A stretch of 64,000 bases of DNA. Source: Flavobacterium micromati (lineage in GTDB: Bacteria; Bacteroidota; Bacteroidia; Flavobacteriales; Flavobacteriaceae). The DNA lies in NCBI RefSeq assembly GCF_900129585.1, contig NZ_FQWF01000012.1:1-64000 (forward strand), read 5' to 3'. Every line of letters starts with the position of its first letter. Position 1 is the stretch's first letter. Below the pieces are notes generated by a model. The model had not been told where the DNA came from, made no database searches, and saw only the letters and a list, made by a program, of their open reading frames with translations. A program made the position numbers and the translations under genes. Positions 1 to 64,000 of the stretch are shown here, piece after piece.

Positions 1-117
1 AGTTGGTACAACTACTTCATCTTCTTTTTTTTATCATTTTAATTTGTTTTATATATATTTACAAAGTACTAACATTTTCAGGCAAAACACTACCGTAGGT
101 TTAGTTCAACAGCGGTT

Positions 118-216
118 TTGCGAGATTGCGAAATAAGTGCAAAATTCAAGTTTATCTTTCGCAAGAAATTTTATCTTAGCAGAAAAATCTCGGTTCCGAA
201 GTTCGCAACCTCGCAA
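118..216. repeat. Imperfect inverted repeat (about 100 bp hairpin element)
   Basis: Two 15-base arms at 118-132 and 202-216 are reverse complements with one mismatch (a G.T wobble in RNA). They enclose an AT-rich loop. The element lies beyond the 3' end of the transposase gene. It could be a small decayed element or a transcript-ending structure. I know no named family for it. Confidence 0.5.
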
Positions 217-256
217 AGCTGCAAACCGTCAGGCTGTGAATTTACCCCACTTTTGC

Positions 257-1862
257 TCAAATTAATTCAATAACTCCTTTCCTATTCGCACAAAACTCGC
301 TTGTAAGCGAGGCGGTTTTTAGAGATAGAAATAATTGTTTGATAATTTTGAACTCGCAGAAGAGCTTAAAAAAGGTCGCTATGATCAAGGCATACCCTTT
401 TGGTGGGTATTTTGCATTCCATTTCTGGATTTTATCAATTAAATCGGGAATTCCCAGAATATTCATCGTGCGTTTGATGTTGTACACGAGCATGATTAAA
501 CTGTGTTCGCCATTTACTTTTTCAAGTCCTATTAAATTGGTGTGATTATAACCCCATTGCCTTTTTATAGTTCCAAAGATATGTTCATTTATCTCTTGTC
601 GTTTGCGATACAATTGTGGGTTTTCCTGATAGCGTTTGTTGTTTTCTTCAACAGCTTGGGCGTACTCGCTGCGGTCTATTTCCCTGCCAGCAGGTCTTGC
701 TGTACAAAGATGTTTCGCGGGACATTCCTTGCAAGAGGAAGTTCGATATTTCTTGAATTGATAACCGCTTTGTTCTGTTCGCCCACTTTTTTTATGCCAT
801 CTTCCTGTAGTTTTTAAAGTTGCTCCTTGGGGACAGGTGTAAGTGTCATCGGCTTTATTGTAGATAAATTTGGCTACTAAATAATCTGGTTGCGTGACAC
901 TTTCTTTACTTGTGCCTGGCGTAGGATGGGCTACAATGGTGGTGATGTTATGCTTTATGCATTGGGCAATTTCCCTTCCATTGTGGTAGCCTTTATCTAC
1001 CAAAGCGGTGAAAGTATCTACGCCCAAGTTTTCTTTTGCTTCCAAAGCGATAGCTCCTAAGGCGTTAAGATCATTGCGATTTATGGTGTGGGTAGCTACA
1101 ATTAAATTGTGTTTATTATCCACTGCTGCTTGGATATTGTAACTTATCTCAACTACTACTCCTTGAACCAAAAGCGCGCGAGCATCTTCATCGGTGGTAC
1201 TTATCTGAGCAGATCCACTCTCTTCTAGTTTTTTTTGCAGAAGTTCATAGTCTAGTCTATTCTTCTTTAAGCGTTCTATTTTCTCTTGAATATTAGTTAC
1301 TTTGACACTGCTATCTTTTAAGTCATTTTGAGCTAGTTGGGTTAGATATTCTTCTGTCTTTTCTTCAATGCAAGCCAAGTGTTTGTCAATTTTCTTTTGA
1401 TTAAAATTAGCTTTCTTACTGTTATGCGCTCTACTTTTTGTACCGTCAATTGCGATGGTTACCAGCAAGCAGGTCGGCATCTTTCAAAAAAGAAACAAAG
1501 AGTTTGAATAGTTTTCTAAGCCCAGCTGGGTTTTGTTTTCTAAAATCAGAAATACTATGATAATTTGGGCAAATAGCCTCTAAAAGCCATTGTAATTCGA
1601 TATTGCGAAAGCACTCTTTTTCTAACTTTCTAGAACTTCTAAGGCCATTTAAGTAACCGTATAAATAGATTTTAAGAAACAACTTAGTGTCAAAACTGGG
1701 GCGCCCTTCGGATTTTATAGTTTGTACCGTAAAACCAAGTGCTTCAAGTGAGATATGCTCTACAAAAGCTTCAATAAAACGTATGGGATTATCTGAGGCG
1801 ATTTTATCTTCTAAACTACTTATTTGTAACTGTTGACGCGATATTCCGGAGATGTGTTGCAT
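257..1862 (-). pseudogene. IS1182-family DDE transposase, interrupted by a frameshift
   Basis: Read on the minus strand, 1862-1446 encodes the N-terminal part (138 residues, starting MQHISGISRQ, DUF772-like). 1480-257 encodes the catalytic part. Together they make a protein of about 530 residues, normal for IS1182-family transposases. The DDE residues are visible in the second part: Asp in AIDGTK, Asp in LVDKGYHNG and Glu in NEHIFGTIKRQWG, with a Cys-rich segment (CKECPAKHLC) between the last two. The frames change between 1446 and 1480, just before the first catalytic Asp. No slippery heptamer is visible there and IS1182 elements are not known for programmed frameshifting, so I read this as an inactivating indel. 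A sequencing error remains possible. The last ~35 residues look low-complexity and may extend past the original stop. Confidence 0.8.
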
Positions 1863-1954
1863 CTTTAAATGTACAAATTTTCTCGCTTATATCCAAAATA
1901 AAATACTATATTTGATGCAAATAAAACGGAAGTTTTTTCACGGACTGCCGTTAT
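257..1954 (-). mobile_element. IS1182-like insertion sequence, copy 1
   Basis: The element contains one transposase gene in two frames (257-1862). Its transposase-proximal end is set by comparison with the truncated second copy: the two sequences agree up to the motif ttttttcacrgactgccgtt, ending at about 1954 and 5498, then diverge. The other end is not defined. A weak partial match to that end lies near 229-246, just past the transposase stop, so the element may begin there. I could not establish clean terminal inverted repeats or a target-site duplication by eye. Confidence 0.65.
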
Positions 1955-2001
1955 GGGCAATGCTAACAGACACCGCTAATAGACGCCGTTGCTAGACACT
2001 T

Positions 2002-4788
2002 ATGAAGACAGAAAAGAAATACATTCAGACAATAATTTCAGCTAATAATGACAATAGTTTAGCAGTTTTCGTTGGTGCGGGAATCTCAAAAAGTTCAGAA
2101 ACAAAAACAGTAAAGCTTCCTTCATGGAATGACTTAATTGAAGATTTAAAGGATGAATTAGAAATAGAAAATGAAAGTGATTTTTTAAAGATTGCTCAAC
2201 TTTATTATTTAGCCTTTGGTGAATTTATTTACTACAAAAAACTTAAGGAATATTTTCCTGAACACATTTCTCCATCTATAATTCACAAGCTAATTTTTGA
2301 TATTAATCCCCATGTTATTATTACTACAAATTGGGACAGTCTATTAGAGAAAACAATACAAGAGAATGCCTATATATATGATGTGGTTTGCTCAGACATT
2401 GATTTGGTCAAATCATCCTTACAGAATAAACTAATAAAGATGCATGGTGATTTTAAAAATCATAATATTGTTTTTAAAGAAGATGATTATTTAAAATACA
2501 ACCTCTTATTCCCTTTAGTTGAAAATTATGTAAAAAGCATTCTTTCTACACATACTGTTGTGTTTATTGGTTATTCATATAATGACACCAATTTAAAACA
2601 GATTGTAAAGTGGATTCAAAATTATTCTAACGTGAAACCGCCAATGTATTTGATTACATACAAACGCAATGACAATCAAATTAAATACATGGAAAATCAT
2701 GGAATTACAACAATAGTTCTCGAGGAAACCGATAACGATAAATTTCAAATAAAAGACGACTTAGACGATTATTCAAAAAAAATGCTCACGTTTCTGTCAA
2801 GAATATTGACAAAGGATGAAGTAAATGTAGCTAACAACTCAATGGAAACGATTGATTTCATTCTAAACAAGCTTGAAACCTTAAACGAACTAGATGGTAT
2901 TCTTATTGAACAAATACAAATTGCTTTAACAAATTGCGGCTACATATACGATGATGATTCTACGCCTATCTTAGAATTTTATGATGAACTTTTGACTTAC
3001 GATATAAACAAACCAATTAGAGCAATACACGAAAAATTTAGAGAAATTCTATACGGAATTGAGCATGATACAAAGAAACCTTTGCCTAAGATTCTTAAAA
3101 TTTTTGAGATTTTACGTAAAGCCAGAATCAAGGGAATAGTTATTTCAAAAAATGATATTAAAAACCATGATAAAGAATATATTGCATTTCAAGATTATTT
3201 AAAAATTGAAGATTTAGATGAGAAGAATGTTTACTTTGACTTTGACTTTAAAGTTTTAACAAAGCAGGATTCTGAATTGGATGAAATATTTGAGTTAGCC
3301 CTTAAATTAAAAAATTTAGATAAGATAGAAGAAGCGTTTGCACAAATTGAAGACACAATAAAAATTTGCTTAAAGCAAAGAAACTACACGAAGTTATTCA
3401 TTGCAATGTTTAACCGAAATATTTTGTTACATAAATTAAAATTCAGCTTTAGTCATTTTGAAACACAAGACAAATACAAAAACATTAAAGAATATAATTT
3501 AAAAGAACGTTATCAAAATCTGACTAAGGATTTAAAGTTTGCATTAGAACCTATTTATGAGTTTGTTGATTTTTCTTTCCTTTACAGATACGCCTATAGG
3601 GTCTCTAATGATTTAAGAAAAAAGGAAGAAGACAAAAGAACAATAAAATCAGGTGGCATGATTTTCAACTCCGATGTTTATCAATTTTCATCCAAGCATG
3701 AAAACCTTGTGAATTTTGTTTTGAAAAACAAAATAATGATTGAGGATTATAACGAATATAAGTCAATCAATAAATCGTTTGTAAGCATTGCCTTAATCAG
3801 ACAAATCCAAAAGGAAACTGTTACTCTTTCAAAAACAGAATTGTATTCCTGCATTAAATACATTGACTATAAGGATTTGCGTATACTGTTTGACGAATAT
3901 TACGACAAGAACTCGACAAACAAAGGGAAATTAGAACTTGATGAAGATTTAAAAGGTTGGCTAATCAATACAGTATTTGAAAATATAACAAAGCAATATT
4001 TATCATCAGAAAAACCTTTCAACGGTTTTGAACATTATATTAAAAATACAATGTTCATTCTTTCACTTTTAAAGAACAATAAAGAAGACGCAAAGCGTAT
4101 TTTTGCAATAATTAGTAAAATATTAAAAGACGGGAAAAATACGCTAACCATATTTGAATCTATTAATCTGTTTATGGGGATTCAGCATAATCTTTATAAG
4201 CTGAAAATAGACAAGGAATTTTTGATAAATATGATTGAAACTTTTATAAACAAATTAGTGTATAAAAAATTTACTGGACACGAATACATTGCCTTAACAC
4301 GCAACGAACTTTCCAATCTATATGGTTACGCTAGTTTAGGAAAAGTGGTGTTTCAAAATGAAGTAATAATTGACAAGTTACTTACTGAAGTAAAAACATA
4401 TGCAATTTCAGAAAAAATACAAATCACACAAAATTTCATCTTAAACATTTACGAAATTTCAACTCCAAAAATCAAAGATAAAATCAAGAGGTTTACATTA
4501 TCCATTAACATTAATGATGAAGAAGAAATTGAAAAGCGAATCATCTTTGAAAATACTTTAGTAATCTTTGACTTTAAAGAGTTATCAACGGAATTGGCAC
4601 AATTGACAGAAACGTATTTAGAACAATATAAAGATGGAAGTAGATTCTCTACAATTTTGTATATGTTAGACAGCCAAATTGACTATTTGATTGCAAATAA
4701 AAGTGTAACGGGCTTAGAAAAAATTTCTGAAATATTAAAGACCGCTATAAAAAGACATAAAGAAAGTAATAGAATGGCAATATTTTAA
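2002..4788 (+). CDS. SIR2-domain protein, candidate stand-alone anti-phage NADase (DSR-like)
   Basis: 928 residues. Residues 18-205 form a SIR2-like NAD-binding domain: GAGIS (25-29), TTNWD (108-112), KMHGD (146-150) and GYSYND (190-195). Asn110 and His148 sit where the catalytic Asn and His lie in SIR2 defence proteins. The remaining ~650 residues are charged and probably helical, with no membrane segment and no domain I recognise. That layout (N-terminal SIR2, long helical sensor, one gene) matches the DSR1/DSR2 class of abortive-infection proteins that deplete NAD after phage sensing; the function is inferred from family layout. The ATG at 2002 lies 48 bases after the IS end and has no clear Shine-Dalgarno, as is common in Bacteroidetes. 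No partner gene follows. Its position between two IS1182-like copies suggests horizontal acquisition. Confidence 0.82.
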   Translation: MKTEKKYIQTIISANNDNSLAVFVGAGISKSSETKTVKLPSWNDLIEDLKDELEIENESDFLKIAQLYYLAFGEFIYYKKLKEYFPEHISPSIIHKLIFDINPHVIITTNWDSLLEKTIQENAYIYDVVCSDIDLVKSSLQNKLIKMHGDFKNHNIVFKEDDYLKYNLLFPLVENYVKSILSTHTVVFIGYSYNDTNLKQIVKWIQNYSNVKPPMYLITYKRNDNQIKYMENHGITTIVLEETDNDKFQIKDDLDDYSKKMLTFLSRILTKDEVNVANNSMETIDFILNKLETLNELDGILIEQIQIALTNCGYIYDDDSTPILEFYDELLTYDINKPIRAIHEKFREILYGIEHDTKKPLPKILKIFEILRKARIKGIVISKNDIKNHDKEYIAFQDYLKIEDLDEKNVYFDFDFKVLTKQDSELDEIFELALKLKNLDKIEEAFAQIEDTIKICLKQRNYTKLFIAMFNRNILLHKLKFSFSHFETQDKYKNIKEYNLKERYQNLTKDLKFALEPIYEFVDFSFLYRYAYRVSNDLRKKEEDKRTIKSGGMIFNSDVYQFSSKHENLVNFVLKNKIMIEDYNEYKSINKSFVSIALIRQIQKETVTLSKTELYSCIKYIDYKDLRILFDEYYDKNSTNKGKLELDEDLKGWLINTVFENITKQYLSSEKPFNGFEHYIKNTMFILSLLKNNKEDAKRIFAIISKILKDGKNTLTIFESINLFMGIQHNLYKLKIDKEFLINMIETFINKLVYKKFTGHEYIALTRNELSNLYGYASLGKVVFQNEVIIDKLLTEVKTYAISEKIQITQNFILNIYEISTPKIKDKIKRFTLSININDEEEIEKRIIFENTLVIFDFKELSTELAQLTETYLEQYKDGSRFSTILYMLDSQIDYLIANKSVTGLEKISEILKTAIKRHKESNRMAIF

Positions 4789-4802
4789 AGAAAAAGAAGC
4801 AC

Positions 4803-4955
4803 ATGCCTATAACAGCTAGGATTTCGTTGCGTTCGCCGCGGCCAACGAACACCCGAGCGACAGCGAACGGACGAAGTAATGAACCCGCGGTTGAATCCTC
4901 CGCAGCGGACAGGCTGGAACCGATTACAAGCCGTCAACACTATGGAGTTATCGTA
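4803..4955. other. GC-rich, palindrome-dense intergenic segment after the SIR2 gene
   Basis: This stretch is far more GC-rich than its surroundings and is full of complementary short arms (ttcgttg/caacgaa, gttcgc/gcgaac, tccg/cgga). It could end the SIR2 transcript or be a cassette-junction-like sequence. An open frame crosses it, but the composition (Arg/Pro/Ser rich, then Cys/Phe rich) does not look like protein. I see no gene in 4789-5189. Confidence 0.4.
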
Positions 4956-5151
4956 AAGTATATTAATGAATATCAAGAGGATTTAGAGTCCCTTTTTTTT
5001 TGCGGTACAAAAAGGTCGGTTTTTCTCTTGTTTTCCTTTCCCCAAGTTTCGGGATTAGTTACAACTTCCCTTACCCATAAAGTTAACTTATACAAGGACT
5101 TGAGCTGTGGTTATCGCCAAGATACCATCCCGACACTACGGGAGGAGGACC

Positions 5152-5175
5152 AAGCTGGTCAAAACCAGCTTTTCT
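5152..5175. terminator. Hairpin, possible terminator
   Basis: Arms aagctggt (5152-5159) and accagctt (5164-5171) form a perfect 8-bp stem with a 4-base loop, followed by a short T-run on the plus strand. It could stop transcription leaving the SIR2 region. Confidence 0.4.
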
Positions 5176-5217
5176 ATGTAAATTGCCTGTTATGCAGCAA
5201 GGGCATTTGTGTAAAAA

Positions 5218-5498
5218 AATTTAAGAAACAGCTTAGTGTCAAAACTGGGGTGGCCTTCGGATTTTATAGTTTGTATTGCAAAACCAAGTGCTTCGAGTGA
5301 GATGTGCTCTACAAAAGCTTCAATAAAACGTATGGGATTATCTGAGGCGATTTTATCTTGTAAACTACTTATTTGTAACTGTTGACGCGATATTCCAGAT
5401 ATATGTTGCATCTTTAAATGTACAAATTTTCTCGCTTACATCAAAAATACTATATTTGATGCAAATAAAACGGTAGTTTTTTCACAGACTGCCGTTAT
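5218..5498 (-). mobile_element. IS1182-like insertion sequence, truncated copy 2
   Basis: Sequence from about 5218 to 5498 is nearly the same as the transposase N-terminal end and outer flank of copy 1 (about 1672-1954) and lies in the same orientation. The rest of the element is missing. The surviving reading frame (5190-5411) starts MQHISGISRQ, keeps about 66 matching residues and then runs into unrelated sequence. With copy 1 it brackets the SIR2 gene like the arms of a composite transposon, although this copy cannot encode a transposase. Confidence 0.8.
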
Positions 5499-5638
5499 TA
5501 GCAATAAGCGGACGAATTCCGAATCGACAAATAGACAACTTAAAAAACAGACAGATTAAAACAAAATCAATTATCCTAACAGGACTTTGCCTCCTAACAC
5601 TATCAATATTCCTTTCTTCTTATATCACTAAGAAAACA

Positions 5639-5911
5639 ATGAATAATTCTAGAACAGAAGAGTACGCAATTGTTGACGTCATCCAAAGTGGTAAAAGAAA
5701 TTATATTCGTGTGACAAAAGGTACTGAACCAGCAACAGAAAATGAGTGGAAAAAGGAAAAGACCGACGATCGTGAAGATTTTACGCCCGTAATTAAAGTT
5801 TTAAATCAGCTTAACGAACAAGGTTTTGCCTACACTACTATAGGTGGCGGAACAATATTAATGTATGGTGAGCCAAGACATACTTTTATGTTAGTAAAAA
5901 AAATAAAATAA
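5639..5911 (+). CDS. Small exported protein of unknown function, apparently missing its 5' end
   Basis: 90 residues from the first ATG (MNNSRTEEYAIVDVIQ...), ending with a short basic tail. I recognise no family. The same frame stays open upstream and encodes a basic stretch plus a hydrophobic segment (QIKTKSIILTGLCLLTLSIF at 5552-5611), which looks like a signal peptide or signal anchor joined directly to the annotated Met. No ATG, GTG or TTG lies in that upstream frame before the IS copy 2 end at 5498. The gene was therefore probably cut at its 5' end by the IS event, or it uses an unusual start. The product would be exported or membrane-anchored if the upstream part is translated, and otherwise cytosolic and perhaps non-functional. 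Confidence 0.5.
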   Translation: MNNSRTEEYAIVDVIQSGKRNYIRVTKGTEPATENEWKKEKTDDREDFTPVIKVLNQLNEQGFAYTTIGGGTILMYGEPRHTFMLVKKIK

Positions 5912-6237
5912 ACTTTTTCGGCAGGCGCATAAGCGAGACGTAACTGTGTGCCGCTTAAAGCACAATACAGAGGTCTTGCGTCAGCGGGATTTTAAAGTAG
6001 AAAATAGTTTTAAAACGTCTTACTAGAAAAGTTAAAAACAACTTTTAGTCCTCCGTACACTTATGACGGAAAAAATTAGTCTAACTTTTTTGATACTGCC
6101 ACAATTAGTTTTTGCTCTTTTATATCATATTTCTCTTTTAAATTCTCAGAGCTTCGGCTCCTAAGTGATAGCTAAAATTTAAGGTCGTATTTTTGATTGA
6201 AATTATTTAGTCAGAATTTAAGTTGTCTTTGAGGCTT

Positions 6238-6350
6238 TAAATGATATATGTTACATCCTAAAATCTACAAACTTTCTTGGTTTTGTACGTAATAATTTGG
6301 CTATATTTCTAAGAAATAAAACTAAGGTTTTTTCACAGACTGCCTTTAGC
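6238..6350. mobile_element. Decayed IS1182-like end, copy 3
   Basis: This stretch aligns by eye with the transposase start region and outer flank of copies 1 and 2: the start-codon region, the following AT-rich flank and the same ttttttcacagactgcc motif. The codon after the old ATG is now a stop. No transposase coding remains. The rest of 5912-6513 holds nothing I can identify. Confidence 0.55.
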
Positions 6351-6513
6351 AACAAGCAGAGTGAAACAAACATTATAACTAATAACAATCCTATTTTTGA
6401 CTTTTACAACATTTTATAAAAGTCAAAATAAATTGACTGAATTTTTCATTTAAGACATTGAATTTAAACTGATCTCCGCAAATGTCCATTAAAAAACTTG
6501 ATTGCTCTATGAT

Positions 6514-6531
6514 CCCCGAAAGCTATCGGGG
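6514..6531. terminator. Short GC-rich hairpin
   Basis: Arms CCCCGA (6514-6519) and TCGGGG (6526-6531) form a 6-bp stem with a 6-base loop. There is no strong T-run after it, so its role as a terminator is uncertain. It abuts the nested-hairpin repeat that follows. Confidence 0.3.
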
Positions 6532-6670
6532 CTGACTTCGAAGTCTTTTATCTTTTAATTAAAATACTACCTCTGGTTCTCCGCTCATCAATATATACTG
6601 GTTGGCTGCGAAGCCGGACACGTTCGCAGAATAGGCACGGTTTTTCTTATAGATTTAGATGAGCGGATTC
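6531..6670. repeat. Nested-hairpin repeat, copy 1
   Basis: This ~140-bp sequence is a diverged direct copy of 10199-10343. It contains an outer inverted pair (tccgctcatc at 6580-6589 with gatgagcgga at 6658-6667, perfect over 10 bases) enclosing an inner pair (ctgcgaa at 6606-6612 with ttcgcag at 6623-6629). Both pairs are also present in the second copy, so the fold is conserved while the sequence drifts. The two copies flank the AsmA-like gene. Confidence 0.65.
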
Positions 6671-6850
6671 ATCTGATAAATCAAGAATAAAGTGTTAGAA
6701 AACAATCAACAATTGTTAGTGAAACAGTGTGTTTTTTCAAAATCAAAATCTCGAATTGTTGATAACTATTAGTTTTTTGCAACAGCCTGAATATTCACAT
6801 TTTTTTAAAAGTTATACTTTTGTTTTATCATGCCCCAAAAAATTATCGCA

Positions 6851-9800
6851 ATGAGTATTTTTAAAAATAAAAAAAATTGGAAAAAAGTAATCGCAATTTT
6901 TATCGGAATTCCAATACTATTTCTAGCCATAATAACATCGGTCATTACTCTTAAAAAAGATGGCATTGTTCAAGAATTACTAGCAAATACTAACAAAGAT
7001 TTTAAGGGAAAAATTGAATTCTCAGGAACAGAAATTTCGCCTTTTGAAAACTTTCCATATATTTCAATTGATCTAAAAAATTTTCAGGTTTTTGAATCCA
7101 AAGAACCTACCGAAAAAGCTATTATTAACCTTCAAGATGTTTATATAGGTTTTGATTTATGGACCATAATTAGCGGCAAATTTGATATTAAAACCATAAA
7201 ATTAGCTAATGGTAAAATCAATATTATACAGTATAAAGACAATACATTTAATTTAGTAAAAGCTTTTGAACCGGTAAATGAAGTTGTTGATTTAGAAGAA
7301 GAATTTCATATAGATTTACAAAAAATCAAAATCAAAAACGTAGATATTCTAAAAACCAATTTAGTCGATACATTAACATTAGAAGCGTTTATTGATAAAG
7401 CCGAAACTTATTTCAAAAAAGATCAGACACAAATAAAAATGCGCTTAGACGCTGCTTTTGTGTTCAACATCATTAAAGATAAAGACACCACTTTTGTTAA
7501 AAACAAACATTTTGAGTTAGCAACCGACTTTTCATTTCACAAAAAAACAAACATTTTAAAATTTGAACCTTCAACAGTAAAATTAGAAAATGGGCTTTTT
7601 GGTATGCACGGAAGCATTGATATTGACGATGAATTTAATATGAATTTAGACTTTACGGGTAAAAAACCTAATTTTGATTTGTTAATTGCTTTTGCTCCAG
7701 AAGACTTGATTCCAACTTTGCAAAAATACGACAATCAAGGTGAAATCTTTTTCTTAGCCACTATTAAAGGGAAATCGTCTAACGGAAATTTACCGGCTGT
7801 CGAGGCAAAATTTGGTTGTAAAAACGGCTTTTTTGACAATACCATCACCCACAAAAAACTGGACGGATTGGCTTTTAATGCCTATTTTACAAATGGTGCC
7901 AAAAGAAATTTAGAAACTAGTGCTTTTTTTTTAAACGATTTTACTGCAAAACCAGAAGCAGGTAGGTTTAAAGGAAATTTAAAAGTAATAAACTTTGCTT
8001 CTCCAGAGATAGATTTGAAATTAGATTCTGATTTTGACTTAGAATTTATTTCTAAATTTTTAAATTTAAATGACTTGTCCAATTTAACAGGAAATGTGCA
8101 ATTAAGTATGAATTTTCATGATATTATAGATTTATCTCAACCCGAAAAGAGTTTGGAAAAATTCAATCAATCCTATTTTTCAGAATTATTAATTACTAAT
8201 TTAAACTTTAAATCAGACAGTTATCATTTGCCCGTAAAAAATGTAAACTTAAAGGCAACCATGGATGGCAATAATTTTAAAATGGAGTATTGTCGTTTGC
8301 AACTTGGAAAATCAAACTTAGAAGTAAGTGGAAAAATTAATAATGTTCCTGCAATAATTCATCAAACAAACGGCGAAGTACTCTCTGAAATACACATTAA
8401 ATCAAAATTATTAGATTTCAAAGAATTAACCACTTTTGATACTATAAAACAAAAACCTTTTGATGAAAAAGTTCGAAATTTAAAATTAGACTTAGCATTT
8501 AACGGCGCAGCAAATACTTTTTTACAGTCAAATTCGTTGCCAATAGGCAGTTATTTTATTCAAGATTTTTATGCCAAATTAGAAAATTATCCACATGCAT
8601 TTCACGATTTTAATTGTGTTATAAAAATTGCAGAAAACGAAATTGCCGTCTCTAAATTTGATGGTAAAATTGATGAAACCGATTTTCATTTTGACGGAAA
8701 AATAATAAATTACAATCTGTGGTTGGCCGAAAAAAAAATGGGAGATACTCAATTGGAGTTTGATTTAGTTTCTAACGAAATTCATTTTAAAGATTTATTT
8801 TCTTATAAAGGGAAAAATTTTGTTCCAGAAGAGTACAGAAATGAAGACATAAAGCAATTAAAAATGCACGGAAGAGTAGCGCTACATTACAAAGATTCAC
8901 TACAATCTACCGATTTTTATTTAGACGAATTTAAAGGGAAACTAAAAGTACATCCCATAAATTTTGAACAATTTAAAGGAAATATTCATGCCGAAAATAA
9001 TATATTACAACTAAATAAAATTTCAGGAAAAATTGGTAAAAGTAACTTTTTATTGAGCGGAAAATATCACCTAAAAAACAACGAATCTTACAAAACAAAC
9101 GGTGATTATATCAACTTTCAGTCAAGTTATTTAGATTTTGACGAATTGATTAGTTATCAAGAAACACCTACAAGTTCAACAAAAAAAATAGATCATGACA
9201 AGGTGTTTAACTTATTTGAAGCTCCGTTTAAAAATATGACTATAGAAGCTGTTATTAGTCATTTAAATTACCATAAATATTTAATTAAATCTTTGCATGC
9301 CAAGGTGCGATTAAAAGAAAACCATTTTGTGTATTTTGATGATTGTCACTTTAATGCAGCTGGAGGTTTGGTGAACGTCAAAGGATATTTAAACGGTTCC
9401 GACCCTAAGAATATTTATTTGAATCCCGATTTAAAAATTCAGAAAGTAAATCTAGATCAAGTGTTGTTTAAGTTTGATAATTTTGGACAAGATAAAATGG
9501 TTTCTGAAAATTTACACGGTATTTTTAGCGGAACAATCAAAGGAAAAATTTTATTACATACCGATTTAACGCCAAGAATTGACGAGTCACATTTACAAAT
9601 GGATGTTGTTATAGAAAACGGAAGATTAGATAATTTTGGTCCTATGCAAGCTTTGGCAGATTTCTTTAAAAATAAAAATTTATCTAAAATTTTGTTTGAT
9701 AAACTGGAAAATCGATTGCAATTAGAAAATGGTAAGTTAATTTTGCCTAATATGGTTGTTAATTCTTCTCTTGGTTTTATTGAACTTTCTGGAAAACAAG

Positions 9801-10060
9801 ACATGAAATTGAATATGGAATATTATTTACGAATTCCATTAAAATTGGTAACAAATGTAGCGTTTCAAAAACTTTTTGGTAAAAAACCAGAAGAAGTTGA
9901 CCCTAATCAAGAAGATGAAATTATATCTAAAGATCCCAATAAGAAAATAAATTACATGAATTTAAAGATTGCAGGAACACCTGATGACTTTAAAATTTCA
10001 ATGGAAAAAAACAAAGAACTTAAAAAAGGAAAAGGTTTTAAAAAGAAGGAAACTTTTTAG
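6851..10060 (+). CDS. AsmA-family inner-membrane-anchored envelope protein
   Basis: About 1069 residues from the ATG at 6851; an in-frame ATG at 6830 would add seven. I prefer 6851 because a good -7 motif (TACTTTTG, 6815-6822) would place the transcript start at about 6829. The N-terminus has a basic patch and one membrane segment (WKKVIAIFIGIPILFLAIIT). The rest is a very long, mostly beta-strand region with recurrent 'K-I-x-G' type repeats, typical of AsmA/TamB-like proteins that span the periplasm and are thought to move lipids to, or support assembly of, the outer membrane. Family length is usually 800-1100 in Bacteroidetes. The C-terminus is Lys-rich. It stands alone between two copies of a structured repeat. 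The exact substrate is unknown. Confidence 0.85.
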   Translation: MSIFKNKKNWKKVIAIFIGIPILFLAIITSVITLKKDGIVQELLANTNKDFKGKIEFSGTEISPFENFPYISIDLKNFQVFESKEPTEKAIINLQDVYIGFDLWTIISGKFDIKTIKLANGKINIIQYKDNTFNLVKAFEPVNEVVDLEEEFHIDLQKIKIKNVDILKTNLVDTLTLEAFIDKAETYFKKDQTQIKMRLDAAFVFNIIKDKDTTFVKNKHFELATDFSFHKKTNILKFEPSTVKLENGLFGMHGSIDIDDEFNMNLDFTGKKPNFDLLIAFAPEDLIPTLQKYDNQGEIFFLATIKGKSSNGNLPAVEAKFGCKNGFFDNTITHKKLDGLAFNAYFTNGAKRNLETSAFFLNDFTAKPEAGRFKGNLKVINFASPEIDLKLDSDFDLEFISKFLNLNDLSNLTGNVQLSMNFHDIIDLSQPEKSLEKFNQSYFSELLITNLNFKSDSYHLPVKNVNLKATMDGNNFKMEYCRLQLGKSNLEVSGKINNVPAIIHQTNGEVLSEIHIKSKLLDFKELTTFDTIKQKPFDEKVRNLKLDLAFNGAANTFLQSNSLPIGSYFIQDFYAKLENYPHAFHDFNCVIKIAENEIAVSKFDGKIDETDFHFDGKIINYNLWLAEKKMGDTQLEFDLVSNEIHFKDLFSYKGKNFVPEEYRNEDIKQLKMHGRVALHYKDSLQSTDFYLDEFKGKLKVHPINFEQFKGNIHAENNILQLNKISGKIGKSNFLLSGKYHLKNNESYKTNGDYINFQSSYLDFDELISYQETPTSSTKKIDHDKVFNLFEAPFKNMTIEAVISHLNYHKYLIKSLHAKVRLKENHFVYFDDCHFNAAGGLVNVKGYLNGSDPKNIYLNPDLKIQKVNLDQVLFKFDNFGQDKMVSENLHGIFSGTIKGKILLHTDLTPRIDESHLQMDVVIENGRLDNFGPMQALADFFKNKNLSKILFDKLENRLQLENGKLILPNMVVNSSLGFIELSGKQDMKLNMEYYLRIPLKLVTNVAFQKLFGKKPEEVDPNQEDEIISKDPNKKINYMNLKIAGTPDDFKISMEKNKELKKGKGFKKKETF

Positions 10061-10198
10061 TTTGAAGATATAGAAATCAGCTAAGAATAACTCGCTTCCA
10101 AATATTAACATAAAAAGCAGTGAAATTTGTTTAGGTACAATGGCTTTTGAAAATCAAAACACACACCCTCAGCTCTACGAAGTTTAACTGCGGCTCTT

Positions 10199-10343
10199 CG
10201 CTGGTCTCTGACTCGAAGCCTTTTCTCTTCTAATCAAAATAATACCTCCTAGTTCGCCGCTTATCAATATAAATTGCGTGACTGCGAATTCGGAGACCTT
10301 CGCAGAGCAGCCACGGTTTTTCATATAGACTTAGGGGAGCGGG
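10199..10343. repeat. Nested-hairpin repeat, copy 2
   Basis: Diverged direct copy of 6531-6670. The outer arms are partly decayed (ccgct at 10257-10261 with agcgg at 10338-10342), and the inner arms ctgcgaa (10282-10288) and ttcgcag (10299-10305) are kept. The shared core cacggtttttc follows in both copies. Confidence 0.65.
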
Positions 10344-11331
10344 TATATGTCTTTTAGAGGTGAGGAAGATTTGTCTGCGGGATGAAGTTTTATTCTCTGT
10401 TAAACTTAATATGATTTGGAAATAATCTAGCGGTTTTTTTAAACCGCAATTTTTCATCTTCTATATCCAAATTAATTCTTTGTTATCGTATGTTATATTA
10501 ACATTACAGAAATTTCCACAACTCCAAATTTCACTTATTTCTGAGAAAAATACGGAAGTTTTATTAAGATTATTTTTATTATCAAAATCTCGAATGATCA
10601 GGATCAAGAGGCAAGGAAACCTAATTTTTTACAATACATATCGAGTCGTATCATTAGTGTTTTCCTTCACTTTTGAGCGTTGAAAAGCTTAAACATTCTT
10701 GTGCCAATTTTTGATTCTTATTTTATTAGATTAAAATCTACTAAAATGGCACTTAAAAGTATTAGCTTCTCTTATAGCTTTTAAGGTTACTTTTTAACCC
10801 TTTCTGACTTCAATACATTACATATCAATTGTTTATCTTTTAATAAAGTTTTTTTTTATTCTGAAAAACTAATATATTTACATGATTTTAAATCAAAATT
10901 AGTTTGGATAAGGTTTTTTCTTTGAAAGCAATTAAACAAATTAATATTACCTCTTATTTTAAATTATACCCCGATTTAAATGAGAAAACGGCAAAAATAA
11001 ACAGAAAGCAATTAAACATAAACAATTTGAAGATCGCTTCCAATTGCATTAAACCACTTAATTCTACTGTTTTTGATTGCGGAACCATATTCTATACTGA
11101 TAAAAATAGATATAATTAACAAGCAAGATTATCGACCTAACGGCTTTCAAATTGTAAAGCGGAATTATAGATTGAAACTACTAGACTTTGCAAAAGATTT
11201 TAATTTTTTTTGAAGATTTAAGAAGTTTAAATGAATAAATCGTATTAATAAATCTATCCATTTTGAATATAAATCGAATTAGAATATAGAATTGCTATAA
11301 ATAAATATTTCACCCTTTAAAAATTAAAATC
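10344..11331. other. Long gene-poor stretch
   Basis: About 1 kb without a convincing gene. Short open frames occur at 10480-10683 and 10904-11119, but the second depends on a TTG start and neither resembles a known protein. The stretch is AT-rich and may hold decayed sequence plus the promoter of the metalloprotease gene. I see no tRNA or clear repeat here. Confidence 0.4.
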
Positions 11332-12450
11332 ATGGTAACAACAAAAACATTAAAATCCACAGCATCATTGGATGGAAAAAGTAAAGATGCAAATGTAAAA
11401 ACACCTAACTATTGCTCATTAATCGAATTGCCGGAAAGAGTGTTTGCTCCTTCCGTAAGCATGCACCGAATGGAATTGATCCAGCTGATTATGAAAAAAT
11501 GGCTCAACGGGACTACACTCAAGTATTACTTTTTTAACGGAAGCAGCGACGGATCTCCTGCAACCTGGAAAGGAACAGCATCACAAATTGCCAGCGTAAA
11601 AAAAGGCTTTAATACATGGAAGCAAGAAGGAATCGGCTTGATTTTCGAAGAAACGAACGACCGTAATGAGGCAGAAATACGCATTGGTTTTCTACGTGGC
11701 GATGGAGCTTGGTCGTATGTTGGACGGGATATTATCGATCAAGTTCCTTCACCTAATGAAAGAACGATGAATTTTGGTTGGGATATTTCAACTGATGTGG
11801 ATACTACGGTTCATGAAATAGGTCACACACTTGGCAGTCCACATGAGCACCAGAATCCGCTTGCAGGAATTGTCTGGAATGAAGAAGCAGTTTATACTGC
11901 GCTGGCTCAACCACCAAACCGATGGTCTCGTGAAAAAACATTTCACAATATTATACGAAAATTGCCTATTGGGGAAGTAGAAGGATCAACCCACGACCCG
12001 AATTCGATCATGCATTATCCATTCGGCCCAGGTCTGATCTTGTCGCCTACGGAGTTTAGAAACGGCATTACTCCTGCAGGTGGGCTTTCCGCAAAAGACA
12101 GAGAGTTTATTAAGAAGTTTTATCCACCGATTGCCGCTGCTGACTACATCCGTTTGGAACTAAATCAATCCAAACCGATTAATGTAAAGCCTGGTCAGCA
12201 AAAAAACTTTACGTTCAAACCAACCCGTTCCCGAAAATATACGATTGAAACATTTGGAACTATGGATATGGTGATGGTTATATTTGAGAAAACGACCACA
12301 GGAGAACTATATCTTTCAGGAGATGATGATAGCGGAAAGGATTACAATGCAAAAATTAATATGCGCCTAATAAGGGGCCGGGAATATATAATCCGAGTGC
12401 GGCTATTTTACGCTGGGGAAGAAGGAGCTGGTTCACTTATGATTTTTTAA
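11332..12450 (+). CDS. Astacin/matrixin-like zinc metalloprotease with C-terminal PPC-like domain
   Basis: 372 residues. The extended zinc motif HEIGHTLGSPHEH (161-173) supplies His161, Glu162, His165 and His171, and the Met-turn SIMHYP lies at 225-230; together these place it in the metzincins, nearest the astacin group (M12A). Residues ~271-372 resemble a pre-peptidase C-terminal (PPC) beta domain. There is no recognisable signal peptide or lipobox at the N-terminus (MVTTKTLKSTASLDG...), unusual for this class. It may be delivered by a non-classical route or act in the cytosol. Base composition looks less AT-rich than the neighbours, which hints at transfer. It is monocistronic, followed by a good terminator. 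The family and active site are clear; the substrate is not. Confidence 0.85.
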   Translation: MVTTKTLKSTASLDGKSKDANVKTPNYCSLIELPERVFAPSVSMHRMELIQLIMKKWLNGTTLKYYFFNGSSDGSPATWKGTASQIASVKKGFNTWKQEGIGLIFEETNDRNEAEIRIGFLRGDGAWSYVGRDIIDQVPSPNERTMNFGWDISTDVDTTVHEIGHTLGSPHEHQNPLAGIVWNEEAVYTALAQPPNRWSREKTFHNIIRKLPIGEVEGSTHDPNSIMHYPFGPGLILSPTEFRNGITPAGGLSAKDREFIKKFYPPIAAADYIRLELNQSKPINVKPGQQKNFTFKPTRSRKYTIETFGTMDMVMVIFEKTTTGELYLSGDDDSGKDYNAKINMRLIRGREYIIRVRLFYAGEEGAGSLMIF

Positions 12451-12547
12451 GATACCATTAAATTACAATACAATTATATTCTTTCCAAGAGTTTTTAAAC
12501 CAAACTAATTTTCGATTAACCTTTCTGGTGTTACAATCGTCATGATT

Positions 12548-12581
12548 CCAAGGGATAAACCCTTATCCTTTGGAATTTTTT
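12548..12581 (+). terminator. Rho-independent terminator of the metalloprotease gene
   Basis: Arms ccaagggataa (12548-12558) and ttatcctttgg (12563-12573) pair over 11 positions with one G.T, followed by a T-run to 12581. It lies about 100 bases after the metalloprotease stop. Confidence 0.7.
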
Positions 12582-12879
12582 AAAAATCCAATTATTCATT
12601 CCTGTGATGCTAGAATTTAAAAAATATCCAAATAAGTGTTACAAACGATTTTTTGATATAGACTAGATAGAGTTTCTGAAGAGAATTCATTTGTGGTTTT
12701 TTTTGAGAATTATACATAGATTCTAAAGAATTGCTCTTTCACAATAATTTGACATGGGACATGATAATTGTAGCAGAAATAAATAATATAAAAATTCAAG
12801 GATTTATCAAAAAAACAGGTGTAATATTAGCTATCTACAATTTATGCTTTTTTATAAAGCAACATCAATTTAAATAAAA

Positions 12880-13413
12880 ATGGAAACAATAACACAATTG
12901 ATTATCAAAATCTGTATCGAAACAATCTTGATTTCGGGAATCTTAGGCTATTTATTAAACAAAAGAGAAGAACGAATGAAAAAAACTATTGAAGAAGAAT
13001 TCAACAAGCGAGGGACTTTTTTTACTGCTCGGTTCAATTTTAAACTGAGGTCTCTTGAGGAATTACTAGCCCCCATTATGCTGCAATTAATACGAAGTAA
13101 ACTTACTCTTAAAAAGTATGATGCCAATAATGAATTTCGCGAGAAAATCTTAAAAGAATGTAATGAAACCATTTTAGATTTACTACTTACGAAAGGTTTT
13201 TTACTGCCTACTGAATTGATACCGCATGCCGAAGAATTTATTAACCATTACGATAATTGGTTACAAGAGTACAAAAAGAGAAGGTTAGATAACAACGATA
13301 AAGAAACTCGTTTAGTTTTTACTTATGATTTTCCGCATAAAGCTGAAAAGGTCTTTAGAGAAAAATTTGACACTTACCGCAAGGAGTTAGAAATAGAGGG
13401 GTCATTGAACTAA
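12880..13413 (+). CDS. Membrane-anchored protein of unknown function
   Basis: 177 residues. One N-terminal membrane segment (ITQLIIKICIETILISGILG, ~4-23) is followed by a basic turn and a charged, helical cytoplasmic part (NKREERMKKTIEEEF...). I recognise no catalytic motif or named family. Similar small proteins with a single anchor and a coiled domain are common in mobile and defence neighbourhoods, but nothing here proves a role. It stands alone, with about 430 bases of AT-rich sequence before it and 400 after. The reading frame has normal codon use for the window and ATG is the only plausible start. Confidence 0.65.
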   Translation: METITQLIIKICIETILISGILGYLLNKREERMKKTIEEEFNKRGTFFTARFNFKLRSLEELLAPIMLQLIRSKLTLKKYDANNEFREKILKECNETILDLLLTKGFLLPTELIPHAEEFINHYDNWLQEYKKRRLDNNDKETRLVFTYDFPHKAEKVFREKFDTYRKELEIEGSLN

Positions 13414-13548
13414 AATAAAAAATAATAAAAAACTTCATTATGGACTTTATTACCATCACAATAAATAATGATGGTTATGTCGTATGCTTTTTATATCGGA
13501 CTTTTTTTGTTGGTAAGTAAAACAAATAATATTTTAAAAAAATAAAAG

Positions 13549-13592
13549 TGACGCATTTTCATAGTCTGACTTTAGCAACAATTACGCAAAGT
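13549..13592. mobile_element. Possible residual IS1182-like end
   Basis: The string ttttcatagtctgactttagcaacaa (quoted in parts: ttttcatagtctgac, then tttagcaacaa) resembles the outer end shared by the three other IS1182-like copies, especially the 6.3-kb remnant. Only ~35 bases match, so this is tentative. Nothing else is evident in 13414-13814. Confidence 0.25.
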
Positions 13593-13814
13593 AAATGTTT
13601 AGAAACGTAAAAAGATTTATAAAAGCACTTACTAAAAAGCCAATTAACATTTAGCTGGCTTACGATAATAAATTTAAATTTAATTTTTATAAATAAGTAG
13701 TATCGGTCACTTGGCCAAAGATGACCTAAAATCATTTTCAAGTTTTATTGCAATTTTTTACTAATTTAGTGGCTCGAAATAACAGATTTTAATACTAATA
13801 ATCTTTACTAAATT

Positions 13815-16643
13815 ATGAAATCAAAATACTTACTCCTACTCTATTTATTTCTTTCTATTTCATTTACAAATTATTCCCAGAATGAAAAATCCAAAGACTT
13901 TAAAGTAGAATTCGAAAAATTTACTTTAAAAAACGGATTACAAGTTATTCTTCACATTGATAGATCAGATCCTGTCGTTGCAGTTGCGTTAACAAGCCAT
14001 GTAGGTTCAGCCCGAGAAAAAGTGGGCAGAACTGGATTTGCACATTTATTTGAACATTTACTTTTCTTAGAATCGGAGAATTTAGGTAAAGGAGGATTGG
14101 ATAAAATGAGTGCTAGAATAGGTGGCGAAGGAGCAAATGGCTCGACGAGTCGTGACCGAACTAATTATTTTCAAACTGTTCCAAAAGATGCATTAGAAAA
14201 AATGATATGGGCTGAAGCCGACAAGTTAGGTTATTTTATTAATACTGTTACCGAACCGGTTTTAGCCAAGGAAAAACAAGTGGTGAAAAACGAAAAAAGA
14301 CAGAGCTATGACAATAGACCTTACGGGCACACTTCTTCTGTAATTTCGAAAAATTTATACCCTGAGACACACCCTTACAATTGGGAGGTAATTGGTTCAC
14401 TAGAAGATTTGCAAAATGCTACTTTAGAAGATGTAAAAAGTTTTTACAATCGCTGGTATGTTCCTAATAATGTTACATTGACTATTGCTGGAGACTTTGA
14501 TGTCAATCAAACAAAAATATGGGTAGAAAAATACTTTGGAGAAATAAAGCGAGGTCAAGATATTCCAAAAATAGAGAAACTAGCGGTGACCTTGACCGAA
14601 ACTAAAAAATTATATTACGAAGATAATTTTGCGCTTTTACCACAACTCACGCTGACTTGGCCTTCTGTTTATGAATACCATCCAGATAGTTATGCGCTAG
14701 AAGTACTTGGTAATTATCTTTCTAAAGGTAAAAAAGCACCGCTTTATAAAAAACTTGTTGAAGATAAAAAAATCACAGATGCGGTAGATATTTATCAATA
14801 CAATTCGGAAATCGCGGGACAATATATGTTAACTGTTACCGCATTTGAAAAAACCAATCTAAACGCGGTAATGGATGGGATAAATGAAGCATTCAAAGAT
14901 TTTGAAACAAATGGAATTTCGCAACAAGATTTAAGCAGAATCAAAGCGGGTCAAGAAACAGCTTTTTATACCAATCTATCTAGTGTTTTGGGGAAAGGTT
15001 TTCAACTCGCACAATATGAGATTTTTGCAGGAAACCCAAGTTATATTACCCAAGATGTACAAAATATTCTTGCAGTAACCACAGAAGATGTGATGCGTGT
15101 GTATCAGAAATATATCCAAGGCAAAAACTTTATTGCCACTAGCTTTGTGCCAAAAGGCGAATCGGATTTAGTTTTAACTGGGTCAAAACTTGCAACAGTT
15201 GTAGAAGAAAAAATAGTTGAAGGCAAGGAAGATGCTTTTGATTCGAGTATTGAAGCAACTTATCAAAAAACGGCATCATCATTTGACCGTAGCGCGGAAC
15301 CTGCTTATGGTGAAAGTCCCGACGTTAAATTACCAACGGTTTGGAAAAGTAAATTATCATCAGGTTTGCACTTAATAGGAATTGAGAATAATGAAGTGCC
15401 GCTAGTTCAATTTCAATTGCAAATAAAAGGCGGCATGCTACTTGAATCAAATGAAAAAATAGGCGTTTCAAATATGCTTGCCGAATTGATGACAAAAGGC
15501 ACAAAAAATAAAACTCCAGAACAATTAGAAAACGCTATCGAAAGTCTGGGGGCAACAATTAATGCATACGCTACTGATGAAGGCATTATTATTTCTGGAA
15601 ATACATTATCAAAAAACTATAATGCAACAGTTGCGTTAGTTGAGGAAATAGTGTTGCAGCCTCGTTGGGATTTAAAGGAATTTGATTTGATTAAACAAAG
15701 TACACTGAGTCAAATCCAACAGCAAAAAGCAGATCCAAACAGCATTGCTAGAAATGAATTCAAAAAATTAATTTATGGCAACGAGTCGATATTATCTCAT
15801 AACCGCATTGGCGACGAAAAGAGCTTAGAAAACATTACAATTGACGATTTAAAAAAATATTACACGGCAAACGGTTCACCAACTATCTCTCTATTTCAAA
15901 TTGTAGGTGCTGTTCCTAAAAATGAAGTTATAAAATCGTTATCTACTTTAAATAAAGAATGGAAATCTAAGGTCGTAACATTTCCAAAAATACCAGTTAC
16001 AAATACAATTGCTTCATCAAAAATCTATTTTTATGATGTTCCAGGTGCAAAACAGTCCGTAATTAGAATAGGTTATCCGGCTCTTGCAGCAACTGATGCT
16101 GATTTTTATGCAGCAACGATATTGAATTATCGTTTAGGCGGAGGTGGATTTGCATCACAACTCACACAGCAACTGCGCGAGGGAAAAGGGTACACGTATG
16201 GCATAGGATCATCATTTTCAGGTTCTAATAACAAAGGTGCATTTAGTATTGCTAGTGGAGTTCGCTCAAATATTACTTTCGAATCAGTGAGTTTAATCAA
16301 AGAAATCCTAAACGATTACGGTAAAAACTTCAACGAAAATGACCTTGATGTGACTAAAGGATATTTAATAAAAAGTAACGCTAGAGCTTTTGAAACATTA
16401 GATGAAAAGCTGGGGATGCTTTATAATATAAGCAATTATGGATACAAGGATGCTTATGCAAAGGACCAAGAAAATATTGTAAAAAATATTTCGATCTCAA
16501 ATGTCAAACTACTTTCAGATAAATATTTAAACGCTGATAAAATGATTTATTTGATTGTAGGTGATGCTGAAACGCAGTTGGAAAAACTGGAGCAAATAGG
16601 TTTTGGGAAACCCATTCTTTTAAACGAATCAGCGGTGAAATAG
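13815..16643 (+). CDS. Periplasmic M16-family zinc peptidase (double insulinase domain)
   Basis: 942 residues with a signal peptide (MKSKYLLLLYLFLSISFTNY, cleavage near residue 22). The first half carries the inverted zinc motif HLFEH (His77, Glu80, His81) within GRTGFAHLFEHLLF, and a downstream Glu in the NEKRQSYDN segment is the likely third ligand. The second half (from ~residue 520) is the matching inactive M16 domain, with the R/Y-type substrate-binding GGGGFASQLTQQLREGKGYTYG segment split over two short motifs (GGGGFASQL, REGKGYTYG). Length and two-domain order match Bacteroidetes M16 peptidases that degrade peptides in the periplasm. It is a single transcription unit. The family call is firm; the peptide targets are unknown. 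Confidence 0.92.
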   Translation: MKSKYLLLLYLFLSISFTNYSQNEKSKDFKVEFEKFTLKNGLQVILHIDRSDPVVAVALTSHVGSAREKVGRTGFAHLFEHLLFLESENLGKGGLDKMSARIGGEGANGSTSRDRTNYFQTVPKDALEKMIWAEADKLGYFINTVTEPVLAKEKQVVKNEKRQSYDNRPYGHTSSVISKNLYPETHPYNWEVIGSLEDLQNATLEDVKSFYNRWYVPNNVTLTIAGDFDVNQTKIWVEKYFGEIKRGQDIPKIEKLAVTLTETKKLYYEDNFALLPQLTLTWPSVYEYHPDSYALEVLGNYLSKGKKAPLYKKLVEDKKITDAVDIYQYNSEIAGQYMLTVTAFEKTNLNAVMDGINEAFKDFETNGISQQDLSRIKAGQETAFYTNLSSVLGKGFQLAQYEIFAGNPSYITQDVQNILAVTTEDVMRVYQKYIQGKNFIATSFVPKGESDLVLTGSKLATVVEEKIVEGKEDAFDSSIEATYQKTASSFDRSAEPAYGESPDVKLPTVWKSKLSSGLHLIGIENNEVPLVQFQLQIKGGMLLESNEKIGVSNMLAELMTKGTKNKTPEQLENAIESLGATINAYATDEGIIISGNTLSKNYNATVALVEEIVLQPRWDLKEFDLIKQSTLSQIQQQKADPNSIARNEFKKLIYGNESILSHNRIGDEKSLENITIDDLKKYYTANGSPTISLFQIVGAVPKNEVIKSLSTLNKEWKSKVVTFPKIPVTNTIASSKIYFYDVPGAKQSVIRIGYPALAATDADFYAATILNYRLGGGGFASQLTQQLREGKGYTYGIGSSFSGSNNKGAFSIASGVRSNITFESVSLIKEILNDYGKNFNENDLDVTKGYLIKSNARAFETLDEKLGMLYNISNYGYKDAYAKDQENIVKNISISNVKLLSDKYLNADKMIYLIVGDAETQLEKLEQIGFGKPILLNESAVK

Positions 16644-16690
16644 TACGTGAGTGATTAGATTATTTTGTTGATTCATACCGCCGATCTCAA

Positions 16691-16833
16691 CTAGCCCAGA
16701 TCGAAATGAAAAGCCCGGACTGCAAAAAAATAATTTTTCTTGTCCTGAAAGAGCGACTGAAAGAAGCTCCTTTCAGGACTTAGAAAAATATTTTTATAAA
16801 GGAGGACTTGTAATGGAGTGCTGGATTAGCTTC
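16691..16833. repeat. Dispersed Flavobacterium-type palindromic repeat, copy with internal hairpin
   Basis: This begins with tagcccagatcgaa and ends with ggacttgtaatggagtgctgg, matching the 'tagcccNgatNgaa ... gga ... gcNgga' layout of the copies at 28101 and 53308. It has an internal perfect inverted pair gtcctgaaag (16742-16751) / ctttcaggac (16770-16779), and the outermost ends are also loosely complementary. It lies between the convergent M16 peptidase and the small minus-strand gene, so it may also end transcription. Confidence 0.6.
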
Positions 16834-16841
16834 AAAAAAAA

Positions 16842-17246
16842 CTATTCGGCCATTTCATCATATCGTTGCGGCACTTGAGGATCATAAAGAGCACATTTGA
16901 ATTCTTCCATGATGCTGACCAACGCATCCATGGTCTTGCCCTCTGTACCGTAGCAATCAATTTTTATGCTTTGCGGAGTAGATCTGATATGAAAAGCTCC
17001 AACTCCACTGTTATTTTTCCAACTTCTGTCATCTACTTTTTCCCATTTTGAAAAAACTGACGCGATTCTATTGAAGATCACCTGCACAGGAAGCGCTTCT
17101 AGCCCGTCTATGTCAATTTGCTCTTCGCAGATGTCCTCATAAACTTCGTGGTGGTTTAAATAAATTCCGTCACAATAATTCCAAAAAAGTAATTCGTACA
17201 TGTTAAAAAAGTTGAGTATTGAAAACTGCCAGTCAAAATCTAGCAT
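16842..17246 (-). CDS. Hypothetical protein encoded with purM
   Basis: 134 residues from the ATG at 17246. An in-frame ATG at 17201 (MYELLFWNYCDG...) may be the real start, because the first 15 residues look less protein-like. The sequence is acidic and aromatic-rich, with no signal peptide or membrane segment. I recognise no named domain. It starts 15 bases after the purM stop on the same strand, so the two are probably co-transcribed, but no functional link to purine synthesis can be read from the sequence. Confidence 0.65.
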   Translation of the reverse strand: MLDFDWQFSILNFFNMYELLFWNYCDGIYLNHHEVYEDICEEQIDIDGLEALPVQVIFNRIASVFSKWEKVDDRSWKNNSGVGAFHIRSTPQSIKIDCYGTEGKTMDALVSIMEEFKCALYDPQVPQRYDEMAE

Positions 17247-17261
17247 TGTTCAATGGATTAT

Positions 17262-18461
17262 TTAATATTCGAAAGTTCCGTATTCACTGGAAATTGTCAA
17301 TTGCTTCTTATTCGATGTAACAACTCTACCTACAATTTGGGCATCAACATTAAATGATTTGGAAATCGCAATTATATCGTGAGCTACACTTTCTGGGACA
17401 TAAATTTCCATACGATGTCCACAATTAAATACTTGGTACATTTCTTTCCAGTCTGTTTTGGATTGCTCTTGGATCAGTTGAAATAATGGAGGCACTGGAA
17501 ATAAATTGTCTTTTATAATATGCAAATTATCTACGCCTTCTTGATCAGTGGGAAGAAAATGCAAAATTTTAGTTTGTGCGCCTCCACTACAATGCACCAT
17601 TCCATGAATTTCGGTAGCAGTATATTTATCTAAAATTTTCTTGATAATGGGAGCGTACGTTCGTGTTGGCGAAAGCACTAATTTTCCAGCGTCTATTGGA
17701 GAATTCTCCACTTTATCAGTCAATTTTATTTGACCTGAATAAATTAAATCTTCTGGAACGGCCGCATCGAAACTTTCCGGATATTTAGCTGCGAGGTATT
17801 TTCCAAAAACATCATGTCGCGCTGATGTTAATCCGTTACTTCCCATTCCACCATTATAACTTTTCTCGTAAGTTGCTTGTCCAAAAGAGGCCAAACCTAC
17901 AATTACATCTCCTGCTCTTATATTGGCATTATCAATTACTTTGCTGCGTTTCATGCGAGCAGTGACGGTTGAATCGACAATGATTGTGCGAACAATATCG
18001 CCCACATCAGCCGTTTCTCCGCCTGTAGAATGAATGGTTACTCCATAAGAATCAAGTTCTTTTATTAATTCCTCGGTACCATTAATAATTGCTGAAATAA
18101 CATCAGCTGAAATTAGATTCTTGTTTCTGCCAATAGTTGAAGAAAGTAAAATATTATCTGTCGCACCCACGCATAATAAATCATCTATATTCATTATTAA
18201 TGCATCTTGCGCTATGCCTTTCCAAACTGAAATATCGCCAGTTTCCTTCCAATATAAATAGGCCAACGAGGATTTTGTCCCTGCTCCATCAGCATGCATT
18301 ATCAAACAATACTCATCGTCTTGTGTTAAATAATCTGGGATGATTTTGCAAAAAGCCTGAGGAAATAAACCTTTATCAATATTTTTAATGGCGTTGTGCA
18401 CGTCTTCCTTGGATGCTGAAACGCCACGCAGCGCATATCTTTTTGAAGTATCTGAACTCAT
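17262..18461 (-). CDS. purM: Phosphoribosylformylglycinamidine cyclo-ligase (AIR synthase), Bacteroidetes type
   Basis: 399 residues. It closes the imidazole ring of formylglycinamidine ribonucleotide with ATP to give AIR, the fifth step of purine synthesis, in the cytosol. It has the PurM-type fold: an N-terminal domain with HADGAGTKSS and a central Asp-rich segment (NIDDLLCVGA), then STGGETADVGD, and the C-terminal domain with GMVHCSGGAQ and FNCGHRMEIYVP. It is longer than E. coli PurM (~345) and belongs to the divergent Bacteroidetes form. The start is the ATG at 18461, and a small unknown gene follows 15 bases downstream. Confidence 0.88.
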   Translation of the reverse strand: MSSDTSKRYALRGVSASKEDVHNAIKNIDKGLFPQAFCKIIPDYLTQDDEYCLIMHADGAGTKSSLAYLYWKETGDISVWKGIAQDALIMNIDDLLCVGATDNILLSSTIGRNKNLISADVISAIINGTEELIKELDSYGVTIHSTGGETADVGDIVRTIIVDSTVTARMKRSKVIDNANIRAGDVIVGLASFGQATYEKSYNGGMGSNGLTSARHDVFGKYLAAKYPESFDAAVPEDLIYSGQIKLTDKVENSPIDAGKLVLSPTRTYAPIIKKILDKYTATEIHGMVHCSGGAQTKILHFLPTDQEGVDNLHIIKDNLFPVPPLFQLIQEQSKTDWKEMYQVFNCGHRMEIYVPESVAHDIIAISKSFNVDAQIVGRVVTSNKKQLTISSEYGTFEY

Positions 18462-18605
18462 TTAATATAATTGTGAAGCCTGCCTTTAAGCAGATAGTTG
18501 TGTGGGGCAAATATAATTATTTTTTTTGGGTTTTGATTGTGATGTTGAACAAGCATTTACTGAAAATTGCCTTCAATAAAAACAAATTGCAATTACGTTA
18601 CCAAA

Positions 18606-18634
18606 ATAAAAAAGAGGCCACGAAGGCCTCTCTT
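18606..18634 (-). terminator. Terminator of the glutamine synthetase gene
   Basis: Arms GAGGCC (18614-18619) and GGCCTC (18625-18630) form a perfect stem; read on the minus strand it is followed by a T-run (18608-18613). It lies 20 bases past the glutamine synthetase stop. Confidence 0.8.
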
Positions 18635-18652
18635 AAAATAGTAAGTAAAAAA

Positions 18653-20842
18653 TTATTTAGTAAACAGCAACTCTCTATATTTAGTAAGAGTCCATATTTC
18701 ATTGTCAACTAACAATTCTAGTTTATCACAATGGTTCCTAATAATTTCAAAGTACGGTTTCACTTTATTACAATATGCTTCTGCCATTTCTTGAGCATTC
18801 GTAATATTATTTGCAATCTTTCTTTCATTAGTCATTTCAGCTACTTTAGAATTGATTCCTTCAATATGACCCGAAATTTCTTTTATTAGAAAAATTTGTT
18901 CTTTGGCAATATTTTCAAAGTCTTCGCCAAAAATATCCTTCAATCCTTTAACATTTGTAATTAACGTATTTTGGTAACGAATTGCTGTTGGAATTACATG
19001 ATTTTTTGAAATATCACCTAAAACCCGACCTTCAATTTGTATTTTTTTAGTGTATTCCTCTAGTTCAATTTCGTAACGTGCTTCAACTTCAACATGATTC
19101 ATAATATTCAACTCTGAAAATAAATCTAGTGATTGCTTTGATATCCTAGCTTTCAGTGCTTCGGGAGTAGTTTTTAAATTACTCAAACCTCTGCTTGTTG
19201 CTTCAACTTCCCATTCCTCACTGTAACCATCACCTTCAAAAAGAATTTTTTTAGATTGCTTGATGTATTCTCTAAGGACATTAAATATCGCATCGTCTTT
19301 CTTCATGTCTTTCGATTCAATCAAAGCATCAACTTCGATTTTAAAATCCCTTAATTGTTTTGCAACTATAGCGTTTAATGTAGTCATTGCATTTGAACAG
19401 TTGGCATTTGAACCTACGGCTCTAAACTCAAACTTGTTTCCTGTAAAAGCGAAAGGTGACGTTCTGTTTCTATCAGTATTGTCCAATAAAACATCTGGAA
19501 TTTTACCCACGACATTTAGTTTTAAATCGGTTTTTTCTTCAGGAGATAATTTGCCAGCAGTTACGCCTTCTAATTCAGCTAAAACTTTTGTCAATTGCGC
19601 ACCAATAAACACCGAAATAATTGCTGGAGGAGCTTCATTAGCACCTAGTCTATGGTCATTGCTTGCCGATGCTATTGCGGCTCTTAGTAAAGATTCATTG
19701 TCATTTACCGCCTTAATTGTATTAATGAAAAAAGTCAAAAACTGTAAATTACTCATTGGTGTTTTACTTGGACTTAGCAAGTTTACACCAGTATCAGTTG
19801 CTAGCGACCAGTTATTGTGTTTACCTGAACCATTTACTCCTTTAAAAGGCTTTTCATGAAATAAGACTTTAAAACTGTGACGTTCAGCTACTTTTTCCAT
19901 TACATCCATCAATAAGCAATTGTGATCCACGGCAAGATTTGTTTCTTCAAATATTGGCGCTAATTCAAATTGGTTTGGTGCAACTTCATTATGTCTTGTT
20001 TTTACTGGAATACCAAGTAACATGCATTCTTGTTCAAGATCTCTCATGTATAAAAGAGCTCGAGTAGGAATAGAACCAAAATAGTGATCATCTAGTTGTT
20101 GACCTTTGGCTGATGTGTGACCAAGTAAAGTCCTTCCAGTCATCATAAGATCAGGACGAGAATTAGCTAAAGCACTATCTATTAAAAAATATTCTTGTTC
20201 CCAACCCAGCGTTGCTGTTACTTTTTTTACATTTTTATCAAAATATTTACAAACTTCGGTCGCAGCATCATCCATAACCATTAGTGCACGCAAAAGTGGT
20301 GTTTTATAGTCTAAAGCTTCGCCGGTATATGAAATGAAAACCGTAGGTATACATAAAGTGGTACCAAAAATAAATGCAGGAGATGTAGGATCCCAAGCAG
20401 TGTATCCTCTGGCTTCAAAAGTATTTCTAATTCCTCCATTGGGAAAACTAGATGCGTCTGGTTCTTGTTGTACTAATTGCGCACCACCAAATTTTTCTAC
20501 TGGATCACTACCATCATAAGAAGTTTCGAAAAAGGCATCATGCTTTTCAGCAGTTGAACCTGTAAGTGGCTGAAACCAGTGCGTATAATGTGTCACTCCT
20601 TTTGAAAGTGCCCATTCTTTCATACCCATTGCAATATAATCAGCTAATTTCCTGTCTATTTTTGTTCCGCGCTGAACGGCGCCTTGGACTCCTTTGAAAG
20701 CATCAGAAGTTAAATATTGTTTCATTGCCTTATCATTAAAGACATTTGAACCAAATATTGCAGATTTTCTATCAATCTCTTCAAATTTAACTGGATTTCT
20801 AGTCGAGGCTTCTCTCAAAGCTTGGAAACGTAATGTTGACAT
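18653..20842 (-). CDS. glnN: Glutamine synthetase type III
   Basis: 729 residues, the length of the GSIII family (much larger than GSI, ~470). It makes glutamine from glutamate and ammonia with ATP, the main ammonia-assimilation step, in the cytosol. The GSIII features are visible: the long N-terminal extension, GWEQEYFLID near residue 225, the TRHNEVAPNQFELAP segment, the KGVNGSGKHNNWS nucleotide/glutamate site and NRTSPFAFTGNKFEFRAVGS further on. It is the only gene on its transcript. The 285 bases to the divergent terC gene should hold both promoters. The family assignment is firm. Confidence 0.95.
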   Translation of the reverse strand: MSTLRFQALREASTRNPVKFEEIDRKSAIFGSNVFNDKAMKQYLTSDAFKGVQGAVQRGTKIDRKLADYIAMGMKEWALSKGVTHYTHWFQPLTGSTAEKHDAFFETSYDGSDPVEKFGGAQLVQQEPDASSFPNGGIRNTFEARGYTAWDPTSPAFIFGTTLCIPTVFISYTGEALDYKTPLLRALMVMDDAATEVCKYFDKNVKKVTATLGWEQEYFLIDSALANSRPDLMMTGRTLLGHTSAKGQQLDDHYFGSIPTRALLYMRDLEQECMLLGIPVKTRHNEVAPNQFELAPIFEETNLAVDHNCLLMDVMEKVAERHSFKVLFHEKPFKGVNGSGKHNNWSLATDTGVNLLSPSKTPMSNLQFLTFFINTIKAVNDNESLLRAAIASASNDHRLGANEAPPAIISVFIGAQLTKVLAELEGVTAGKLSPEEKTDLKLNVVGKIPDVLLDNTDRNRTSPFAFTGNKFEFRAVGSNANCSNAMTTLNAIVAKQLRDFKIEVDALIESKDMKKDDAIFNVLREYIKQSKKILFEGDGYSEEWEVEATSRGLSNLKTTPEALKARISKQSLDLFSELNIMNHVEVEARYEIELEEYTKKIQIEGRVLGDISKNHVIPTAIRYQNTLITNVKGLKDIFGEDFENIAKEQIFLIKEISGHIEGINSKVAEMTNERKIANNITNAQEMAEAYCNKVKPYFEIIRNHCDKLELLVDNEIWTLTKYRELLFTK

Positions 20843-21128
20843 AAATGTTGATTATTTAATTAGACCCCTATTATTTTGTTGCAAAGATAATTTATTTATC
20901 ATATTTTCCACAATCAACCTATAAATTTTAATGGATCAAGACCTGTTTTTATCATATTAACAAAAAATAATGCTAAAAATTAGCACATCACAAATATAGG
21001 AGTTTTATTTTTTTTTACGAATGGTGTTATTTATATCAAATAGTAAGGATATGATTTTAACATTAATTATTACTCAAAATTTAAAAACCAAAAAGTATCT
21101 TTACAAAAATATTTAAATATTTAAATTT

Positions 21129-22076
21129 ATGATTGTCTGGATAATTTTTCTGACCGCCGTTTTTATATTCCTAGCTTTAGATCTAGGAGTTTTCAATAAA
21201 ACCCCACATGTTATTAGTAGTAAAGAAGCAGGAAAGTGGACTGCAATATGGGTAGCTCTATCCTTTATGTTTTCAGGGGTGGTGTATTGGTTATATTCAA
21301 CTAATTACATAGCAAATCCTGATGATCTAAAGCCAGCAGCCGCCGCCATAAAATACATAACCGGCTATTTAATAGAATTGTCTTTGAGCATAGATAATAT
21401 TTTTGTAATTGCATTAATATTTGCAGCTTTTAAAATACCACCAAAATACCAGCATCGCGTTTTATTCTGGGGTATTTTAGGTGCAATCGTTTTTCGAGGT
21501 CTGATGATATTTTTTGGCGTAATGTTAATCAATAAGTTTACTTGGATGACCTACATATTTGGTGCATTTTTGATTTATACGGCGATGAAAATGTTGTTTA
21601 GCGGCGAAGATGAGCAATTTCAACCTAAAAAGTCATTCATATATAGAGCTTTGAAAAAAATTATGCCAATATCGAACCACATGGATAAAGAGCATTTTTT
21701 TGTTAAGAGAAAACATATTACTGCCGCAACTCCACTTTTTGTATCGCTGGTAGTGATTGAAGTTATGGATGTCGTTTTTGCCATTGATAGCGTACCAGCG
21801 ATTTTAGCAATTACTAGTGATCCATTTCTCGTTTTTAGTTCTAACATATTTGCTATTTTAGGGTTACGATCTATGTATTTCTTCCTAGCTAATATGTTGG
21901 CAAGATTCAGTTATTTAGAATATAGTTTAATTGCCATACTAAGTTTTGTAGGTCTTAAAATGCTTTTACACGATTTTATAAAATTGCCTGAGTGGTTTTC
22001 ACTGGCATTTATAGCGCTTTCTCTAATTTTAGGAATTGTTATCTCGCTGAGAAAAAATAAAAAAGAGATTGTTTAA
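21129..22076 (+). CDS. TerC/Alx-family integral membrane protein (metal ion export)
   Basis: 315 residues with about eight membrane segments. TerC-family acidic motifs in the membrane are visible: ELSLSIDNIFVIALIF near 85-102, and VIEVMDVVFAIDSVPAIL near 200-219, both with paired Asp residues thought to bind the metal. Length and motif order match the Alx/TerC group, which exports manganese or calcium and in some bacteria metallates exported enzymes. It is a single gene, transcribed divergently from glutamine synthetase and ended by a strong two-way terminator. I do not see a yybP-ykoY-type riboswitch upstream. The precise ion is inferred from the family only. Confidence 0.88.
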   Translation: MIVWIIFLTAVFIFLALDLGVFNKTPHVISSKEAGKWTAIWVALSFMFSGVVYWLYSTNYIANPDDLKPAAAAIKYITGYLIELSLSIDNIFVIALIFAAFKIPPKYQHRVLFWGILGAIVFRGLMIFFGVMLINKFTWMTYIFGAFLIYTAMKMLFSGEDEQFQPKKSFIYRALKKIMPISNHMDKEHFFVKRKHITAATPLFVSLVVIEVMDVVFAIDSVPAILAITSDPFLVFSSNIFAILGLRSMYFFLANMLARFSYLEYSLIAILSFVGLKMLLHDFIKLPEWFSLAFIALSLILGIVISLRKNKKEIV

Positions 22077-22082
22077 AAACAT

Positions 22083-22117
22083 AAAAAAAGGGAAATCATA
22101 CGATTTCCCTTTTTTTA
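22083..22117. terminator. Bidirectional terminator between terC and a lipoprotein gene
   Basis: Arms aaagggaaatc (22087-22097) and gatttcccttt (22102-22112) form a perfect stem with A-runs on one side and T-runs on the other, so it works for both convergent genes. Confidence 0.85.
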
Positions 22118-22132
22118 TAATTAACGATGAGA

Positions 22133-22672
22133 TTACCTGTTCGTTTTGACATTAGTATCATTAATTTTAAATCTTTTAATTACAGCATGATAATCCGAAA
22201 AGTCTGCTTTGTTATTAATTGATCTAGAATTAGGTCCACCTGAATTAATTCCGTCATCGCCCGCTATAATTACTATTCGGAATGTTTTATTTAATCTAAA
22301 ACTTGGTTGCAACTGCTCTAACGGAAAACTTGCATCAACGAATATTGTAAATCTATCTAATGAAAAGTTAAAATTATATTGTGCTGAACCACCGGCAAAA
22401 TAATAAAGTTGTGGCAACAAAGCCCATGTATCAATACCATTATTTGTGTTGACTAATTCATAAACTAAAATATTGTCACCTGAAAAAATTTTTGGTTGCA
22501 ATGGAAATGTTACTTTGTAGTTGTTATTTGAAGTAAAACTGATTGTTTCTTCAAAAACTTCACTGATCGTATTGTTTTCAACAACTTCTGTGATCTCTGT
22601 AACTTCTGTGACTTCGCAACTTTGAAGCATCATCATCCCGACGAAAACTAAAAATAAGGTAATTTTTTTCAT
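22133..22672 (-). CDS. Lipoprotein of unknown function
   Basis: 179 residues with a lipoprotein signal (hydrophobic stretch then LQSC, Cys19). A repeated acidic linker follows (EVTEVTEITEVVE), then a mostly beta-strand domain. I do not recognise the domain. It probably sits on the periplasmic face of the outer membrane or on the cell surface. The gene is divergent from the DUF1543 gene and convergent with terC, and is monocistronic. Confidence 0.75.
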   Translation of the reverse strand: MKKITLFLVFVGMMMLQSCEVTEVTEITEVVENNTISEVFEETISFTSNNNYKVTFPLQPKIFSGDNILVYELVNTNNGIDTWALLPQLYYFAGGSAQYNFNFSLDRFTIFVDASFPLEQLQPSFRLNKTFRIVIIAGDDGINSGGPNSRSINNKADFSDYHAVIKRFKINDTNVKTNR

Positions 22673-22758
22673 TTTAATAGCTTTTTATATTTGTACTGAA
22701 TTACGCTATTCATGAACTATGCCAAAATTTATTTTGATAAATTTCATACTTTTGGAAA

Positions 22759-23334
22759 ATGGAAAAAGAACTTAAACTACACATGGTGATGATAGGCTGT
22801 AAGCCAAAGGGTCGTTTTACGGAACAGCACGATATATTTTTTGGAATAGCCTCTAGTCTCAAAGAATTGATTCCAAGTATGAATCTTTTTTGGCCTGAAG
22901 CCAAAGGACAAATTCATATCGATGCGTGGAGAGAAGTTTCTGTGGTTGGTAATTATTCGATCGAAATTATTTCTAAAACAGTAGAGATAAATGCGACAGA
23001 AGAAAAATTATTCTTCATCAATTTAGGTGGTTACAAAGAAAACGAGTTTGAAGAATATCATTATAAAATGGTAACGGTTGCAGAAAATTTGGCTTTAGCA
23101 TCTAAAGAAGCTAAAAAATCAGCATTTTTCAAACATTGCGGATTTGAAGGAGCTACTTCTCACATCGATGATAAATACGGAATTGATGTTGATGATATTT
23201 ATAATGTAAGTGATATGCTTGCAGAGCATTACAAAGAACAATACTCTATAAAAATAATAAAGTCGGAGACAACTTTAGAGCAAAACCCTTTACATATTGG
23301 ATATGTAAAATTGAGCAAACTACTAAAAGACTAA
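22759..23334 (+). CDS. DUF1543 domain protein
   Basis: 191 residues. The family signature is the N-terminal MIGCKPKGRFTEQHDIFFGI (residues 11-30) and a C-terminal repeat of the same small alpha/beta unit (HCGFEGATSHIDDKYGIDVDD, in two parts). No function is established for this family. The ATG at 22759 lies only five bases after a sequence like a -7 element (TACTTTTG, 22747-22754). If that promoter is real, the transcript is leaderless or starts further in, where an ATG at 22783 would fit. Cytosolic, no membrane segment. Confidence 0.8.
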   Translation: MEKELKLHMVMIGCKPKGRFTEQHDIFFGIASSLKELIPSMNLFWPEAKGQIHIDAWREVSVVGNYSIEIISKTVEINATEEKLFFINLGGYKENEFEEYHYKMVTVAENLALASKEAKKSAFFKHCGFEGATSHIDDKYGIDVDDIYNVSDMLAEHYKEQYSIKIIKSETTLEQNPLHIGYVKLSKLLKD

Positions 23335-23454
23335 TTTTTAAATTCAAGTTTTAACATGTTTTGTTACTTTTTTAATAACTCTTTGTGAGATGTTAGTTAA
23401 TTGGATTTGTAGTTTTATAAGTCTAAAATTAATTAATTATATAAAAACTGTATT

Positions 23455-24000
23455 ATGGAAAAGAGGATAGCAATTTTAGCCACAAACGGATTTGAAGAAG
23501 TTGAATTAAGTTCGCCAAAAGAATATTTAGAAAAAGAAGGTTGGAAAGTAGAAATTGTAAGTCCCGAAAGTGGGTCAATAAAATCATGGGCTTCAACTGA
23601 TTGGGGGAAAGATTACAAGGTGGATCGAGAATTAAAAAACGCCAACGCTAGTGACTATGACGCTTTAGTTTTACCAGGCGGTGTAATCAATCCCGACAAA
23701 CTAAGAACAAACGAAGATGCTTTATCTTTCATAAAAGAATTTTTCAAAGCTGGAAAACCAGTAGCTTCAATTTGTCATGGCCCACAAATTTTAATAAGTG
23801 CCGAATTAGTAAAAGGGAGAAAAATGACATCTTATCCTTCGATTAAAGTTGACTTAGTCAATGCTGGTGCTGAATGGCATGACCAAGAAGTTGTAGTCGA
23901 TAAAGGTTTAGTAACCAGTAGAGATCCTAATGATTTGCCCGCATTCAATAGAAAAATGGTTGAGGAAATCAAAGAGGGTAAACACCAACCTGCTCTATAA
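23455..24000 (+). CDS. DJ-1/PfpI-family protein (class I glutamine amidotransferase-like)
   Basis: 181 residues. The nucleophile elbow is VASICHGPQ with Cys107 followed by His108, and an acidic residue near 15-18 (GFEEVELSS) completes the usual Glu-Cys-His arrangement. Length matches the PfpI/YhbO/HchA-short group, which includes proteases, glyoxalases and proposed deglycases. The sequence ends normally and the gene stands alone, followed by a dispersed repeat and a terminator. The enzymatic activity cannot be told apart within this superfamily from sequence. Confidence 0.9.
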   Translation: MEKRIAILATNGFEEVELSSPKEYLEKEGWKVEIVSPESGSIKSWASTDWGKDYKVDRELKNANASDYDALVLPGGVINPDKLRTNEDALSFIKEFFKAGKPVASICHGPQILISAELVKGRKMTSYPSIKVDLVNAGAEWHDQEVVVDKGLVTSRDPNDLPAFNRKMVEEIKEGKHQPAL

Positions 24001-24137
24001 TACCAAATAGTCGTTGAAATTACTGTCATGTTTTTTATCAAATCGCCCGCAGTCGAGATTACGATCGACTTACAAACAACGTTTCGTACTTAAATACGAT
24101 CATGATGATTTGCTTAACCTGCCACATTTAAATTGTT
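24001..24137 (-). repeat. Dispersed repeat R (copy R1, reverse orientation)
   Basis: The reverse complement of this stretch matches the repeat copies at 43490-43637 and 52145-52308: acgaaacgttgtttgtaag, then tcgtaatctcgactgcg, a gatttga motif, then acagtaatttcaacgac. This copy starts immediately after the DJ-1 stop codon. Confidence 0.7.
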
Positions 24138-24182
24138 TTTTGCAGTAAATTCGAAACATAAATGGTATAATTTTATAATCAT

Positions 24183-24215
24183 AAAAAAAGGCAGAATTAA
24201 TTTCTGCCTTTTTTT
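24183..24215. terminator. Bidirectional terminator
   Basis: Arms aaaggcagaa (24187-24196) and ttctgccttt (24202-24211) flank TTAAT and are bordered by A- and T-runs. It serves the DJ-1 transcript and, on the other strand, transcripts running past the tandem array. Confidence 0.8.
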
Positions 24216-24232
24216 ATGCCATTATTTTAAAT

Positions 24233-24546
24233 GCGGGATAAGCGATTCACACATTTTCTTTTACGAAGAAAATGGTTCTCTGAGATCCCGCTAAAAAGCG
24301 GGATAAGCGATTCACACGCTTTTTTGCTCCGCAAAAAGCGGTACTTTGAGATCCCGCTAAAAAGCGGGATAAGCGATTCACACGCTTTTTTGCTCCGCAA
24401 AAAGCGGTTCTCTGAGATCCCGCTAAAAAGCGGGATAAGCGATTCACACGCTTTTTTGCTCCGCGAAAAGCGGTTCTCTAAGATCCCGCTAAAAAGCGGG
24501 ATAAGCGATTCACACGCTTTTTTGCTCCGCAAAAAGCGGTTCTCTG
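24233..24546. repeat. Tandem array of five palindromic ~66-bp units
   Basis: Units start at 24233, 24298, 24364, 24430 and 24496 (spacing 65, 66, 66, 66); the fifth is cut short by the icmF end. Each unit reads gcgggataagcgattcacac, then an inner hairpin (cgcttttttgctccgcaaaaagcg, in arms cgcttttt / aaaaagcg), then atcccgc, which pairs with the opening gcgggat. The nested fold repeats almost unchanged; only the first unit differs in its inner arms. There are no unique spacers, so it is not a CRISPR. Open frames on both strands follow from the unit length being a multiple of three. Confidence 0.9.
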
Positions 24547-24547
24547 C

Positions 24548-27500
24548 TTACATATTTCTTCTGTACTGACCGCCAACTTCAAATAGTGCAACCGTGATTT
24601 GGCCTAATGAACACACCTTGGTCGCTTCCATCAAATGTTCAAACAAGTTTTCGTTTTTAATAGCAGCTTCTTGAATGTCGTTTAATTGTTTGCTCACATT
24701 GTCTTGATTAGACTGATGTAAATTGTGCAGCATTGTGATTTGGTATTGCTTTTCTTCTTCAGTTGCGCGAATGACCTCAGCTGGAATAACTGTTGGAGAA
24801 CCCTTAGAACTCAAGAAAGTATTTACACCAATAATAGGAAATTCTCCAGTGTGTTTTAATGTTTCATAATACAAACTTTCTTCCTGAATTTTACTTCGTT
24901 GATACATTGTTTCCATTGCACCAAGGACTCCACCACGCTCTGTAATTCTATCAAATTCCAGTAAGACAGCTGCTTCTACTAAATCGGTTAATTCTTCAAT
25001 AATAAATGCGCCTTGAATTGGATTTTCATTTTTGGCTAAACCTAATTCCTTATTGATAATCAACTGAATCGCCATTGCACGGCGTACTGATTCTTCTGTA
25101 GGTGTTGTAATTGCTTCGTCATACGCATTAGTATGCAACGAATTACAATTATCATAAATGGCGTACAACGCTTGCAAAGTGGTACGAATATCATTGAAAT
25201 CAATTTCCTGTGCATGTAAAGAACGTCCAGACGTTTGAATATGGTACTTCAACATTTGTGCTCTTTCATTAGCGCCGTATTTAATTTTCAGGGCTTTCGC
25301 CCAAATTTTACGCGCCACACGACCAATTACTGCGTATTCTGGATCTACTCCATTCGAAAAGAAGAAAGATAAATTAGGTCCAAAATCATTGATATCCATT
25401 CCGCGACTTAAGTAATATTCTACGTAAGTGAAACCATTTGAGAGTGTAAAAGCCAATTGTGTGATTGGATTTGCTCCAGCTTCAGCAATATGATAACCAG
25501 AAATTGACACCGAATAAAAGTTCCGAACATTTTTAGTAATGAAATATTCCTGAACATCACCCATCAATCGCAATGCAAATTCCGTTGAGAATATACAAGT
25601 GTTTTGCGCTTGATCTTCTTTAAGAATATCTGCCTGAACTGTTCCACGAACTTGTGAAAGTGTTCTTGCTTTTATTTCATTATAGATTTCTAGTGGTAAA
25701 ACAAGATCTCCTGTTACCCCAAGAAGCATAAGTCCTAAACCATTGTTCCCTGCCGGTAAATCACCTTGATATTGTGGTCTCTGAACTTCTTTACCTTTGT
25801 ATATTTTGTTTATTTTTTGCTCTACTTCTTTGTCTAATCCGTTTTCTTTAATGTAATATTCACATTGTTGATCAATCGCAGCATTCATAAAAAATCCTAA
25901 TAACATAGGTGCTGGACCATTGATAGTCATACTAACCGAAGTCATTGCATGAACTAAATCAAAACCAGAATATAGTTTTTTAGCATCATCTAAACAGCAA
26001 ATTGAAACTCCTGCGTTTCCTATTTTTCCATAAATATCAGGACGAACATGTGGATCATTACCATATAAAGTCACACTATCAAAAGCAGTGGATAATCTCT
26101 TTGCAGGTAATCCAGCGCTTACGTAATGAAATCGCTTATTGGTTCTCTCTGGTCCGCCTTCGCCAGCAAACATTCGAGAAGGATCTTCACCTTCACGCTT
26201 GAAAGGATACAAACCAGCTGTAAAAGGAAATTCTCCTGGAACATTTTCCTGCAAACACCAGCGTAAAATATCGCCCCATGCTTGATACTTTGGTAAAGCG
26301 ATTTTTGGAATTTGGGAATGTGAAAGTGATTCTGTATGAGTTGCCATTTTTATCTCACGATCCCGAACTTTAAATGTATAAACGGGATTTTTGTATTTAT
26401 TCACTTTTTCGTTCCAAGTCAATATAATTTCCCAATTGTAAGCATCGAGATCCATCTTTACTTTCTCAAATTGATTGAGCAGTAAATTCAAGAAAATTTT
26501 ATTTTCGGCAGCTCCATCTTTTTCTGATTCTACAGCAGTTGGCAGCACTGAATCATCATCTAAACCTGCTTTTGTAATAACAGGGACTTTTCCAGAAACT
26601 GTTTCAATTGTTTTGACAATTCCATATAATTTTTGAGCAACTTGTTCCTGATTCACTGCTGTAACATCGTATTTGCGATTGCTTTCAGCAATTTCAGATA
26701 AATAACGGGTTCTGTGTGGCGGAATAACATAGATCTTCTCGCTCATTTCGCGAGTGATTTGGAACGTAGATTTCAACTCAGAATCAGTTTTTTCATGAAT
26801 TTTATCCATGATCGCTTTATAAAGCGTATTCATTCCAGGATCATTAAACTGCGAAGCAATAGTTCCAAAAACAGGAAGGTCATCTGGATTTACATCCCAT
26901 AAATTATGATTGCGTTGGTATTGTTTTTTAACATCTCGAACAGCATCTAAAGCGCCTCTTTTATCAAATTTATTTAACGCTACCAAATCAGCAAAATCAA
27001 GCATATCGATTTTCTCTAATTGAGTCGCAGCTCCAAATTCAGGAGTCATCACATATAAGGAAACATCAGAGTGATCCATAATCTCGGTGTCTGATTGACC
27101 AATTCCAGAAGTTTCCAAAATAATTAGATCATATTTTGCCGCTTTAATTACTTGAATCGCATCAGCTACATATTTAGATAATGCTAAATTAGATTGGCGA
27201 GTCGCTAATGAACGCATATAAACTCTAGGATTATTGATGGCGTTCATTCGGATTCTATCACCTAGAAGCGCTCCACCTGTTTTACGCTTGGAAGGATCCA
27301 CAGAAATTAATCCAATCGTTTTTTCTGGAAAATCAATAAGAAAACGACGAACTAACTCATCAACAAGTGATGATTTACCTGAACCACCAGTGCCTGTGAT
27401 TCCAAGAACTGGAGTTTTGCAATTTTCATTCATTTTTTGAATGGCTTCCAAGGCAGGTTTTGCTACATCAGGAAAATTCTCTGCAGCAGAAATAATTCTA

Positions 27501-28000
27501 CCAATAGCGGTAGGATTTTTTGTTTTTAATTCCTCCAACTCATTTGTCAACTGATCTCCAGTAGGAAAATCAGATTGTTGAACTAAATCGTTGATCATTC
27601 CCTGCAATCCCATGGCTCGACCATCATCAGGAGCGTATATGCGGGTAATTCCGTACGCTTGTAATTCGGCAATTTCAGAAGGTAAGATTACTCCACCACC
27701 GCCTCCAAATATTTTTATTTGTCCTGCTCCTTTTTCTTGAAGCAAATCATACATATATTTAAAGTATTCATTGTGTCCACCTTGATAAGAGGTAATTGCA
27801 ATAGCATTTGCGTCCTCTTGAATTGCTGTATTTACTACTTCTTCAACGCTACGATCATGACCTAAGTGAATGACCTCTACACCTGTAGACTGAATAATTC
27901 TACGCATGATATTAATTGCTGCATCGTGACCATCAAAAAGGGCAGCTGCGGTTACAATTCTTACTTTATTAATAGGGATATATGGTATTTGTACTTCCAT
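24548..28000 (-). CDS. icmF: Fused isobutyryl-CoA mutase with G-protein chaperone (IcmF)
   Basis: 1150 residues. Order: B12-binding domain (1-140; the cobalamin His lies in [10 protein letters not shown] at His25), MeaB/ArgK-type GTPase (~190-500; P-loop GTGGSGKSS, base motif NKFDKRG), then the mutase catalytic TIM barrel (~570-1100). This order is that of IcmF, which interconverts isobutyryl-CoA and n-butyryl-CoA (and in some species other branched acyl-CoAs) and repairs its own cofactor through the GTPase. It is larger than a plain methylmalonyl-CoA mutase subunit (~720) and carries both cofactor and G-protein parts in one chain. It is monocistronic, with the 66-bp array just past the stop. 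Confidence 0.92.
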
Positions 28001-28100
28001 TTTATGAATATGATAATTTAAGAGTGCAATTTACAATTTTATTTTAAAAATTATCTGAAGTTGTGCTAGCTTGTTAATAAATACGAAAGATTTTTGTTAT

Positions 28101-28175
28101 TTAGCCCAGATTGAAGCGGCATCCCTCGCTTTTTCGGCAAGGATAGAGCATCCCGAAGAATCGGAAGCGGGACGA
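28101..28175. repeat. Dispersed Flavobacterium-type repeat (tagcccagattgaag class)
   Basis: This copy reads tagcccagattgaagcggca, then a short internal inverted segment, then gcgggacgaa. It matches the copy at 53308-53375 at both ends and that at 16691-16833 more loosely. It lies between the divergent icmF and DUF4197 genes. The rest of 28001-28282 holds no gene I can support. Confidence 0.6.
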
Positions 28176-28282
28176 ATGTTGATAAGGAAGATAAAACAGT
28201 TGCTCCTAGTAAAAATTATGGCTTCGTTTTTGAATACGTACTTTTATTCATGCCTGTTGGCAAATAAAAAAATATAAATACA

Positions 28283-28993
28283 ATGAAAAAAATTTTGATT
28301 TTAATGGTTGCCGTATCTCTATCAAGTTGTGCGGAAATGCAACAAGTGATGAACCAACTACCTCAAGTGCAAGGAGTAAATGGAATTGACATAGCCGGCG
28401 GTTTAAAAGAAGCGTTAAACAACGGAATTACGAAACAAGTTTCTAAATTAACTGCTACAGACGGATTTTATCGCAATGAAGCCGTGAAAATTTTACTGCC
28501 AGAGGAATTGAGAAAAGTAGATTCTCGATTGCGCAAAATTGGATTAAGTTCACTTGCTGATGAAGGACTCAAAGTTTTGAACCGTGCTGCTGAGGATGCT
28601 GTAAAAGAAGCTACCCCAATATTTGTAGATGCAGTTAGAAATATGAGTTTTATGGATGCCAAAACAATTTTGATGGGAAGTCAAAACTCAGCAACTAATT
28701 ATTTACAAAATAGCACCTCTACGGCTTTATATGGCAAATTTAATCCAGTGATTAAAAATTCATTTAGTAAAGTTGGTGCTGATAAAGTTTGGGCCAGCAT
28801 TATTACCAAATACAATAGCATTCCGCTGGTGAATAAAGTAAATCCCGATCTGACTGATTATGTCACTAATCAAGCAATGAATGGTGTCTTTAAAATGGTA
28901 GCGGTTGAAGAAAAAAACATTAGAACAGATTTAAAATCTCGAACTTCAACATTGTTACAAAAAGTATTTGCTATGCAAGACAAAAAGTTTTAA
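28283..28993 (+). CDS. DUF4197 lipoprotein
   Basis: 236 residues with a lipoprotein signal (SLSSC, Cys16) and a helical DUF4197 domain (from GLKEALNNGITKQVSKL onward). Such proteins are widespread in Proteobacteria and Bacteroidetes, and no function is established. Predicted to be anchored in the envelope. The purU gene starts 31 bases downstream in the same direction, so the two may be co-transcribed, although no functional link is known. Confidence 0.88.
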   Translation: MKKILILMVAVSLSSCAEMQQVMNQLPQVQGVNGIDIAGGLKEALNNGITKQVSKLTATDGFYRNEAVKILLPEELRKVDSRLRKIGLSSLADEGLKVLNRAAEDAVKEATPIFVDAVRNMSFMDAKTILMGSQNSATNYLQNSTSTALYGKFNPVIKNSFSKVGADKVWASIITKYNSIPLVNKVNPDLTDYVTNQAMNGVFKMVAVEEKNIRTDLKSRTSTLLQKVFAMQDKKF

Positions 28994-29024
28994 AATCCAC
29001 CTAGAGTAAATTCAACCAACCAAA

Positions 29025-29876
29025 ATGCAGAAAATCACACTACTTATTCATTGCAAAGATCAAAAGGGAATTATTGCCGCCGTTACTTCATTTATATCTA
29101 AGGTTGAAGGTAATATTACATATCTAGATCAACATGTTGATGTGGAGCAAAATGTGTTTTTTATGCGTTTAGAAAGTGAATTTTTAATAGCTGCAGATTT
29201 TGCTAATGTAAAAACTATTTTCGAGCAAACCATCGCAAAGGATTTTAGCATGTCTTGGGATTTTTATGTTAAGGAAATAAAACCAAAAATGGCATTATTT
29301 GTATCCAAATACAATCATTGTTTATATGATATTTTGGGTCGGTTTAGTGCCGGAGAATTAAATATTGAAATTCCGTTGATCATCAGCAATCATAATGATT
29401 TAAAACCGATTGCAGACCAGTTTAATGTTCCGTTTTACCATGTTCCTTTTGCAAAGGAGTGTAGAGAGGAAGCAGAACAACAACAAATTGCCTTACTTCA
29501 AAAATATCAAATAAATTTTATTGTTTTGGCGCGTTACATGCAGATCATAACGCCTAAGTTGATCTCGTTATATGAAAATAATATTATCAACATTCACCAT
29601 TCATTTTTACCTGCTTTTCCAGGGGCAAAACCGTACCATTCTGCGTTTAAAAGAGGCGTCAAAATCATTGGTGCAACTAGTCATTATGTAACGGAGGAAT
29701 TAGACGAAGGACCAATTATTGAGCAAGACATTACCAGAGTTTCGCATATTAATTCTGTAGCCGATTTTATTATGAAAGGAAAAGATTTAGAACGCACAGT
29801 TTTGGCTAGAGCCATAAAATTGCATTCAGAAAGGAAAGTTATGATTTATGATAACAAAACAGTAGTATTTTACTAA
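29025..29876 (+). CDS. purU: Formyltetrahydrofolate deformylase
   Basis: 283 residues. It hydrolyses 10-formyl-THF to THF and formate, supplying formate for purine synthesis. Domains: an ACT domain (~1-80; LLIHCKDQKGIIAAVTSFIS) and a formyltransferase-type domain (~85-283) with the catalytic-loop motifs INIHHSFLPAF and LDEGPIIEQD. The length is that of the family. Start ATG 29025, with no clear Shine-Dalgarno. The 295 bases downstream (29877-30171) are AT- then G/T-rich and hold no gene, only the terminator at 30141. Confidence 0.95.
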   Translation: MQKITLLIHCKDQKGIIAAVTSFISKVEGNITYLDQHVDVEQNVFFMRLESEFLIAADFANVKTIFEQTIAKDFSMSWDFYVKEIKPKMALFVSKYNHCLYDILGRFSAGELNIEIPLIISNHNDLKPIADQFNVPFYHVPFAKECREEAEQQQIALLQKYQINFIVLARYMQIITPKLISLYENNIINIHHSFLPAFPGAKPYHSAFKRGVKIIGATSHYVTEELDEGPIIEQDITRVSHINSVADFIMKGKDLERTVLARAIKLHSERKVMIYDNKTVVFY

Positions 29877-30140
29877 TTGATAGTAACAGAAAAAACTAAA
29901 TTGGATTTCTTTTAAAACTCAAAATCGATCTTTTTTAAATTAAATTTTGACAAAATTATTTTCTTTTCTGTTTAAAAATTTACGTTCGAGATGACAAAAA
30001 AATAGAGCAAAATCTTAACTTATCTTCAACAAAGTAATAACAAAATCTTAACAACGAAACACGGCTTTAAACCTGATCTTTGTAATGTAATAAACTGGTT
30101 ATTTATTATTTTGGTTTTGGTTTTGGTTAGTTAAAGAATT

Positions 30141-30173
30141 GCCTGCATCTTTTTTTGATGTGGGCATTTTTTT
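30141..30173 (+). terminator. Strong terminator, plus strand
   Basis: Stem gcctgcatc (30141-30149) with gatgtgggc (30157-30165), including two wobble pairs, a 7-base T loop and a following T-run to 30173. It is 265 bases past the purU stop, which is far for that gene, so a short unannotated RNA beginning at about 30090 may end here. It overlaps the last bases of the convergent hydrolase gene. Confidence 0.7.
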
Positions 30174-30972
30174 ATTTTGCCCTTTTCATAAAGGAAAGAA
30201 CAGTTTCATTAAAAGCATTTGGCTGCTCTAAATTCACGACGTGTCCGCAATTCTCTAATACAATTAATTGCGATGATTTATAATGACTCTGTACTACTTT
30301 CCTAACTGAAGGTAAAAACATATAGTCCTCCTCGCCCATTACGTATAAAGTTGGAATGTTTAACTCAACTTGGCGAAACAATTTGAGTATAGGATTAATT
30401 TCAGCAGTGAGTTTAAACCATTTGATAAATTCTTTTTGATATAGTTTTTTAGCTTCATTTATAAAAAGCAAACGCGACTGTTTGTGATTTTTTTTAGGCA
30501 TAATAACAAATGCAAAAAGCTTATACAAAAGTAAATACGGCAATACATATTTAAATACATTTCCTACTCGCATTAAAACTTGAGATCTAAAATTCATTTT
30601 TAAAATTGCACCACCAAGAATCATGCTTTGAACACGATCTGGATACATTTCGGCTAATTGTCTAATTAAAATGGTTCCTAAAGAAATTCCAACAAAATGT
30701 GATTTCTGAATTTTTAAAAAGTCTAAAACTTCAAGAATATCATTGGCTAGTGCCGAGAAAGTATATTTTTGTCTGAACGCTGTTTTTAAGGTAGTTTTAG
30801 ACTCTCCATGTCCACGCAAATCAAGCAATAAAACATTGTATTGCTTTTTAAAATCCCGAATTTGCTTAAACCAAATAGAGGAACTTCCGCCCGCACCATG
30901 CACAAAAGTGACCCACTGATTAGTGTTTTTGTTTTCGTAAATGGTATAGTTGATCACCTCTTTTTTTTGCAA
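30172..30972 (-). CDS. Alpha/beta hydrolase
   Basis: 266 residues. Features: oxyanion region FVHGAGGSSS (~22-31), nucleophile elbow GISLGT with Ser in the GxSxG box, catalytic Asp likely in YVMGEEDYMF, and His in ENCGHVVNLEQP near the C-terminus. It has a helical lid domain. The closest well-known relatives are small esterases and C-C hydrolases; no substrate can be named. The gene is convergent with purU and has no operon partner. Confidence 0.9.
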   Translation of the reverse strand: MQKKEVINYTIYENKNTNQWVTFVHGAGGSSSIWFKQIRDFKKQYNVLLLDLRGHGESKTTLKTAFRQKYTFSALANDILEVLDFLKIQKSHFVGISLGTILIRQLAEMYPDRVQSMILGGAILKMNFRSQVLMRVGNVFKYVLPYLLLYKLFAFVIMPKKNHKQSRLLFINEAKKLYQKEFIKWFKLTAEINPILKLFRQVELNIPTLYVMGEEDYMFLPSVRKVVQSHYKSSQLIVLENCGHVVNLEQPNAFNETVLSFMKRAK

Positions 30973-31063
30973 AAATAGGGCTTTAATTTTAAATCACAAT
31001 CTTAACAAAAAATATTAGTTATTTTATAAATCTAAAATGTAAATTCGCCAAAAAATTGCATCC

Positions 31064-31201
31064 ATGACAGGAATATTGGAACAGAAAAGTGAAATTGAAA
31101 AGTTTAAAGTTGAATATAAAATGATGTCAAAAATAGATTTTGACCTTACAAAGATTGTTATTGTAGAGGAAGAATTGATTCACGAAGATTGCTCACTATA
31201 G
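31064..31201 (+). CDS. Small 45-residue protein, putative
   Basis: An ATG at 31064 opens 45 codons ending TAG at 31199-31201 (MTGILEQKSEIEKFKVEYKM...). The composition is charged and plausible, it fills most of the 220-base gap between the hydrolase and the metal-binding protein gene, and it overlaps the latter's stop by six bases (convergent). I recognise no family. It could be a real small cytosolic protein or a chance frame. Confidence 0.4.
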   Translation: MTGILEQKSEIEKFKVEYKMMSKIDFDLTKIVIVEEELIHEDCSL

Positions 31202-31996
31202 TTTTTGATGTAACTTTTTGAAATAGTCAAACGCTTTTAGCAACCGGCTTCCATACCAAGAAAACATTTCACCATCAACAAGAATTGTTTTAGCATTAGT
31301 GGCATGTTTTCCTATTTCAATAAAGTGTTCTTCCTTGAAGGGAAATGGCTCGGAAGAAAGGAAAATTAGGTCAGGATCTCCATCTAAACGCAATTGGTTT
31401 AATTCAATTTCAGGATAGCGACCTTTGTTGTGATAAATGTTTTCAAAATGATTTAGTTTCAGTAATTCATTTATAAAATTATCTGCACCAGCAACCATAT
31501 ATGGATCTTTCCAAATGAAATACGCAATTTTTTTTACCGGAATATCTTTTACGAAATTTTTAAAGTCGTTTAACGCAAAAGCTAATTTGTCATTCCATTT
31601 CTGCGCTTCGGTTCTACAATTAAAAAGTTGACCAAAATCAGTTATCATTTGGAAGTTATCTTCGATAGTTCTAATATCAGTAACCCAAACCGGACAAATT
31701 TTGCTTAATTCTTCGACAATCTCTATTGTATTTTCTTCTTTATTGCAAATGATAATATCAGGTTTTAGTAACTTTATTTTCTCAAAATGCACTTTTTTTG
31801 TACCGCCTACCATTTTAATTTTCGATTTTAAATGATAAGGATGTACGCAGAATTTTGTAATTCCAATTAGACAACTTTCTAGACCCAATTCATATAACAA
31901 TTCTGTTTGTGAAGGGACAAGAGAAATGATTCGCTGAGGCGAAGTTATAAAAGAGTGGGAAGTCCCAATTTGATCAATTAGCGTTTTTTCTTTCAC
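31196..31996 (-). CDS. BtuF-like helical-backbone substrate-binding protein lacking a signal peptide
   Basis: 266 residues from a GTG at 31996. A longer TTG start at 32041 is unlikely, because it overlaps a -7 promoter motif (TACCTTTG). The fold is the two-lobe helical-backbone metal-receptor class (PeriplasmicBP_2): RIISLVPSQTELLYELGL opens lobe one and KIAYFIWKDPYMVAGADNF lobe two. Such proteins bind cobalamin, haem or iron chelates for ABC importers. There is no signal peptide or lipobox from either start, and no transporter genes lie nearby, so it is probably cytosolic and may not be a transporter part at all. B12 binding would suit the nearby icmF, but that is a guess. Confidence 0.78.
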   Translation of the reverse strand: MKEKTLIDQIGTSHSFITSPQRIISLVPSQTELLYELGLESCLIGITKFCVHPYHLKSKIKMVGGTKKVHFEKIKLLKPDIIICNKEENTIEIVEELSKICPVWVTDIRTIEDNFQMITDFGQLFNCRTEAQKWNDKLAFALNDFKNFVKDIPVKKIAYFIWKDPYMVAGADNFINELLKLNHFENIYHNKGRYPEIELNQLRLDGDPDLIFLSSEPFPFKEEHFIEIGKHATNAKTILVDGEMFSWYGSRLLKAFDYFKKLHQKL

Positions 31997-32126
31997 TTTT
32001 AAATTATATTTTACATGTAGAATTATTTTTATTTGCCGCAAAGGTACGAAGGCGCAAATTATATATTATTGAAAGTATTATGTCTTGTTTCTTTATCTTA
32101 TCTGTCACATTAAGCTTGCCGAAATG

Positions 32127-32948
32127 CTATAAATTCGCTTTCAAAATACGCTCCATTTCTTGTTGCATTTTCAACGCCTCTTCTCTTGCTTTTTGGGCGA
32201 AATCAGTACCATTTGAAGCATAAATAATACCTCTTGATGAATTGATTAACAAACCTACATTTGCATTCATGCCATATTTACAAACTTCTGCAAGACTACC
32301 TCCTTGGGCACCAACACCTGGAACTAATAAAAAACTATCAGGAACAATTTTTCGGATTTCAGTAAAATATTCCGCTTTGGTAGCTCCTACCACATACATC
32401 AAGTTTTCACTATTTTTCCAGGTTTTAGAAGTTTCTAGTACTTGTTTGTATAATTCTTTTCCGCTTACAGTTAGCGTTTGGAAATCATAGGCACCATCAT
32501 TAGAAGTTAAAGCTAAAAGGATCGTATGTTTGTTTTCGAAAGCAAGAAAAGGCTCGACTGAATCTTTGCCCATGTATGGTGCAACAGTTACACTATCAAA
32601 ATTTAAGTCGGCAAAAAAAGCTTTGGCATACATCGATGAGGTATTCCCAATATCACCTCGCTTTGCATCAGCGATTGTGAAAATTTCAGGATAATTATCG
32701 TTGAGATAATTGATCGTTTTTTCCAGAGACTTCCAGCCTTTTATTCCACATGCTTCATAAAAAGCAATGTTTGGCTTGTAAGCGACTACTAAGTCAAAAG
32801 TAGCATCAATTATCGCTTTATTAAACTCAAAAAGTGGATCTTCAAAAGCAAGTAAATGTTTAGGAATCAAAGTCAAATCGGTGTCTAATCCAATAGTTAG
32901 AAACGATTTTTTTATTTTTATTTGCTCGATTAATTGCTGTGTTGTCAT
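32127..32948 (-). CDS. pyrF: Orotidine-5'-phosphate decarboxylase (type 2)
   Basis: 273 residues, the length of the longer type-2 OMP decarboxylase. It makes UMP from OMP in pyrimidine synthesis. The catalytic Asp-Lys motif is [18 protein letters not shown], followed by [11 protein letters not shown] and the phosphate-binding [10 protein letters not shown]. It is monocistronic on the minus strand. The 375 bases to the next gene (32949-33323) are AT-rich and hold nothing else I can identify. Confidence 0.95.
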
Positions 32949-33323
32949 TTATTTGTAGTTGTTTGGCAAAACTACAAACATAGAAGTAAAATCAACTTTA
33001 AATTCGCGTAAATTTAAAATCGCAATCTATATTTTAAGTTTTATAAAACCAAATTTAAGGTATAATTTGTATTAAAATAAATTTAAATTTAACAGTTGTG
33101 CAAAAACATAAATTAACTATTGAACATCAAAATCAGTACTTTAGTTTGCGTTACAAAATATTTAAAAACCTTATTATCAAAATATAACATATTAATATTG
33201 AGAAAAATCTATCCAAAATCAAAAATTCTATTTTATATCTGTACCAACAGGAATTAGTCAAATAAAATTTGAAAACATAAATAAATCCAACATTTTTATA
33301 TCTTTACCGTTAAACAAATATTT

Positions 33324-33887
33324 ATGAAAGTATATTTAAAATTTGATTACGCCCAAATGACCAAAAAAATTATTCAAGAAAAGCTCTCGGAATTGGGTTA
33401 TAAATTTAGCATAATTGGATTTGGAGAATTAAATTTTAACGAAAAAATACCAACTAAAAATTTTAACGAAATCACAAATATATTTAATGAATATGGTATC
33501 GAAATAGTTGAAAATCAAAAAAGTATTTTGGTACAAAAAATAAAAGATACTATTATTGAAATGGTCAATACTGATAAGCCAATGAATATAAAAAGCTCTG
33601 TTTACATAGCTGAAAAATTAAACCTAAGTTATCCTTATTTATCAAATGTTTTCTCAGAAGTGACTTATACCTCTATCGAAAACTTTATTATTATTCAGAA
33701 AATAGAATTGGCAAAGCAATTAATGATAAATACGGCTTTTAATTTAACTGAAATTTCGATACAATTAAATTATTCAAGTGTCGCTCATTTAAGCACCCAG
33801 TTTAAGCACATGACTGGTATGACGCCATCGGCTTTTCAAAAAATTATTACCAAAAGACGAAAATTATCAAACAAAATCAACAACTAA
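33324..33887 (+). CDS. AraC-type helix-turn-helix regulator
   Basis: 187 residues. The C-terminal ~100 residues form the two-HTH AraC DNA-binding domain (IAEKLNLSYPYLSNVFSEV; ISIQLNYSSVAHLSTQFKHM), followed by GMTPSAFQK typical of the family. The N-terminal 80 residues have no recognised ligand domain. It lies 11 bases upstream of a response regulator and then a histidine kinase on the same strand, probably one transcript. The targets are unknown. Similar short AraC proteins in Bacteroidetes follow phosphorelay genes. Confidence 0.85.
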   Translation: MKVYLKFDYAQMTKKIIQEKLSELGYKFSIIGFGELNFNEKIPTKNFNEITNIFNEYGIEIVENQKSILVQKIKDTIIEMVNTDKPMNIKSSVYIAEKLNLSYPYLSNVFSEVTYTSIENFIIIQKIELAKQLMINTAFNLTEISIQLNYSSVAHLSTQFKHMTGMTPSAFQKIITKRRKLSNKINN

Positions 33888-33898
33888 AACCATTTATT

Positions 33899-34345
33899 AT
33901 GACGGCTGACTATATAACTATTTGTCTTGCAGACGATGACGAAGATGACAGATTGTTTTTTACAGATGCATTTGATGAGTTAAGAATTAACACAAGAGTA
34001 AAGACTTTTAAAGATGGTGTTGAACTGATGAATTATTTAAATCACGCAGACTCAATTTTACCAAACGTTTTGTTTTTAGATTTAAATATGCCAAAAAAAA
34101 ATGGCGTAGAATGTTTATTAGAAATCAAAAAAAACGTCAAATTTAATGACATTGCAATAGCGATATATTCAACCTCATCAACAGAAGAACACATTGAAGA
34201 AACATTTGTAAATGGCGCAAATATTTACATAAAAAAACCAAATGACTTTGAGAATTTAAAAAAAATACTTTCAGAGGTAGTGACAATTAACTGGCAATAT
34301 CACACTTCAGGTTTAAATAAAGACAATTTTTTAATGAGAATGTAA
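33899..34345 (+). CDS. Response regulator receiver protein (CheY-like)
   Basis: 148 residues, receiver domain only. The acidic pocket is CLADDDEDD near residue 9-17 and the phosphorylated Asp is Asp61 in LFLDLNMPKKNG; the conserved Ser/Thr (IYSTSS) and Lys (YIKKP) follow in order. Without an output domain it probably acts by protein contact. It starts 11 bases after the AraC gene and ends one base before the histidine kinase start region, so the three form an operon, with the kinase as the likely phosphodonor. Confidence 0.93.
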   Translation: MTADYITICLADDDEDDRLFFTDAFDELRINTRVKTFKDGVELMNYLNHADSILPNVLFLDLNMPKKNGVECLLEIKKNVKFNDIAIAIYSTSSTEEHIEETFVNGANIYIKKPNDFENLKKILSEVVTINWQYHTSGLNKDNFLMRM

Positions 34346-34346
34346 G

Positions 34347-36131
34347 ATGGAAATTATGCAACTTCATAAATCGCCTCTTTTTCTAAAGATCATTTTCATT
34401 GTATCTCTCGCTATCATTTTTTTTATTGGTGCTATTACTTTTAAACATATTACTGTTTTAAAAAAAACATCAACATGGATCAGCAAAAGTTATGAAGTTA
34501 ATATTGAATTAGAAAGACTTTTGTCCCATGTAAAAGATGCTGAAACTGGACAAAGAGGTTATTTGTTAAGTAAAAACAAAAGCTTTTTAAAACCGTATGA
34601 TGATTCTAATGAGGAAATAAAAAAGTCATACAAACGAGTTGCCGAACTTACCGTAAACAGTAGGGCTCAGCAAAGAAATCTAAAGAAACTACAATATTTA
34701 ATAAGTAGGCATCTTAACTACTTATCTAAAACCCTATATCTTGTTGAAAGTAAGGGATATAATGAAAAAATAGTTTCTACTAACTTAGTAACTGGTAAAG
34801 AGGCAATGGATTCTATCCGAGTTGAGATAGAAGAAATGATCACGACTCAAAAAAATCTTCTCCAATATAGGCAAAACGATTATAATTCGACAATGAATTA
34901 TACTCCATTGTTGATCTATCTTACTTTACTAATTACTTTAATTTTGATAACTATCGCGTTTATTAAAATGAATAGGGATGTAGTATTACTCAAAAACACG
35001 GTCCACACGCTATCAGTAGCGATTGAAGTCAATAATCTTTCAGAAATCATTGGGAATTTTGGTAGTTGGCAATTGAATTTAGAAACTGGTACCTATACTT
35101 TCTCTGATAATCAATATCGCCTTTTAGGATGCGAGCCGCAATCATTTGAAGCTTGTGCCCATGAATATCTAAAATTTATTCATCCAGATGATTTAGAAAT
35201 TTTAACCGAAAAAACACAAAATATAAAATCCCATAATATTTTACCGCCTTTCACTTACAGAATTATTAGAGAAAATGGCGAAGTTAGATACTTAAAAAGT
35301 ATGGGACAAATAGTTACTATTTCATCTGATAATAAAACCTTTATTGGCACAACAAGAGACATCACCTCTGAGATAGACGATCAAATTCTTACCGAAGAAC
35401 GCAATAGAGAATTAGAAAGCAATAATAAGGAATTGAGTGCATTTAATTATATTGCAAGTCACGATTTACAAGAACCTTTGCGCAAAATAGAGACTTTTAT
35501 ATCAAGGTTAGTGAGTAAGGATTTTAATAATATTTCCGCGTCAGGTCAGCAATACGTTGGCAGTATCCAGAAATCAACAAATAGAATGCGAGTTTTAATT
35601 GAAGACTTATTGCAATTTTCAAGAACGAATAAAACGGAAAAGAATGTTGTAAATGCCGATCTAAATTATCTTCTTGAAAATGCCAAACACGATTTGGCAC
35701 AAGCCATTGAAGAAAAAAAAGCTATTATTCAAAGCAATAATTTGCCAACATTGCATATCATTCCGTTTCAAATTCAACAACTATTCATTAATATAATTGG
35801 TAACTCACTGAAATACAGTAAAAAAGATGTAGCTCCAATTATAAAACTAACGTACAGCCAAATAGTTTCAAACGAGGAGGAATTTTTACCAAATACCCAT
35901 CACTGCTATCACAAAATTGCAATTGAAGACAATGGAATAGGTTTTGAGCAAGAATATGCCAAAAATATTTTTGTATTATTCAATAGACTTCACAACAAGA
36001 ATGAATACCAAGGAACGGGTATTGGATTGGCTATTTGTAAAAAAATCGTTGAAAATCATAAAGGATTTATTACTGCAAAAGGTAACTTAGGCGTTGGCTC
36101 TCAATTTAATATCTATTTACCAGTTGAATAA
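34347..36131 (+). CDS. Membrane sensor histidine kinase (CHASE3-PAS-HisKA-HATPase)
   Basis: 594 residues. Two membrane helices (~13-33 and ~185-205) bracket an extracytoplasmic CHASE3 domain (HVKDAETGQRGYLLSKN). A PAS domain follows (~235-345, IGNFGSWQLNLETG), then a HisKA dimerisation domain with the phosphorylated His372 (ASHDLQEPLRKIE), then the HATPase with N-box (INIIGNSLKYSKKD), DNGIGF and GTGIGLAIC. All catalytic motifs are present, so it should be an active kinase; CHASE3/PAS kinases of this layout include phytochrome-like and light- or redox-responsive members. It is the last gene of the AraC-receiver-kinase run. The 255 bases to the next gene hold nothing I can identify. Confidence 0.93.
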   Translation: MEIMQLHKSPLFLKIIFIVSLAIIFFIGAITFKHITVLKKTSTWISKSYEVNIELERLLSHVKDAETGQRGYLLSKNKSFLKPYDDSNEEIKKSYKRVAELTVNSRAQQRNLKKLQYLISRHLNYLSKTLYLVESKGYNEKIVSTNLVTGKEAMDSIRVEIEEMITTQKNLLQYRQNDYNSTMNYTPLLIYLTLLITLILITIAFIKMNRDVVLLKNTVHTLSVAIEVNNLSEIIGNFGSWQLNLETGTYTFSDNQYRLLGCEPQSFEACAHEYLKFIHPDDLEILTEKTQNIKSHNILPPFTYRIIRENGEVRYLKSMGQIVTISSDNKTFIGTTRDITSEIDDQILTEERNRELESNNKELSAFNYIASHDLQEPLRKIETFISRLVSKDFNNISASGQQYVGSIQKSTNRMRVLIEDLLQFSRTNKTEKNVVNADLNYLLENAKHDLAQAIEEKKAIIQSNNLPTLHIIPFQIQQLFINIIGNSLKYSKKDVAPIIKLTYSQIVSNEEEFLPNTHHCYHKIAIEDNGIGFEQEYAKNIFVLFNRLHNKNEYQGTGIGLAICKKIVENHKGFITAKGNLGVGSQFNIYLPVE

Positions 36132-36386
36132 ATCATAAAACTGTTTCACAAATATTCTCTACTTATTTCGACTTCAATTTATAGTTCAACTTTTCTCAGA
36201 CGAACTATTCTTTTTATTTTAAAATCCTGACACCCGTAAATTCTGGAACAAAAGCTTGCAAAGATGTAACGTTAACTTTACATACATGCAATACTTTTGT
36301 AGCACTATTAAAATATGGTGCAAATTGCAATTGGAACTAATTGCTTGCAATCAACTTTTTAAAACTTTGTAAATAACAACGATATA

Positions 36387-36731
36387 ATGAAATATCTACA
36401 ATTATCAGTAGGACTAGTTTTTATCATTATTACAGTAATTTCTTGTAATAAAAAAAATGATGAAAAGGCTGAAATCGTGACCAACAACTACGTGCGCTTT
36501 ATAGATTCGGTTGTGAAAAAAGGTAAGGAGAACGGAATAAAAAATTGGAATAGCATTACGAAAGAATATGACAAAAAATCGAACGAGCTTCATATCGAAA
36601 TTGACAAGTTAGAAGATAACACGATTTTAGACGAAAAAATAAATACCGCTACAGCAAAATATGAAACGTTTAGAAATCAAACTTTTGAAGAAAAACTAGA
36701 AAGAGAAATGAAAGAAGATGAATTTCTGTAA
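36387..36731 (+). CDS. Small lipoprotein, DUF6565-like
   Basis: 114 residues: lipoprotein signal (VISC, Cys20) followed by a charged, coiled helical domain of ~90 residues (KKNDEKAEIV...). No characterised family function. It should be anchored on the periplasmic side of the envelope. It is a single gene, ended by a two-way terminator shared with convergent prfA. Confidence 0.75.
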   Translation: MKYLQLSVGLVFIIITVISCNKKNDEKAEIVTNNYVRFIDSVVKKGKENGIKNWNSITKEYDKKSNELHIEIDKLEDNTILDEKINTATAKYETFRNQTFEEKLEREMKEDEFL

Positions 36732-36756
36732 CAATAAAATAGTGGGATAATTTATG

Positions 36757-36793
36757 CAAAAAGCCAGCAGAAAATCGTTTCGCTGGCTTTTTA
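36757..36793. terminator. Bidirectional terminator
   Basis: Arms aaaaagccagc (36758-36768) and gctggcttttt (36782-36792) form a strong stem, with A- and T-runs at the outer ends. It serves the small lipoprotein gene and the convergent prfA gene. Confidence 0.85.
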
Positions 36794-36817
36794 TTTTGCT
36801 TATTGGTTAAACTAAAA

Positions 36818-37894
36818 TTAGAATACTTCGCTTGCCTCTTTAAGTTTTTCCGTGTTGTTGACTAACGCTAATTCGTCAACAATTTTTTGAATGTCACCAT
36901 TCATAATATTTCCTAAATCGTACAAAGTCAGACCTACACGGTGATCCGTAACACGACCTTGAGCGTAATTGTAAGTACGAATTTTAGCGGAACGGTCGCC
37001 AGAACTTACTTGTGAAGTACGTTTAGTGGCATCTTCCGCTTGCTTTTTAGCTAATTCTTGTTCATATAAACGGGAACGTAAAACCCCGAAAGCCTTATCT
37101 TTATTTTTGTGTTGTGATTTCTGATCTTGACATTGCGCCACTAATCCAGTAGGAATGTGAGTCAATCGCACCGCTGATTTAGTTGTGTTTACTGACTGTC
37201 CTCCAGGTCCTGACGAACAAAAGAAATCTACACGCACGTCATTCATATCAATTTGCACATCAAATTCCTCCGCTTCCGGAAGCACCATCACCGTAGCTGC
37301 CGATGTATGAACACGTCCTTGCGTCTCCGTTTGTGGAACCCGTTGCACACGGTGAACACCCGCTTCAAATTTCAAAGTTCCATAAACATCGTCACCAGTA
37401 ACTTCAAAAATTACCTCTTTGAAACCGCCCGAAGTTCCTTCATTCATATCCACCACAGAAGTTCTCCAACCCTGATTTTCACAATATTTAGTGTACATAC
37501 GAAATAAATCTCCGGCAAAAATACTCGCTTCATCCCCACCCGTTCCGGCACGAATTTCCACCATAACATTTTTAGCATCTTCGGGATCTTTAGGAATAAG
37601 CATGAATTTAATTTCATCCTCTAACTCCGGCAATCTTCCCTTCGCTTCATCCAGTTGCATTTTGGCCATATCGGTCATATCTGCATCACTGTTATCGGCA
37701 ATAATTTCGTTGGCTTCTTCGATATTTGCCATCAAAATCACGTATTCATCGCGTTTTTCAGCAAGCGCTTTTAAACTTTTATACTCTTGATTCAACTGCA
37801 CATAACGTTTCTGATCAGAGATTACATCGGGTTGAATAATCAAATCCGAAATCTCATCGAAACGTTGTTTTACTATTTGAAGTCTATCTAACAT
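36818..37894 (-). CDS. prfA: Peptide chain release factor 1
   Basis: 358 residues, the standard RF1 length. It recognises UAA/UAG stop codons and releases the peptide. The GGQ motif lies in [19 protein letters not shown]; the PxT-type anticodon region is in the [14 protein letters not shown] segment near the middle. A -7 motif TAATTTTG lies on the minus strand at 37918-37925, 24 bases before the ATG. It is a single gene. The 421 bases on its upstream side (37895-38315) hold this promoter and nothing else I can identify. Confidence 0.97.
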
Positions 37895-38315
37895 ATTCTA
37901 ATCCTTTATTTGGAGTGCAAAATTACGAAATTTTTGTTTAAAGTAAGTTGTTTCAAGTTGAGATTGTCATTGGGAGTTTTTTGGAGCTGTTTCCTGCTAT
38001 CCGTTGCAATCTTTTTTTCGGCAAAAAGCCTCAAAAAAGGATTTTCACTTCTATCAGGGCTAGGAAATTTGACTTTTTTAAGGACGTTTACGGTTTATCG
38101 TAATGTTATCGTTTTGTAATCGTTTTGGAAGCAAATAGATTTGAGAAATAAATTTATATCAGTTTTTTCGGAATTAAATTATATATTTGAGAAAATAACG
38201 AATTATAATATAAACTTTAGCATGTACAACTAAATATAGGTAAGTTGGCATTACGGAGTAGGGTATATAAGTTAGTTGTATAAAATTTAAAAATACAAAA
38301 TAGACAAATAATAAT

Positions 38316-39212
38316 ATGGAATATATCTCGACATCAGCAGTTGCAAACGAACTCGACATCAAATCAAGCGATCTGTTTGACAAATTAAAAACACTCGGCT
38401 GGGTAGACAAAAAAAATGACAAATGGGTTTTGACCGACCTTGGTAAAGAAAAGGGCGGACAAACTAGAACAAACCCAAAGTTTGGCGAATATGTAGTTTG
38501 GCCTGAAAACATTTCTATAGACAACGGAAAACTAAAAGAGAAAGCAAAACTTATAAATGCGACAGCAATTGGCAAACACTTTGATATTTCCTCACAGCGA
38601 TTAAATTTGATTTTTTCAGAACTTGGATGGATTGAAAAGGATATAGCAGGTTGGGAAATAACAAAGCTTGGAAAAAGTTTAGGTGGCAGACAATTTGAAC
38701 ACGATACATCAGGTGGCACATATGTTTTGTGGCCTGATAACATCTTAGAAAACAAAAACTTAACTTCAATTTTTAACGAAGTAGCAAACATTCCAGTTCT
38801 ACCAAAACTACAAAAAGACAAACCAACACCAAATGTAAAGCCCGCCATCTCTGACAATTTTAGAGAAAAGTTTCCTGCTACATTAAGAACTAAAGACGGA
38901 CATATGGTTCGTTCAAGAGCAGAAGTTATAATTGATAACGCATTGTATGATTATAAATTAGCCCATGCATACGAAAGAAAATTACCGGTTGAGGAAGATT
39001 TATATTCAGACTTTTTCATTCCTACTGAAAATGTTTATATAGAATTTTGGGGAATGGAAGACGACCCAAAATATGCGGAAAGAAAAAAAATAAAAATTGA
39101 AATTTATAAGAAATACGACTTCAAATTAATTGAGCTCAATGACTGCGACATATCAAATCTTGACGACCACTTACCAAAAAAACTTTTAAAGTTTGGTATC
39201 AAAGTATATTGA
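38316..39212 (+). CDS. Two winged-helix domains fused to a PD-(D/E)XK-like nuclease domain
   Basis: 298 residues. Residues 1-65 and 78-140 are two copies of one small domain ending WVLTDLGKEKGG / WEITKLGKSLGG, then YVVWPENI / YVLWPDNI; they look like antirepressor-type (KilA-C/ANT) winged helices. Residues 185-298 look like a restriction-endonuclease fold of the VSR-like group: Glu203 (RSRAEVIID), Asp232 (YSDFFIP), Glu243 (YIEFWG) and the KKIKIEIYKK helix carrying the Lys. No function is published that I can name, and the nuclease activity is inferred from residue pattern. It is followed 200 bases later by a second nuclease-like gene, and neither resembles the core genes on each side. Confidence 0.65.
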   Translation: MEYISTSAVANELDIKSSDLFDKLKTLGWVDKKNDKWVLTDLGKEKGGQTRTNPKFGEYVVWPENISIDNGKLKEKAKLINATAIGKHFDISSQRLNLIFSELGWIEKDIAGWEITKLGKSLGGRQFEHDTSGGTYVLWPDNILENKNLTSIFNEVANIPVLPKLQKDKPTPNVKPAISDNFREKFPATLRTKDGHMVRSRAEVIIDNALYDYKLAHAYERKLPVEEDLYSDFFIPTENVYIEFWGMEDDPKYAERKKIKIEIYKKYDFKLIELNDCDISNLDDHLPKKLLKFGIKVY

Positions 39213-39413
39213 CGAAAAAAACACCCTAAAAGATCACTTATAATAAATTGACAATTCAGTAATTGAATGAAGCTTTGAGATTCGTATTACATTAACTTGT
39301 TTCCGACACTTTTGTGCTTCGTAATCGTAAACTTCTTGCAATTGTAAACCGTTAACTCTGAATGTAGTAAATTCTAAAAAAAACAAAAACTAACAAATAA
39401 AAAATTAATAATT

Positions 39414-40487
39414 ATGATGGAAGATTTAAAATTAAAATTGCAACAATTACATCAAAGAGTTGACTCTTTAAAAGACCAAATAAATACAGAGGAAGCTACA
39501 AAAAATGCTTTTGTTATGCCTTTTATTCAAATTCTTGGATACGATATTTTTAATCCAACAGAAGTAATTCCTGAATTTGTTTGTGACATAGGAACTAAAA
39601 AAGGAGAGAAAATAGATTATGTTATTAAAAGAAATGGTGAACCAATTTTAATTATAGAATGTAAAAACTGGAAAGAGAATGTTGATGCGCATAATTCTCA
39701 ATTACATAGATATTACCATGTTTCAAAATCACGTTTTGGCGTCTTAACAAATGGACATATTTATAATTTTTATGCAGATTTAGAGAAACCAAATATAATG
39801 GATGAAAAACCATTTTTTACTTTAGATATATCAGACTTAAAAGATACAAGTTTAAAAATCTTAGAAAATTTTTCCAAAAACGGTTATAACCTTGAAGAAA
39901 TTTTAGATTCGGCAGAAGGACTAAAATATATTAAAGCAATTAGAAACGAATTTGAAAAAGAAATTCAAGAACCGTCTGATGAAATGGTTCGTCTTTTAGT
40001 TAATCGATTTTTCAGTAAACCTTTAACAGCCCCAAGATTAGTTGCATTTAAAGAATATACAAAAAAAGCCTTTTCTAATTCAATAAATGAATCAATAAAT
40101 TTCCGCTTAAAAAATGCTTTAAATATCTCTGAAGCCGTTCCCTCTAAAGCGAATGAACAAACGACTGCAATCGACGAAAATGTGGAAACTCCAAAATTCA
40201 TTACATCGGAGGAAGAAATTGAAGGTTCGCAAATCGTTAAAGCTATATTGAGAGAAGTGCTACCTGCTTCTAGAATTGCATTTAGAGATACACAATCCTA
40301 CTTTGGAATTTTATTGGACGATAATAATAGAAAACCTATTTGTCGTTTACATTTTAATTCTGCTAATAAATACATTGAGCTTTTCAACAATGGAAAAGAT
40401 AACGGAGAAAAAAAACTAATATCTTCCTTAGACGAAATTTACAATTACAAAGCTGAGTTATTGACAACTATTAAAAATTTCGAGTAA
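39414..40487 (+). CDS. HsdR-N-like PD-(D/E)XK nuclease-domain protein
   Basis: 357 residues. The first ~160 form an HSDR_N_2-type nuclease domain: KIDYVIKRNGEPILIIECKN supplies Asp68, Glu82 and Lys84, and SQLHRYYHV a following Gln/Tyr motif. A helical middle follows, then a C-terminal ~80-residue domain (ILREVLPASRIAFRDTQSYF...) also found beside such nucleases. It has no helicase or methylase partner, so it is not a type I restriction enzyme. Proteins of this layout are often annotated 'restriction endonuclease' and may act in defence or DNA repair. It is on the same strand as the preceding winged-helix nuclease, 201 bases apart. Confidence 0.75.
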   Translation: MMEDLKLKLQQLHQRVDSLKDQINTEEATKNAFVMPFIQILGYDIFNPTEVIPEFVCDIGTKKGEKIDYVIKRNGEPILIIECKNWKENVDAHNSQLHRYYHVSKSRFGVLTNGHIYNFYADLEKPNIMDEKPFFTLDISDLKDTSLKILENFSKNGYNLEEILDSAEGLKYIKAIRNEFEKEIQEPSDEMVRLLVNRFFSKPLTAPRLVAFKEYTKKAFSNSINESINFRLKNALNISEAVPSKANEQTTAIDENVETPKFITSEEEIEGSQIVKAILREVLPASRIAFRDTQSYFGILLDDNNRKPICRLHFNSANKYIELFNNGKDNGEKKLISSLDEIYNYKAELLTTIKNFE

Positions 40488-40622
40488 ATTATTGTCCATT
40501 TTTCAAAGCCGGTTTACGTTGTACGATAAATCAATTATATTTACATAATAGTTAGTACGTTTTAAAAACTTTTAATGTTTTTTAAATGTACTCTACTTAT
40601 TTATAATTTTAAAATAATCATA

Positions 40623-41468
40623 ATGAGCAGACGAAAATTTATCAAACGCACCTTTTGGGGATTGACAGGAATAGGTATTCTAGGTGGTTTATATTCATGG
40701 CAAATTGAACCGTTTAATTTAGAGTTTGTAAAAGTAAAAATGCCAATAAAAAATTTGCCAAATGAACTAATTGGTAAAACCTTGATGCAAATAAGTGATA
40801 GTCATATTGGAAATAGATTTGACTACAATTTTGTAATTGACTCATTCAAAAAGGCAAAAGAATATAATCCTGACTTTGTGGTGTATACAGGTGATTATGT
40901 AAGCACATACAAGGATAAAGTTCAATATGATAAATTAAAAGAAGTATTGAATCATAGTGTTAAAGGGCAAATTGGGACTATTGGAGTTCTAGGCAACCAC
41001 GACTACGGGGTTAATTGGTCTCAAAAAGAAGTTGCAGACAAAATTTCAGAAATATTAACGAGTAAGGGCGTTCATGTATTACGAAATGAAAATATTGAAC
41101 TATCTGGATTAAACTTTATTGGTTTTGACGACTTTTGGGGACTTGAATTCAATCCTGAAAAAGCAATGAAGGGCTTTGAAAAATCAAAGGCCAATATTGT
41201 TCTGTGTCATAATCCTGACGTTTGCGACATAAACATTTGGAGTGATTACAATAGTTGGATTTTATCAGGGCATACACATGGTGGACAAGTCAAACCGCCA
41301 TTTTTGCCGCCACCAATGCTCCCTGTAAAAAACAAAAAGTATTCTTCAGGTCAAATTAAACTAAGCAATGATCGAACATTATATATAAACAGGGCATTAG
41401 GACATTTATGGCAAGTAAGATTTAACGTTAAACCAGAAATAACGATATTTGAATCAGAAAATGCGTAA
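40623..41468 (+). CDS. Metallophosphoesterase, Tat-type N-terminus
   Basis: 281 residues from the ATG at 40623 (MSRRKFIKRTFWGLTG); an upstream ATG at 40575 would add 16 residues. I prefer 40623 because it places a twin-arginine motif and a following hydrophobic run at the N-terminus. Calcineurin-type metal motifs in order: SDSHIG, TGDYV, GNHDYG, LCHNPD and SGHTHGGQ. It resembles YkuE-like membrane-proximal phosphoesterases that may act on lipids or nucleotides at the cell envelope. It is a single gene. Confidence 0.88.
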   Translation: MSRRKFIKRTFWGLTGIGILGGLYSWQIEPFNLEFVKVKMPIKNLPNELIGKTLMQISDSHIGNRFDYNFVIDSFKKAKEYNPDFVVYTGDYVSTYKDKVQYDKLKEVLNHSVKGQIGTIGVLGNHDYGVNWSQKEVADKISEILTSKGVHVLRNENIELSGLNFIGFDDFWGLEFNPEKAMKGFEKSKANIVLCHNPDVCDINIWSDYNSWILSGHTHGGQVKPPFLPPPMLPVKNKKYSSGQIKLSNDRTLYINRALGHLWQVRFNVKPEITIFESENA

Positions 41469-41573
41469 AATCTACTAAGCTAAAAAAAAATGAAAATAGC
41501 TTTAAAATTATTTTAATTTCAAAGTCTAAAATAAACTTACGGTGTCAAAAAGAAACATCAGATAATAAAAACG

Positions 41574-42314
41574 CTATTTTGAAAATACAAATTCTTCCCT
41601 GTGAACTTTGGCTTTTTTACAAACTTCGTTAAACTCTTCCACTGATTTAAAGCGCAGTTGCTCTACAATTCTATATTCGTAAAAAACGGTAAAAGTTTCA
41701 TTTTTAAAAACCCAAGGTTCTACAGTGATTTTATTCTCCGCCTTATAAAACGTTTGACTCATGTCACCATCAGGGCTTTCGGACACCTCCATTTTACGTC
41801 CTTCGGGCTGTATTTTATCCATACAAATAAGAAGAGAAAAAGCATCGCACCATTCCACAAATCGATATAAACGGGTCACATATTTTTTATCAATATTTAA
41901 ATGTTTTAAAATAGCTTTGCGGTTTTTTACTTGCTCTTTCAAAAACGTTTTTAAATTTTGGTCTTGACCGTCGCTAGGATCACCACAAATAAAATCTAAA
42001 TGTAACGAGGTTAATAACGCATTCAACTGACTTTTTGAAGTAGCAATTTCCATCACATTTATATATTGCTTTATATCAATTTTTTTAGAATCATCATTTA
42101 CTAAAAAATGACGTGGCGCGCCTGCTTGTGTTAAATTTTTATTTTCTAAAGTTTCTGCAACTCCATCATCATGCTCAGCAATGGCAATGAGTGTTGGAAC
42201 CATAATATCATTTGGCAAATCAATCTCATATTGATACGCTAGCATGGCCGCTAGAAGTCCGTGAGAGCGCTGGTATATAATTTTCCAACCTTTGGCATGT
42301 GAAGCAACAATCAT
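41574..42314 (-). CDS. DUF3891 family protein
   Basis: 246 residues, cytosolic, no signal peptide. His-rich motifs (QRSHGLLAAML; IAEHDDGV) near the N-terminus and a conserved Arg/Trp core (YRFVEWCDAFSLLICM) suggest an HD-like or metal-binding fold. No function has been assigned to the family that I know of. It stands alone on the minus strand between two divergent plus-strand genes. Confidence 0.82.
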   Translation of the reverse strand: MIVASHAKGWKIIYQRSHGLLAAMLAYQYEIDLPNDIMVPTLIAIAEHDDGVAETLENKNLTQAGAPRHFLVNDDSKKIDIKQYINVMEIATSKSQLNALLTSLHLDFICGDPSDGQDQNLKTFLKEQVKNRKAILKHLNIDKKYVTRLYRFVEWCDAFSLLICMDKIQPEGRKMEVSESPDGDMSQTFYKAENKITVEPWVFKNETFTVFYEYRIVEQLRFKSVEEFNEVCKKAKVHREEFVFSK

Positions 42315-42585
42315 AATATAAAGGTTTTGAAATTAATATTTTAAACAAAGAAGATCTCAATTTAGAAAATTCTCTTTCAAGTCAAATTTAACAAAATTTA
42401 TCCAAAGAAGATCATGATTAGAAATTAGGAAACAGCTAAAAAAGGATGAATAATCAAATAAGTTAAATTAACTTCCTATCTTTCATATTGATAGCTATTT
42501 AAGTCGAGGTTATAATACAAAAATCAAATATTTCAATTGTAAACAATCAAAAAAAAATAGAGTAAAGCACTTTAACAAAATTTAT

Positions 42586-43434
42586 ATGCAGCCAGACGAA
42601 AAAAAACAAGAAAAATACCAGCAAGAACTAGAGCAAAAATCCGAAGAAATTGATGGAGTTAGTGAGTATCGCGATATTCTAAGCAGAGTCATTCATGAAG
42701 GAGAAGAAATTTTTAAAATAAAAAGTAAAGCACTTACCTTGAGCGCACTGATTGCTGGGCTTGAGATAGGATTTAGTTATTTTTTGTTGTGCACACTTTA
42801 CTATTTGTTAACAGGAACATACGAGGAAACCACTATTTTCAAAATGTTCAGTTTTGTATATCCCATAGGATTCATTTTCGTGATTTTAGGTAAGTCGGCT
42901 TTGTTTACAGAGCAAACATCTGTTTTGACATTACCGGTTTTAAACGGTCAACAATCTATTTGGGATTTACTTCGTATTTGGGCATTAGTAATCTTAGGAA
43001 ATGTTGTTGGAGGAATATTATTTACCTTGTTTATTGGATTATTAGGACCAAGTTTAAAATTGTTTACGCATGAAACCATGGTCAGTATAGGCACGCATGT
43101 GGTTCACCATGAAGGTTGGGTTTTATTTTTAAGTGCAATCGTCGCCGGTTGGTTAATGGGTTTATTGAATTGGTTATTAAACAGTACGACAAATTCCATC
43201 ACCCGAATATTTTTAATTTTTGTAGTTACTGGTGTTATTGGTTTTGGAGGATTTCACCACAGTATTGTCGGTAATATTGAGGTTTTTGGCGCTTATTTAT
43301 ACTCGGATGCAATCACTTTATTGGATTATTTGTGGTTTTTAGTTTTGGCTTTACTGGGCAACGCAATTGGTGGCGCTATCGTGGTAGGACTTTTCAAATA
43401 CAGAATATTCGAATCTAATTATTCCGAGAAGTAA
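42586..43434 (+). CDS. Formate/nitrite transporter family channel
   Basis: 282 residues: a charged, helical N-terminal tail of ~50 residues, then the six-helix FNT fold (STLSALIAGLEIGFSYFLL near 50; GNVVGGILFTLFIGLLG near 135; SIVAGWLMGLLNWL in two parts near 185). Channels of this family pass formate, nitrite or hydrosulfide across the inner membrane. The long acidic N-terminus resembles the YfdC-type branch. The ion cannot be decided from sequence. It is a single gene; 270 AT-rich bases precede it. Confidence 0.85.
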   Translation: MQPDEKKQEKYQQELEQKSEEIDGVSEYRDILSRVIHEGEEIFKIKSKALTLSALIAGLEIGFSYFLLCTLYYLLTGTYEETTIFKMFSFVYPIGFIFVILGKSALFTEQTSVLTLPVLNGQQSIWDLLRIWALVILGNVVGGILFTLFIGLLGPSLKLFTHETMVSIGTHVVHHEGWVLFLSAIVAGWLMGLLNWLLNSTTNSITRIFLIFVVTGVIGFGGFHHSIVGNIEVFGAYLYSDAITLLDYLWFLVLALLGNAIGGAIVVGLFKYRIFESNYSEK

Positions 43435-43489
43435 GCAATAAAATTGTGCTAAAACTATAATTTATGATTATCAAGTGTGAAAATAATAG

Positions 43490-43637
43490 CATTTATGTTT
43501 TGAATTTATTGTTATAAAGAATTCAAATTTGTTAGGTTGAGCACTTCATCATGATTGTAATGAATCACGAAACTTTGTTTGTAAGTCACTCGTAATCTCG
43601 ACTGCGCTCGATTTGACAAAGACATGATAGTTGTACC
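43490..43637 (+). repeat. Dispersed repeat R (copy R2), left border of the PadR island
   Basis: This 148-base copy aligns with 52145-52308 over its length. Its last 49 bases (43589-43637, ctcgtaatctcgactgcgct... to gttgtacc) match 52097-52145 in 46 of 49 positions. These two 49-base stretches are the direct repeats at the two edges of the ten-gene block. Confidence 0.8.
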
Positions 43638-43989
43638 TATGCTGTGAAATAAAATCATAAATGGAATCTGAAAAATAATATGGAAAAACCGATAATACCT
43701 TAATGTATTTCCACCTACTATTTAAATATTTGATTATTCCGAATATTGCTCTTGATTTACAAAGGACCTTACCATCTTCAACCAGTATTATCGTTTGTTG
43801 TATACCTTGAATTCTTAAATGGTCTAAAATAATTTCCCCTGTCATTGACAGCGATGAAACAAATCTTAAATTTGATGCGGGTTTGTTCTGTAGAACAAAT
43901 TGTATACTTTGATTACAAAATCCACATGAACCGTCATAGATGATGAGAATATAGGAATTGATGAGATTCTGGACTTTGCGCTTATTCAT
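43549..43989 (-). CDS. DCC-type thiol-disulfide oxidoreductase (DUF393), C-terminus replaced by repeat sequence
   Basis: 146 residues. The redox motif is IIYDGSCGFCNQS with Cys22 and Cys25, a DxxCxxC signature of DCC1-like proteins that often work beside HTTM/SdpB-type membrane proteins. The natural family tail after residue ~110 is missing: from QHR onward (HVFVKSSAVEITS...) the frame runs through dispersed repeat R2. Its start overlaps the ABC permease stop by eight bases, so it closes the island operon. The thiol function is inferred from the motif. Loss of the last ~12-15 residues may or may not matter. Confidence 0.8.
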   Translation of the reverse strand: MNKRKVQNLINSYILIIYDGSCGFCNQSIQFVLQNKPASNLRFVSSLSMTGEIILDHLRIQGIQQTIILVEDGKVLCKSRAIFGIIKYLNSRWKYIKVLSVFPYYFSDSIYDFISQHRYNYHVFVKSSAVEITSDLQTKFRDSLQS

Positions 43990-45520
43990 TTCGTAAGTAT
44001 TTTAGTAAATATGAGAACGATAATATAAGGAATGTCAAAAAGAACATTATTAAAGCATAATCCCAGGTATCGTGATACGCACCCAAATAATCGAGTCCGC
44101 TAATCATGTTAAGGTTGCAATAGGTCAACAAAAGAAATACAATCTCAAAAGTCTTTTGGGTTTTGGTGATTAATCCCAGAAGAATGGATAGAGAAACGAT
44201 AAAAACTATTCCAAATAAAATACCTAAAATTTTATAAAATTCTCCCTGCCACAAGTACCTGAAGATTAAAGGAACAGCAAATGAAAAAACTAGGATTATT
44301 CCAGATAATACTTTTGCCGTGAAAGCTCTACCTATCGGATTAACGGAAGTTGATGTTAGGTATTTTGCTCTATTTATTTTTTCTTTTAAGATTAATTCGG
44401 AAATGCTGGATACCTGTAATAGCCATAATAATGGCAACAGGTAACCATGAGCAATTCGGATCGGCACAAAGCAAATGGCTACGATTCCAATGAGGCTCAG
44501 ACCTGATACCCAATTTTCATTTTTTCTCACAATTAACAATAATTCAGAAAAAACCAGCGGCATTATTTTAAAGGAGGGAGCAGTGGCCACCATTACGGCG
44601 TTGAGCTGAAACCCAGCACTCTCCTGTTGAGTGGGCACTAAGTCAACTTCTTCCCTTTCGTATTTATCGAGATTGAAACGGTGAAAGAAAATTGATGAAA
44701 TATACAAACCAAGTAAAAAGAACAACGCTAAATAGCTTCTTTTTAGGATAAAGACCGAATCAAAATTCAGATCATCAAATACTATTTTTTTATTGACATT
44801 CTTTTTTCCAGCTATAAATCCTAAAGACAAAGTGGTTCGAGAATCGTCGGTTTTTTTCAAAACTTGATTATGCATCATTTCCGTACTGCTTTTTATTCCA
44901 AAAAAATCTAAAAAAAAAGGGCTCTGACTTGAAGATGTATCAAAGAGCATCAGACAGAAAAAAAAGAAGAAAACGATATATTGTAAGAAAACCTTTTTAG
45001 GAAAAACAATCTCGATGATTACCGCTAAGAAAGCAATAAAAAAAATAGAAGGAACAGTAATATAAATATATGGTTTTAAAAAAGTGAACAAATTAAAGTC
45101 GTGGCCTTCATTGTATGAAAAGAAAATCACGACTGTTGTAGCTGATACGATAAACAAGATAGCTAACAATACAAGAAAATTATTGATCGCTTTTAATAAG
45201 AGATAACTAAAATTAGATATCTGAGTTGCGGCAATTATCTGCCCAACCTTAGTGTAAAAATCCTTTGTAATACTTCCTATGACAAAGAAAAATCCAAAAA
45301 ACGAAAGGAATATACTGGCCATAATAGCACCTACCGTACCAACCCATTGAACATTATACTCTCCGATATATGAACCAAAACGCATTGTCGTGTAATTTGC
45401 TTCTGGTGGAGGGATAAAGCTGATTGCAACGAATATACTAGCGACCAATAAGATAAAGAATGTACGACCATTCACAAATTGAAAAAAATTAGCCTTAATT
45501 ATTTTGAAATAGATAGTCAT
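43982..45520 (-). CDS. ABC-2 type transporter permease
   Basis: 512 residues with around ten membrane helices in two groups (~15-250 and ~310-510) and a large soluble loop between. It partners the ATPase encoded just upstream (start codons overlap by four bases) and would export a substrate across the inner membrane. It belongs to the ABC-2/CcmB-like class with a Bacteroidetes-type soluble insert. Given its island neighbours, the substrate could be a small peptide or an envelope stress compound; the sequence does not say which. Confidence 0.88.
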   Translation of the reverse strand: MTIYFKIIKANFFQFVNGRTFFILLVASIFVAISFIPPPEANYTTMRFGSYIGEYNVQWVGTVGAIMASIFLSFFGFFFVIGSITKDFYTKVGQIIAATQISNFSYLLLKAINNFLVLLAILFIVSATTVVIFFSYNEGHDFNLFTFLKPYIYITVPSIFFIAFLAVIIEIVFPKKVFLQYIVFFFFFCLMLFDTSSSQSPFFLDFFGIKSSTEMMHNQVLKKTDDSRTTLSLGFIAGKKNVNKKIVFDDLNFDSVFILKRSYLALFFLLGLYISSIFFHRFNLDKYEREEVDLVPTQQESAGFQLNAVMVATAPSFKIMPLVFSELLLIVRKNENWVSGLSLIGIVAICFVPIRIAHGYLLPLLWLLQVSSISELILKEKINRAKYLTSTSVNPIGRAFTAKVLSGIILVFSFAVPLIFRYLWQGEFYKILGILFGIVFIVSLSILLGLITKTQKTFEIVFLLLTYCNLNMISGLDYLGAYHDTWDYALIMFFLTFLILSFSYLLKYLRNE

Positions 45521-46386
45521 AATAATCGGTTTTTGGTCAAATAGATATACAGGTCTTCAAGTGTTGCATTAACTTTTATCCCTTCGTTGGAGCTAATTTT
45601 TTCAATAAACCTAACCCTATGCCCGTTTTGTTCTCTTACTGAACTTACAACTAGGTTTTTGGTTTTAAAATCAAGAAACTTATCATGGGCAATAAAAAGC
45701 TCGAAAACCATACCTTTCATGGATTCCAGTAATTCAAGTTGATTGCCTTGTTTGAGGACTGAACCATTTTGCATTATAACTATTTGGTTTGCAACACTCT
45801 CAATATCCGAAACAATATGGGATGAAATAATCACGATTCTGTCCATTCCTAAATCAGAGATTAACTCTTTAAACCGTATGCGCTCTTCTGGATCGAGACC
45901 AACTGTCGGCTCATCAAGAATCAGAACCTTTGGATTGTTAATCAAGGCTTGGGCTATCCCAAGCCTTTGCTTCATTCCTCCTGAATATGTTCCTATTTGA
46001 TATTTTGCTACATTAGATAAATTAAGTTCCCTCAACATATGGTCTATCTTACCTTCGACCCCCTTGCCGGCCAACCCTTTGAGCGCAGCAACGTATTCAA
46101 GGAACTCATAGGCGTTCAAGCTATTAAAAGTACCAAAATCTTGCGGTAGATATCCAAGATCCTTTCTTATGTAATCCGGTTTTTTAACTATGTTTATACC
46201 ATTATAGATTATATTCCCAGACAGCGGCTTCTCCATTGTCGAAAGCAGCTTTATCAACGTAGATTTCCCTGCGCCGTTGGGGCCTAGAATCCCAAGTACA
46301 CCCCTTTGGATTTTTAGGGAGAAATTGTCCAGCGCTAGATTATTTTTAGAGTAACTTTTGGTTACGTTGTTTAATTCTAAGATCAT
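45517..46386 (-). CDS. ABC transporter ATP-binding protein
   Basis: 289 residues. Motifs in order: Walker A GPNGAGKST (~37), signature YSGGMKQRLG (~137), Walker B VLILDEPTVGLDP (~157), and a switch His in SSHIVSDIE. The C-terminal ~80 residues are the usual substrate-coupling tail. It energises the permease encoded next. It starts 33 bases after the GLPGLI gene stop, so both lie in one transcript. Confidence 0.95.
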   Translation of the reverse strand: MILELNNVTKSYSKNNLALDNFSLKIQRGVLGILGPNGAGKSTLIKLLSTMEKPLSGNIIYNGINIVKKPDYIRKDLGYLPQDFGTFNSLNAYEFLEYVAALKGLAGKGVEGKIDHMLRELNLSNVAKYQIGTYSGGMKQRLGIAQALINNPKVLILDEPTVGLDPEERIRFKELISDLGMDRIVIISSHIVSDIESVANQIVIMQNGSVLKQGNQLELLESMKGMVFELFIAHDKFLDFKTKNLVVSSVREQNGHRVRFIEKISSNEGIKVNATLEDLYIYLTKNRLL

Positions 46387-46419
46387 AATGCAGTTTTAGA
46401 GATTTACGTTGCAGGCAGA

Positions 46420-47151
46420 TTAATTATTCCCTTGCTCCGCCGTTTGTTTGAAGTTTAACTTTTTAGAGAGGACGGATACCAAAGTCTCGTCGGCCTTCAC
46501 CTTTTTTGTTCCGAATTTTGAATATTTTTTGTTAAACTCAGAAAGATCTTGGTATTGGATCGCGGATGCTGATGCGGTTTGGAATAACTCATTGTACTCT
46601 AATATCAAACCGGGTAAACCGCTGTACATATAGGGTCCGGCATTAGCGGGTACATCCTTTGTAAACCATACATATATTTCTGGGTTGTCTACCAAAACAG
46701 CTTTGCTGGCTTTGTATTTATTTATTGCTTTTTTCTCATTGGTAATGTTCCACTTTAGCGTATTAGCTTTTCCCTCAAAGCTAAATTCTTTACCCATAAA
46801 TGTTTCCAGACCATGAATGACACCCTCTTTGTTCTTTATTGTAAAATTGACGTTCCCAACCGTGCTGATTCCATCTACCTCGTGAATCGAGTCAAGAACG
46901 AAAACGGACTCCCCTGTTTTTAAATTATGGTAAAGCGAATGGTACATTTTGTATTTCGAGATGTCATTGAGAACACCTGAAAATTTTTCGGGGTCGGTAA
47001 TCTGCTTCTTCAACATTCCTATCATAAAATCGGAAACATTGTTGGTTACGTAAGAAACTTTTAAAACTTGTTTTTCACTTTGTTGCGCTTTGGCGACATG
47101 GATAAAAGAGATACTTAATAAAATTGCGAGCAATACTTTTGAATTTTTCAT
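46420..47151 (-). CDS. GLPGLI family envelope protein
   Basis: 243 residues with a signal peptide (MKNSKVLLAILLSISFIHVA, cleavage near residue 22). The family motif is intact: MYSGLPGLILEYN near residue 180. GLPGLI proteins are Bacteroidetes-specific, beta-rich envelope proteins of unknown function, usually paired with a carboxypeptidase-like-domain outer-membrane protein, as here. It lies 17 bases downstream of that receptor gene and 33 upstream of the ABC ATPase. Confidence 0.92.
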   Translation of the reverse strand: MKNSKVLLAILLSISFIHVAKAQQSEKQVLKVSYVTNNVSDFMIGMLKKQITDPEKFSGVLNDISKYKMYHSLYHNLKTGESVFVLDSIHEVDGISTVGNVNFTIKNKEGVIHGLETFMGKEFSFEGKANTLKWNITNEKKAINKYKASKAVLVDNPEIYVWFTKDVPANAGPYMYSGLPGLILEYNELFQTASASAIQYQDLSEFNKKYSKFGTKKVKADETLVSVLSKKLNFKQTAEQGNN

Positions 47152-47168
47152 TATAATTGATTTTAAGA

Positions 47169-49760
47169 TTAAAGATTATATTTGATTCCTATTATTAAAT
47201 AATTTAAAGATGCATTACGAACTAGGTTTGAAACTAATCCGTTTTGAAGTGATAGTTGGGAATTGAATGCTGTGTTGTCGATAAAAGCGAATAGCTCCTC
47301 TAGGTGTCTACCGTCCAGACTTAAAATCATTTTCCCAATTGTATAAGTCATATTGAAATTAATATTGAAGCGTTTGAATACTTCTTCATTCAGTACGTTA
47401 TACTCTTGAATAAAGGACAATTTTGAGTACCATTTTTCATTTTTGACCATTAATGCTAATGAATTGTTAAGGAAAGTGGATTTGAAAGCAAAATCATCAA
47501 TAATATCTTCATTATAGGTAAACCGTGATGATATTCTGAAATTGAAAAGATTTTTCGAAATCGATTCAATTTTTAATGAGGGAGATATACCCTCTGAAAA
47601 AGCCGTTAGCCCATTTTGGTCAATCTGAATATTTGATTTTTTTACTTTTGCTTGAAAGTCAAGTTTGATAGGATAGTTTTGCTGTAAAAAGGTTTTAGAG
47701 AAACTACCGTTTAATTGATAGCTCTCCGAGATGTCTGTGGCAAAATAGGATAAGGTGGTAATTCCGTTTTCCTGAGCCACAAAACCCTTGGCAAGTTCAT
47801 TTCGAGCATCATCATATGCCAATGCCATAGAGAAAGTCGTTCCGTCAAATAAGTTGTTGTAATTGTATCCAATTTCCAGATGATCGACCCTGCCGAGAAT
47901 CGAGGGCAATTCAAGGTTACCTATTACAACTTGGTTGAAGGGCTGTATCGTATTTATTCCAGATTCCAAATCATTGAACACGGCTTTACGGCGATAGTCA
48001 AAAAAGAGGCGATTTAACCTGCTTTCGTAATTTAGATTGAACTCAATAGGATAGAACAAACGGGAACTATTCTGAAAACTAGAAACCTCTGTTTTCAGGG
48101 TGTTGATACCTATTTTAAATTCGTAATCAAATTTTTTAAAAATATTGTCCCCGTAAAATGCCAATGAGGTTGAGTAATCGTTGATGTGTCTTTTAATTTG
48201 TGTGGTCGGTGTGAATTCAATATCAATTTTCTCGTTTACACCCTTAAAGTCGCTGGAAATGGACGGCATAAAATAATTTGAAAGCTTCATATCCACATCA
48301 AAGGAGAAGGTCAAATCTTGTTTTTTGAATTTATTTTTCTGATCTTCTGAATTTATAATTACATCGTCATTCACGCTGAACCCATTGAATAATCTATCAA
48401 ATTCATAAAAACCGCTAAAGGCCGTCTTAATAATTATACTTTTCGATAACTTACTGGCCAATCCAAACTTTCCAAAATTTGCTAGCACATTATTATCGTT
48501 TTTTGCAAGTGTGCTGCTCTTTCTGTTTTCTTGGATCAGTTGATTTTCTGAACTATTGGTGTTTTCAACATTTGTAAAATTGGAGTGAAAATCAAATGAT
48601 GCTATGGTATTAGTAGAAATTTTTGTACTAGCGGACAACAACGCAATAATAGCATTAGATCTATAAATGCCTTCGATTTCGCTTCTGAGCAATGCCCTGT
48701 TATCAACGGTTGTTAAACTTTTGAAAAGGCTCTCGGTTCTGTTGGGAGCTATATGGTATATAGTTCCTGATATTTTTAGGTTAGATGTTTGTTTCCTAAA
48801 AGTCAGATCACTAGTTGTTAAGAAGTCCTTGGCCAAGTTTTCATTGGAAGAAAACAATGTGTTCAACCCTTGTATCATATATGGAGAAAGCGGTTGGCCA
48901 TTTCCGATGAGCTTGTTTATTTCATCATAGTTAAAAGAAATATCCCCAATATTATTCGTGTTCGTTCTTAAAAATGTATTTATGTTCTTGGAAAAAAGAA
49001 ATAACCTGCCATAAAAGGAATACTTGGCATCAATGCCATATTTTGCCGTTACTGAACCAGTTAGAATATTTTGGTTTAGATTGGAAGTAGCGATATTAAG
49101 AACGCTTTCTTGGCTTTCCTTGAAATTCAGGGTAAAATCTCCTTGGTAATTATTAATTACACTTATACCTTCAATTATTTTTTTCTCTATACTTTCAAGT
49201 GCTATTGTATTTTGATTTATGAAAGAAGCTTTGTTGTTAACTAAAATTTTCTCAATTGCCTTTCCATTATAAATGATACTCCCATTATCGCCTATCTTGA
49301 AATTGGGTATTTTCTCTAGAATTTCCTTCAAATTATTATCTTCGAAAAGATTCAGCTTTTCCAGATCCAAATTAACCGTGTCCTTCGGGATGTTGGGAGA
49401 AATCAATATTATTTCGTCCAATTGATTTACATTTTCCGTTAACTTAAAGTTGATAGTTAATTTATCTTTGGAAGCCTGGGCAGACGTAATGGTGTGATAA
49501 GTTGTAATATATCTAGGTTGACTTACTTCTAAGAAATACCCGTGCATAGTTTTTTTGTTTAGCTTATAGGCTCCAATTTCGTTGGTTGTGGTATATCCGA
49601 TTATGGTACTGTCTTGTTCGTATAAAACTATTGTTGCGCCAGCCACAGGGTCATCTTGCAAATTGCTCACGAGGCCTGCTATTTCAAACGTTTGCCCGAA
49701 AACTACTGACAGTGGTAGAAGTAGAAAGAAAATGACGATGTGTGATAAAACAAGCTTCAT
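47169..49760 (-). CDS. Outer-membrane beta-barrel receptor with carboxypeptidase-like N-terminal domain
   Basis: 863 residues with a signal peptide (MKLVLSHIVIFFLLLPLSVV). A CarboxypepD_reg-like beta domain covers ~25-115 (AGLVSNLQDDPVAGATIVLY), then a plug-like segment (~140-230, LKEILEKIPNFKIGDNGSII) and a long barrel with many FDFHSNF-type beta strands. It is shorter in the plug than classical TonB receptors, and TonB dependence is inferred. It pairs with the GLPGLI gene downstream. A palindrome matching the padR operator lies upstream at 49789-49809, so it is probably PadR-regulated. Confidence 0.88.
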   Translation of the reverse strand: MKLVLSHIVIFFLLLPLSVVFGQTFEIAGLVSNLQDDPVAGATIVLYEQDSTIIGYTTTNEIGAYKLNKKTMHGYFLEVSQPRYITTYHTITSAQASKDKLTINFKLTENVNQLDEIILISPNIPKDTVNLDLEKLNLFEDNNLKEILEKIPNFKIGDNGSIIYNGKAIEKILVNNKASFINQNTIALESIEKKIIEGISVINNYQGDFTLNFKESQESVLNIATSNLNQNILTGSVTAKYGIDAKYSFYGRLFLFSKNINTFLRTNTNNIGDISFNYDEINKLIGNGQPLSPYMIQGLNTLFSSNENLAKDFLTTSDLTFRKQTSNLKISGTIYHIAPNRTESLFKSLTTVDNRALLRSEIEGIYRSNAIIALLSASTKISTNTIASFDFHSNFTNVENTNSSENQLIQENRKSSTLAKNDNNVLANFGKFGLASKLSKSIIIKTAFSGFYEFDRLFNGFSVNDDVIINSEDQKNKFKKQDLTFSFDVDMKLSNYFMPSISSDFKGVNEKIDIEFTPTTQIKRHINDYSTSLAFYGDNIFKKFDYEFKIGINTLKTEVSSFQNSSRLFYPIEFNLNYESRLNRLFFDYRRKAVFNDLESGINTIQPFNQVVIGNLELPSILGRVDHLEIGYNYNNLFDGTTFSMALAYDDARNELAKGFVAQENGITTLSYFATDISESYQLNGSFSKTFLQQNYPIKLDFQAKVKKSNIQIDQNGLTAFSEGISPSLKIESISKNLFNFRISSRFTYNEDIIDDFAFKSTFLNNSLALMVKNEKWYSKLSFIQEYNVLNEEVFKRFNINFNMTYTIGKMILSLDGRHLEELFAFIDNTAFNSQLSLQNGLVSNLVRNASLNYLIIGIKYNL

Positions 49761-49788
49761 AAATTTAACTATTATTTTTTATTACATT

Positions 49789-49809
49789 ATACATTGTATA
49801 ACGATGTAT
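49789..49809. promoter_or_regulatory. Putative PadR operator O2, upstream of the receptor-GLPGLI-ABC genes
   Basis: Arms ATACAT (49789-49794) and ATGTAT (49804-49809) with a 9-base centre. Over 21 positions it agrees with O1 at 50751-50771 in 17. It sits 29 bases upstream of the receptor ATG, after the HAAS gene. No clean -7 motif is visible, so the exact promoter is unclear. Confidence 0.6.
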
Positions 49810-49823
49810 TTAGATAAAAAAAG

Positions 49824-50399
49824 CTATTTCCTTTTCATAGCCTTTAACAAAAATGTAATTAACAGATACAATAGCACCATACTAATTAACAGAACGGGTA
49901 TAAACCAACTCCCTAATACCTCAATATCCCCCGGTCCGACATCGAGAATTCCTAGAGCAACGAACTTACCATCATTAATGTAGAGTCCAACTTGAGTTCC
50001 ATATAAAATCTTTGTTATTATTAAAAACAAAAATGAGAATAAACATAGGTATAGTAAAGCGAAAAGTGAATAAACAAAGCCATTACCTATGTTCAGGAAA
50101 ATTGCCTGGAAAATATGTTTAGGGTTGAACGTTTTGGTAGCCTGTATTAACTTTCGCTCTGCAACTAAAGGCTTTAAAAACACTTCCGGATCGCCTAAAT
50201 TTTGGGTAATCTGTAACAAACGTTCGACCTCACTCTTATGTCCGTAACTTTGGAGTCCTTCGTAGATATGACTGTTGTATTCCATAAGTAAATCAATTTT
50301 ATCACTTTTCGGCAAAACAGAAAGGGTTCTGTCAATTCTTCTGATATAACTGTGGTATATCTTTTCAGCTGATTTATCTTGAAAATTTATTTTTTTCAT
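49824..50399 (-). CDS. HAAS-domain membrane protein (DUF1700-like), PadR partner
   Basis: 191 residues. The first ~75 form a HAAS-type cytoplasmic helical domain (LMEYNSHIYEGLQSYG), the rest two or three membrane helices (SLFALLYLCLFSFLFLIITK; SWFIPVLLISMVLLYLLITF). Proteins of this kind are almost always encoded beside PadR regulators and are thought to sense the membrane or act as a partner in signalling. Its start overlaps the padR stop by one base. It should act at the inner membrane; the mechanism is unknown. Confidence 0.82.
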   Translation of the reverse strand: MKKINFQDKSAEKIYHSYIRRIDRTLSVLPKSDKIDLLMEYNSHIYEGLQSYGHKSEVERLLQITQNLGDPEVFLKPLVAERKLIQATKTFNPKHIFQAIFLNIGNGFVYSLFALLYLCLFSFLFLIITKILYGTQVGLYINDGKFVALGILDVGPGDIEVLGSWFIPVLLISMVLLYLLITFLLKAMKRK

Positions 50400-50731
50400 T
50401 AAATTATTTTATCGATTGACTCTTCTAGCTTCTTCCAATATTCAACCATTATCTTTAATGTTGAAATCCCATTGCCAGTAAGTTTATAATACTTTCGCGG
50501 AATTCCAGATTCTTGTTCTACCCATTTGGAGCTGACAAGATTTTCCTTTTTCAGCCTGTTCATCAATGGGTAGAGCGTCCCTTCAGCTATTTGAATATCC
50601 GTGAGCCTTCTTGTCTGCTCCATAAGTTCGAAACCATAATACTCGTTATCTCGAAGTATGTTCAGGAGTATAAAAGCTAAAGTGCCTTTTTTTACCTGAG
50701 ACTCCCATCTTCTGACAAAATCGTCTTCCAT
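50399..50731 (-). CDS. PadR-family transcriptional repressor
   Basis: 110 residues, single PadR winged helix: GTLAFILLNIL, then YGFELMEQTRRL, the recognition region EGTLYPLMNRLKKENLV and a C-terminal dimer helix. It lacks the longer C-terminal part of PadR subfamily 1. A palindrome covers its own -33 region, so it should repress itself. The ATG at 50731 lies five bases after the -7 box, so the message may be leaderless. It very likely controls the island genes through O1 and O2. Confidence 0.9.
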   Translation of the reverse strand: MEDDFVRRWESQVKKGTLAFILLNILRDNEYYGFELMEQTRRLTDIQIAEGTLYPLMNRLKKENLVSSKWVEQESGIPRKYYKLTGNGISTLKIMVEYWKKLEESIDKII

Positions 50732-50735
50732 TTCA

Positions 50736-50774
50736 CAAATATAATACTTTATACATTGTTATACAATGTATAAA
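50736..50774 (-). promoter_or_regulatory. padR promoter with overlapping operator O1
   Basis: On the minus strand, TTG (50766-50764) and TATATTTG (50743-50736) are spaced by 20 bases, a good Bacteroidetes sigma-A promoter. A palindrome with perfect 11-base arms tttatacattg (50748-50758) and caatgtataaa (50764-50774) covers the -33 element and the spacer, which is where a repressor would block it. Confidence 0.72.
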
Positions 50775-50791
50775 GGTGTTTTTTTTATTTA

Positions 50792-51706
50792 CTATTTATG
50801 AAGAATTAATCGCCCTTTTCCAAATAAAATCGATTCTATTCTTTTAAATGACTTACTTAAACTATAATAATGCCCAAAAGCAATTAAGTTTAACACTATC
50901 ATTATGGCTCCGAACATATAAAACTTCATTAGAACTGCTATACAAACATGTAATAAAAGAATTACACCAAGCATCCAATTGCGAATTTTAGGAACAAAAA
51001 TTAAAAAGGGGTATAACAATTCTATCAAAACAGCAAAAGATAGTACCTTATATATCATTGGATATTCAGCAAGTACATTTGCAATCCCAATAAATTCCGG
51101 AGAAAATCTATTTATGACAAACCATACTGCATTTCCATCAAACCAATCCATGCCAAGTGTCTTGCCAAATCCTACAAAGAAGTAAACAAGGCATAAATGT
51201 ATTTAGACGAACCGAATTGTAAAGCTGTATAACAAACTACCATATTTGACATTCAAAATTGTACTTAAGTTAAACATAACGTTCACAAACAATAAGAATG
51301 AAATAAAGTAGTCCGCACCGTATGAAAAAAGATAGCTAGAATTAATTAGTATTAAATGTCCAATCCATGACACTAAAGAAAAAACAAGGGGCTTGTATCG
51401 TAAAAAAACCAGTATGAAGCTTAACAGATAAATCGAGAATAAGGCTAGTATGATTGTGTTCTCACGAAAGTTTAAAAATTGCAGGCTTTCTGTAATCCAT
51501 GAAATCCTTGGCTGATACCATTCTATGAACTTATCATTGATTTCTTTTTGAACAAAACCATCGCTACTGAATATTTCGTACATATCAGGGGAAATCATGG
51601 TAATGTTAATAATGCAATAAATACAAATAGCCCTTATATAATGGATTTTCTTCCCAAAATGTTCACTACTCTCAAATAAGAATTTGTTCAGTTTAGTAGT
51701 TGTCAT
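50792..51706 (-). pseudogene. HTTM/SdpB-like membrane protein, interrupted by an in-frame TAA
   Basis: 304 codons from 51706. Read through, it has many membrane segments and HTTM motifs: VGFGKTLGMDWFDG and the preceding IHLCLVYFF segment. HTTM is the domain of vitamin-K carboxylase-like proteins and of SdpB, which helps mature the Bacillus SDP toxin. The two halves (51203-51706; 50792-51151) are in the same frame, separated only by TAA at 51203-51205, between SFTIRFV and IHLCLVYFF. Homologues I recall have Gln there, so one C-to-T change (CAA to TAA) explains it. It starts two bases after the preceding partner gene's stop. It is likely inactive unless the stop is a sequence error. Confidence 0.72.
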
Positions 51707-51708
51707 AA

Positions 51709-52096
51709 TTAACTTCTGTTTTTTCTGCTTACAGTATAACCGTGTATTTTTTCATTTACAACATTGTAACCATTTTTTTCTAGGTCTTGCAATGATTTGA
51801 ATTTGTAGAAATCAAAGTACACATCGATTTTATCAATTTCATTATAATGGGTAAAATACCATTTGGAAAAAGATTTCAATATTGTATTCCTAAATTCATT
51901 GTCCTTGAAGTTCGATTCAAAAAAGAAACGCGCGGTTTTAAACTTTAAAGCAGTTTCATAGGAACTTAGTGGAATGTCTATCTGTTTCCCATTGGCCATA
52001 AATACTAAATTCATGTATTCATTGGACACATTGGGAGAAAAAAAGGAATATCCCCTATTGGTTCCTAAAAAAGAGGAATGAAACTTTAGTAAGGGT
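51709..52096 (-). pseudogene. SdpA-like partner protein, 5' end cut by the direct repeat
   Basis: The shortest reading is 106 residues from a GTG at 52029. The frame is open further upstream and adds a plausible protein segment (PLLKFHSSFLG, then TNRGYSFFSPNVS), until the sequence enters the 49-base direct repeat at 52097, where the frame continues only as repeat peptide (KSSAVEIT). The natural start and probably a membrane anchor are missing. 'SFFSP' and its place next to the HTTM gene suggest an SdpA-like partner; this is context, not a firm homology. It ends two bases before the HTTM gene start. Confidence 0.55.
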
Positions 52097-52145
52097 CTCG
52101 TAATCTCGACTGCGCTCGATTTGACAAAAATAGGATAGTTGTACC
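52097..52145 (+). repeat. Right direct repeat of the PadR island (partial copy R3)
   Basis: 49 bases with 46 identical to 43589-43637. It begins with ctcgtaatctcgactgcgct and ends with agttgtacc. It is immediately followed by a full repeat copy (R4), so the island right edge lies in a tandem pair. Confidence 0.8.
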
Positions 52146-52308
52146 ATTTATGTTTTGAATTTTTAGCTAAAAAGAATTGAAAATTGTCAGGTCGAGCGTC
52201 TTGGCATGATAATAATGAAACACGAAACGTTATTTGTAAGTCGCTCTTAATCCCGACTGCGCTCGATTTGACAAAATTAGGACAGTAATTTCAAAGACTA
52301 TTTGGTAC
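52145..52308 (+). repeat. Dispersed repeat R (copy R4)
   Basis: Full-length copy aligned with 43490-43637 and with the reverse complement of 24001-24137. Landmarks are catttatgttttgaattt at the start, acgaaacgttatttgtaag in the middle and cagtaatttcaaagactat at the end. The rest of 52309-52532 has no gene I can support. Confidence 0.7.
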
Positions 52309-52532
52309 AAGCTTCCAATTAGAGTAATTCTAATACATTAATATTTGATTTGAATTTTTTGTTCATCTGAAGTTGGAGCCTTTCAAGAGAATATATGCAT
52401 AACGCGGAAAGGAAATTGATAGTAAGAATGATAACCTTCAACTTTGAGTTTACCGAAATATACTTGTGCAATCCAGATTATTTGCAAATAAAATAAGTTC
52501 TAAACATTCTAATTTGACAGCTCGATTATTTT

Positions 52533-52564
52533 TTGTTTTCATTAGAGTCTTTTTCATAATTTTG
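52533..52564 (+). promoter_or_regulatory. Promoter of the DUF6265-like lipoprotein gene
   Basis: TTG at 52533-52535 and TAATTTTG at 52557-52564, with 21 bases between, form a good Bacteroidetes promoter. The leader to the ATG at 52601 would be about 30 bases. Confidence 0.6.
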
Positions 52565-52600
52565 CATCGCTTTCAAAATAATAGTTAGCACACCATCCAG

Positions 52601-53080
52601 ATGAAAAATACTATCGTTGTTTCTTTAATTGTCCTTAGTTTTGTAGCTTGTAAAGATGCTAGCGCTGGGGAAAAAGATAAAATTAACCAAGCAAAAGACT
52701 TACTGGGAAACTGGGAAAATAAATCAGCTGACGGAACGCTTACTGAATCGTGGACGAAAGTAAATGATAGCACTTATCATGGTAGCTCTTATTTTATTAA
52801 AAATAAAGATACGCTACATTTTGAAGCGATAACGCTGCAGCAAAAAGCGGAAGAATTGACGTATCAATCTATTACAAAAGGACAAAAAAACGATAAGCCG
52901 GTTACTTTTAATCTTAAAGTTCTAGAAGAAAAGCAACTCGTTTTTGAAAATTTAAAAAATGATTATCCTCAAAAAATCATTTACAAGCAATTGTCAAAAA
53001 ATAATGTGATTCTTGAAATTTCAGGCATTCAGCATGGTAAACCAAGTGCTGAAAAATATACAATGGTAAAATTAAAATAA
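52601..53080 (+). CDS. DUF6265-like lipoprotein
   Basis: 159 residues with a lipoprotein signal (SFVAC, Cys17) and a compact beta-strand domain opening with DLLGNWENKSADGTL and SWTKVNDSTYHG, as in DUF6265 proteins. This fold resembles calycin-type lipid- or ligand-binding barrels, but no ligand is known. Outer-membrane, periplasm-facing location is expected. It is a single gene, with 420 bases of gene-free sequence after it that contain only a dispersed repeat. Confidence 0.82.
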   Translation: MKNTIVVSLIVLSFVACKDASAGEKDKINQAKDLLGNWENKSADGTLTESWTKVNDSTYHGSSYFIKNKDTLHFEAITLQQKAEELTYQSITKGQKNDKPVTFNLKVLEEKQLVFENLKNDYPQKIIYKQLSKNNVILEISGIQHGKPSAEKYTMVKLK

Positions 53081-53307
53081 ATTGTTTGTACTTTTTGTCA
53101 AAAAATAATACCAAAACTTAATTTTCAAAAAGACACGAATTATAAAAATTATCATGAACTTTTTTAAAAAATATTTCTGACTTTAAGTAAACAAAATATT
53201 TTCTTATGCTTGTGAAAATAATTGCTTCTAGATCGTCAAATTTAGAAAAATTCTTAAAGAATTCATTTTTATTTCTAAGATTTAGTCCTGAAATTAAGTC
53301 GCGATAA

Positions 53308-53375
53308 TTAGCCCTGATTGAAGTGGCATCCTCGAAGCGCAGCGAAGAGATACAGCGTAAAGCAGGACGAATCGT
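53308..53375. repeat. Dispersed Flavobacterium-type repeat (tagccctgattgaag class)
   Basis: This reads tagccctgattgaagtggca, then a tcgaagcgcagcgaaga palindromic middle, then agcaggacgaatcg. It is the best match to the 28101 copy at both ends. Apart from this copy and the topB upstream sequence, 53081-53501 holds nothing I can identify. Confidence 0.65.
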
Positions 53376-53501
53376 CACCGAATAAATAACTTTTCTGCTC
53401 CTAAAAAAACCTAAAAAATATATTTCGTTTATAACTCACCATGATTTACACTCGATTTCAATTTCTAATATGGTACTTTGCGACATTAAACAAATGATAA
53501 A

Positions 53502-55820
53502 ATGAAGGTTTGTATTGCTGAAAAACCAAGTGTTGCGCGTGAAATTGCTTCTGTTTTAGGTGCAAATACCAAGCACGATGGCTATTTTGAAGGCAATGGT
53601 TATGTAGTGACCTATACTTTTGGGCATTTATGTACTTTGAAAGAACCTAATGATTACAAAGCGCATTGGAAAAGTTGGGATTTAAACAACTTGCCAATGC
53701 TACCTGATAAGTTTGAAACTAAAGTCGTCGCGAATTCTGGCATCCAAAAGCAATTCAAAATCATAAAAAGCCTATTTGACAAAGCTAACTTAGTCATCAA
53801 CTGCGGGGATGCTGGACAAGAAGGCGAACTGATTCAACGCTGGGTGATGAACGAAGCAAAGTACAAGGGCGAGGTAAAACGCTTGTGGATTTCATCTCTG
53901 ACGACCGAAGCCATAAAAGAGGGTTTTGAAAACTTAAAACCATCTTCTAATTATGATAATTTATACTATGCCGGATTTTCGAGAGCCATAGGTGACTGGT
54001 TACTTGGGATGAATGCAACGCGACTGTACACGGTAAAACATGGCGGATACAAACAAGTTTTGTCAGTGGGAAGAGTGCAAACGCCAACACTAGCAATGGT
54101 TGTAGATCGATTTAAGGAAATCGAAAATTTCAAACCTCAACCGTATTGGGAATTACAAACTCTATATCGAGATATTCTTTTTAACTACGAGGAAGGACGT
54201 TTTTTAAAGAAAGAAGATGGCGAACTCTTAGCTGACAAAGTCAAAGAAAGTGAATTCGAAATTGTCTCCGTCGAAAAAAAGAATGGCAATGAGTTTGCAC
54301 CAAAATTGTTTGACTTAACAGGATTGCAGGTTTATTGCAATACAAAATTTGGCTTTTCGGCGGATGAAACACTAAAAATTGCACAAACACTATACGAACA
54401 GAAAGTGATTAGTTATCCAAGAGTCGATACGACTTTTTTACCAAATGATGTTTATCCAAAAGTAGCTGGGATTTTACAAAAGTTGACTAATTACGCTGAA
54501 TTAGTTCAACCGCTATTGACTAAAAAGATAAAAAAATCTCCAAAGGTATTTAATGATAAAAAAGTTACGGATCACCACGCGATTATTCCAACAGGTATTC
54601 AAAATAAGTTGCAATACAATCAGCAACTCGTATATGATATTATAACAAAGCGTTTTATTGCTGTGTTTTACGATGACTGTTTAGTGGCGAACACTACGGT
54701 TACAGGAAAAGCGGCTGATGTTGCTTTTAAAACTACTGGAAAAGAAATTTTGAAAAAGGGATTTCGAGTTGTTTTCGAGACTTCGACTGTTACCAGTACC
54801 AATAGTAAAGAAAAAGAAGCGGATATTTTACCCAGTTTTGTTGTTGGCGAAAAAGGCCCGCACCAACCTTCATTCTTAGAAAAAGAAACAAAACCGCCGA
54901 ATCAGTTTACAGAAGCTACGTTACTAAGAGCCATGGAAACGGCTGGTAAGCAAGTGGATGATGAGGATTTACGAGAACTGATGAAAGAAAATGGCATTGG
55001 ACGACCATCGACACGCGCAAATATTATTGAAACGCTTTTTAGGAGACAGTATATTATTCGAAATAAAAAGCAAGTTTTACCAACTCCCACGGGAATTAAG
55101 TTGATAGATACGATTCAAAATGATTTGGTTAAATCAGCTGAATTAACTGGAACCTGGGAAAAGCAACTGAAAGACATTGAAAAAGGAACCTATAGCGCCG
55201 CTGCTTTTATCAATAATATGAAGCTAATGGTAGAAGGATTAGTAGCTGACGTAAGAAGTGAAACTACACACGCTAATATTTCACACACTGAAAATGTTTA
55301 TAAAAAAGTAGTCATCGTTGAAAAAAAGAAGGTAGAGGGAATTTTGGCGCAAGCCTGTCCTAAATGTAAAAAAGCGAATCTAATCAAAGGAAAATCGGCT
55401 TTTGGATGCGCTAATTACAAGACGGGTTGTGACTTTATTTTACCTTATACGTTTGCAACAAAAAAAATATCAGAAAATCAGTATTTGCGTTTATTGCAAA
55501 AAGGCTCGACGGTTAATTTAAAAGACTTTAAAACAGATGCGGGACTTGTGGAAGGTTTGCTGCGCTTTGATCAGGATTTCAAAATTATATTGGAACCAAA
55601 AAAAACCACTTCTACTACTCCAATTAAAAAATCTGGATCCATTATGATTTGTCCTAAGTGTAAAAAAGGAACAATACTTAAAGGAAAAGCTGCGTATGGA
55701 TGTAGTAATTACAAATTAGGTTGCGATTTTAAAGTTGCATTTACTACGGTTCGAGAGAAATTAGCAGACAAAAAGCCAACTGAAGAATTAGTACACAATA
55801 TTCTCAAACAAAGTATTTAG
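53502..55820 (+). CDS. topB: DNA topoisomerase III
   Basis: 772 residues. A type IA topoisomerase that relaxes and decatenates DNA through a 5'-phosphotyrosine. The Toprim domain is at the start (MKVCIAEKPSVAREIASVLG; then INCGDAGQEGEL). The active tyrosine is Tyr305 in VISYPRVDTTFLP. The C-terminal part has two zinc-ribbon copies, CPKCKKANLIKGKSAFGC and CPKCKKGTILKGKAAYGC, each followed by an NYK-GCDF end, fitting TopB rather than TopA. The ATG at 53502 is well placed. It is a single gene. Confidence 0.96.
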   Translation: MKVCIAEKPSVAREIASVLGANTKHDGYFEGNGYVVTYTFGHLCTLKEPNDYKAHWKSWDLNNLPMLPDKFETKVVANSGIQKQFKIIKSLFDKANLVINCGDAGQEGELIQRWVMNEAKYKGEVKRLWISSLTTEAIKEGFENLKPSSNYDNLYYAGFSRAIGDWLLGMNATRLYTVKHGGYKQVLSVGRVQTPTLAMVVDRFKEIENFKPQPYWELQTLYRDILFNYEEGRFLKKEDGELLADKVKESEFEIVSVEKKNGNEFAPKLFDLTGLQVYCNTKFGFSADETLKIAQTLYEQKVISYPRVDTTFLPNDVYPKVAGILQKLTNYAELVQPLLTKKIKKSPKVFNDKKVTDHHAIIPTGIQNKLQYNQQLVYDIITKRFIAVFYDDCLVANTTVTGKAADVAFKTTGKEILKKGFRVVFETSTVTSTNSKEKEADILPSFVVGEKGPHQPSFLEKETKPPNQFTEATLLRAMETAGKQVDDEDLRELMKENGIGRPSTRANIIETLFRRQYIIRNKKQVLPTPTGIKLIDTIQNDLVKSAELTGTWEKQLKDIEKGTYSAAAFINNMKLMVEGLVADVRSETTHANISHTENVYKKVVIVEKKKVEGILAQACPKCKKANLIKGKSAFGCANYKTGCDFILPYTFATKKISENQYLRLLQKGSTVNLKDFKTDAGLVEGLLRFDQDFKIILEPKKTTSTTPIKKSGSIMICPKCKKGTILKGKAAYGCSNYKLGCDFKVAFTTVREKLADKKPTEELVHNILKQSI

Positions 55821-55991
55821 TGAGTAATCATTAATTATGAAAGTAAATTTAAGTTAAAAAATAGTAACTACGATGCCATTATTGACCTTCAACAAAGCCT
55901 ACATTGGCTTCTTACAAATTTAAAATGTTAAATCTTTAATTGCATTGTATTGACTTGTAATAATTTGATTCGTTTAAATTTTCATTATTAA

Positions 55992-56040
55992 TATTTAGTC
56001 TAAATAAGCTTTGTCAATCCAAAAGGAGATTTTATATTTG
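55992..56040 (+). promoter_or_regulatory. Promoter with metal-regulator-like palindrome, upstream of the siderophore receptor
   Basis: TTG at 56011-56013 and TATATTTG at 56033-56040, 19 bases apart, form a strong promoter. Just upstream lies a perfect palindrome, TATTTAG (55992-55998), T, CTAAATA (56000-56006). Its sequence is like DtxR/MntR-type operators (TTTAGnCTAAA), and it touches the -33 side, as expected for an iron repressor in control of iron uptake. Fur-type control is the alternative. Confidence 0.65.
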
Positions 56041-56073
56041 CATCATTATTTTTAATCATTCCAAATAAAAATT

Positions 56074-58464
56074 ATGAGCAATCAAATTAAACTTCTTTTC
56101 ATTCTATTTTTTATATCAATTTTTGCGCAAGCACAAGAAACAGGCATTATAAAAGGTAAAATACTCTCAGCTGACGGATATCCTCTTTCAGAGATCGCAA
56201 TTAAACTCGGCAAAGCTGCTACAACAGAAACTGATAATAGTGGCGAGTTTCACTTTAATGATTTTCCCGTGGGAAGTCACACCATCACTCTCGAAGGAGC
56301 TGGGATGAAAAGGCAATCTAAAGAAATTAAAGTGTATGCTAGTCAAACTAACTTCATAGAATTCAAATTAGTTGAGGATATTACTACGTTGAAAGAATTA
56401 GTTATCAAAATTAAGCAAAGCCCCAATAAGAAAAAATTAACCGTGTTGTCCGGTTTAAACATAAAAGCAATTGATTTGCCACAAAGTATCCAGATAATTG
56501 GGTCGGAAGTAATTGAGCAGCAACAAGCCGTAAGAATGAGCGATGTAATCCGCAACGTAAATGGCGTTTATGTTGGATCTGCACGCGGTGGAGCTCAGGA
56601 ATCGTTTTGGTCCAGAGGTTATGACATGTCGGCTAATAATATGTTCAAAAACGGTTTTCGTTTTAATAATGGTTCGATTCCCGAGGTTTCCTCGCTAGAG
56701 CGAATTGAAGTTTTAAAAGGAAGTGCTGCTTTACTTTTTGGCAATGTAGCTCCAGGTGGAATTTTGAATATGGTTACTAAAAAGCCTTTATTTAAATCGG
56801 GAGGAGAAATCAGTATGCAACTAGGAAGCTATGCGTTCTATAAACCAACTATTGACGTTTATGGTGCACTAGACAAGAATATTGCGTACCGTTTTACAGG
56901 TTCTTATGAAAATTCAGCGAGTTTTAGGGACGTTGTAAAAAAAGAGCGTTACTACATTAATCCATCAGTACTTTTTAGAGCAACAGAAAAAACAGAAATA
57001 ATCTTACAAGGAGATTATTTACATGACAATTGGACCCCCGATTTTGGATCGGGAATCATTGGGAAAACAATTGCCAATTTACCTAGAAACACTTATCTAG
57101 GCGCCACTTGGTCTAACGGTCAAACGAGGCAAGCCAGCGTTTCTGGATTAGTAAAACATGAATTTGATGAAAACTGGAAACTAAATTTGAATAGTTCATT
57201 TCAAAATTACGAGAGAGATTCGAAAGGAACAGAACGCGTGCAACCAAGCGCAAATGGAGATTGGAAAAGACCATTAGGACAAAATAGAAATTTAGAACAA
57301 ATAATAGGTGAACAAATTAGTTTGCAAGGAAATTTTGATACTGGCAAAGTAAAACACCAATTGTTTACCGGTATAGATTTTGAAAACTCTTTTGCGCAAG
57401 CGTACACTTTTACTTTCTCACCAAATACTTATGGTAGCGGAAACATTTTTGACTTTGAAAATTTCAATCAAGGTGGTGCAATCCCAGAAAGTACAAATAC
57501 CAGAATTGTGAAAACAGACACGAACCGTTTTGGAATATATGCGCAAGACTTGATCTCACTTACTGATCAATTCAAAGTATTAGCAGGAATTCGTTGGTCG
57601 TGGCAAGAAGCACAAGCAAAAACTAATGATCTATCTAAAAATCCTACCGTAATTATTGAAGCACCGAAAAGAATCGATCAGGCTTTTACGCCAAGATTAG
57701 GTTTAGTGTACCAACCAACAAAAGACCTATCAGTATTTGCGAGTTATGCAAATTCTTTCACGCCAAATACAGGAACAACAGTCGACTTAAAAGTTATTAA
57801 ACCATCGTTAATTGATCAGTACGAAGTGGGAATCAAGAAAGATTTTTGGAGAGGAATGTTAACAACAAATATTACTTTGTACCAAATTGAGAATAGCAAT
57901 CTAGCGCAAACTGCTGAATTCAATTCAAATGGTTTACCTAATATTGATTCTAGCATAAAAGTCCTTAGCGGATCAACAAAAAGTAAAGGTGTCGAAATAG
58001 ACATAACTGCCAGACCTACAGAAGGATTAAATATAATTGCGGGCTACAGTTATAATGATATGCGATTTACAGAAACATCAGGATTAGAGGGTAGTTTTAT
58101 AGAAGGAGATCGATTAGCCAGAACACCGGCCAACACTGCTAATTTAAGCTTTTTCTATACGGTGCCAACAGGAATTTTTGAGGGAATAGCAATAGGATCA
58201 TCGACTAATTATATTGGACAACGTTTAGGCGGATGGAACAACCAGTTTAAAGCTATTGAGCCGAACGGTGTTTTTGATAGAGAAATTCCGCTTAATGATT
58301 ATACAACCATAGATATTTCTGCTGGTTACGAGTGGAGTAAATTCTCTATTCTATGTAAATTATCGAATGTTACTAATGAATTGAATTATAATGTACATGA
58401 AAATTACAGTGTAAATCCAATTGCACCGCGTCAGGTTATGACTTCTTTAAGATATAAATTTTAA
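56074..58464 (+). CDS. TonB-dependent siderophore receptor
   Basis: 796 residues with a signal peptide (IKLLFILFFISIFAQAQ). After a carboxypeptidase-like domain (~22-105, GIIKGKILSADGYPLSEIAI) come a plug (SIQIIGSEVIEQQQAVRMSD, then VLKGSAALLFGNVAPGGILN) and a 22-strand barrel ending in RYKF. The siderophore-receptor family of FhuA/FpvA type is clear; the exact chelate is not (hydroxamates such as ferrichrome are possible). It is followed 85 bases later by a PepSY membrane protein, and the pair forms an iron-uptake operon under the metal-responsive palindrome. Confidence 0.93.
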   Translation: MSNQIKLLFILFFISIFAQAQETGIIKGKILSADGYPLSEIAIKLGKAATTETDNSGEFHFNDFPVGSHTITLEGAGMKRQSKEIKVYASQTNFIEFKLVEDITTLKELVIKIKQSPNKKKLTVLSGLNIKAIDLPQSIQIIGSEVIEQQQAVRMSDVIRNVNGVYVGSARGGAQESFWSRGYDMSANNMFKNGFRFNNGSIPEVSSLERIEVLKGSAALLFGNVAPGGILNMVTKKPLFKSGGEISMQLGSYAFYKPTIDVYGALDKNIAYRFTGSYENSASFRDVVKKERYYINPSVLFRATEKTEIILQGDYLHDNWTPDFGSGIIGKTIANLPRNTYLGATWSNGQTRQASVSGLVKHEFDENWKLNLNSSFQNYERDSKGTERVQPSANGDWKRPLGQNRNLEQIIGEQISLQGNFDTGKVKHQLFTGIDFENSFAQAYTFTFSPNTYGSGNIFDFENFNQGGAIPESTNTRIVKTDTNRFGIYAQDLISLTDQFKVLAGIRWSWQEAQAKTNDLSKNPTVIIEAPKRIDQAFTPRLGLVYQPTKDLSVFASYANSFTPNTGTTVDLKVIKPSLIDQYEVGIKKDFWRGMLTTNITLYQIENSNLAQTAEFNSNGLPNIDSSIKVLSGSTKSKGVEIDITARPTEGLNIIAGYSYNDMRFTETSGLEGSFIEGDRLARTPANTANLSFFYTVPTGIFEGIAIGSSTNYIGQRLGGWNNQFKAIEPNGVFDREIPLNDYTTIDISAGYEWSKFSILCKLSNVTNELNYNVHENYSVNPIAPRQVMTSLRYKF

Positions 58465-58575
58465 AATTTGTTAAAACATTAAGCATCTTTTTACAACCAC
58501 TAAAAAGAGGAAAAAAGGTGCTACTATTTTTTAAATAATAGATTATTTTTGCCAACTCAAAAACCTAAATTAATA

Positions 58576-59124
58576 ATGAAAAAGAAAACGTTTCGCAATC
58601 TACACCGAGATTTAGGATATTTCTATATTGGACTTATTATTTCCTTTGCTGCTTCGGGATTACTGATGAATCATAGAGATTCTTGGCATCCTGAAAAGTA
58701 CACCACAGAAACTAAAGCGATCCAAGTTAAGCTCCCAGCAGAAGAAAAAATCAACGAAAAATTTGCCGAATCCTTAGGCAAAAAGTTAGGAATTGAAGAT
58801 AAATTCCGCCGCCACAATATAAAAAAAGGAACGCTAAAAATTTCGTATGAAAATCACGATGTCGAGATTGATGTTGCAACCGGAAAAGGTGAAGTGGTAA
58901 CTTTTTTAAAAACACCAATCATCAGCCAAACGATGAAATTGCATAAAAGCACTTCTAATTTTTGGATTTATTATTCTGATGTTTTTGCGTTGAGTTTAAT
59001 AATCATTGCACTTACGGGAACAGTAATGATAAAAGGAGGTAAATTCAGTTTTAAAGAACGCGGTTGGAAATTAGCTTTAGCTGGTATTATATTTCCGTTG
59101 ATTTTCTTGTTTTTGTTGGGGTAA
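58576..59124 (+). CDS. PepSY-associated transmembrane protein
   Basis: 182 residues from the ATG at 58576; an upstream TTG at 58549 is a less likely start. An N-terminal RNLHRDLGYFYIGLIISFAA helix opens the PepSY_TM fold, followed by a periplasmic PepSY-like segment and two C-terminal helices (YYSDVFALSLIIIALTGTVM; WKLALAGIIFPLIFLFLLG). Members of this family often sit beside siderophore receptors and are thought to reduce or release iron from its chelate at the inner membrane. It lies 111 bases after the receptor gene and is very probably in the same transcript. Confidence 0.85.
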   Translation: MKKKTFRNLHRDLGYFYIGLIISFAASGLLMNHRDSWHPEKYTTETKAIQVKLPAEEKINEKFAESLGKKLGIEDKFRRHNIKKGTLKISYENHDVEIDVATGKGEVVTFLKTPIISQTMKLHKSTSNFWIYYSDVFALSLIIIALTGTVMIKGGKFSFKERGWKLALAGIIFPLIFLFLLG

Positions 59125-59180
59125 AATTCACAAACTAAATAGTTAAAAAGCAAAGGTTAAAATTACCTATTGCAAATATA

Positions 59181-59310
59181 AAAATCCCAATCCTGCAGTA
59201 ATCAGTTTTGGGATTTTATATTTTAAAACATATCTAAAATCTATTTTAACCTAGCTGAGTGATGCTCGATTGTCGCGATTTTTATAAATAATCGGCTTCT
59301 TTTTGTCTTC
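59181..59310 (-). pseudogene. Relic of a valS 3' end with its terminator
   Basis: A terminator-like hairpin (aatccca / tgggatt arms around 59183-59215) is followed by ~90 bases that align with the valS tail and terminator at 59877-60010, at about 80-85% identity by eye. Read on the minus strand the relic ends KIATIEHHSARLK-stop where the other tail ends KIATIEQSLAGLK-stop; further upstream the frame is broken. It comes from a different valS allele than the longer fragment, as would happen if the toxin-antitoxin segment arrived with its own valS tail. Confidence 0.7.
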
Positions 59311-59407
59311 AATTTTTTTATAACTTATTGGAATAGGAGTCTTGAGCTATTAGCACTATTTAAAGTTTCCTTTTTTTGTATATTTGCTTAAAGTAAAATT
59401 AATTCTT

Positions 59408-59620
59408 ATGACAACAATAACAGTCAATAAACGTACAAAAGCTGGGAAAGCTTTATTAGAATTGGCAAAACTATTATCTTTAAACAACAAGGGGGTTGAA
59501 ATAATCGAGGAAAGTCCATATAATCCTGAATTTGTAAAAAAAATAATTGATGCTGAGAAAAGAGGGAATTATAAAACGATTGATCCAAATGACGTATGGG
59601 GAAGTTTAGGATTAAAATAG
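59408..59620 (+). CDS. DUF2683-type antitoxin
   Basis: 70 residues from the ATG at 59408; an in-frame upstream start at 59384 is less likely, since MTTITVNKRTKAGKALLELA is the standard beginning of this family. The C-terminal toxin-binding tail (SPYNPEFVKKIIDAEK, then DPNDVWGSLG) is intact. It neutralises the YoeB-like toxin encoded next and should also repress their joint promoter. The toxin's start lies inside its last nine codons, the usual translational coupling. Confidence 0.85.
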   Translation: MTTITVNKRTKAGKALLELAKLLSLNNKGVEIIEESPYNPEFVKKIIDAEKRGNYKTIDPNDVWGSLGLK

Positions 59621-60117
59621 AAGAATTAGCTGAAGAGCATTTACAATATCACCACAAATCAGGAAATAAAGCTAGTATAAAGAAAATTTCTAAAATATTA
59701 CAAGAGTTAACTGAAACACCCTATGAAGGCAGTGGAAAACCAGAAGCTTTAAAATATCATTTACTAGGTTTTTGGTCAAGGGAAATAAACAAGAAAGATA
59801 GACTTATTTATAAAGTTAATAATGATGAGGTAATGGTTTTTGTTATTTCAGCAATCGGTCATTATTCTGATAAACAAAAAAATCCCAATCCTGAACGAAT
59901 CAGCATTGGGATTTTATATTTTAAAAATCTAAAATTTACTTCAATCCAGCTAGACTCTGTTCGATTGTTGCAATCTTCGCTAATGAATCAGCTTCTTTTT
60001 GTATTTCGTTTGCCAAAACTTTCTCTGGCGCACCTGCCACAAATTTCTCATTCGCCAGTTTGCTTTGAACTGATTTTAAAAAACCTTGAGTATAAATTAG
60101 CTCCGCAGTTAATTTAG
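59596..60117 (+). CDS. YoeB/Txe-type mRNA interferase toxin, stop codon lost, frame extended
   Basis: 173 residues as read. The first ~93 form a RelE-fold YoeB toxin: GKPEALKYHLLGFWSREI, then DRLIYKV, then the C-terminal pair His89-Tyr90 (SAIGHY). Glu50, Arg62 or Arg69, His89 and Tyr90 match the catalytic set (Glu46, Arg65, His83, Tyr84 in E. coli YoeB). YoeB normally stops just after this Tyr. Here the frame goes on (QKNPNPERISIG...) through the valS terminator and antisense to the valS tail, adding ~80 residues of no protein character. The junction lies near 59875. The toxin may still fold with this tail, or be impaired. Confidence 0.8.
   Translation: MGKFRIKIEELAEEHLQYHHKSGNKASIKKISKILQELTETPYEGSGKPEALKYHLLGFWSREINKKDRLIYKVNNDEVMVFVISAIGHYSDKQKNPNPERISIGILYFKNLKFTSIQLDSVRLLQSSLMNQLLFVFRLPKLSLAHLPQISHSPVCFELILKNLEYKLAPQLI
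59877..59917. terminator. valS terminator hairpin
   Basis: Arms aaaaatcccaat (about 59877-59888) and attgggatttt (59905-59915) form a long stem. It serves the valS fragment on the minus strand (T-run on that side) and lies within the extended toxin frame on the other strand. Confidence 0.75.
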
Positions 60118-60783
60118 CGACCTCTGCTTCGACGTCAATGCTTCCTGTTATTGGAATAAAATATTCGTTTGAGTTCACACGGTAGGACAAAGCTCCATCT
60201 GCTTTCTCTGAAACAAATTCTAGTGTAGAGATGTTTCCTAATTTGGTTACAACCGAATCAAAATACTTCGAAGTTTTATCATTATTGATCACTTTCAATT
60301 CGATTGCGTCTTTGAAGGGAATATTCTTGTCCTTACGAATAGTTCTGATTCCTGAAATTACGCCAATTGTGTTATCAAAATCTGAAATTAAACCAGCATT
60401 AAATGGTTTTATTTCTGGCCAAGTAGAAACAATTAAGGCCTCTTCAACATTTCTTTCTGCGATTATTTGCCAAATTTCCTCTGTCAAAAATGGCATAAAC
60501 GGATGTAATAATTTCATATTGTTTTCTAACATTTCAATCGCCTTCGCAAAAGTTACGCTGTCAATTGGTTGCTGGTAACCCGGTTTAATCATTTCGAGAA
60601 ACCAAGAACAGAAATCATCCCAAACTAGTTTATAAATTGCCATTAAAGCATCGGAAATTCTATACTTTTCAAAATTATCTTCTATCTCTAAAAGTGTTTG
60701 TTGTAGTTTCGCTTCGTACCACTCAATCGCCACTTTTGACGATTCTGGTTGCGGAATAGTAACTGAAACTTCCCAACCTTTTA
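59936..60783 (-). pseudogene. valS: valS 3' fragment (C-terminal third of valyl-tRNA synthetase)
   Basis: About 282 in-frame codons, ending KIATIEQSLAGLK. It contains the ValS anticodon-binding region (KYRISDALMAIYKLVWDDFC), the helical LHPFMPFLTEEIWQ motif and the C-terminal coiled coil with the end of the arm. The start, Rossmann core and editing domain are absent, and no start codon suits the fragment; the first in-frame residues read KGWEVSVTIPQPESSKVAIEW, which is internal ValS sequence. At 60777-60783 the sequence switches to the 5' part of a peroxiredoxin gene, so valS is broken here and an intact copy must exist elsewhere for the cell to live, unless the assembly is wrong. Confidence 0.9.
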
Positions 60784-60784
60784 T

Positions 60785-60881
60785 TATAGTCTGAAAATTT
60801 TATTTTTCCGGTCGTTGTTACCGCTTCAAAATCCGGAGGCATCTCGCCATTTCTTGGTATTGAAAATATTCTTTTTTTCAT
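60785..60881 (-). pseudogene. Peroxiredoxin 5' fragment joined to the valS fragment
   Basis: From the ATG at 60881 the minus strand encodes about 34 codons matching the start of the peroxiredoxin at 62617-63260: [19 protein letters not shown] is the same in both. At AATAAA|GG the fragment joins valS at the shared string AAAGG, which looks like joining at microhomology. Beyond the join the peroxiredoxin frame meets a stop after 16 more codons. Confidence 0.85.
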
Positions 60882-61122
60882 TTTAATTTTATTTATTGGA
60901 TTATTTTAAACCATAAAAGTAGCTTTGATTTAAATGCTCTTTTTGTAATATTAGTTTCGGATAATCATTTTTATTTATTTTAAAATTTGATTCAATAGTT
61001 CAATACTATTGTTGTATCAATGTAGGTTCTCTTCCTAAAATACAAATTTAGTTGACCAATTAATTTTTGTTCATTACCAACATAAATAGCACCAGCATTC
61101 GAATTGACTTACAAATCAAATT

Positions 61123-62528
61123 TTAATTACTTTTTTTTAAAATTGTAGGATTGTCTTTAATCCACTCATCCATTCCAGCTGCGTAATTTGCTATTTTTGT
61201 ATATCCTTCTTTTACTAAAATAGAATATGCAATTGCAGAGCGCTCTCCACCTTAACAATGAATAATAACTTGTTTATCTTTAGGAATTAAATTTAGATGA
61301 TCATAAATAGTACCTACAAATACATTTTTGGCCCCTTTTATGTGGGCTTTATTAAATTCCGAAACACCTCTCACATCAATTATAATGCTGTCGTTCATAA
61401 CTTCTTTAAATTTCTTAAGATCAATAACTGTTTCTGTTACTAATTTTTCCCCTTTGTCAGTCCACGATTTTGTTCCTACAACATATCCCAAAACATTGTC
61501 TAACCCAACTCTCATTAATTTACGGGTCAGGTCATCTACTTGGTTTACGTTTTCAACAACTAAAATAAAATTTTCATTATAATTCACGAACCACCCTGCC
61601 CAAGTTGCAAATGAATTATTTCCCCTTATATTGAGAGTTTGAGGAATAAATCCTTTTGCAAAGTCGGCTTTATTTCTAGTGTCTATTACTTTCACACCAT
61701 TTTCAATAGCTATTTTTAATTCTGAAGCGGAAAGTAATTTTTGCGCAGGCACTTCAGTTAATAGTGGTCTGTCAACTTTGTTCAACTTTTTCATCATAGC
61801 AAAATACTTAGGCGGCTCCGGTTGATCTTCTAACAAATATTTTACAAATCCATCTCTATCATTTTCATATTGTAAAGCCCAGTTTCTAATTTTTTCGTAT
61901 CCTACTGTCGTACTTGCTATAGAACCTAATGCTTTACCACAGGCAGAACCGGCACCATGGCCTGGCCAAACCTGGATATAATCGGCTAACTCTGAAAAAA
62001 AATGAATTGATTTAAACATTTGTAAAGCACCAGCATTAGCAGTACTTACTACATTAGCGGCTTTTTCCAATAAATCTGGACGACCTACATCTCCCACAAA
62101 GACAAAGTCACCAGTAAAAAACATAACCGGCTTATTAGTTGCAGGAATATCGGTAAGCAAGAAACTAATACTTTCAGGAGTGTGTCCTGGAGTATATACA
62201 ACTTCTAATTTCAAATTACCTAATTTTATGATATCGCCATGTCTTAAACTATTATGTGGAAACTCATATTGCCAATCCTTACCCCCCTCTGCCGATAGAT
62301 ATAATTCAGCGCCTGTAAGTTTTGCTAATTCTCTTGAACCTGCAAGAAAATCGGCGTGTATGTGAGTTTCGAGTATATGCGTGATTTGCATGTTATTTTC
62401 CCTTGCTATCTCTATATAAGTATCTACATCTCTTTTGGATCAATAACTGCTGCTATACCTGACTTTTGACATCCTATAAAATAACTTCCTTGAGCTAAAC
62501 TTTTATCGTATATATGTTGAAAATACAT
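61123..62528 (-). pseudogene. MBL-fold/double-rhodanese protein with a frameshift and a stop in the active-site loop
   Basis: A persulfide-dioxygenase-like enzyme of about 468 residues when repaired: an MBL metal site (THIHADFLAG; TPGHTPESISF; TGDFVFVGDVGRPDLL) followed by two rhodanese domains. Two lesions are visible. Near 62433-62436 one base is missing in an A-run, so the N-terminal 31 codons (MYFQHIYDKSLAQGSYFIG) are out of frame with the rest. At 61252-61254 a TAA interrupts the last rhodanese loop: the frame reads IIHC, stop, GGERSAIAYS, where Gln is expected (HCQGGERS). Read through, the tail ends AAGMDEWIKDN...KKSN at 61123. The reading frame actually in use (61252-62391) lacks the normal N- and C-termini. 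Confidence 0.85.
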
Positions 62529-62616
62529 TATTTTATATTTACTTAATTAATTGAGTCTAATTTATAAAAAAACCATCCTAAAAAGAATGGTTTTTAGGAT
62601 TATTAACACAGAATAT

Positions 62617-63260
62617 TTAAATAGATTTTTTAGCTAAATACCAATCCACCATTTCCAAATTACTGTTTTTTCTTTCTGCTAATTCTTTAACTGTTTTTGG
62701 AGCTGGAACAATTACTTTATCGCCAGGTTGCCAGTCAAGAGGCATAGCCACACTGTATTCATCGGATGTTTGTAAAGCAAGTAAAGAACGTTTGATCTCT
62801 GCCATATTTCTACCTACATTTAAAGGATAATACATTATTAAACGCACTTTTCCTTTTGGATCCATAATAAAAACAGCTCTTAATGCAGCTGTTTCGCTTT
62901 CGCCTGGTTGTAGCATTCCGTACAGTTTTGAGACTTCCATACTAATGTCAGCAACTATAGGAAATTCGAATAAAACGCCTGTTTTTTCATTTACGGCATT
63001 AACCCATGCAATGTGAGAGTGGATGCTGTCAATACTTAATCCCATTAATTTTGTATTGTGTTTTGCAAAAAAAACTTTTCAAGGGTAAACAAACTCATTT
63101 CTGTTGTGCAAACTGGAGTAAAATCAGCAGGATGTGAAAAAAACACGACCCAACTTCCTTTATTATAGTCTGAAAATTTTATTTTTCCTGTTGTGGTTAC
63201 CGCTTCAAAATCCGGAGCCAAATCACCAATTCTTAGCATTGAAATTACTTTTTCTTCCAT
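62617..63260 (-). pseudogene. 1-Cys peroxiredoxin (Prx6-like) with a homopolymer frameshift
   Basis: Repaired length about 214 residues, normal for the 1-Cys Prx6 class. It reduces peroxides through the peroxidatic Cys in [14 protein letters not shown]. The frame breaks at an A8 run (63067-63074) within LEKFF...: a run of six or nine would restore [19 protein letters not shown]. The second part (62617-63045) keeps the C-terminal domain (FIMDPKGKVRLIMYYP). A sequencing indel in the homopolymer is quite possible. It lies beside a related sulfur gene and a cytochrome. Confidence 0.85.
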
Positions 63261-63303
63261 AATATTGTTATTTTAAATGTTAAATTTATTGATGGATAAC
63301 GGA

Positions 63304-63319
63304 TGTGATATTAGTCACG
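63304..63319. promoter_or_regulatory. CRP/FNR-like palindrome 1
   Basis: TGTGA (63304-63308), six bases, TCACG (63315-63319); the ideal CRP/FNR-family form is TGTGA-N6-TCACA. It lies between the divergent peroxiredoxin and cytochrome genes. Confidence 0.5.
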
Positions 63320-63409
63320 TTTTATAGATTATTATTATTATATTTTTAATTATAATAGATTTATACTATTGTAATATGTAGCGAATTATTTGAATGAAAA
63401 TTACATTTA

Positions 63410-63425
63410 TGTGATAAATGTTACA
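63410..63425. promoter_or_regulatory. CRP/FNR-like palindrome 2
   Basis: TGTGA (63410-63414), taaatg, TTACA (63421-63425), again of the CRP/FNR form. It is centred about 57 bases upstream of the cytochrome ATG, a fitting place for an activator. Confidence 0.5.
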
Positions 63426-63474
63426 ATACTTCTGGCTATTAATAAATAGTTTTACAGAAACATTAGAACATATT

Positions 63475-64000
63475 ATGAATAAATTCTTTCTACTTTTTTT
63501 GGTAATTTTTATTTTCTCTTGTAATAAAAATATACATTCTTATCAAGATATTGATAAAAGACCAAGTTTTGGTTACGAACCTCAGGAAGCCAAAAAATTA
63601 ATGGAGAAACACTGTTATACTTGTCATAGTCCAGTCGCAGATGAGGTGGAAGGTAGAATTGCGCCACCTTTTGTTGCTATTAAAGCACGCTATATTGACA
63701 AAGAAGGCTATAATAGAGTCGAATTTATAAAAGCAATTTCTGAATTTGTAGCAAATCCTACAGATGATAATGCGTTACTATATGGAGCAGTTAGAAAATT
63801 TGGTGTAATGCCAAAACAGGCTTTCCCTGATAGTGCTGCTGTAAAAATTGCCGCATTTATGTATGATTATAAAGTGGATGCGCCAGCATGGTTCAAGGAG
63901 CATTGGCAAGGTCACGGAAATACCGGTTGGGAACAATCTGGTAAAACGTTTGTTGCTGTCGCAAAAGAAAAGACGTTTGCAGATATAGGTTTAGAATATG
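63475..64000 (+). CDS. Cytochrome c lipoprotein, partial at the window end
   Basis: 175 residues are visible, the frame continues past the window. A lipoprotein signal (IFIFSC, Cys16) is followed by a c-type haem site CYTCH (about residue 46-50) and a Met candidate (FGVMPKQAF) for the axial ligand. An AFMYDYKVDAPAWF segment follows and a second, unseen part is likely. It would carry electrons in the periplasm. The start ATG at 63475 is supported by the signal. It is divergent from the peroxiredoxin gene and may be controlled by the two CRP/FNR-like sites. Confidence 0.85.
   Translation, partial: MNKFFLLFLVIFIFSCNKNIHSYQDIDKRPSFGYEPQEAKKLMEKHCYTCHSPVADEVEGRIAPPFVAIKARYIDKEGYNRVEFIKAISEFVANPTDDNALLYGAVRKFGVMPKQAFPDSAAVKIAAFMYDYKVDAPAWFKEHWQGHGNTGWEQSGKTFVAVAKEKTFADIGLEY

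Follow-up and report, generated by a model that had tools for sequence, protein, structure and literature searches.

The DSR2 protein of Bacillus subtilis has been described as a defence protein that is activated by a phage tail tube protein and hydrolyses NAD (PMC11087589). Defence genes have been met in integrons before (cited in PMC12444791), so that a defence cassette is in itself no novelty. The extra domain of the integron integrase IntI is presented as necessary for integron recombination (PMC9668308, PMC8138268) and as the mark separating IntI from other integrases (PMC9024848), while a subgroup of integron-like tyrosine recombinases has been outlined in which this insertion is not fully conserved, insertion-less relatives of IntI being on record (PMC8138268). 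For Bacteroidota, the account of IntegronFinder 2.0 names one complete integron, that of Salinibacter ruber. Insertion sequences (IS) have been connected with such sites as well: the IS1111 group includes elements directed to one end of attC (PMC11187229), and IS1272, a member of the IS1182 family, is reported to target inverted-repeat structures without producing target duplications, other IS1182 members being said to target palindromes (PMC5678879).

Here, we analysed the first 64 kb of contig C34 of the Flavobacterium micromati genome (3.69 Mb in 40 contigs); this stretch is called the window below. The original prediction for this DNA had placed a 928-residue SIR2 protein between a frame-broken full IS1182 copy and a truncated copy in the same orientation, an arrangement with which the open reading frames (ORFs), Pfam and IS matches agree (Table 1). 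Our analysis makes it quite likely that the window encodes a SIR2 NADase of the DSR2 type that serves abortive phage defence and is borne as a single-gene integron cassette, that a recombinase lacking the IntI-specific domain most likely shuffles such cassettes, and that an IS1182-family element later split the sites flanking this one. Three further features, which the original prediction does not mention, are described here: an attC-like arm (96-227), complementary boxes at 1950 and 4804, and a cassette array in another part of the genome.

Table 1. Features around the SIR2 gene, in window coordinates.
Feature	Position	Strand	Remarks
attC-like site of the preceding cassette, 5' box through right stem arm	96..227	+	Long palindrome; its 3' box is cut off by the IS and picks up again at 1950
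IS1182-family element, both ends present, transposase frame-broken	228..1949	-	Ends GTCAGGCTGTGAA / TTCACGGACTGCC
Head box R' of the probable cassette, GTTATGGGCA	1950..1959	+	9/10 pairing with 4804-4813
SIR2 / DSR2-like gene, 928 aa	2002..4788	+	
SIR2 NADase domain, residues 1-272	2002..2817	+	N110 (2329-2331), D112 and H148 (2443-2445) conserved
Helical C-terminal region, DSR2-like, residues 408-916	3223..4749	+	Structural alignment and profile match
Inverse core box R'' of the probable SIR2 cassette, TGCCTATAAC	4804..4813	+	AGC comes next, a feature of many attC-like sites
Repeated structured element between R'' box and IS remnant	4814..5212	no strand	Read by eye
Truncated IS1182-family copy, right end only	5213..5493	-	
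Next stretch, R'-like box GTTATTAGC and 90-aa ORF (5639-5911)	5494..5911	+	
Third, degraded IS end	6243..6344	-	Followed by TTT instead of GTT

The SIR2 protein and its likeness to DSR2

The protein carries the motifs GAGIS, TTNWD and KMHGD and matches Pfam SIR2_2 over residues 105-238 (E 1.2e-23). N110, D112 and H148 are invariant across the eight aligned sequences of its family (the query and seven relatives, two of the eight being partial). Positions 7-895 of the profile built from these eight members match the DSR2 chain over 29-932 (E 1.7e-44), and N110 and H148 correspond to N133 and H171 of DSR2, at an offset of 23 (residue numbering as given in PMC11087589). The SIR2_2 and profile matches bear out the proposal of a DSR-type defence candidate. 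The companion claim, that the C-terminal sensor resembles none that could be named, has to be given up: residues 408-916 of an AF2 model align with the C-terminal region of DSR2 (8yln_A) over 462 residues (Z 20.9, rmsd 4.7), and the sensor thus has a known counterpart. With the same model, DSR2 accounted for all of the 50 Foldseek matches listed. The model is of moderate quality (pLDDT 67, pTM 0.48), and its whole-chain TM-scores against DSR2 are low (0.26-0.39).

The two proteins thus share an N-terminal SIR2 domain with conserved Asn and His, helical middle and C-terminal regions, a similar format (928 versus 1005 residues) and matches in profile and fold that extend over the entire chain. 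They differ in that whole-chain structural alignments give an identity of 14-18%, and in that the present gene is cassette-borne, with relatives elsewhere on P4-like satellites. Judged from its sequence, the protein is homologous to DSR2 over its full length and has the conserved catalytic Asn and His, and it likely acts in abortive infection via NAD depletion. Whereas homology and catalytic residues can be read directly, we infer the defence function, the NAD depletion and the phage trigger. Once a phage infects the cell, the C-terminal solenoid would act as the sensor by binding a phage component; the SIR2 part would then hydrolyse NAD, leading to abortive infection.

Using an E-value of at most 1e-60, we did not find the protein in any of 395 genomes of the phylum other than its own, and none of 99 other near relatives has a full-length copy. 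Relatives were found at 50-53% identity in four MAG loci (L001-L004) and at 35-38% in three viral contigs (L008-L010). The latter are P4-like satellites in which the gene lies between the integrase and psu genes in all three cases (families were checked for L008 and L010, and L009 was assigned by ORF layout). The int-psu locus of such satellites has been published as a hotspot of anti-phage defence (PMC9122126). In addition, contigs C30 and C31 of G038 (L012, L013) encode shorter SIR2 proteins of 491 and 480 aa which match the N-terminal part of the query only.

Cassette boundaries and the IS1182-family element

In the circular form of an integron cassette, the bases at its head are complementary to the inverse core site in the attC of the same cassette and pair with it. 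In the window, the R' box at 1950 (GTTATGGGCA) and the R'' box at 4804 (TGCCTATAAC), which begins 15 bases past the SIR2 stop codon, pair at 9 of 10 positions, a value equalled by 8 of 2000 shuffled boxes. A palindrome arm lies to the left of the IS and continues to its right. The stem of this attC-like arm (96-227) is of the same kind as that of the 29 chain-defined sites described below, and the arm matches 13 places in its own genome and is matched in 21 of 61 genomes; the left-hand element also has matches on plasmids of Myroides and Chryseobacterium. The site 3' of the SIR2 gene departs from an ordinary attC; there, the R'' box runs into a repeated element and then into the IS remnant, so that the cassette may now be immobile. 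Scanning the window with an inner-arm palindrome pattern found zero sites, because the IS splits the site. Three short motifs were counted in the window and left unused as evidence: CAACAGCGGTTT (8 matches versus 4.8 expected, reached by 13 of 100 shuffles), ACCGTTATGGGCAA (9 versus 3.6, reached by 1 of 100) and GCCTATAACAGC (5 versus 2.3, reached by 7 of 100). The SIR2 gene is probably a single-gene cassette that extends from R' at 1950 to an attC-like site opening with R'' at 4804, and it would travel as such in an integron of the type met in the order Flavobacteriales.

The transposase of the left IS is split over two overlapping minus-strand ORFs (257-1480 and 1446-1862). These pieces match positions 138-487 (215 bits) and 6-138 (96.9 bits) of the NCBIfam IS1182 model (488 positions), each alone scoring below its cut-off of 270 bits. 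Both the transposase and the terminal inverted repeats (ends GTCAGGCTGTGAA / GTCAGTCTGTGAA) are those of an IS1182-family element. The right copy is 92% identical over 5213-5454 to 1664-1905. After the third IS end, a 1076-aa ORF begins at 6830, for which the NCBIfam search gave no match.

Read by eye, each of the five left IS ends of this genome comes after the right arm of an attC; AAC closes four of these arms and ACC the fifth. GTT comes next after 11 of the 13 well-kept right ends, a count that leaves out two degraded ends and two false pattern matches; one right end, in contig C33, was missed by the end pattern and read separately. The IS1182-family element targets the attC crossover (AAC^GTT). 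This accounts for the same-orientation copies around the SIR2 gene as well as for copies around many unrelated genes. Elsewhere, IS-like ends lie at attC arms in loci L029, L035, L095 and L099 (genomes G007, G029 and G031), and one end, in L034, lies off the arm; a transposase piece is found near them only in L095 (G007; 76% over 41 residues), with a distant one in L034. Because 13 nt of the IS end were part of the query used to retrieve these loci, they are weak support. Like some IS1111 members, the present element is found at attC, but it has an IS1182-family DDE transposase and terminal inverted repeats. IS1272 belongs to the same family and targets inverted-repeat structures, but it is reported to replace the stem-loop (PMC5678879), whereas here the attC stem is kept to the left of the IS. 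We found no account of an IS1182 element at attC in the open-licence literature. Insertion of this element at the attC crossover would have later split the sites on both sides of the SIR2 cassette.

The pairing of boundary boxes was examined in 12 IS-bounded stretches of the same genome, six picked after reading and then six others. Five of them, all located on the window contig or on C17, pair at 9-10 of 10 positions (equalled by 5 to 17 of 2000 shuffles), and a sixth, at C17:996, pairs weakly at 8 of 10 (229 of 2000 shuffles). Paired boxes were not found in the remaining six, which are the 90-aa stretch at 5494, where we searched for an R'' box matching GTTATTAGC, the C17:6829 stretch, whose start was set one base off in the test, and each of the four stretches of C23. 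The IS-bounded stretches therefore mix intact and decayed cassettes, the SIR2 cassette being among the intact ones. Contig C23 (L063) differs in this respect from C17, and its stretches may belong to a region of the array that is older and has decayed.

The neighbourhoods of the MAG relatives show some of the same features. Paired boxes are present in L001 (9/10), but 57 of 2000 shuffles reach as much. In L002, an attC-like site lies directly 3' of the gene; our script did not find its R' box, for which ATTAGCGGT and ACCGCCAAC pair at 7 of 9 positions by eye. An attC-like site directly precedes the gene in L003, and L004 has an R'-like box only.

Stretches similar to the 4814-5212 element recur on C17, on C23 and in the last part of C38; the positions noted are about 18478-18580 in L061, at about 6268-6480, 7540-7730, 9300-9460 and 10698-10910 in L062, and at about 3600-3780, 7325-7530 and 8555-8740 in L063. 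Elements of this type consist of hairpins followed by a GAGTTATCG-like sequence and a terminator-like stretch, GAGGC..GCCTCTTTTTTT, and lie between R'' and an IS remnant in many stretches. They are perhaps a non-autonomous derivative of the IS or a second kind of attC.

Cassette arrays and the adjacent recombinase

Within this genome, attC-like palindromes are densest in contig C38, behind a tyrosine recombinase. The inner-arm pattern, derived from sites first read by eye, detects six of them there, in one shared orientation, and none in shuffled sequence. In 5/5 cases, the closing box R' is the exact 8-nt reverse complement of the next opening box R'', which is a signature of integron cassettes. 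A chain search demanding exact boxes gave eight links starting from attI, directly after the recombinase; the contig thus holds the recombinase, attI and eight cassettes with exact 9-nt box pairs. As the chain searches demand exact matches, the '9 of 9' pairing of boxes in this genome arises by construction; the inner-arm test in C38, the attI pattern search, the covariation and the test of IS-bounded stretches are independent of the chain criterion. The two boxes found at one physical site match at just 3-8 of 9 positions, as expected in an array. Chains of nine links were obtained in G007 and in G079, which belongs to another family of the order, with shuffled controls of at most five links. 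Loose searches in shuffled sequence produce chains of up to five (C38) or six links (other loci), so we counted only chains of 8-9 links or those starting at attI; in the 8-link chain of L096, only the first four links are trusted.

Orthologues of the recombinase with at least 60% identity were identified in 12 of 60 other genomes searched, giving 13 loci with our own. In 10 of these 13, the attI box is answered by an 8-9-nt reverse complement that opens the first attC, and the layout of recombinase, attI and cassettes is accordingly present in our genome and in nine further genomes of the same order. The attI pattern alone detects 7 of the 13, the attI of L061, L100 and L105 coming from chain searches or reading. 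Among the other three loci, L097 (G026) has an unrelated hairpin at this place, and the contigs of L102 and L103 (G030, G003) end early. The other eight of the 21 loci (L106-L113), in which the recombinase has at most 50% identity and several of which are short, gave no chains above control.

We aligned 29 attC-like sites from six genomes, with lengths of 128-139 bp. In their stems, 91.3% of the cells are paired, compared with 31-44% when the alignment is slid, and 19 of 19 stem pairs have two-sided changes. The covariation score is 0.840 versus 0.06-0.13 for slid alignments; the weakest covariation measure, that of further pair types, is equalled in 12 of 500 shuffles. The attC-like sites conserve a folded structure rather than a sequence. 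In 38 genomes of the same genus, attC-like DNA is present in 21 and the recombinase in 18, both occurring together in 11 versus 9.9 expected, which is no excess over independence. This lack of association speaks against a working link between the two, and it may reflect many solitary attC-like sites or the loss of recombinases. Seemingly solitary attC-like sites were noticed outside the C38 array in contigs C39, C16, C18 and C29 of our genome; these are perhaps cassettes inserted at secondary sites.

The array recombinase resembles XerA-like proteins, IntI4 and XerD. In an alignment, residues 186-245 of IntI4 face 18 residues of the array recombinase, and in 10/10 genomes with the layout the integron-integrase profile hits the recombinase in two pieces with a gap at profile positions of about 178-238, which recurs in other Xer-type matches of the same genomes. 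The gene is coded in the direction of the cassettes, with attI on its 3' side. It lies on contig C38, and the contig of the SIR2 gene itself is devoid of a recombinase. Apart from the IntI-specific domain, the arrays have the integron features for which we tested. As in sedentary chromosomal integrons, there is a recombinase, an attI and a series of tandem cassettes mostly in one orientation, with folded attC-like sites, R' and R'' paired within the cassette, and toxin-antitoxin and defence cassettes. The differences are the recombinase without the IntI-specific domain, its direction, shared with the cassettes, the attI located 3' of the gene, and the length of the attC-like sites. The insertion-less members of the integron-like subgroup, as presented in PMC8138268, are not tied to attI and cassette arrays, and we found no account of integrons without the IntI domain in this order in the open-licence literature. 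A recombinase of the Xer/XerA-IntI kind lacking this domain would most likely capture and shuffle cassettes via folded attC-like palindromes. While the paired cassette boxes, the attC fold, the recombinase-attI-array layout, the IS target, the DSR2 homology and the catalytic residues are derived from the DNA itself, we infer recombination activity and the physical linkage of the SIR2 contig to C38.

Alternative readings and significance

The original prediction had the gene arriving on an IS-bracketed unit, and two same-orientation IS1182 copies do flank it. However, the IS junctions are attC crossovers, each copy sitting at its own one; similar IS ends surround many unrelated genes in C17 and C23; the boundary boxes of the SIR2 gene pair with each other; and the loci of the seven relatives of the SIR2 protein contain no relative of the IS. 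Moreover, the right copy lacks its left part, and no repeat shared by the outer flanks of the two copies was seen by eye. Carriage of the gene to this site by a composite unit of two IS1182 copies is therefore highly improbable. Another possibility concerns the protein, which could be a SIR2 NADase of another defence kind, either similar to ThsA of Thoeris or from a distinct SIR2 family, with an unrelated sensor. The best PADLOC model is indeed ThsA, covering residues 3-257 of 928, and a single-sequence PDB search meets DSR2 over residues 8-298 only. Yet the family profile covers DSR2 up to residue 932, and the best structural match of the C-terminal region other than DSR2 reaches Z 11.1, against 20.9 for DSR2. 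A Pfam search at E up to 1 did not find the SLOG family, which forms the C-terminal domain of ThsA, although a weak domain could escape it. We thus regard a SIR2 protein of another kind as distinctly unlikely and retain a DSR2-type protein.

The arrays, too, could have another origin, as the work of a canonical IntI that was lost later or is located elsewhere, with the adjacent Xer-like recombinase a bystander. This would suit a recombinase devoid of the segment described as needed (PMC9668308, PMC8138268), as well as the co-occurrence of recombinase and attC-like DNA at the expected level. On the other hand, none of the 10 genomes with the layout has an IntI above the cut-off (nor has any of 14 control genomes, in a search run without a positive control), the best integron-integrase match in each of the 10 is the recombinase next to attI, and in genomes from two families some 100-110 bp separate the stop codon of this recombinase from the attI that follows it. 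A bystander role for the recombinase is hence rather unlikely in our opinion, and we favour the adjacent recombinase as the enzyme that handles the cassettes.

Three aspects of this system appear to be new: the variant recombinase with its arrays, a DSR2-type gene in cassette form, and an IS1182 element that seeks out attC. To our knowledge, there is no earlier case of a cassette-borne DSR2. More broadly, we lean towards the existence of a class of Flavobacteriales integrons in which a recombinase without the IntI-specific domain works on folded attC-like sites, with attI 3' of its gene, and which would circulate defence genes such as the DSR2 homologue, while an IS1182 lineage specialised on the attC crossover would lock cassettes in place. 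If so, surveys of integrons defined by IntI would overlook them. Since ten genomes of a single order have a recombinase without the extra domain next to attI and cassettes, the need for this domain becomes directly testable. The arrays point to an overlooked reservoir of cassettes in Bacteroidota, with phage defence, including a DSR2-type gene, among its contents.

Several other cassettes were also read individually. A cassette at 14142-16519 of L061 encodes a type II restriction-modification pair, composed of a C5 methylase and an NgoFVII-like endonuclease. In L062, an IS-bounded cassette whose boxes pair at 10/10 positions encodes an AbiTii-like protein (11204-12124). Toxin-antitoxin cassettes are usual in other large chromosomal integrons. 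L062 contains twice, at 1084-1748 and 10059-10693, a gene pair for a Gp49-like protein and an HTH protein, which we take to be toxin-antitoxin systems, and L063 encodes a PemK/MazF-like toxin at 8215-8538.
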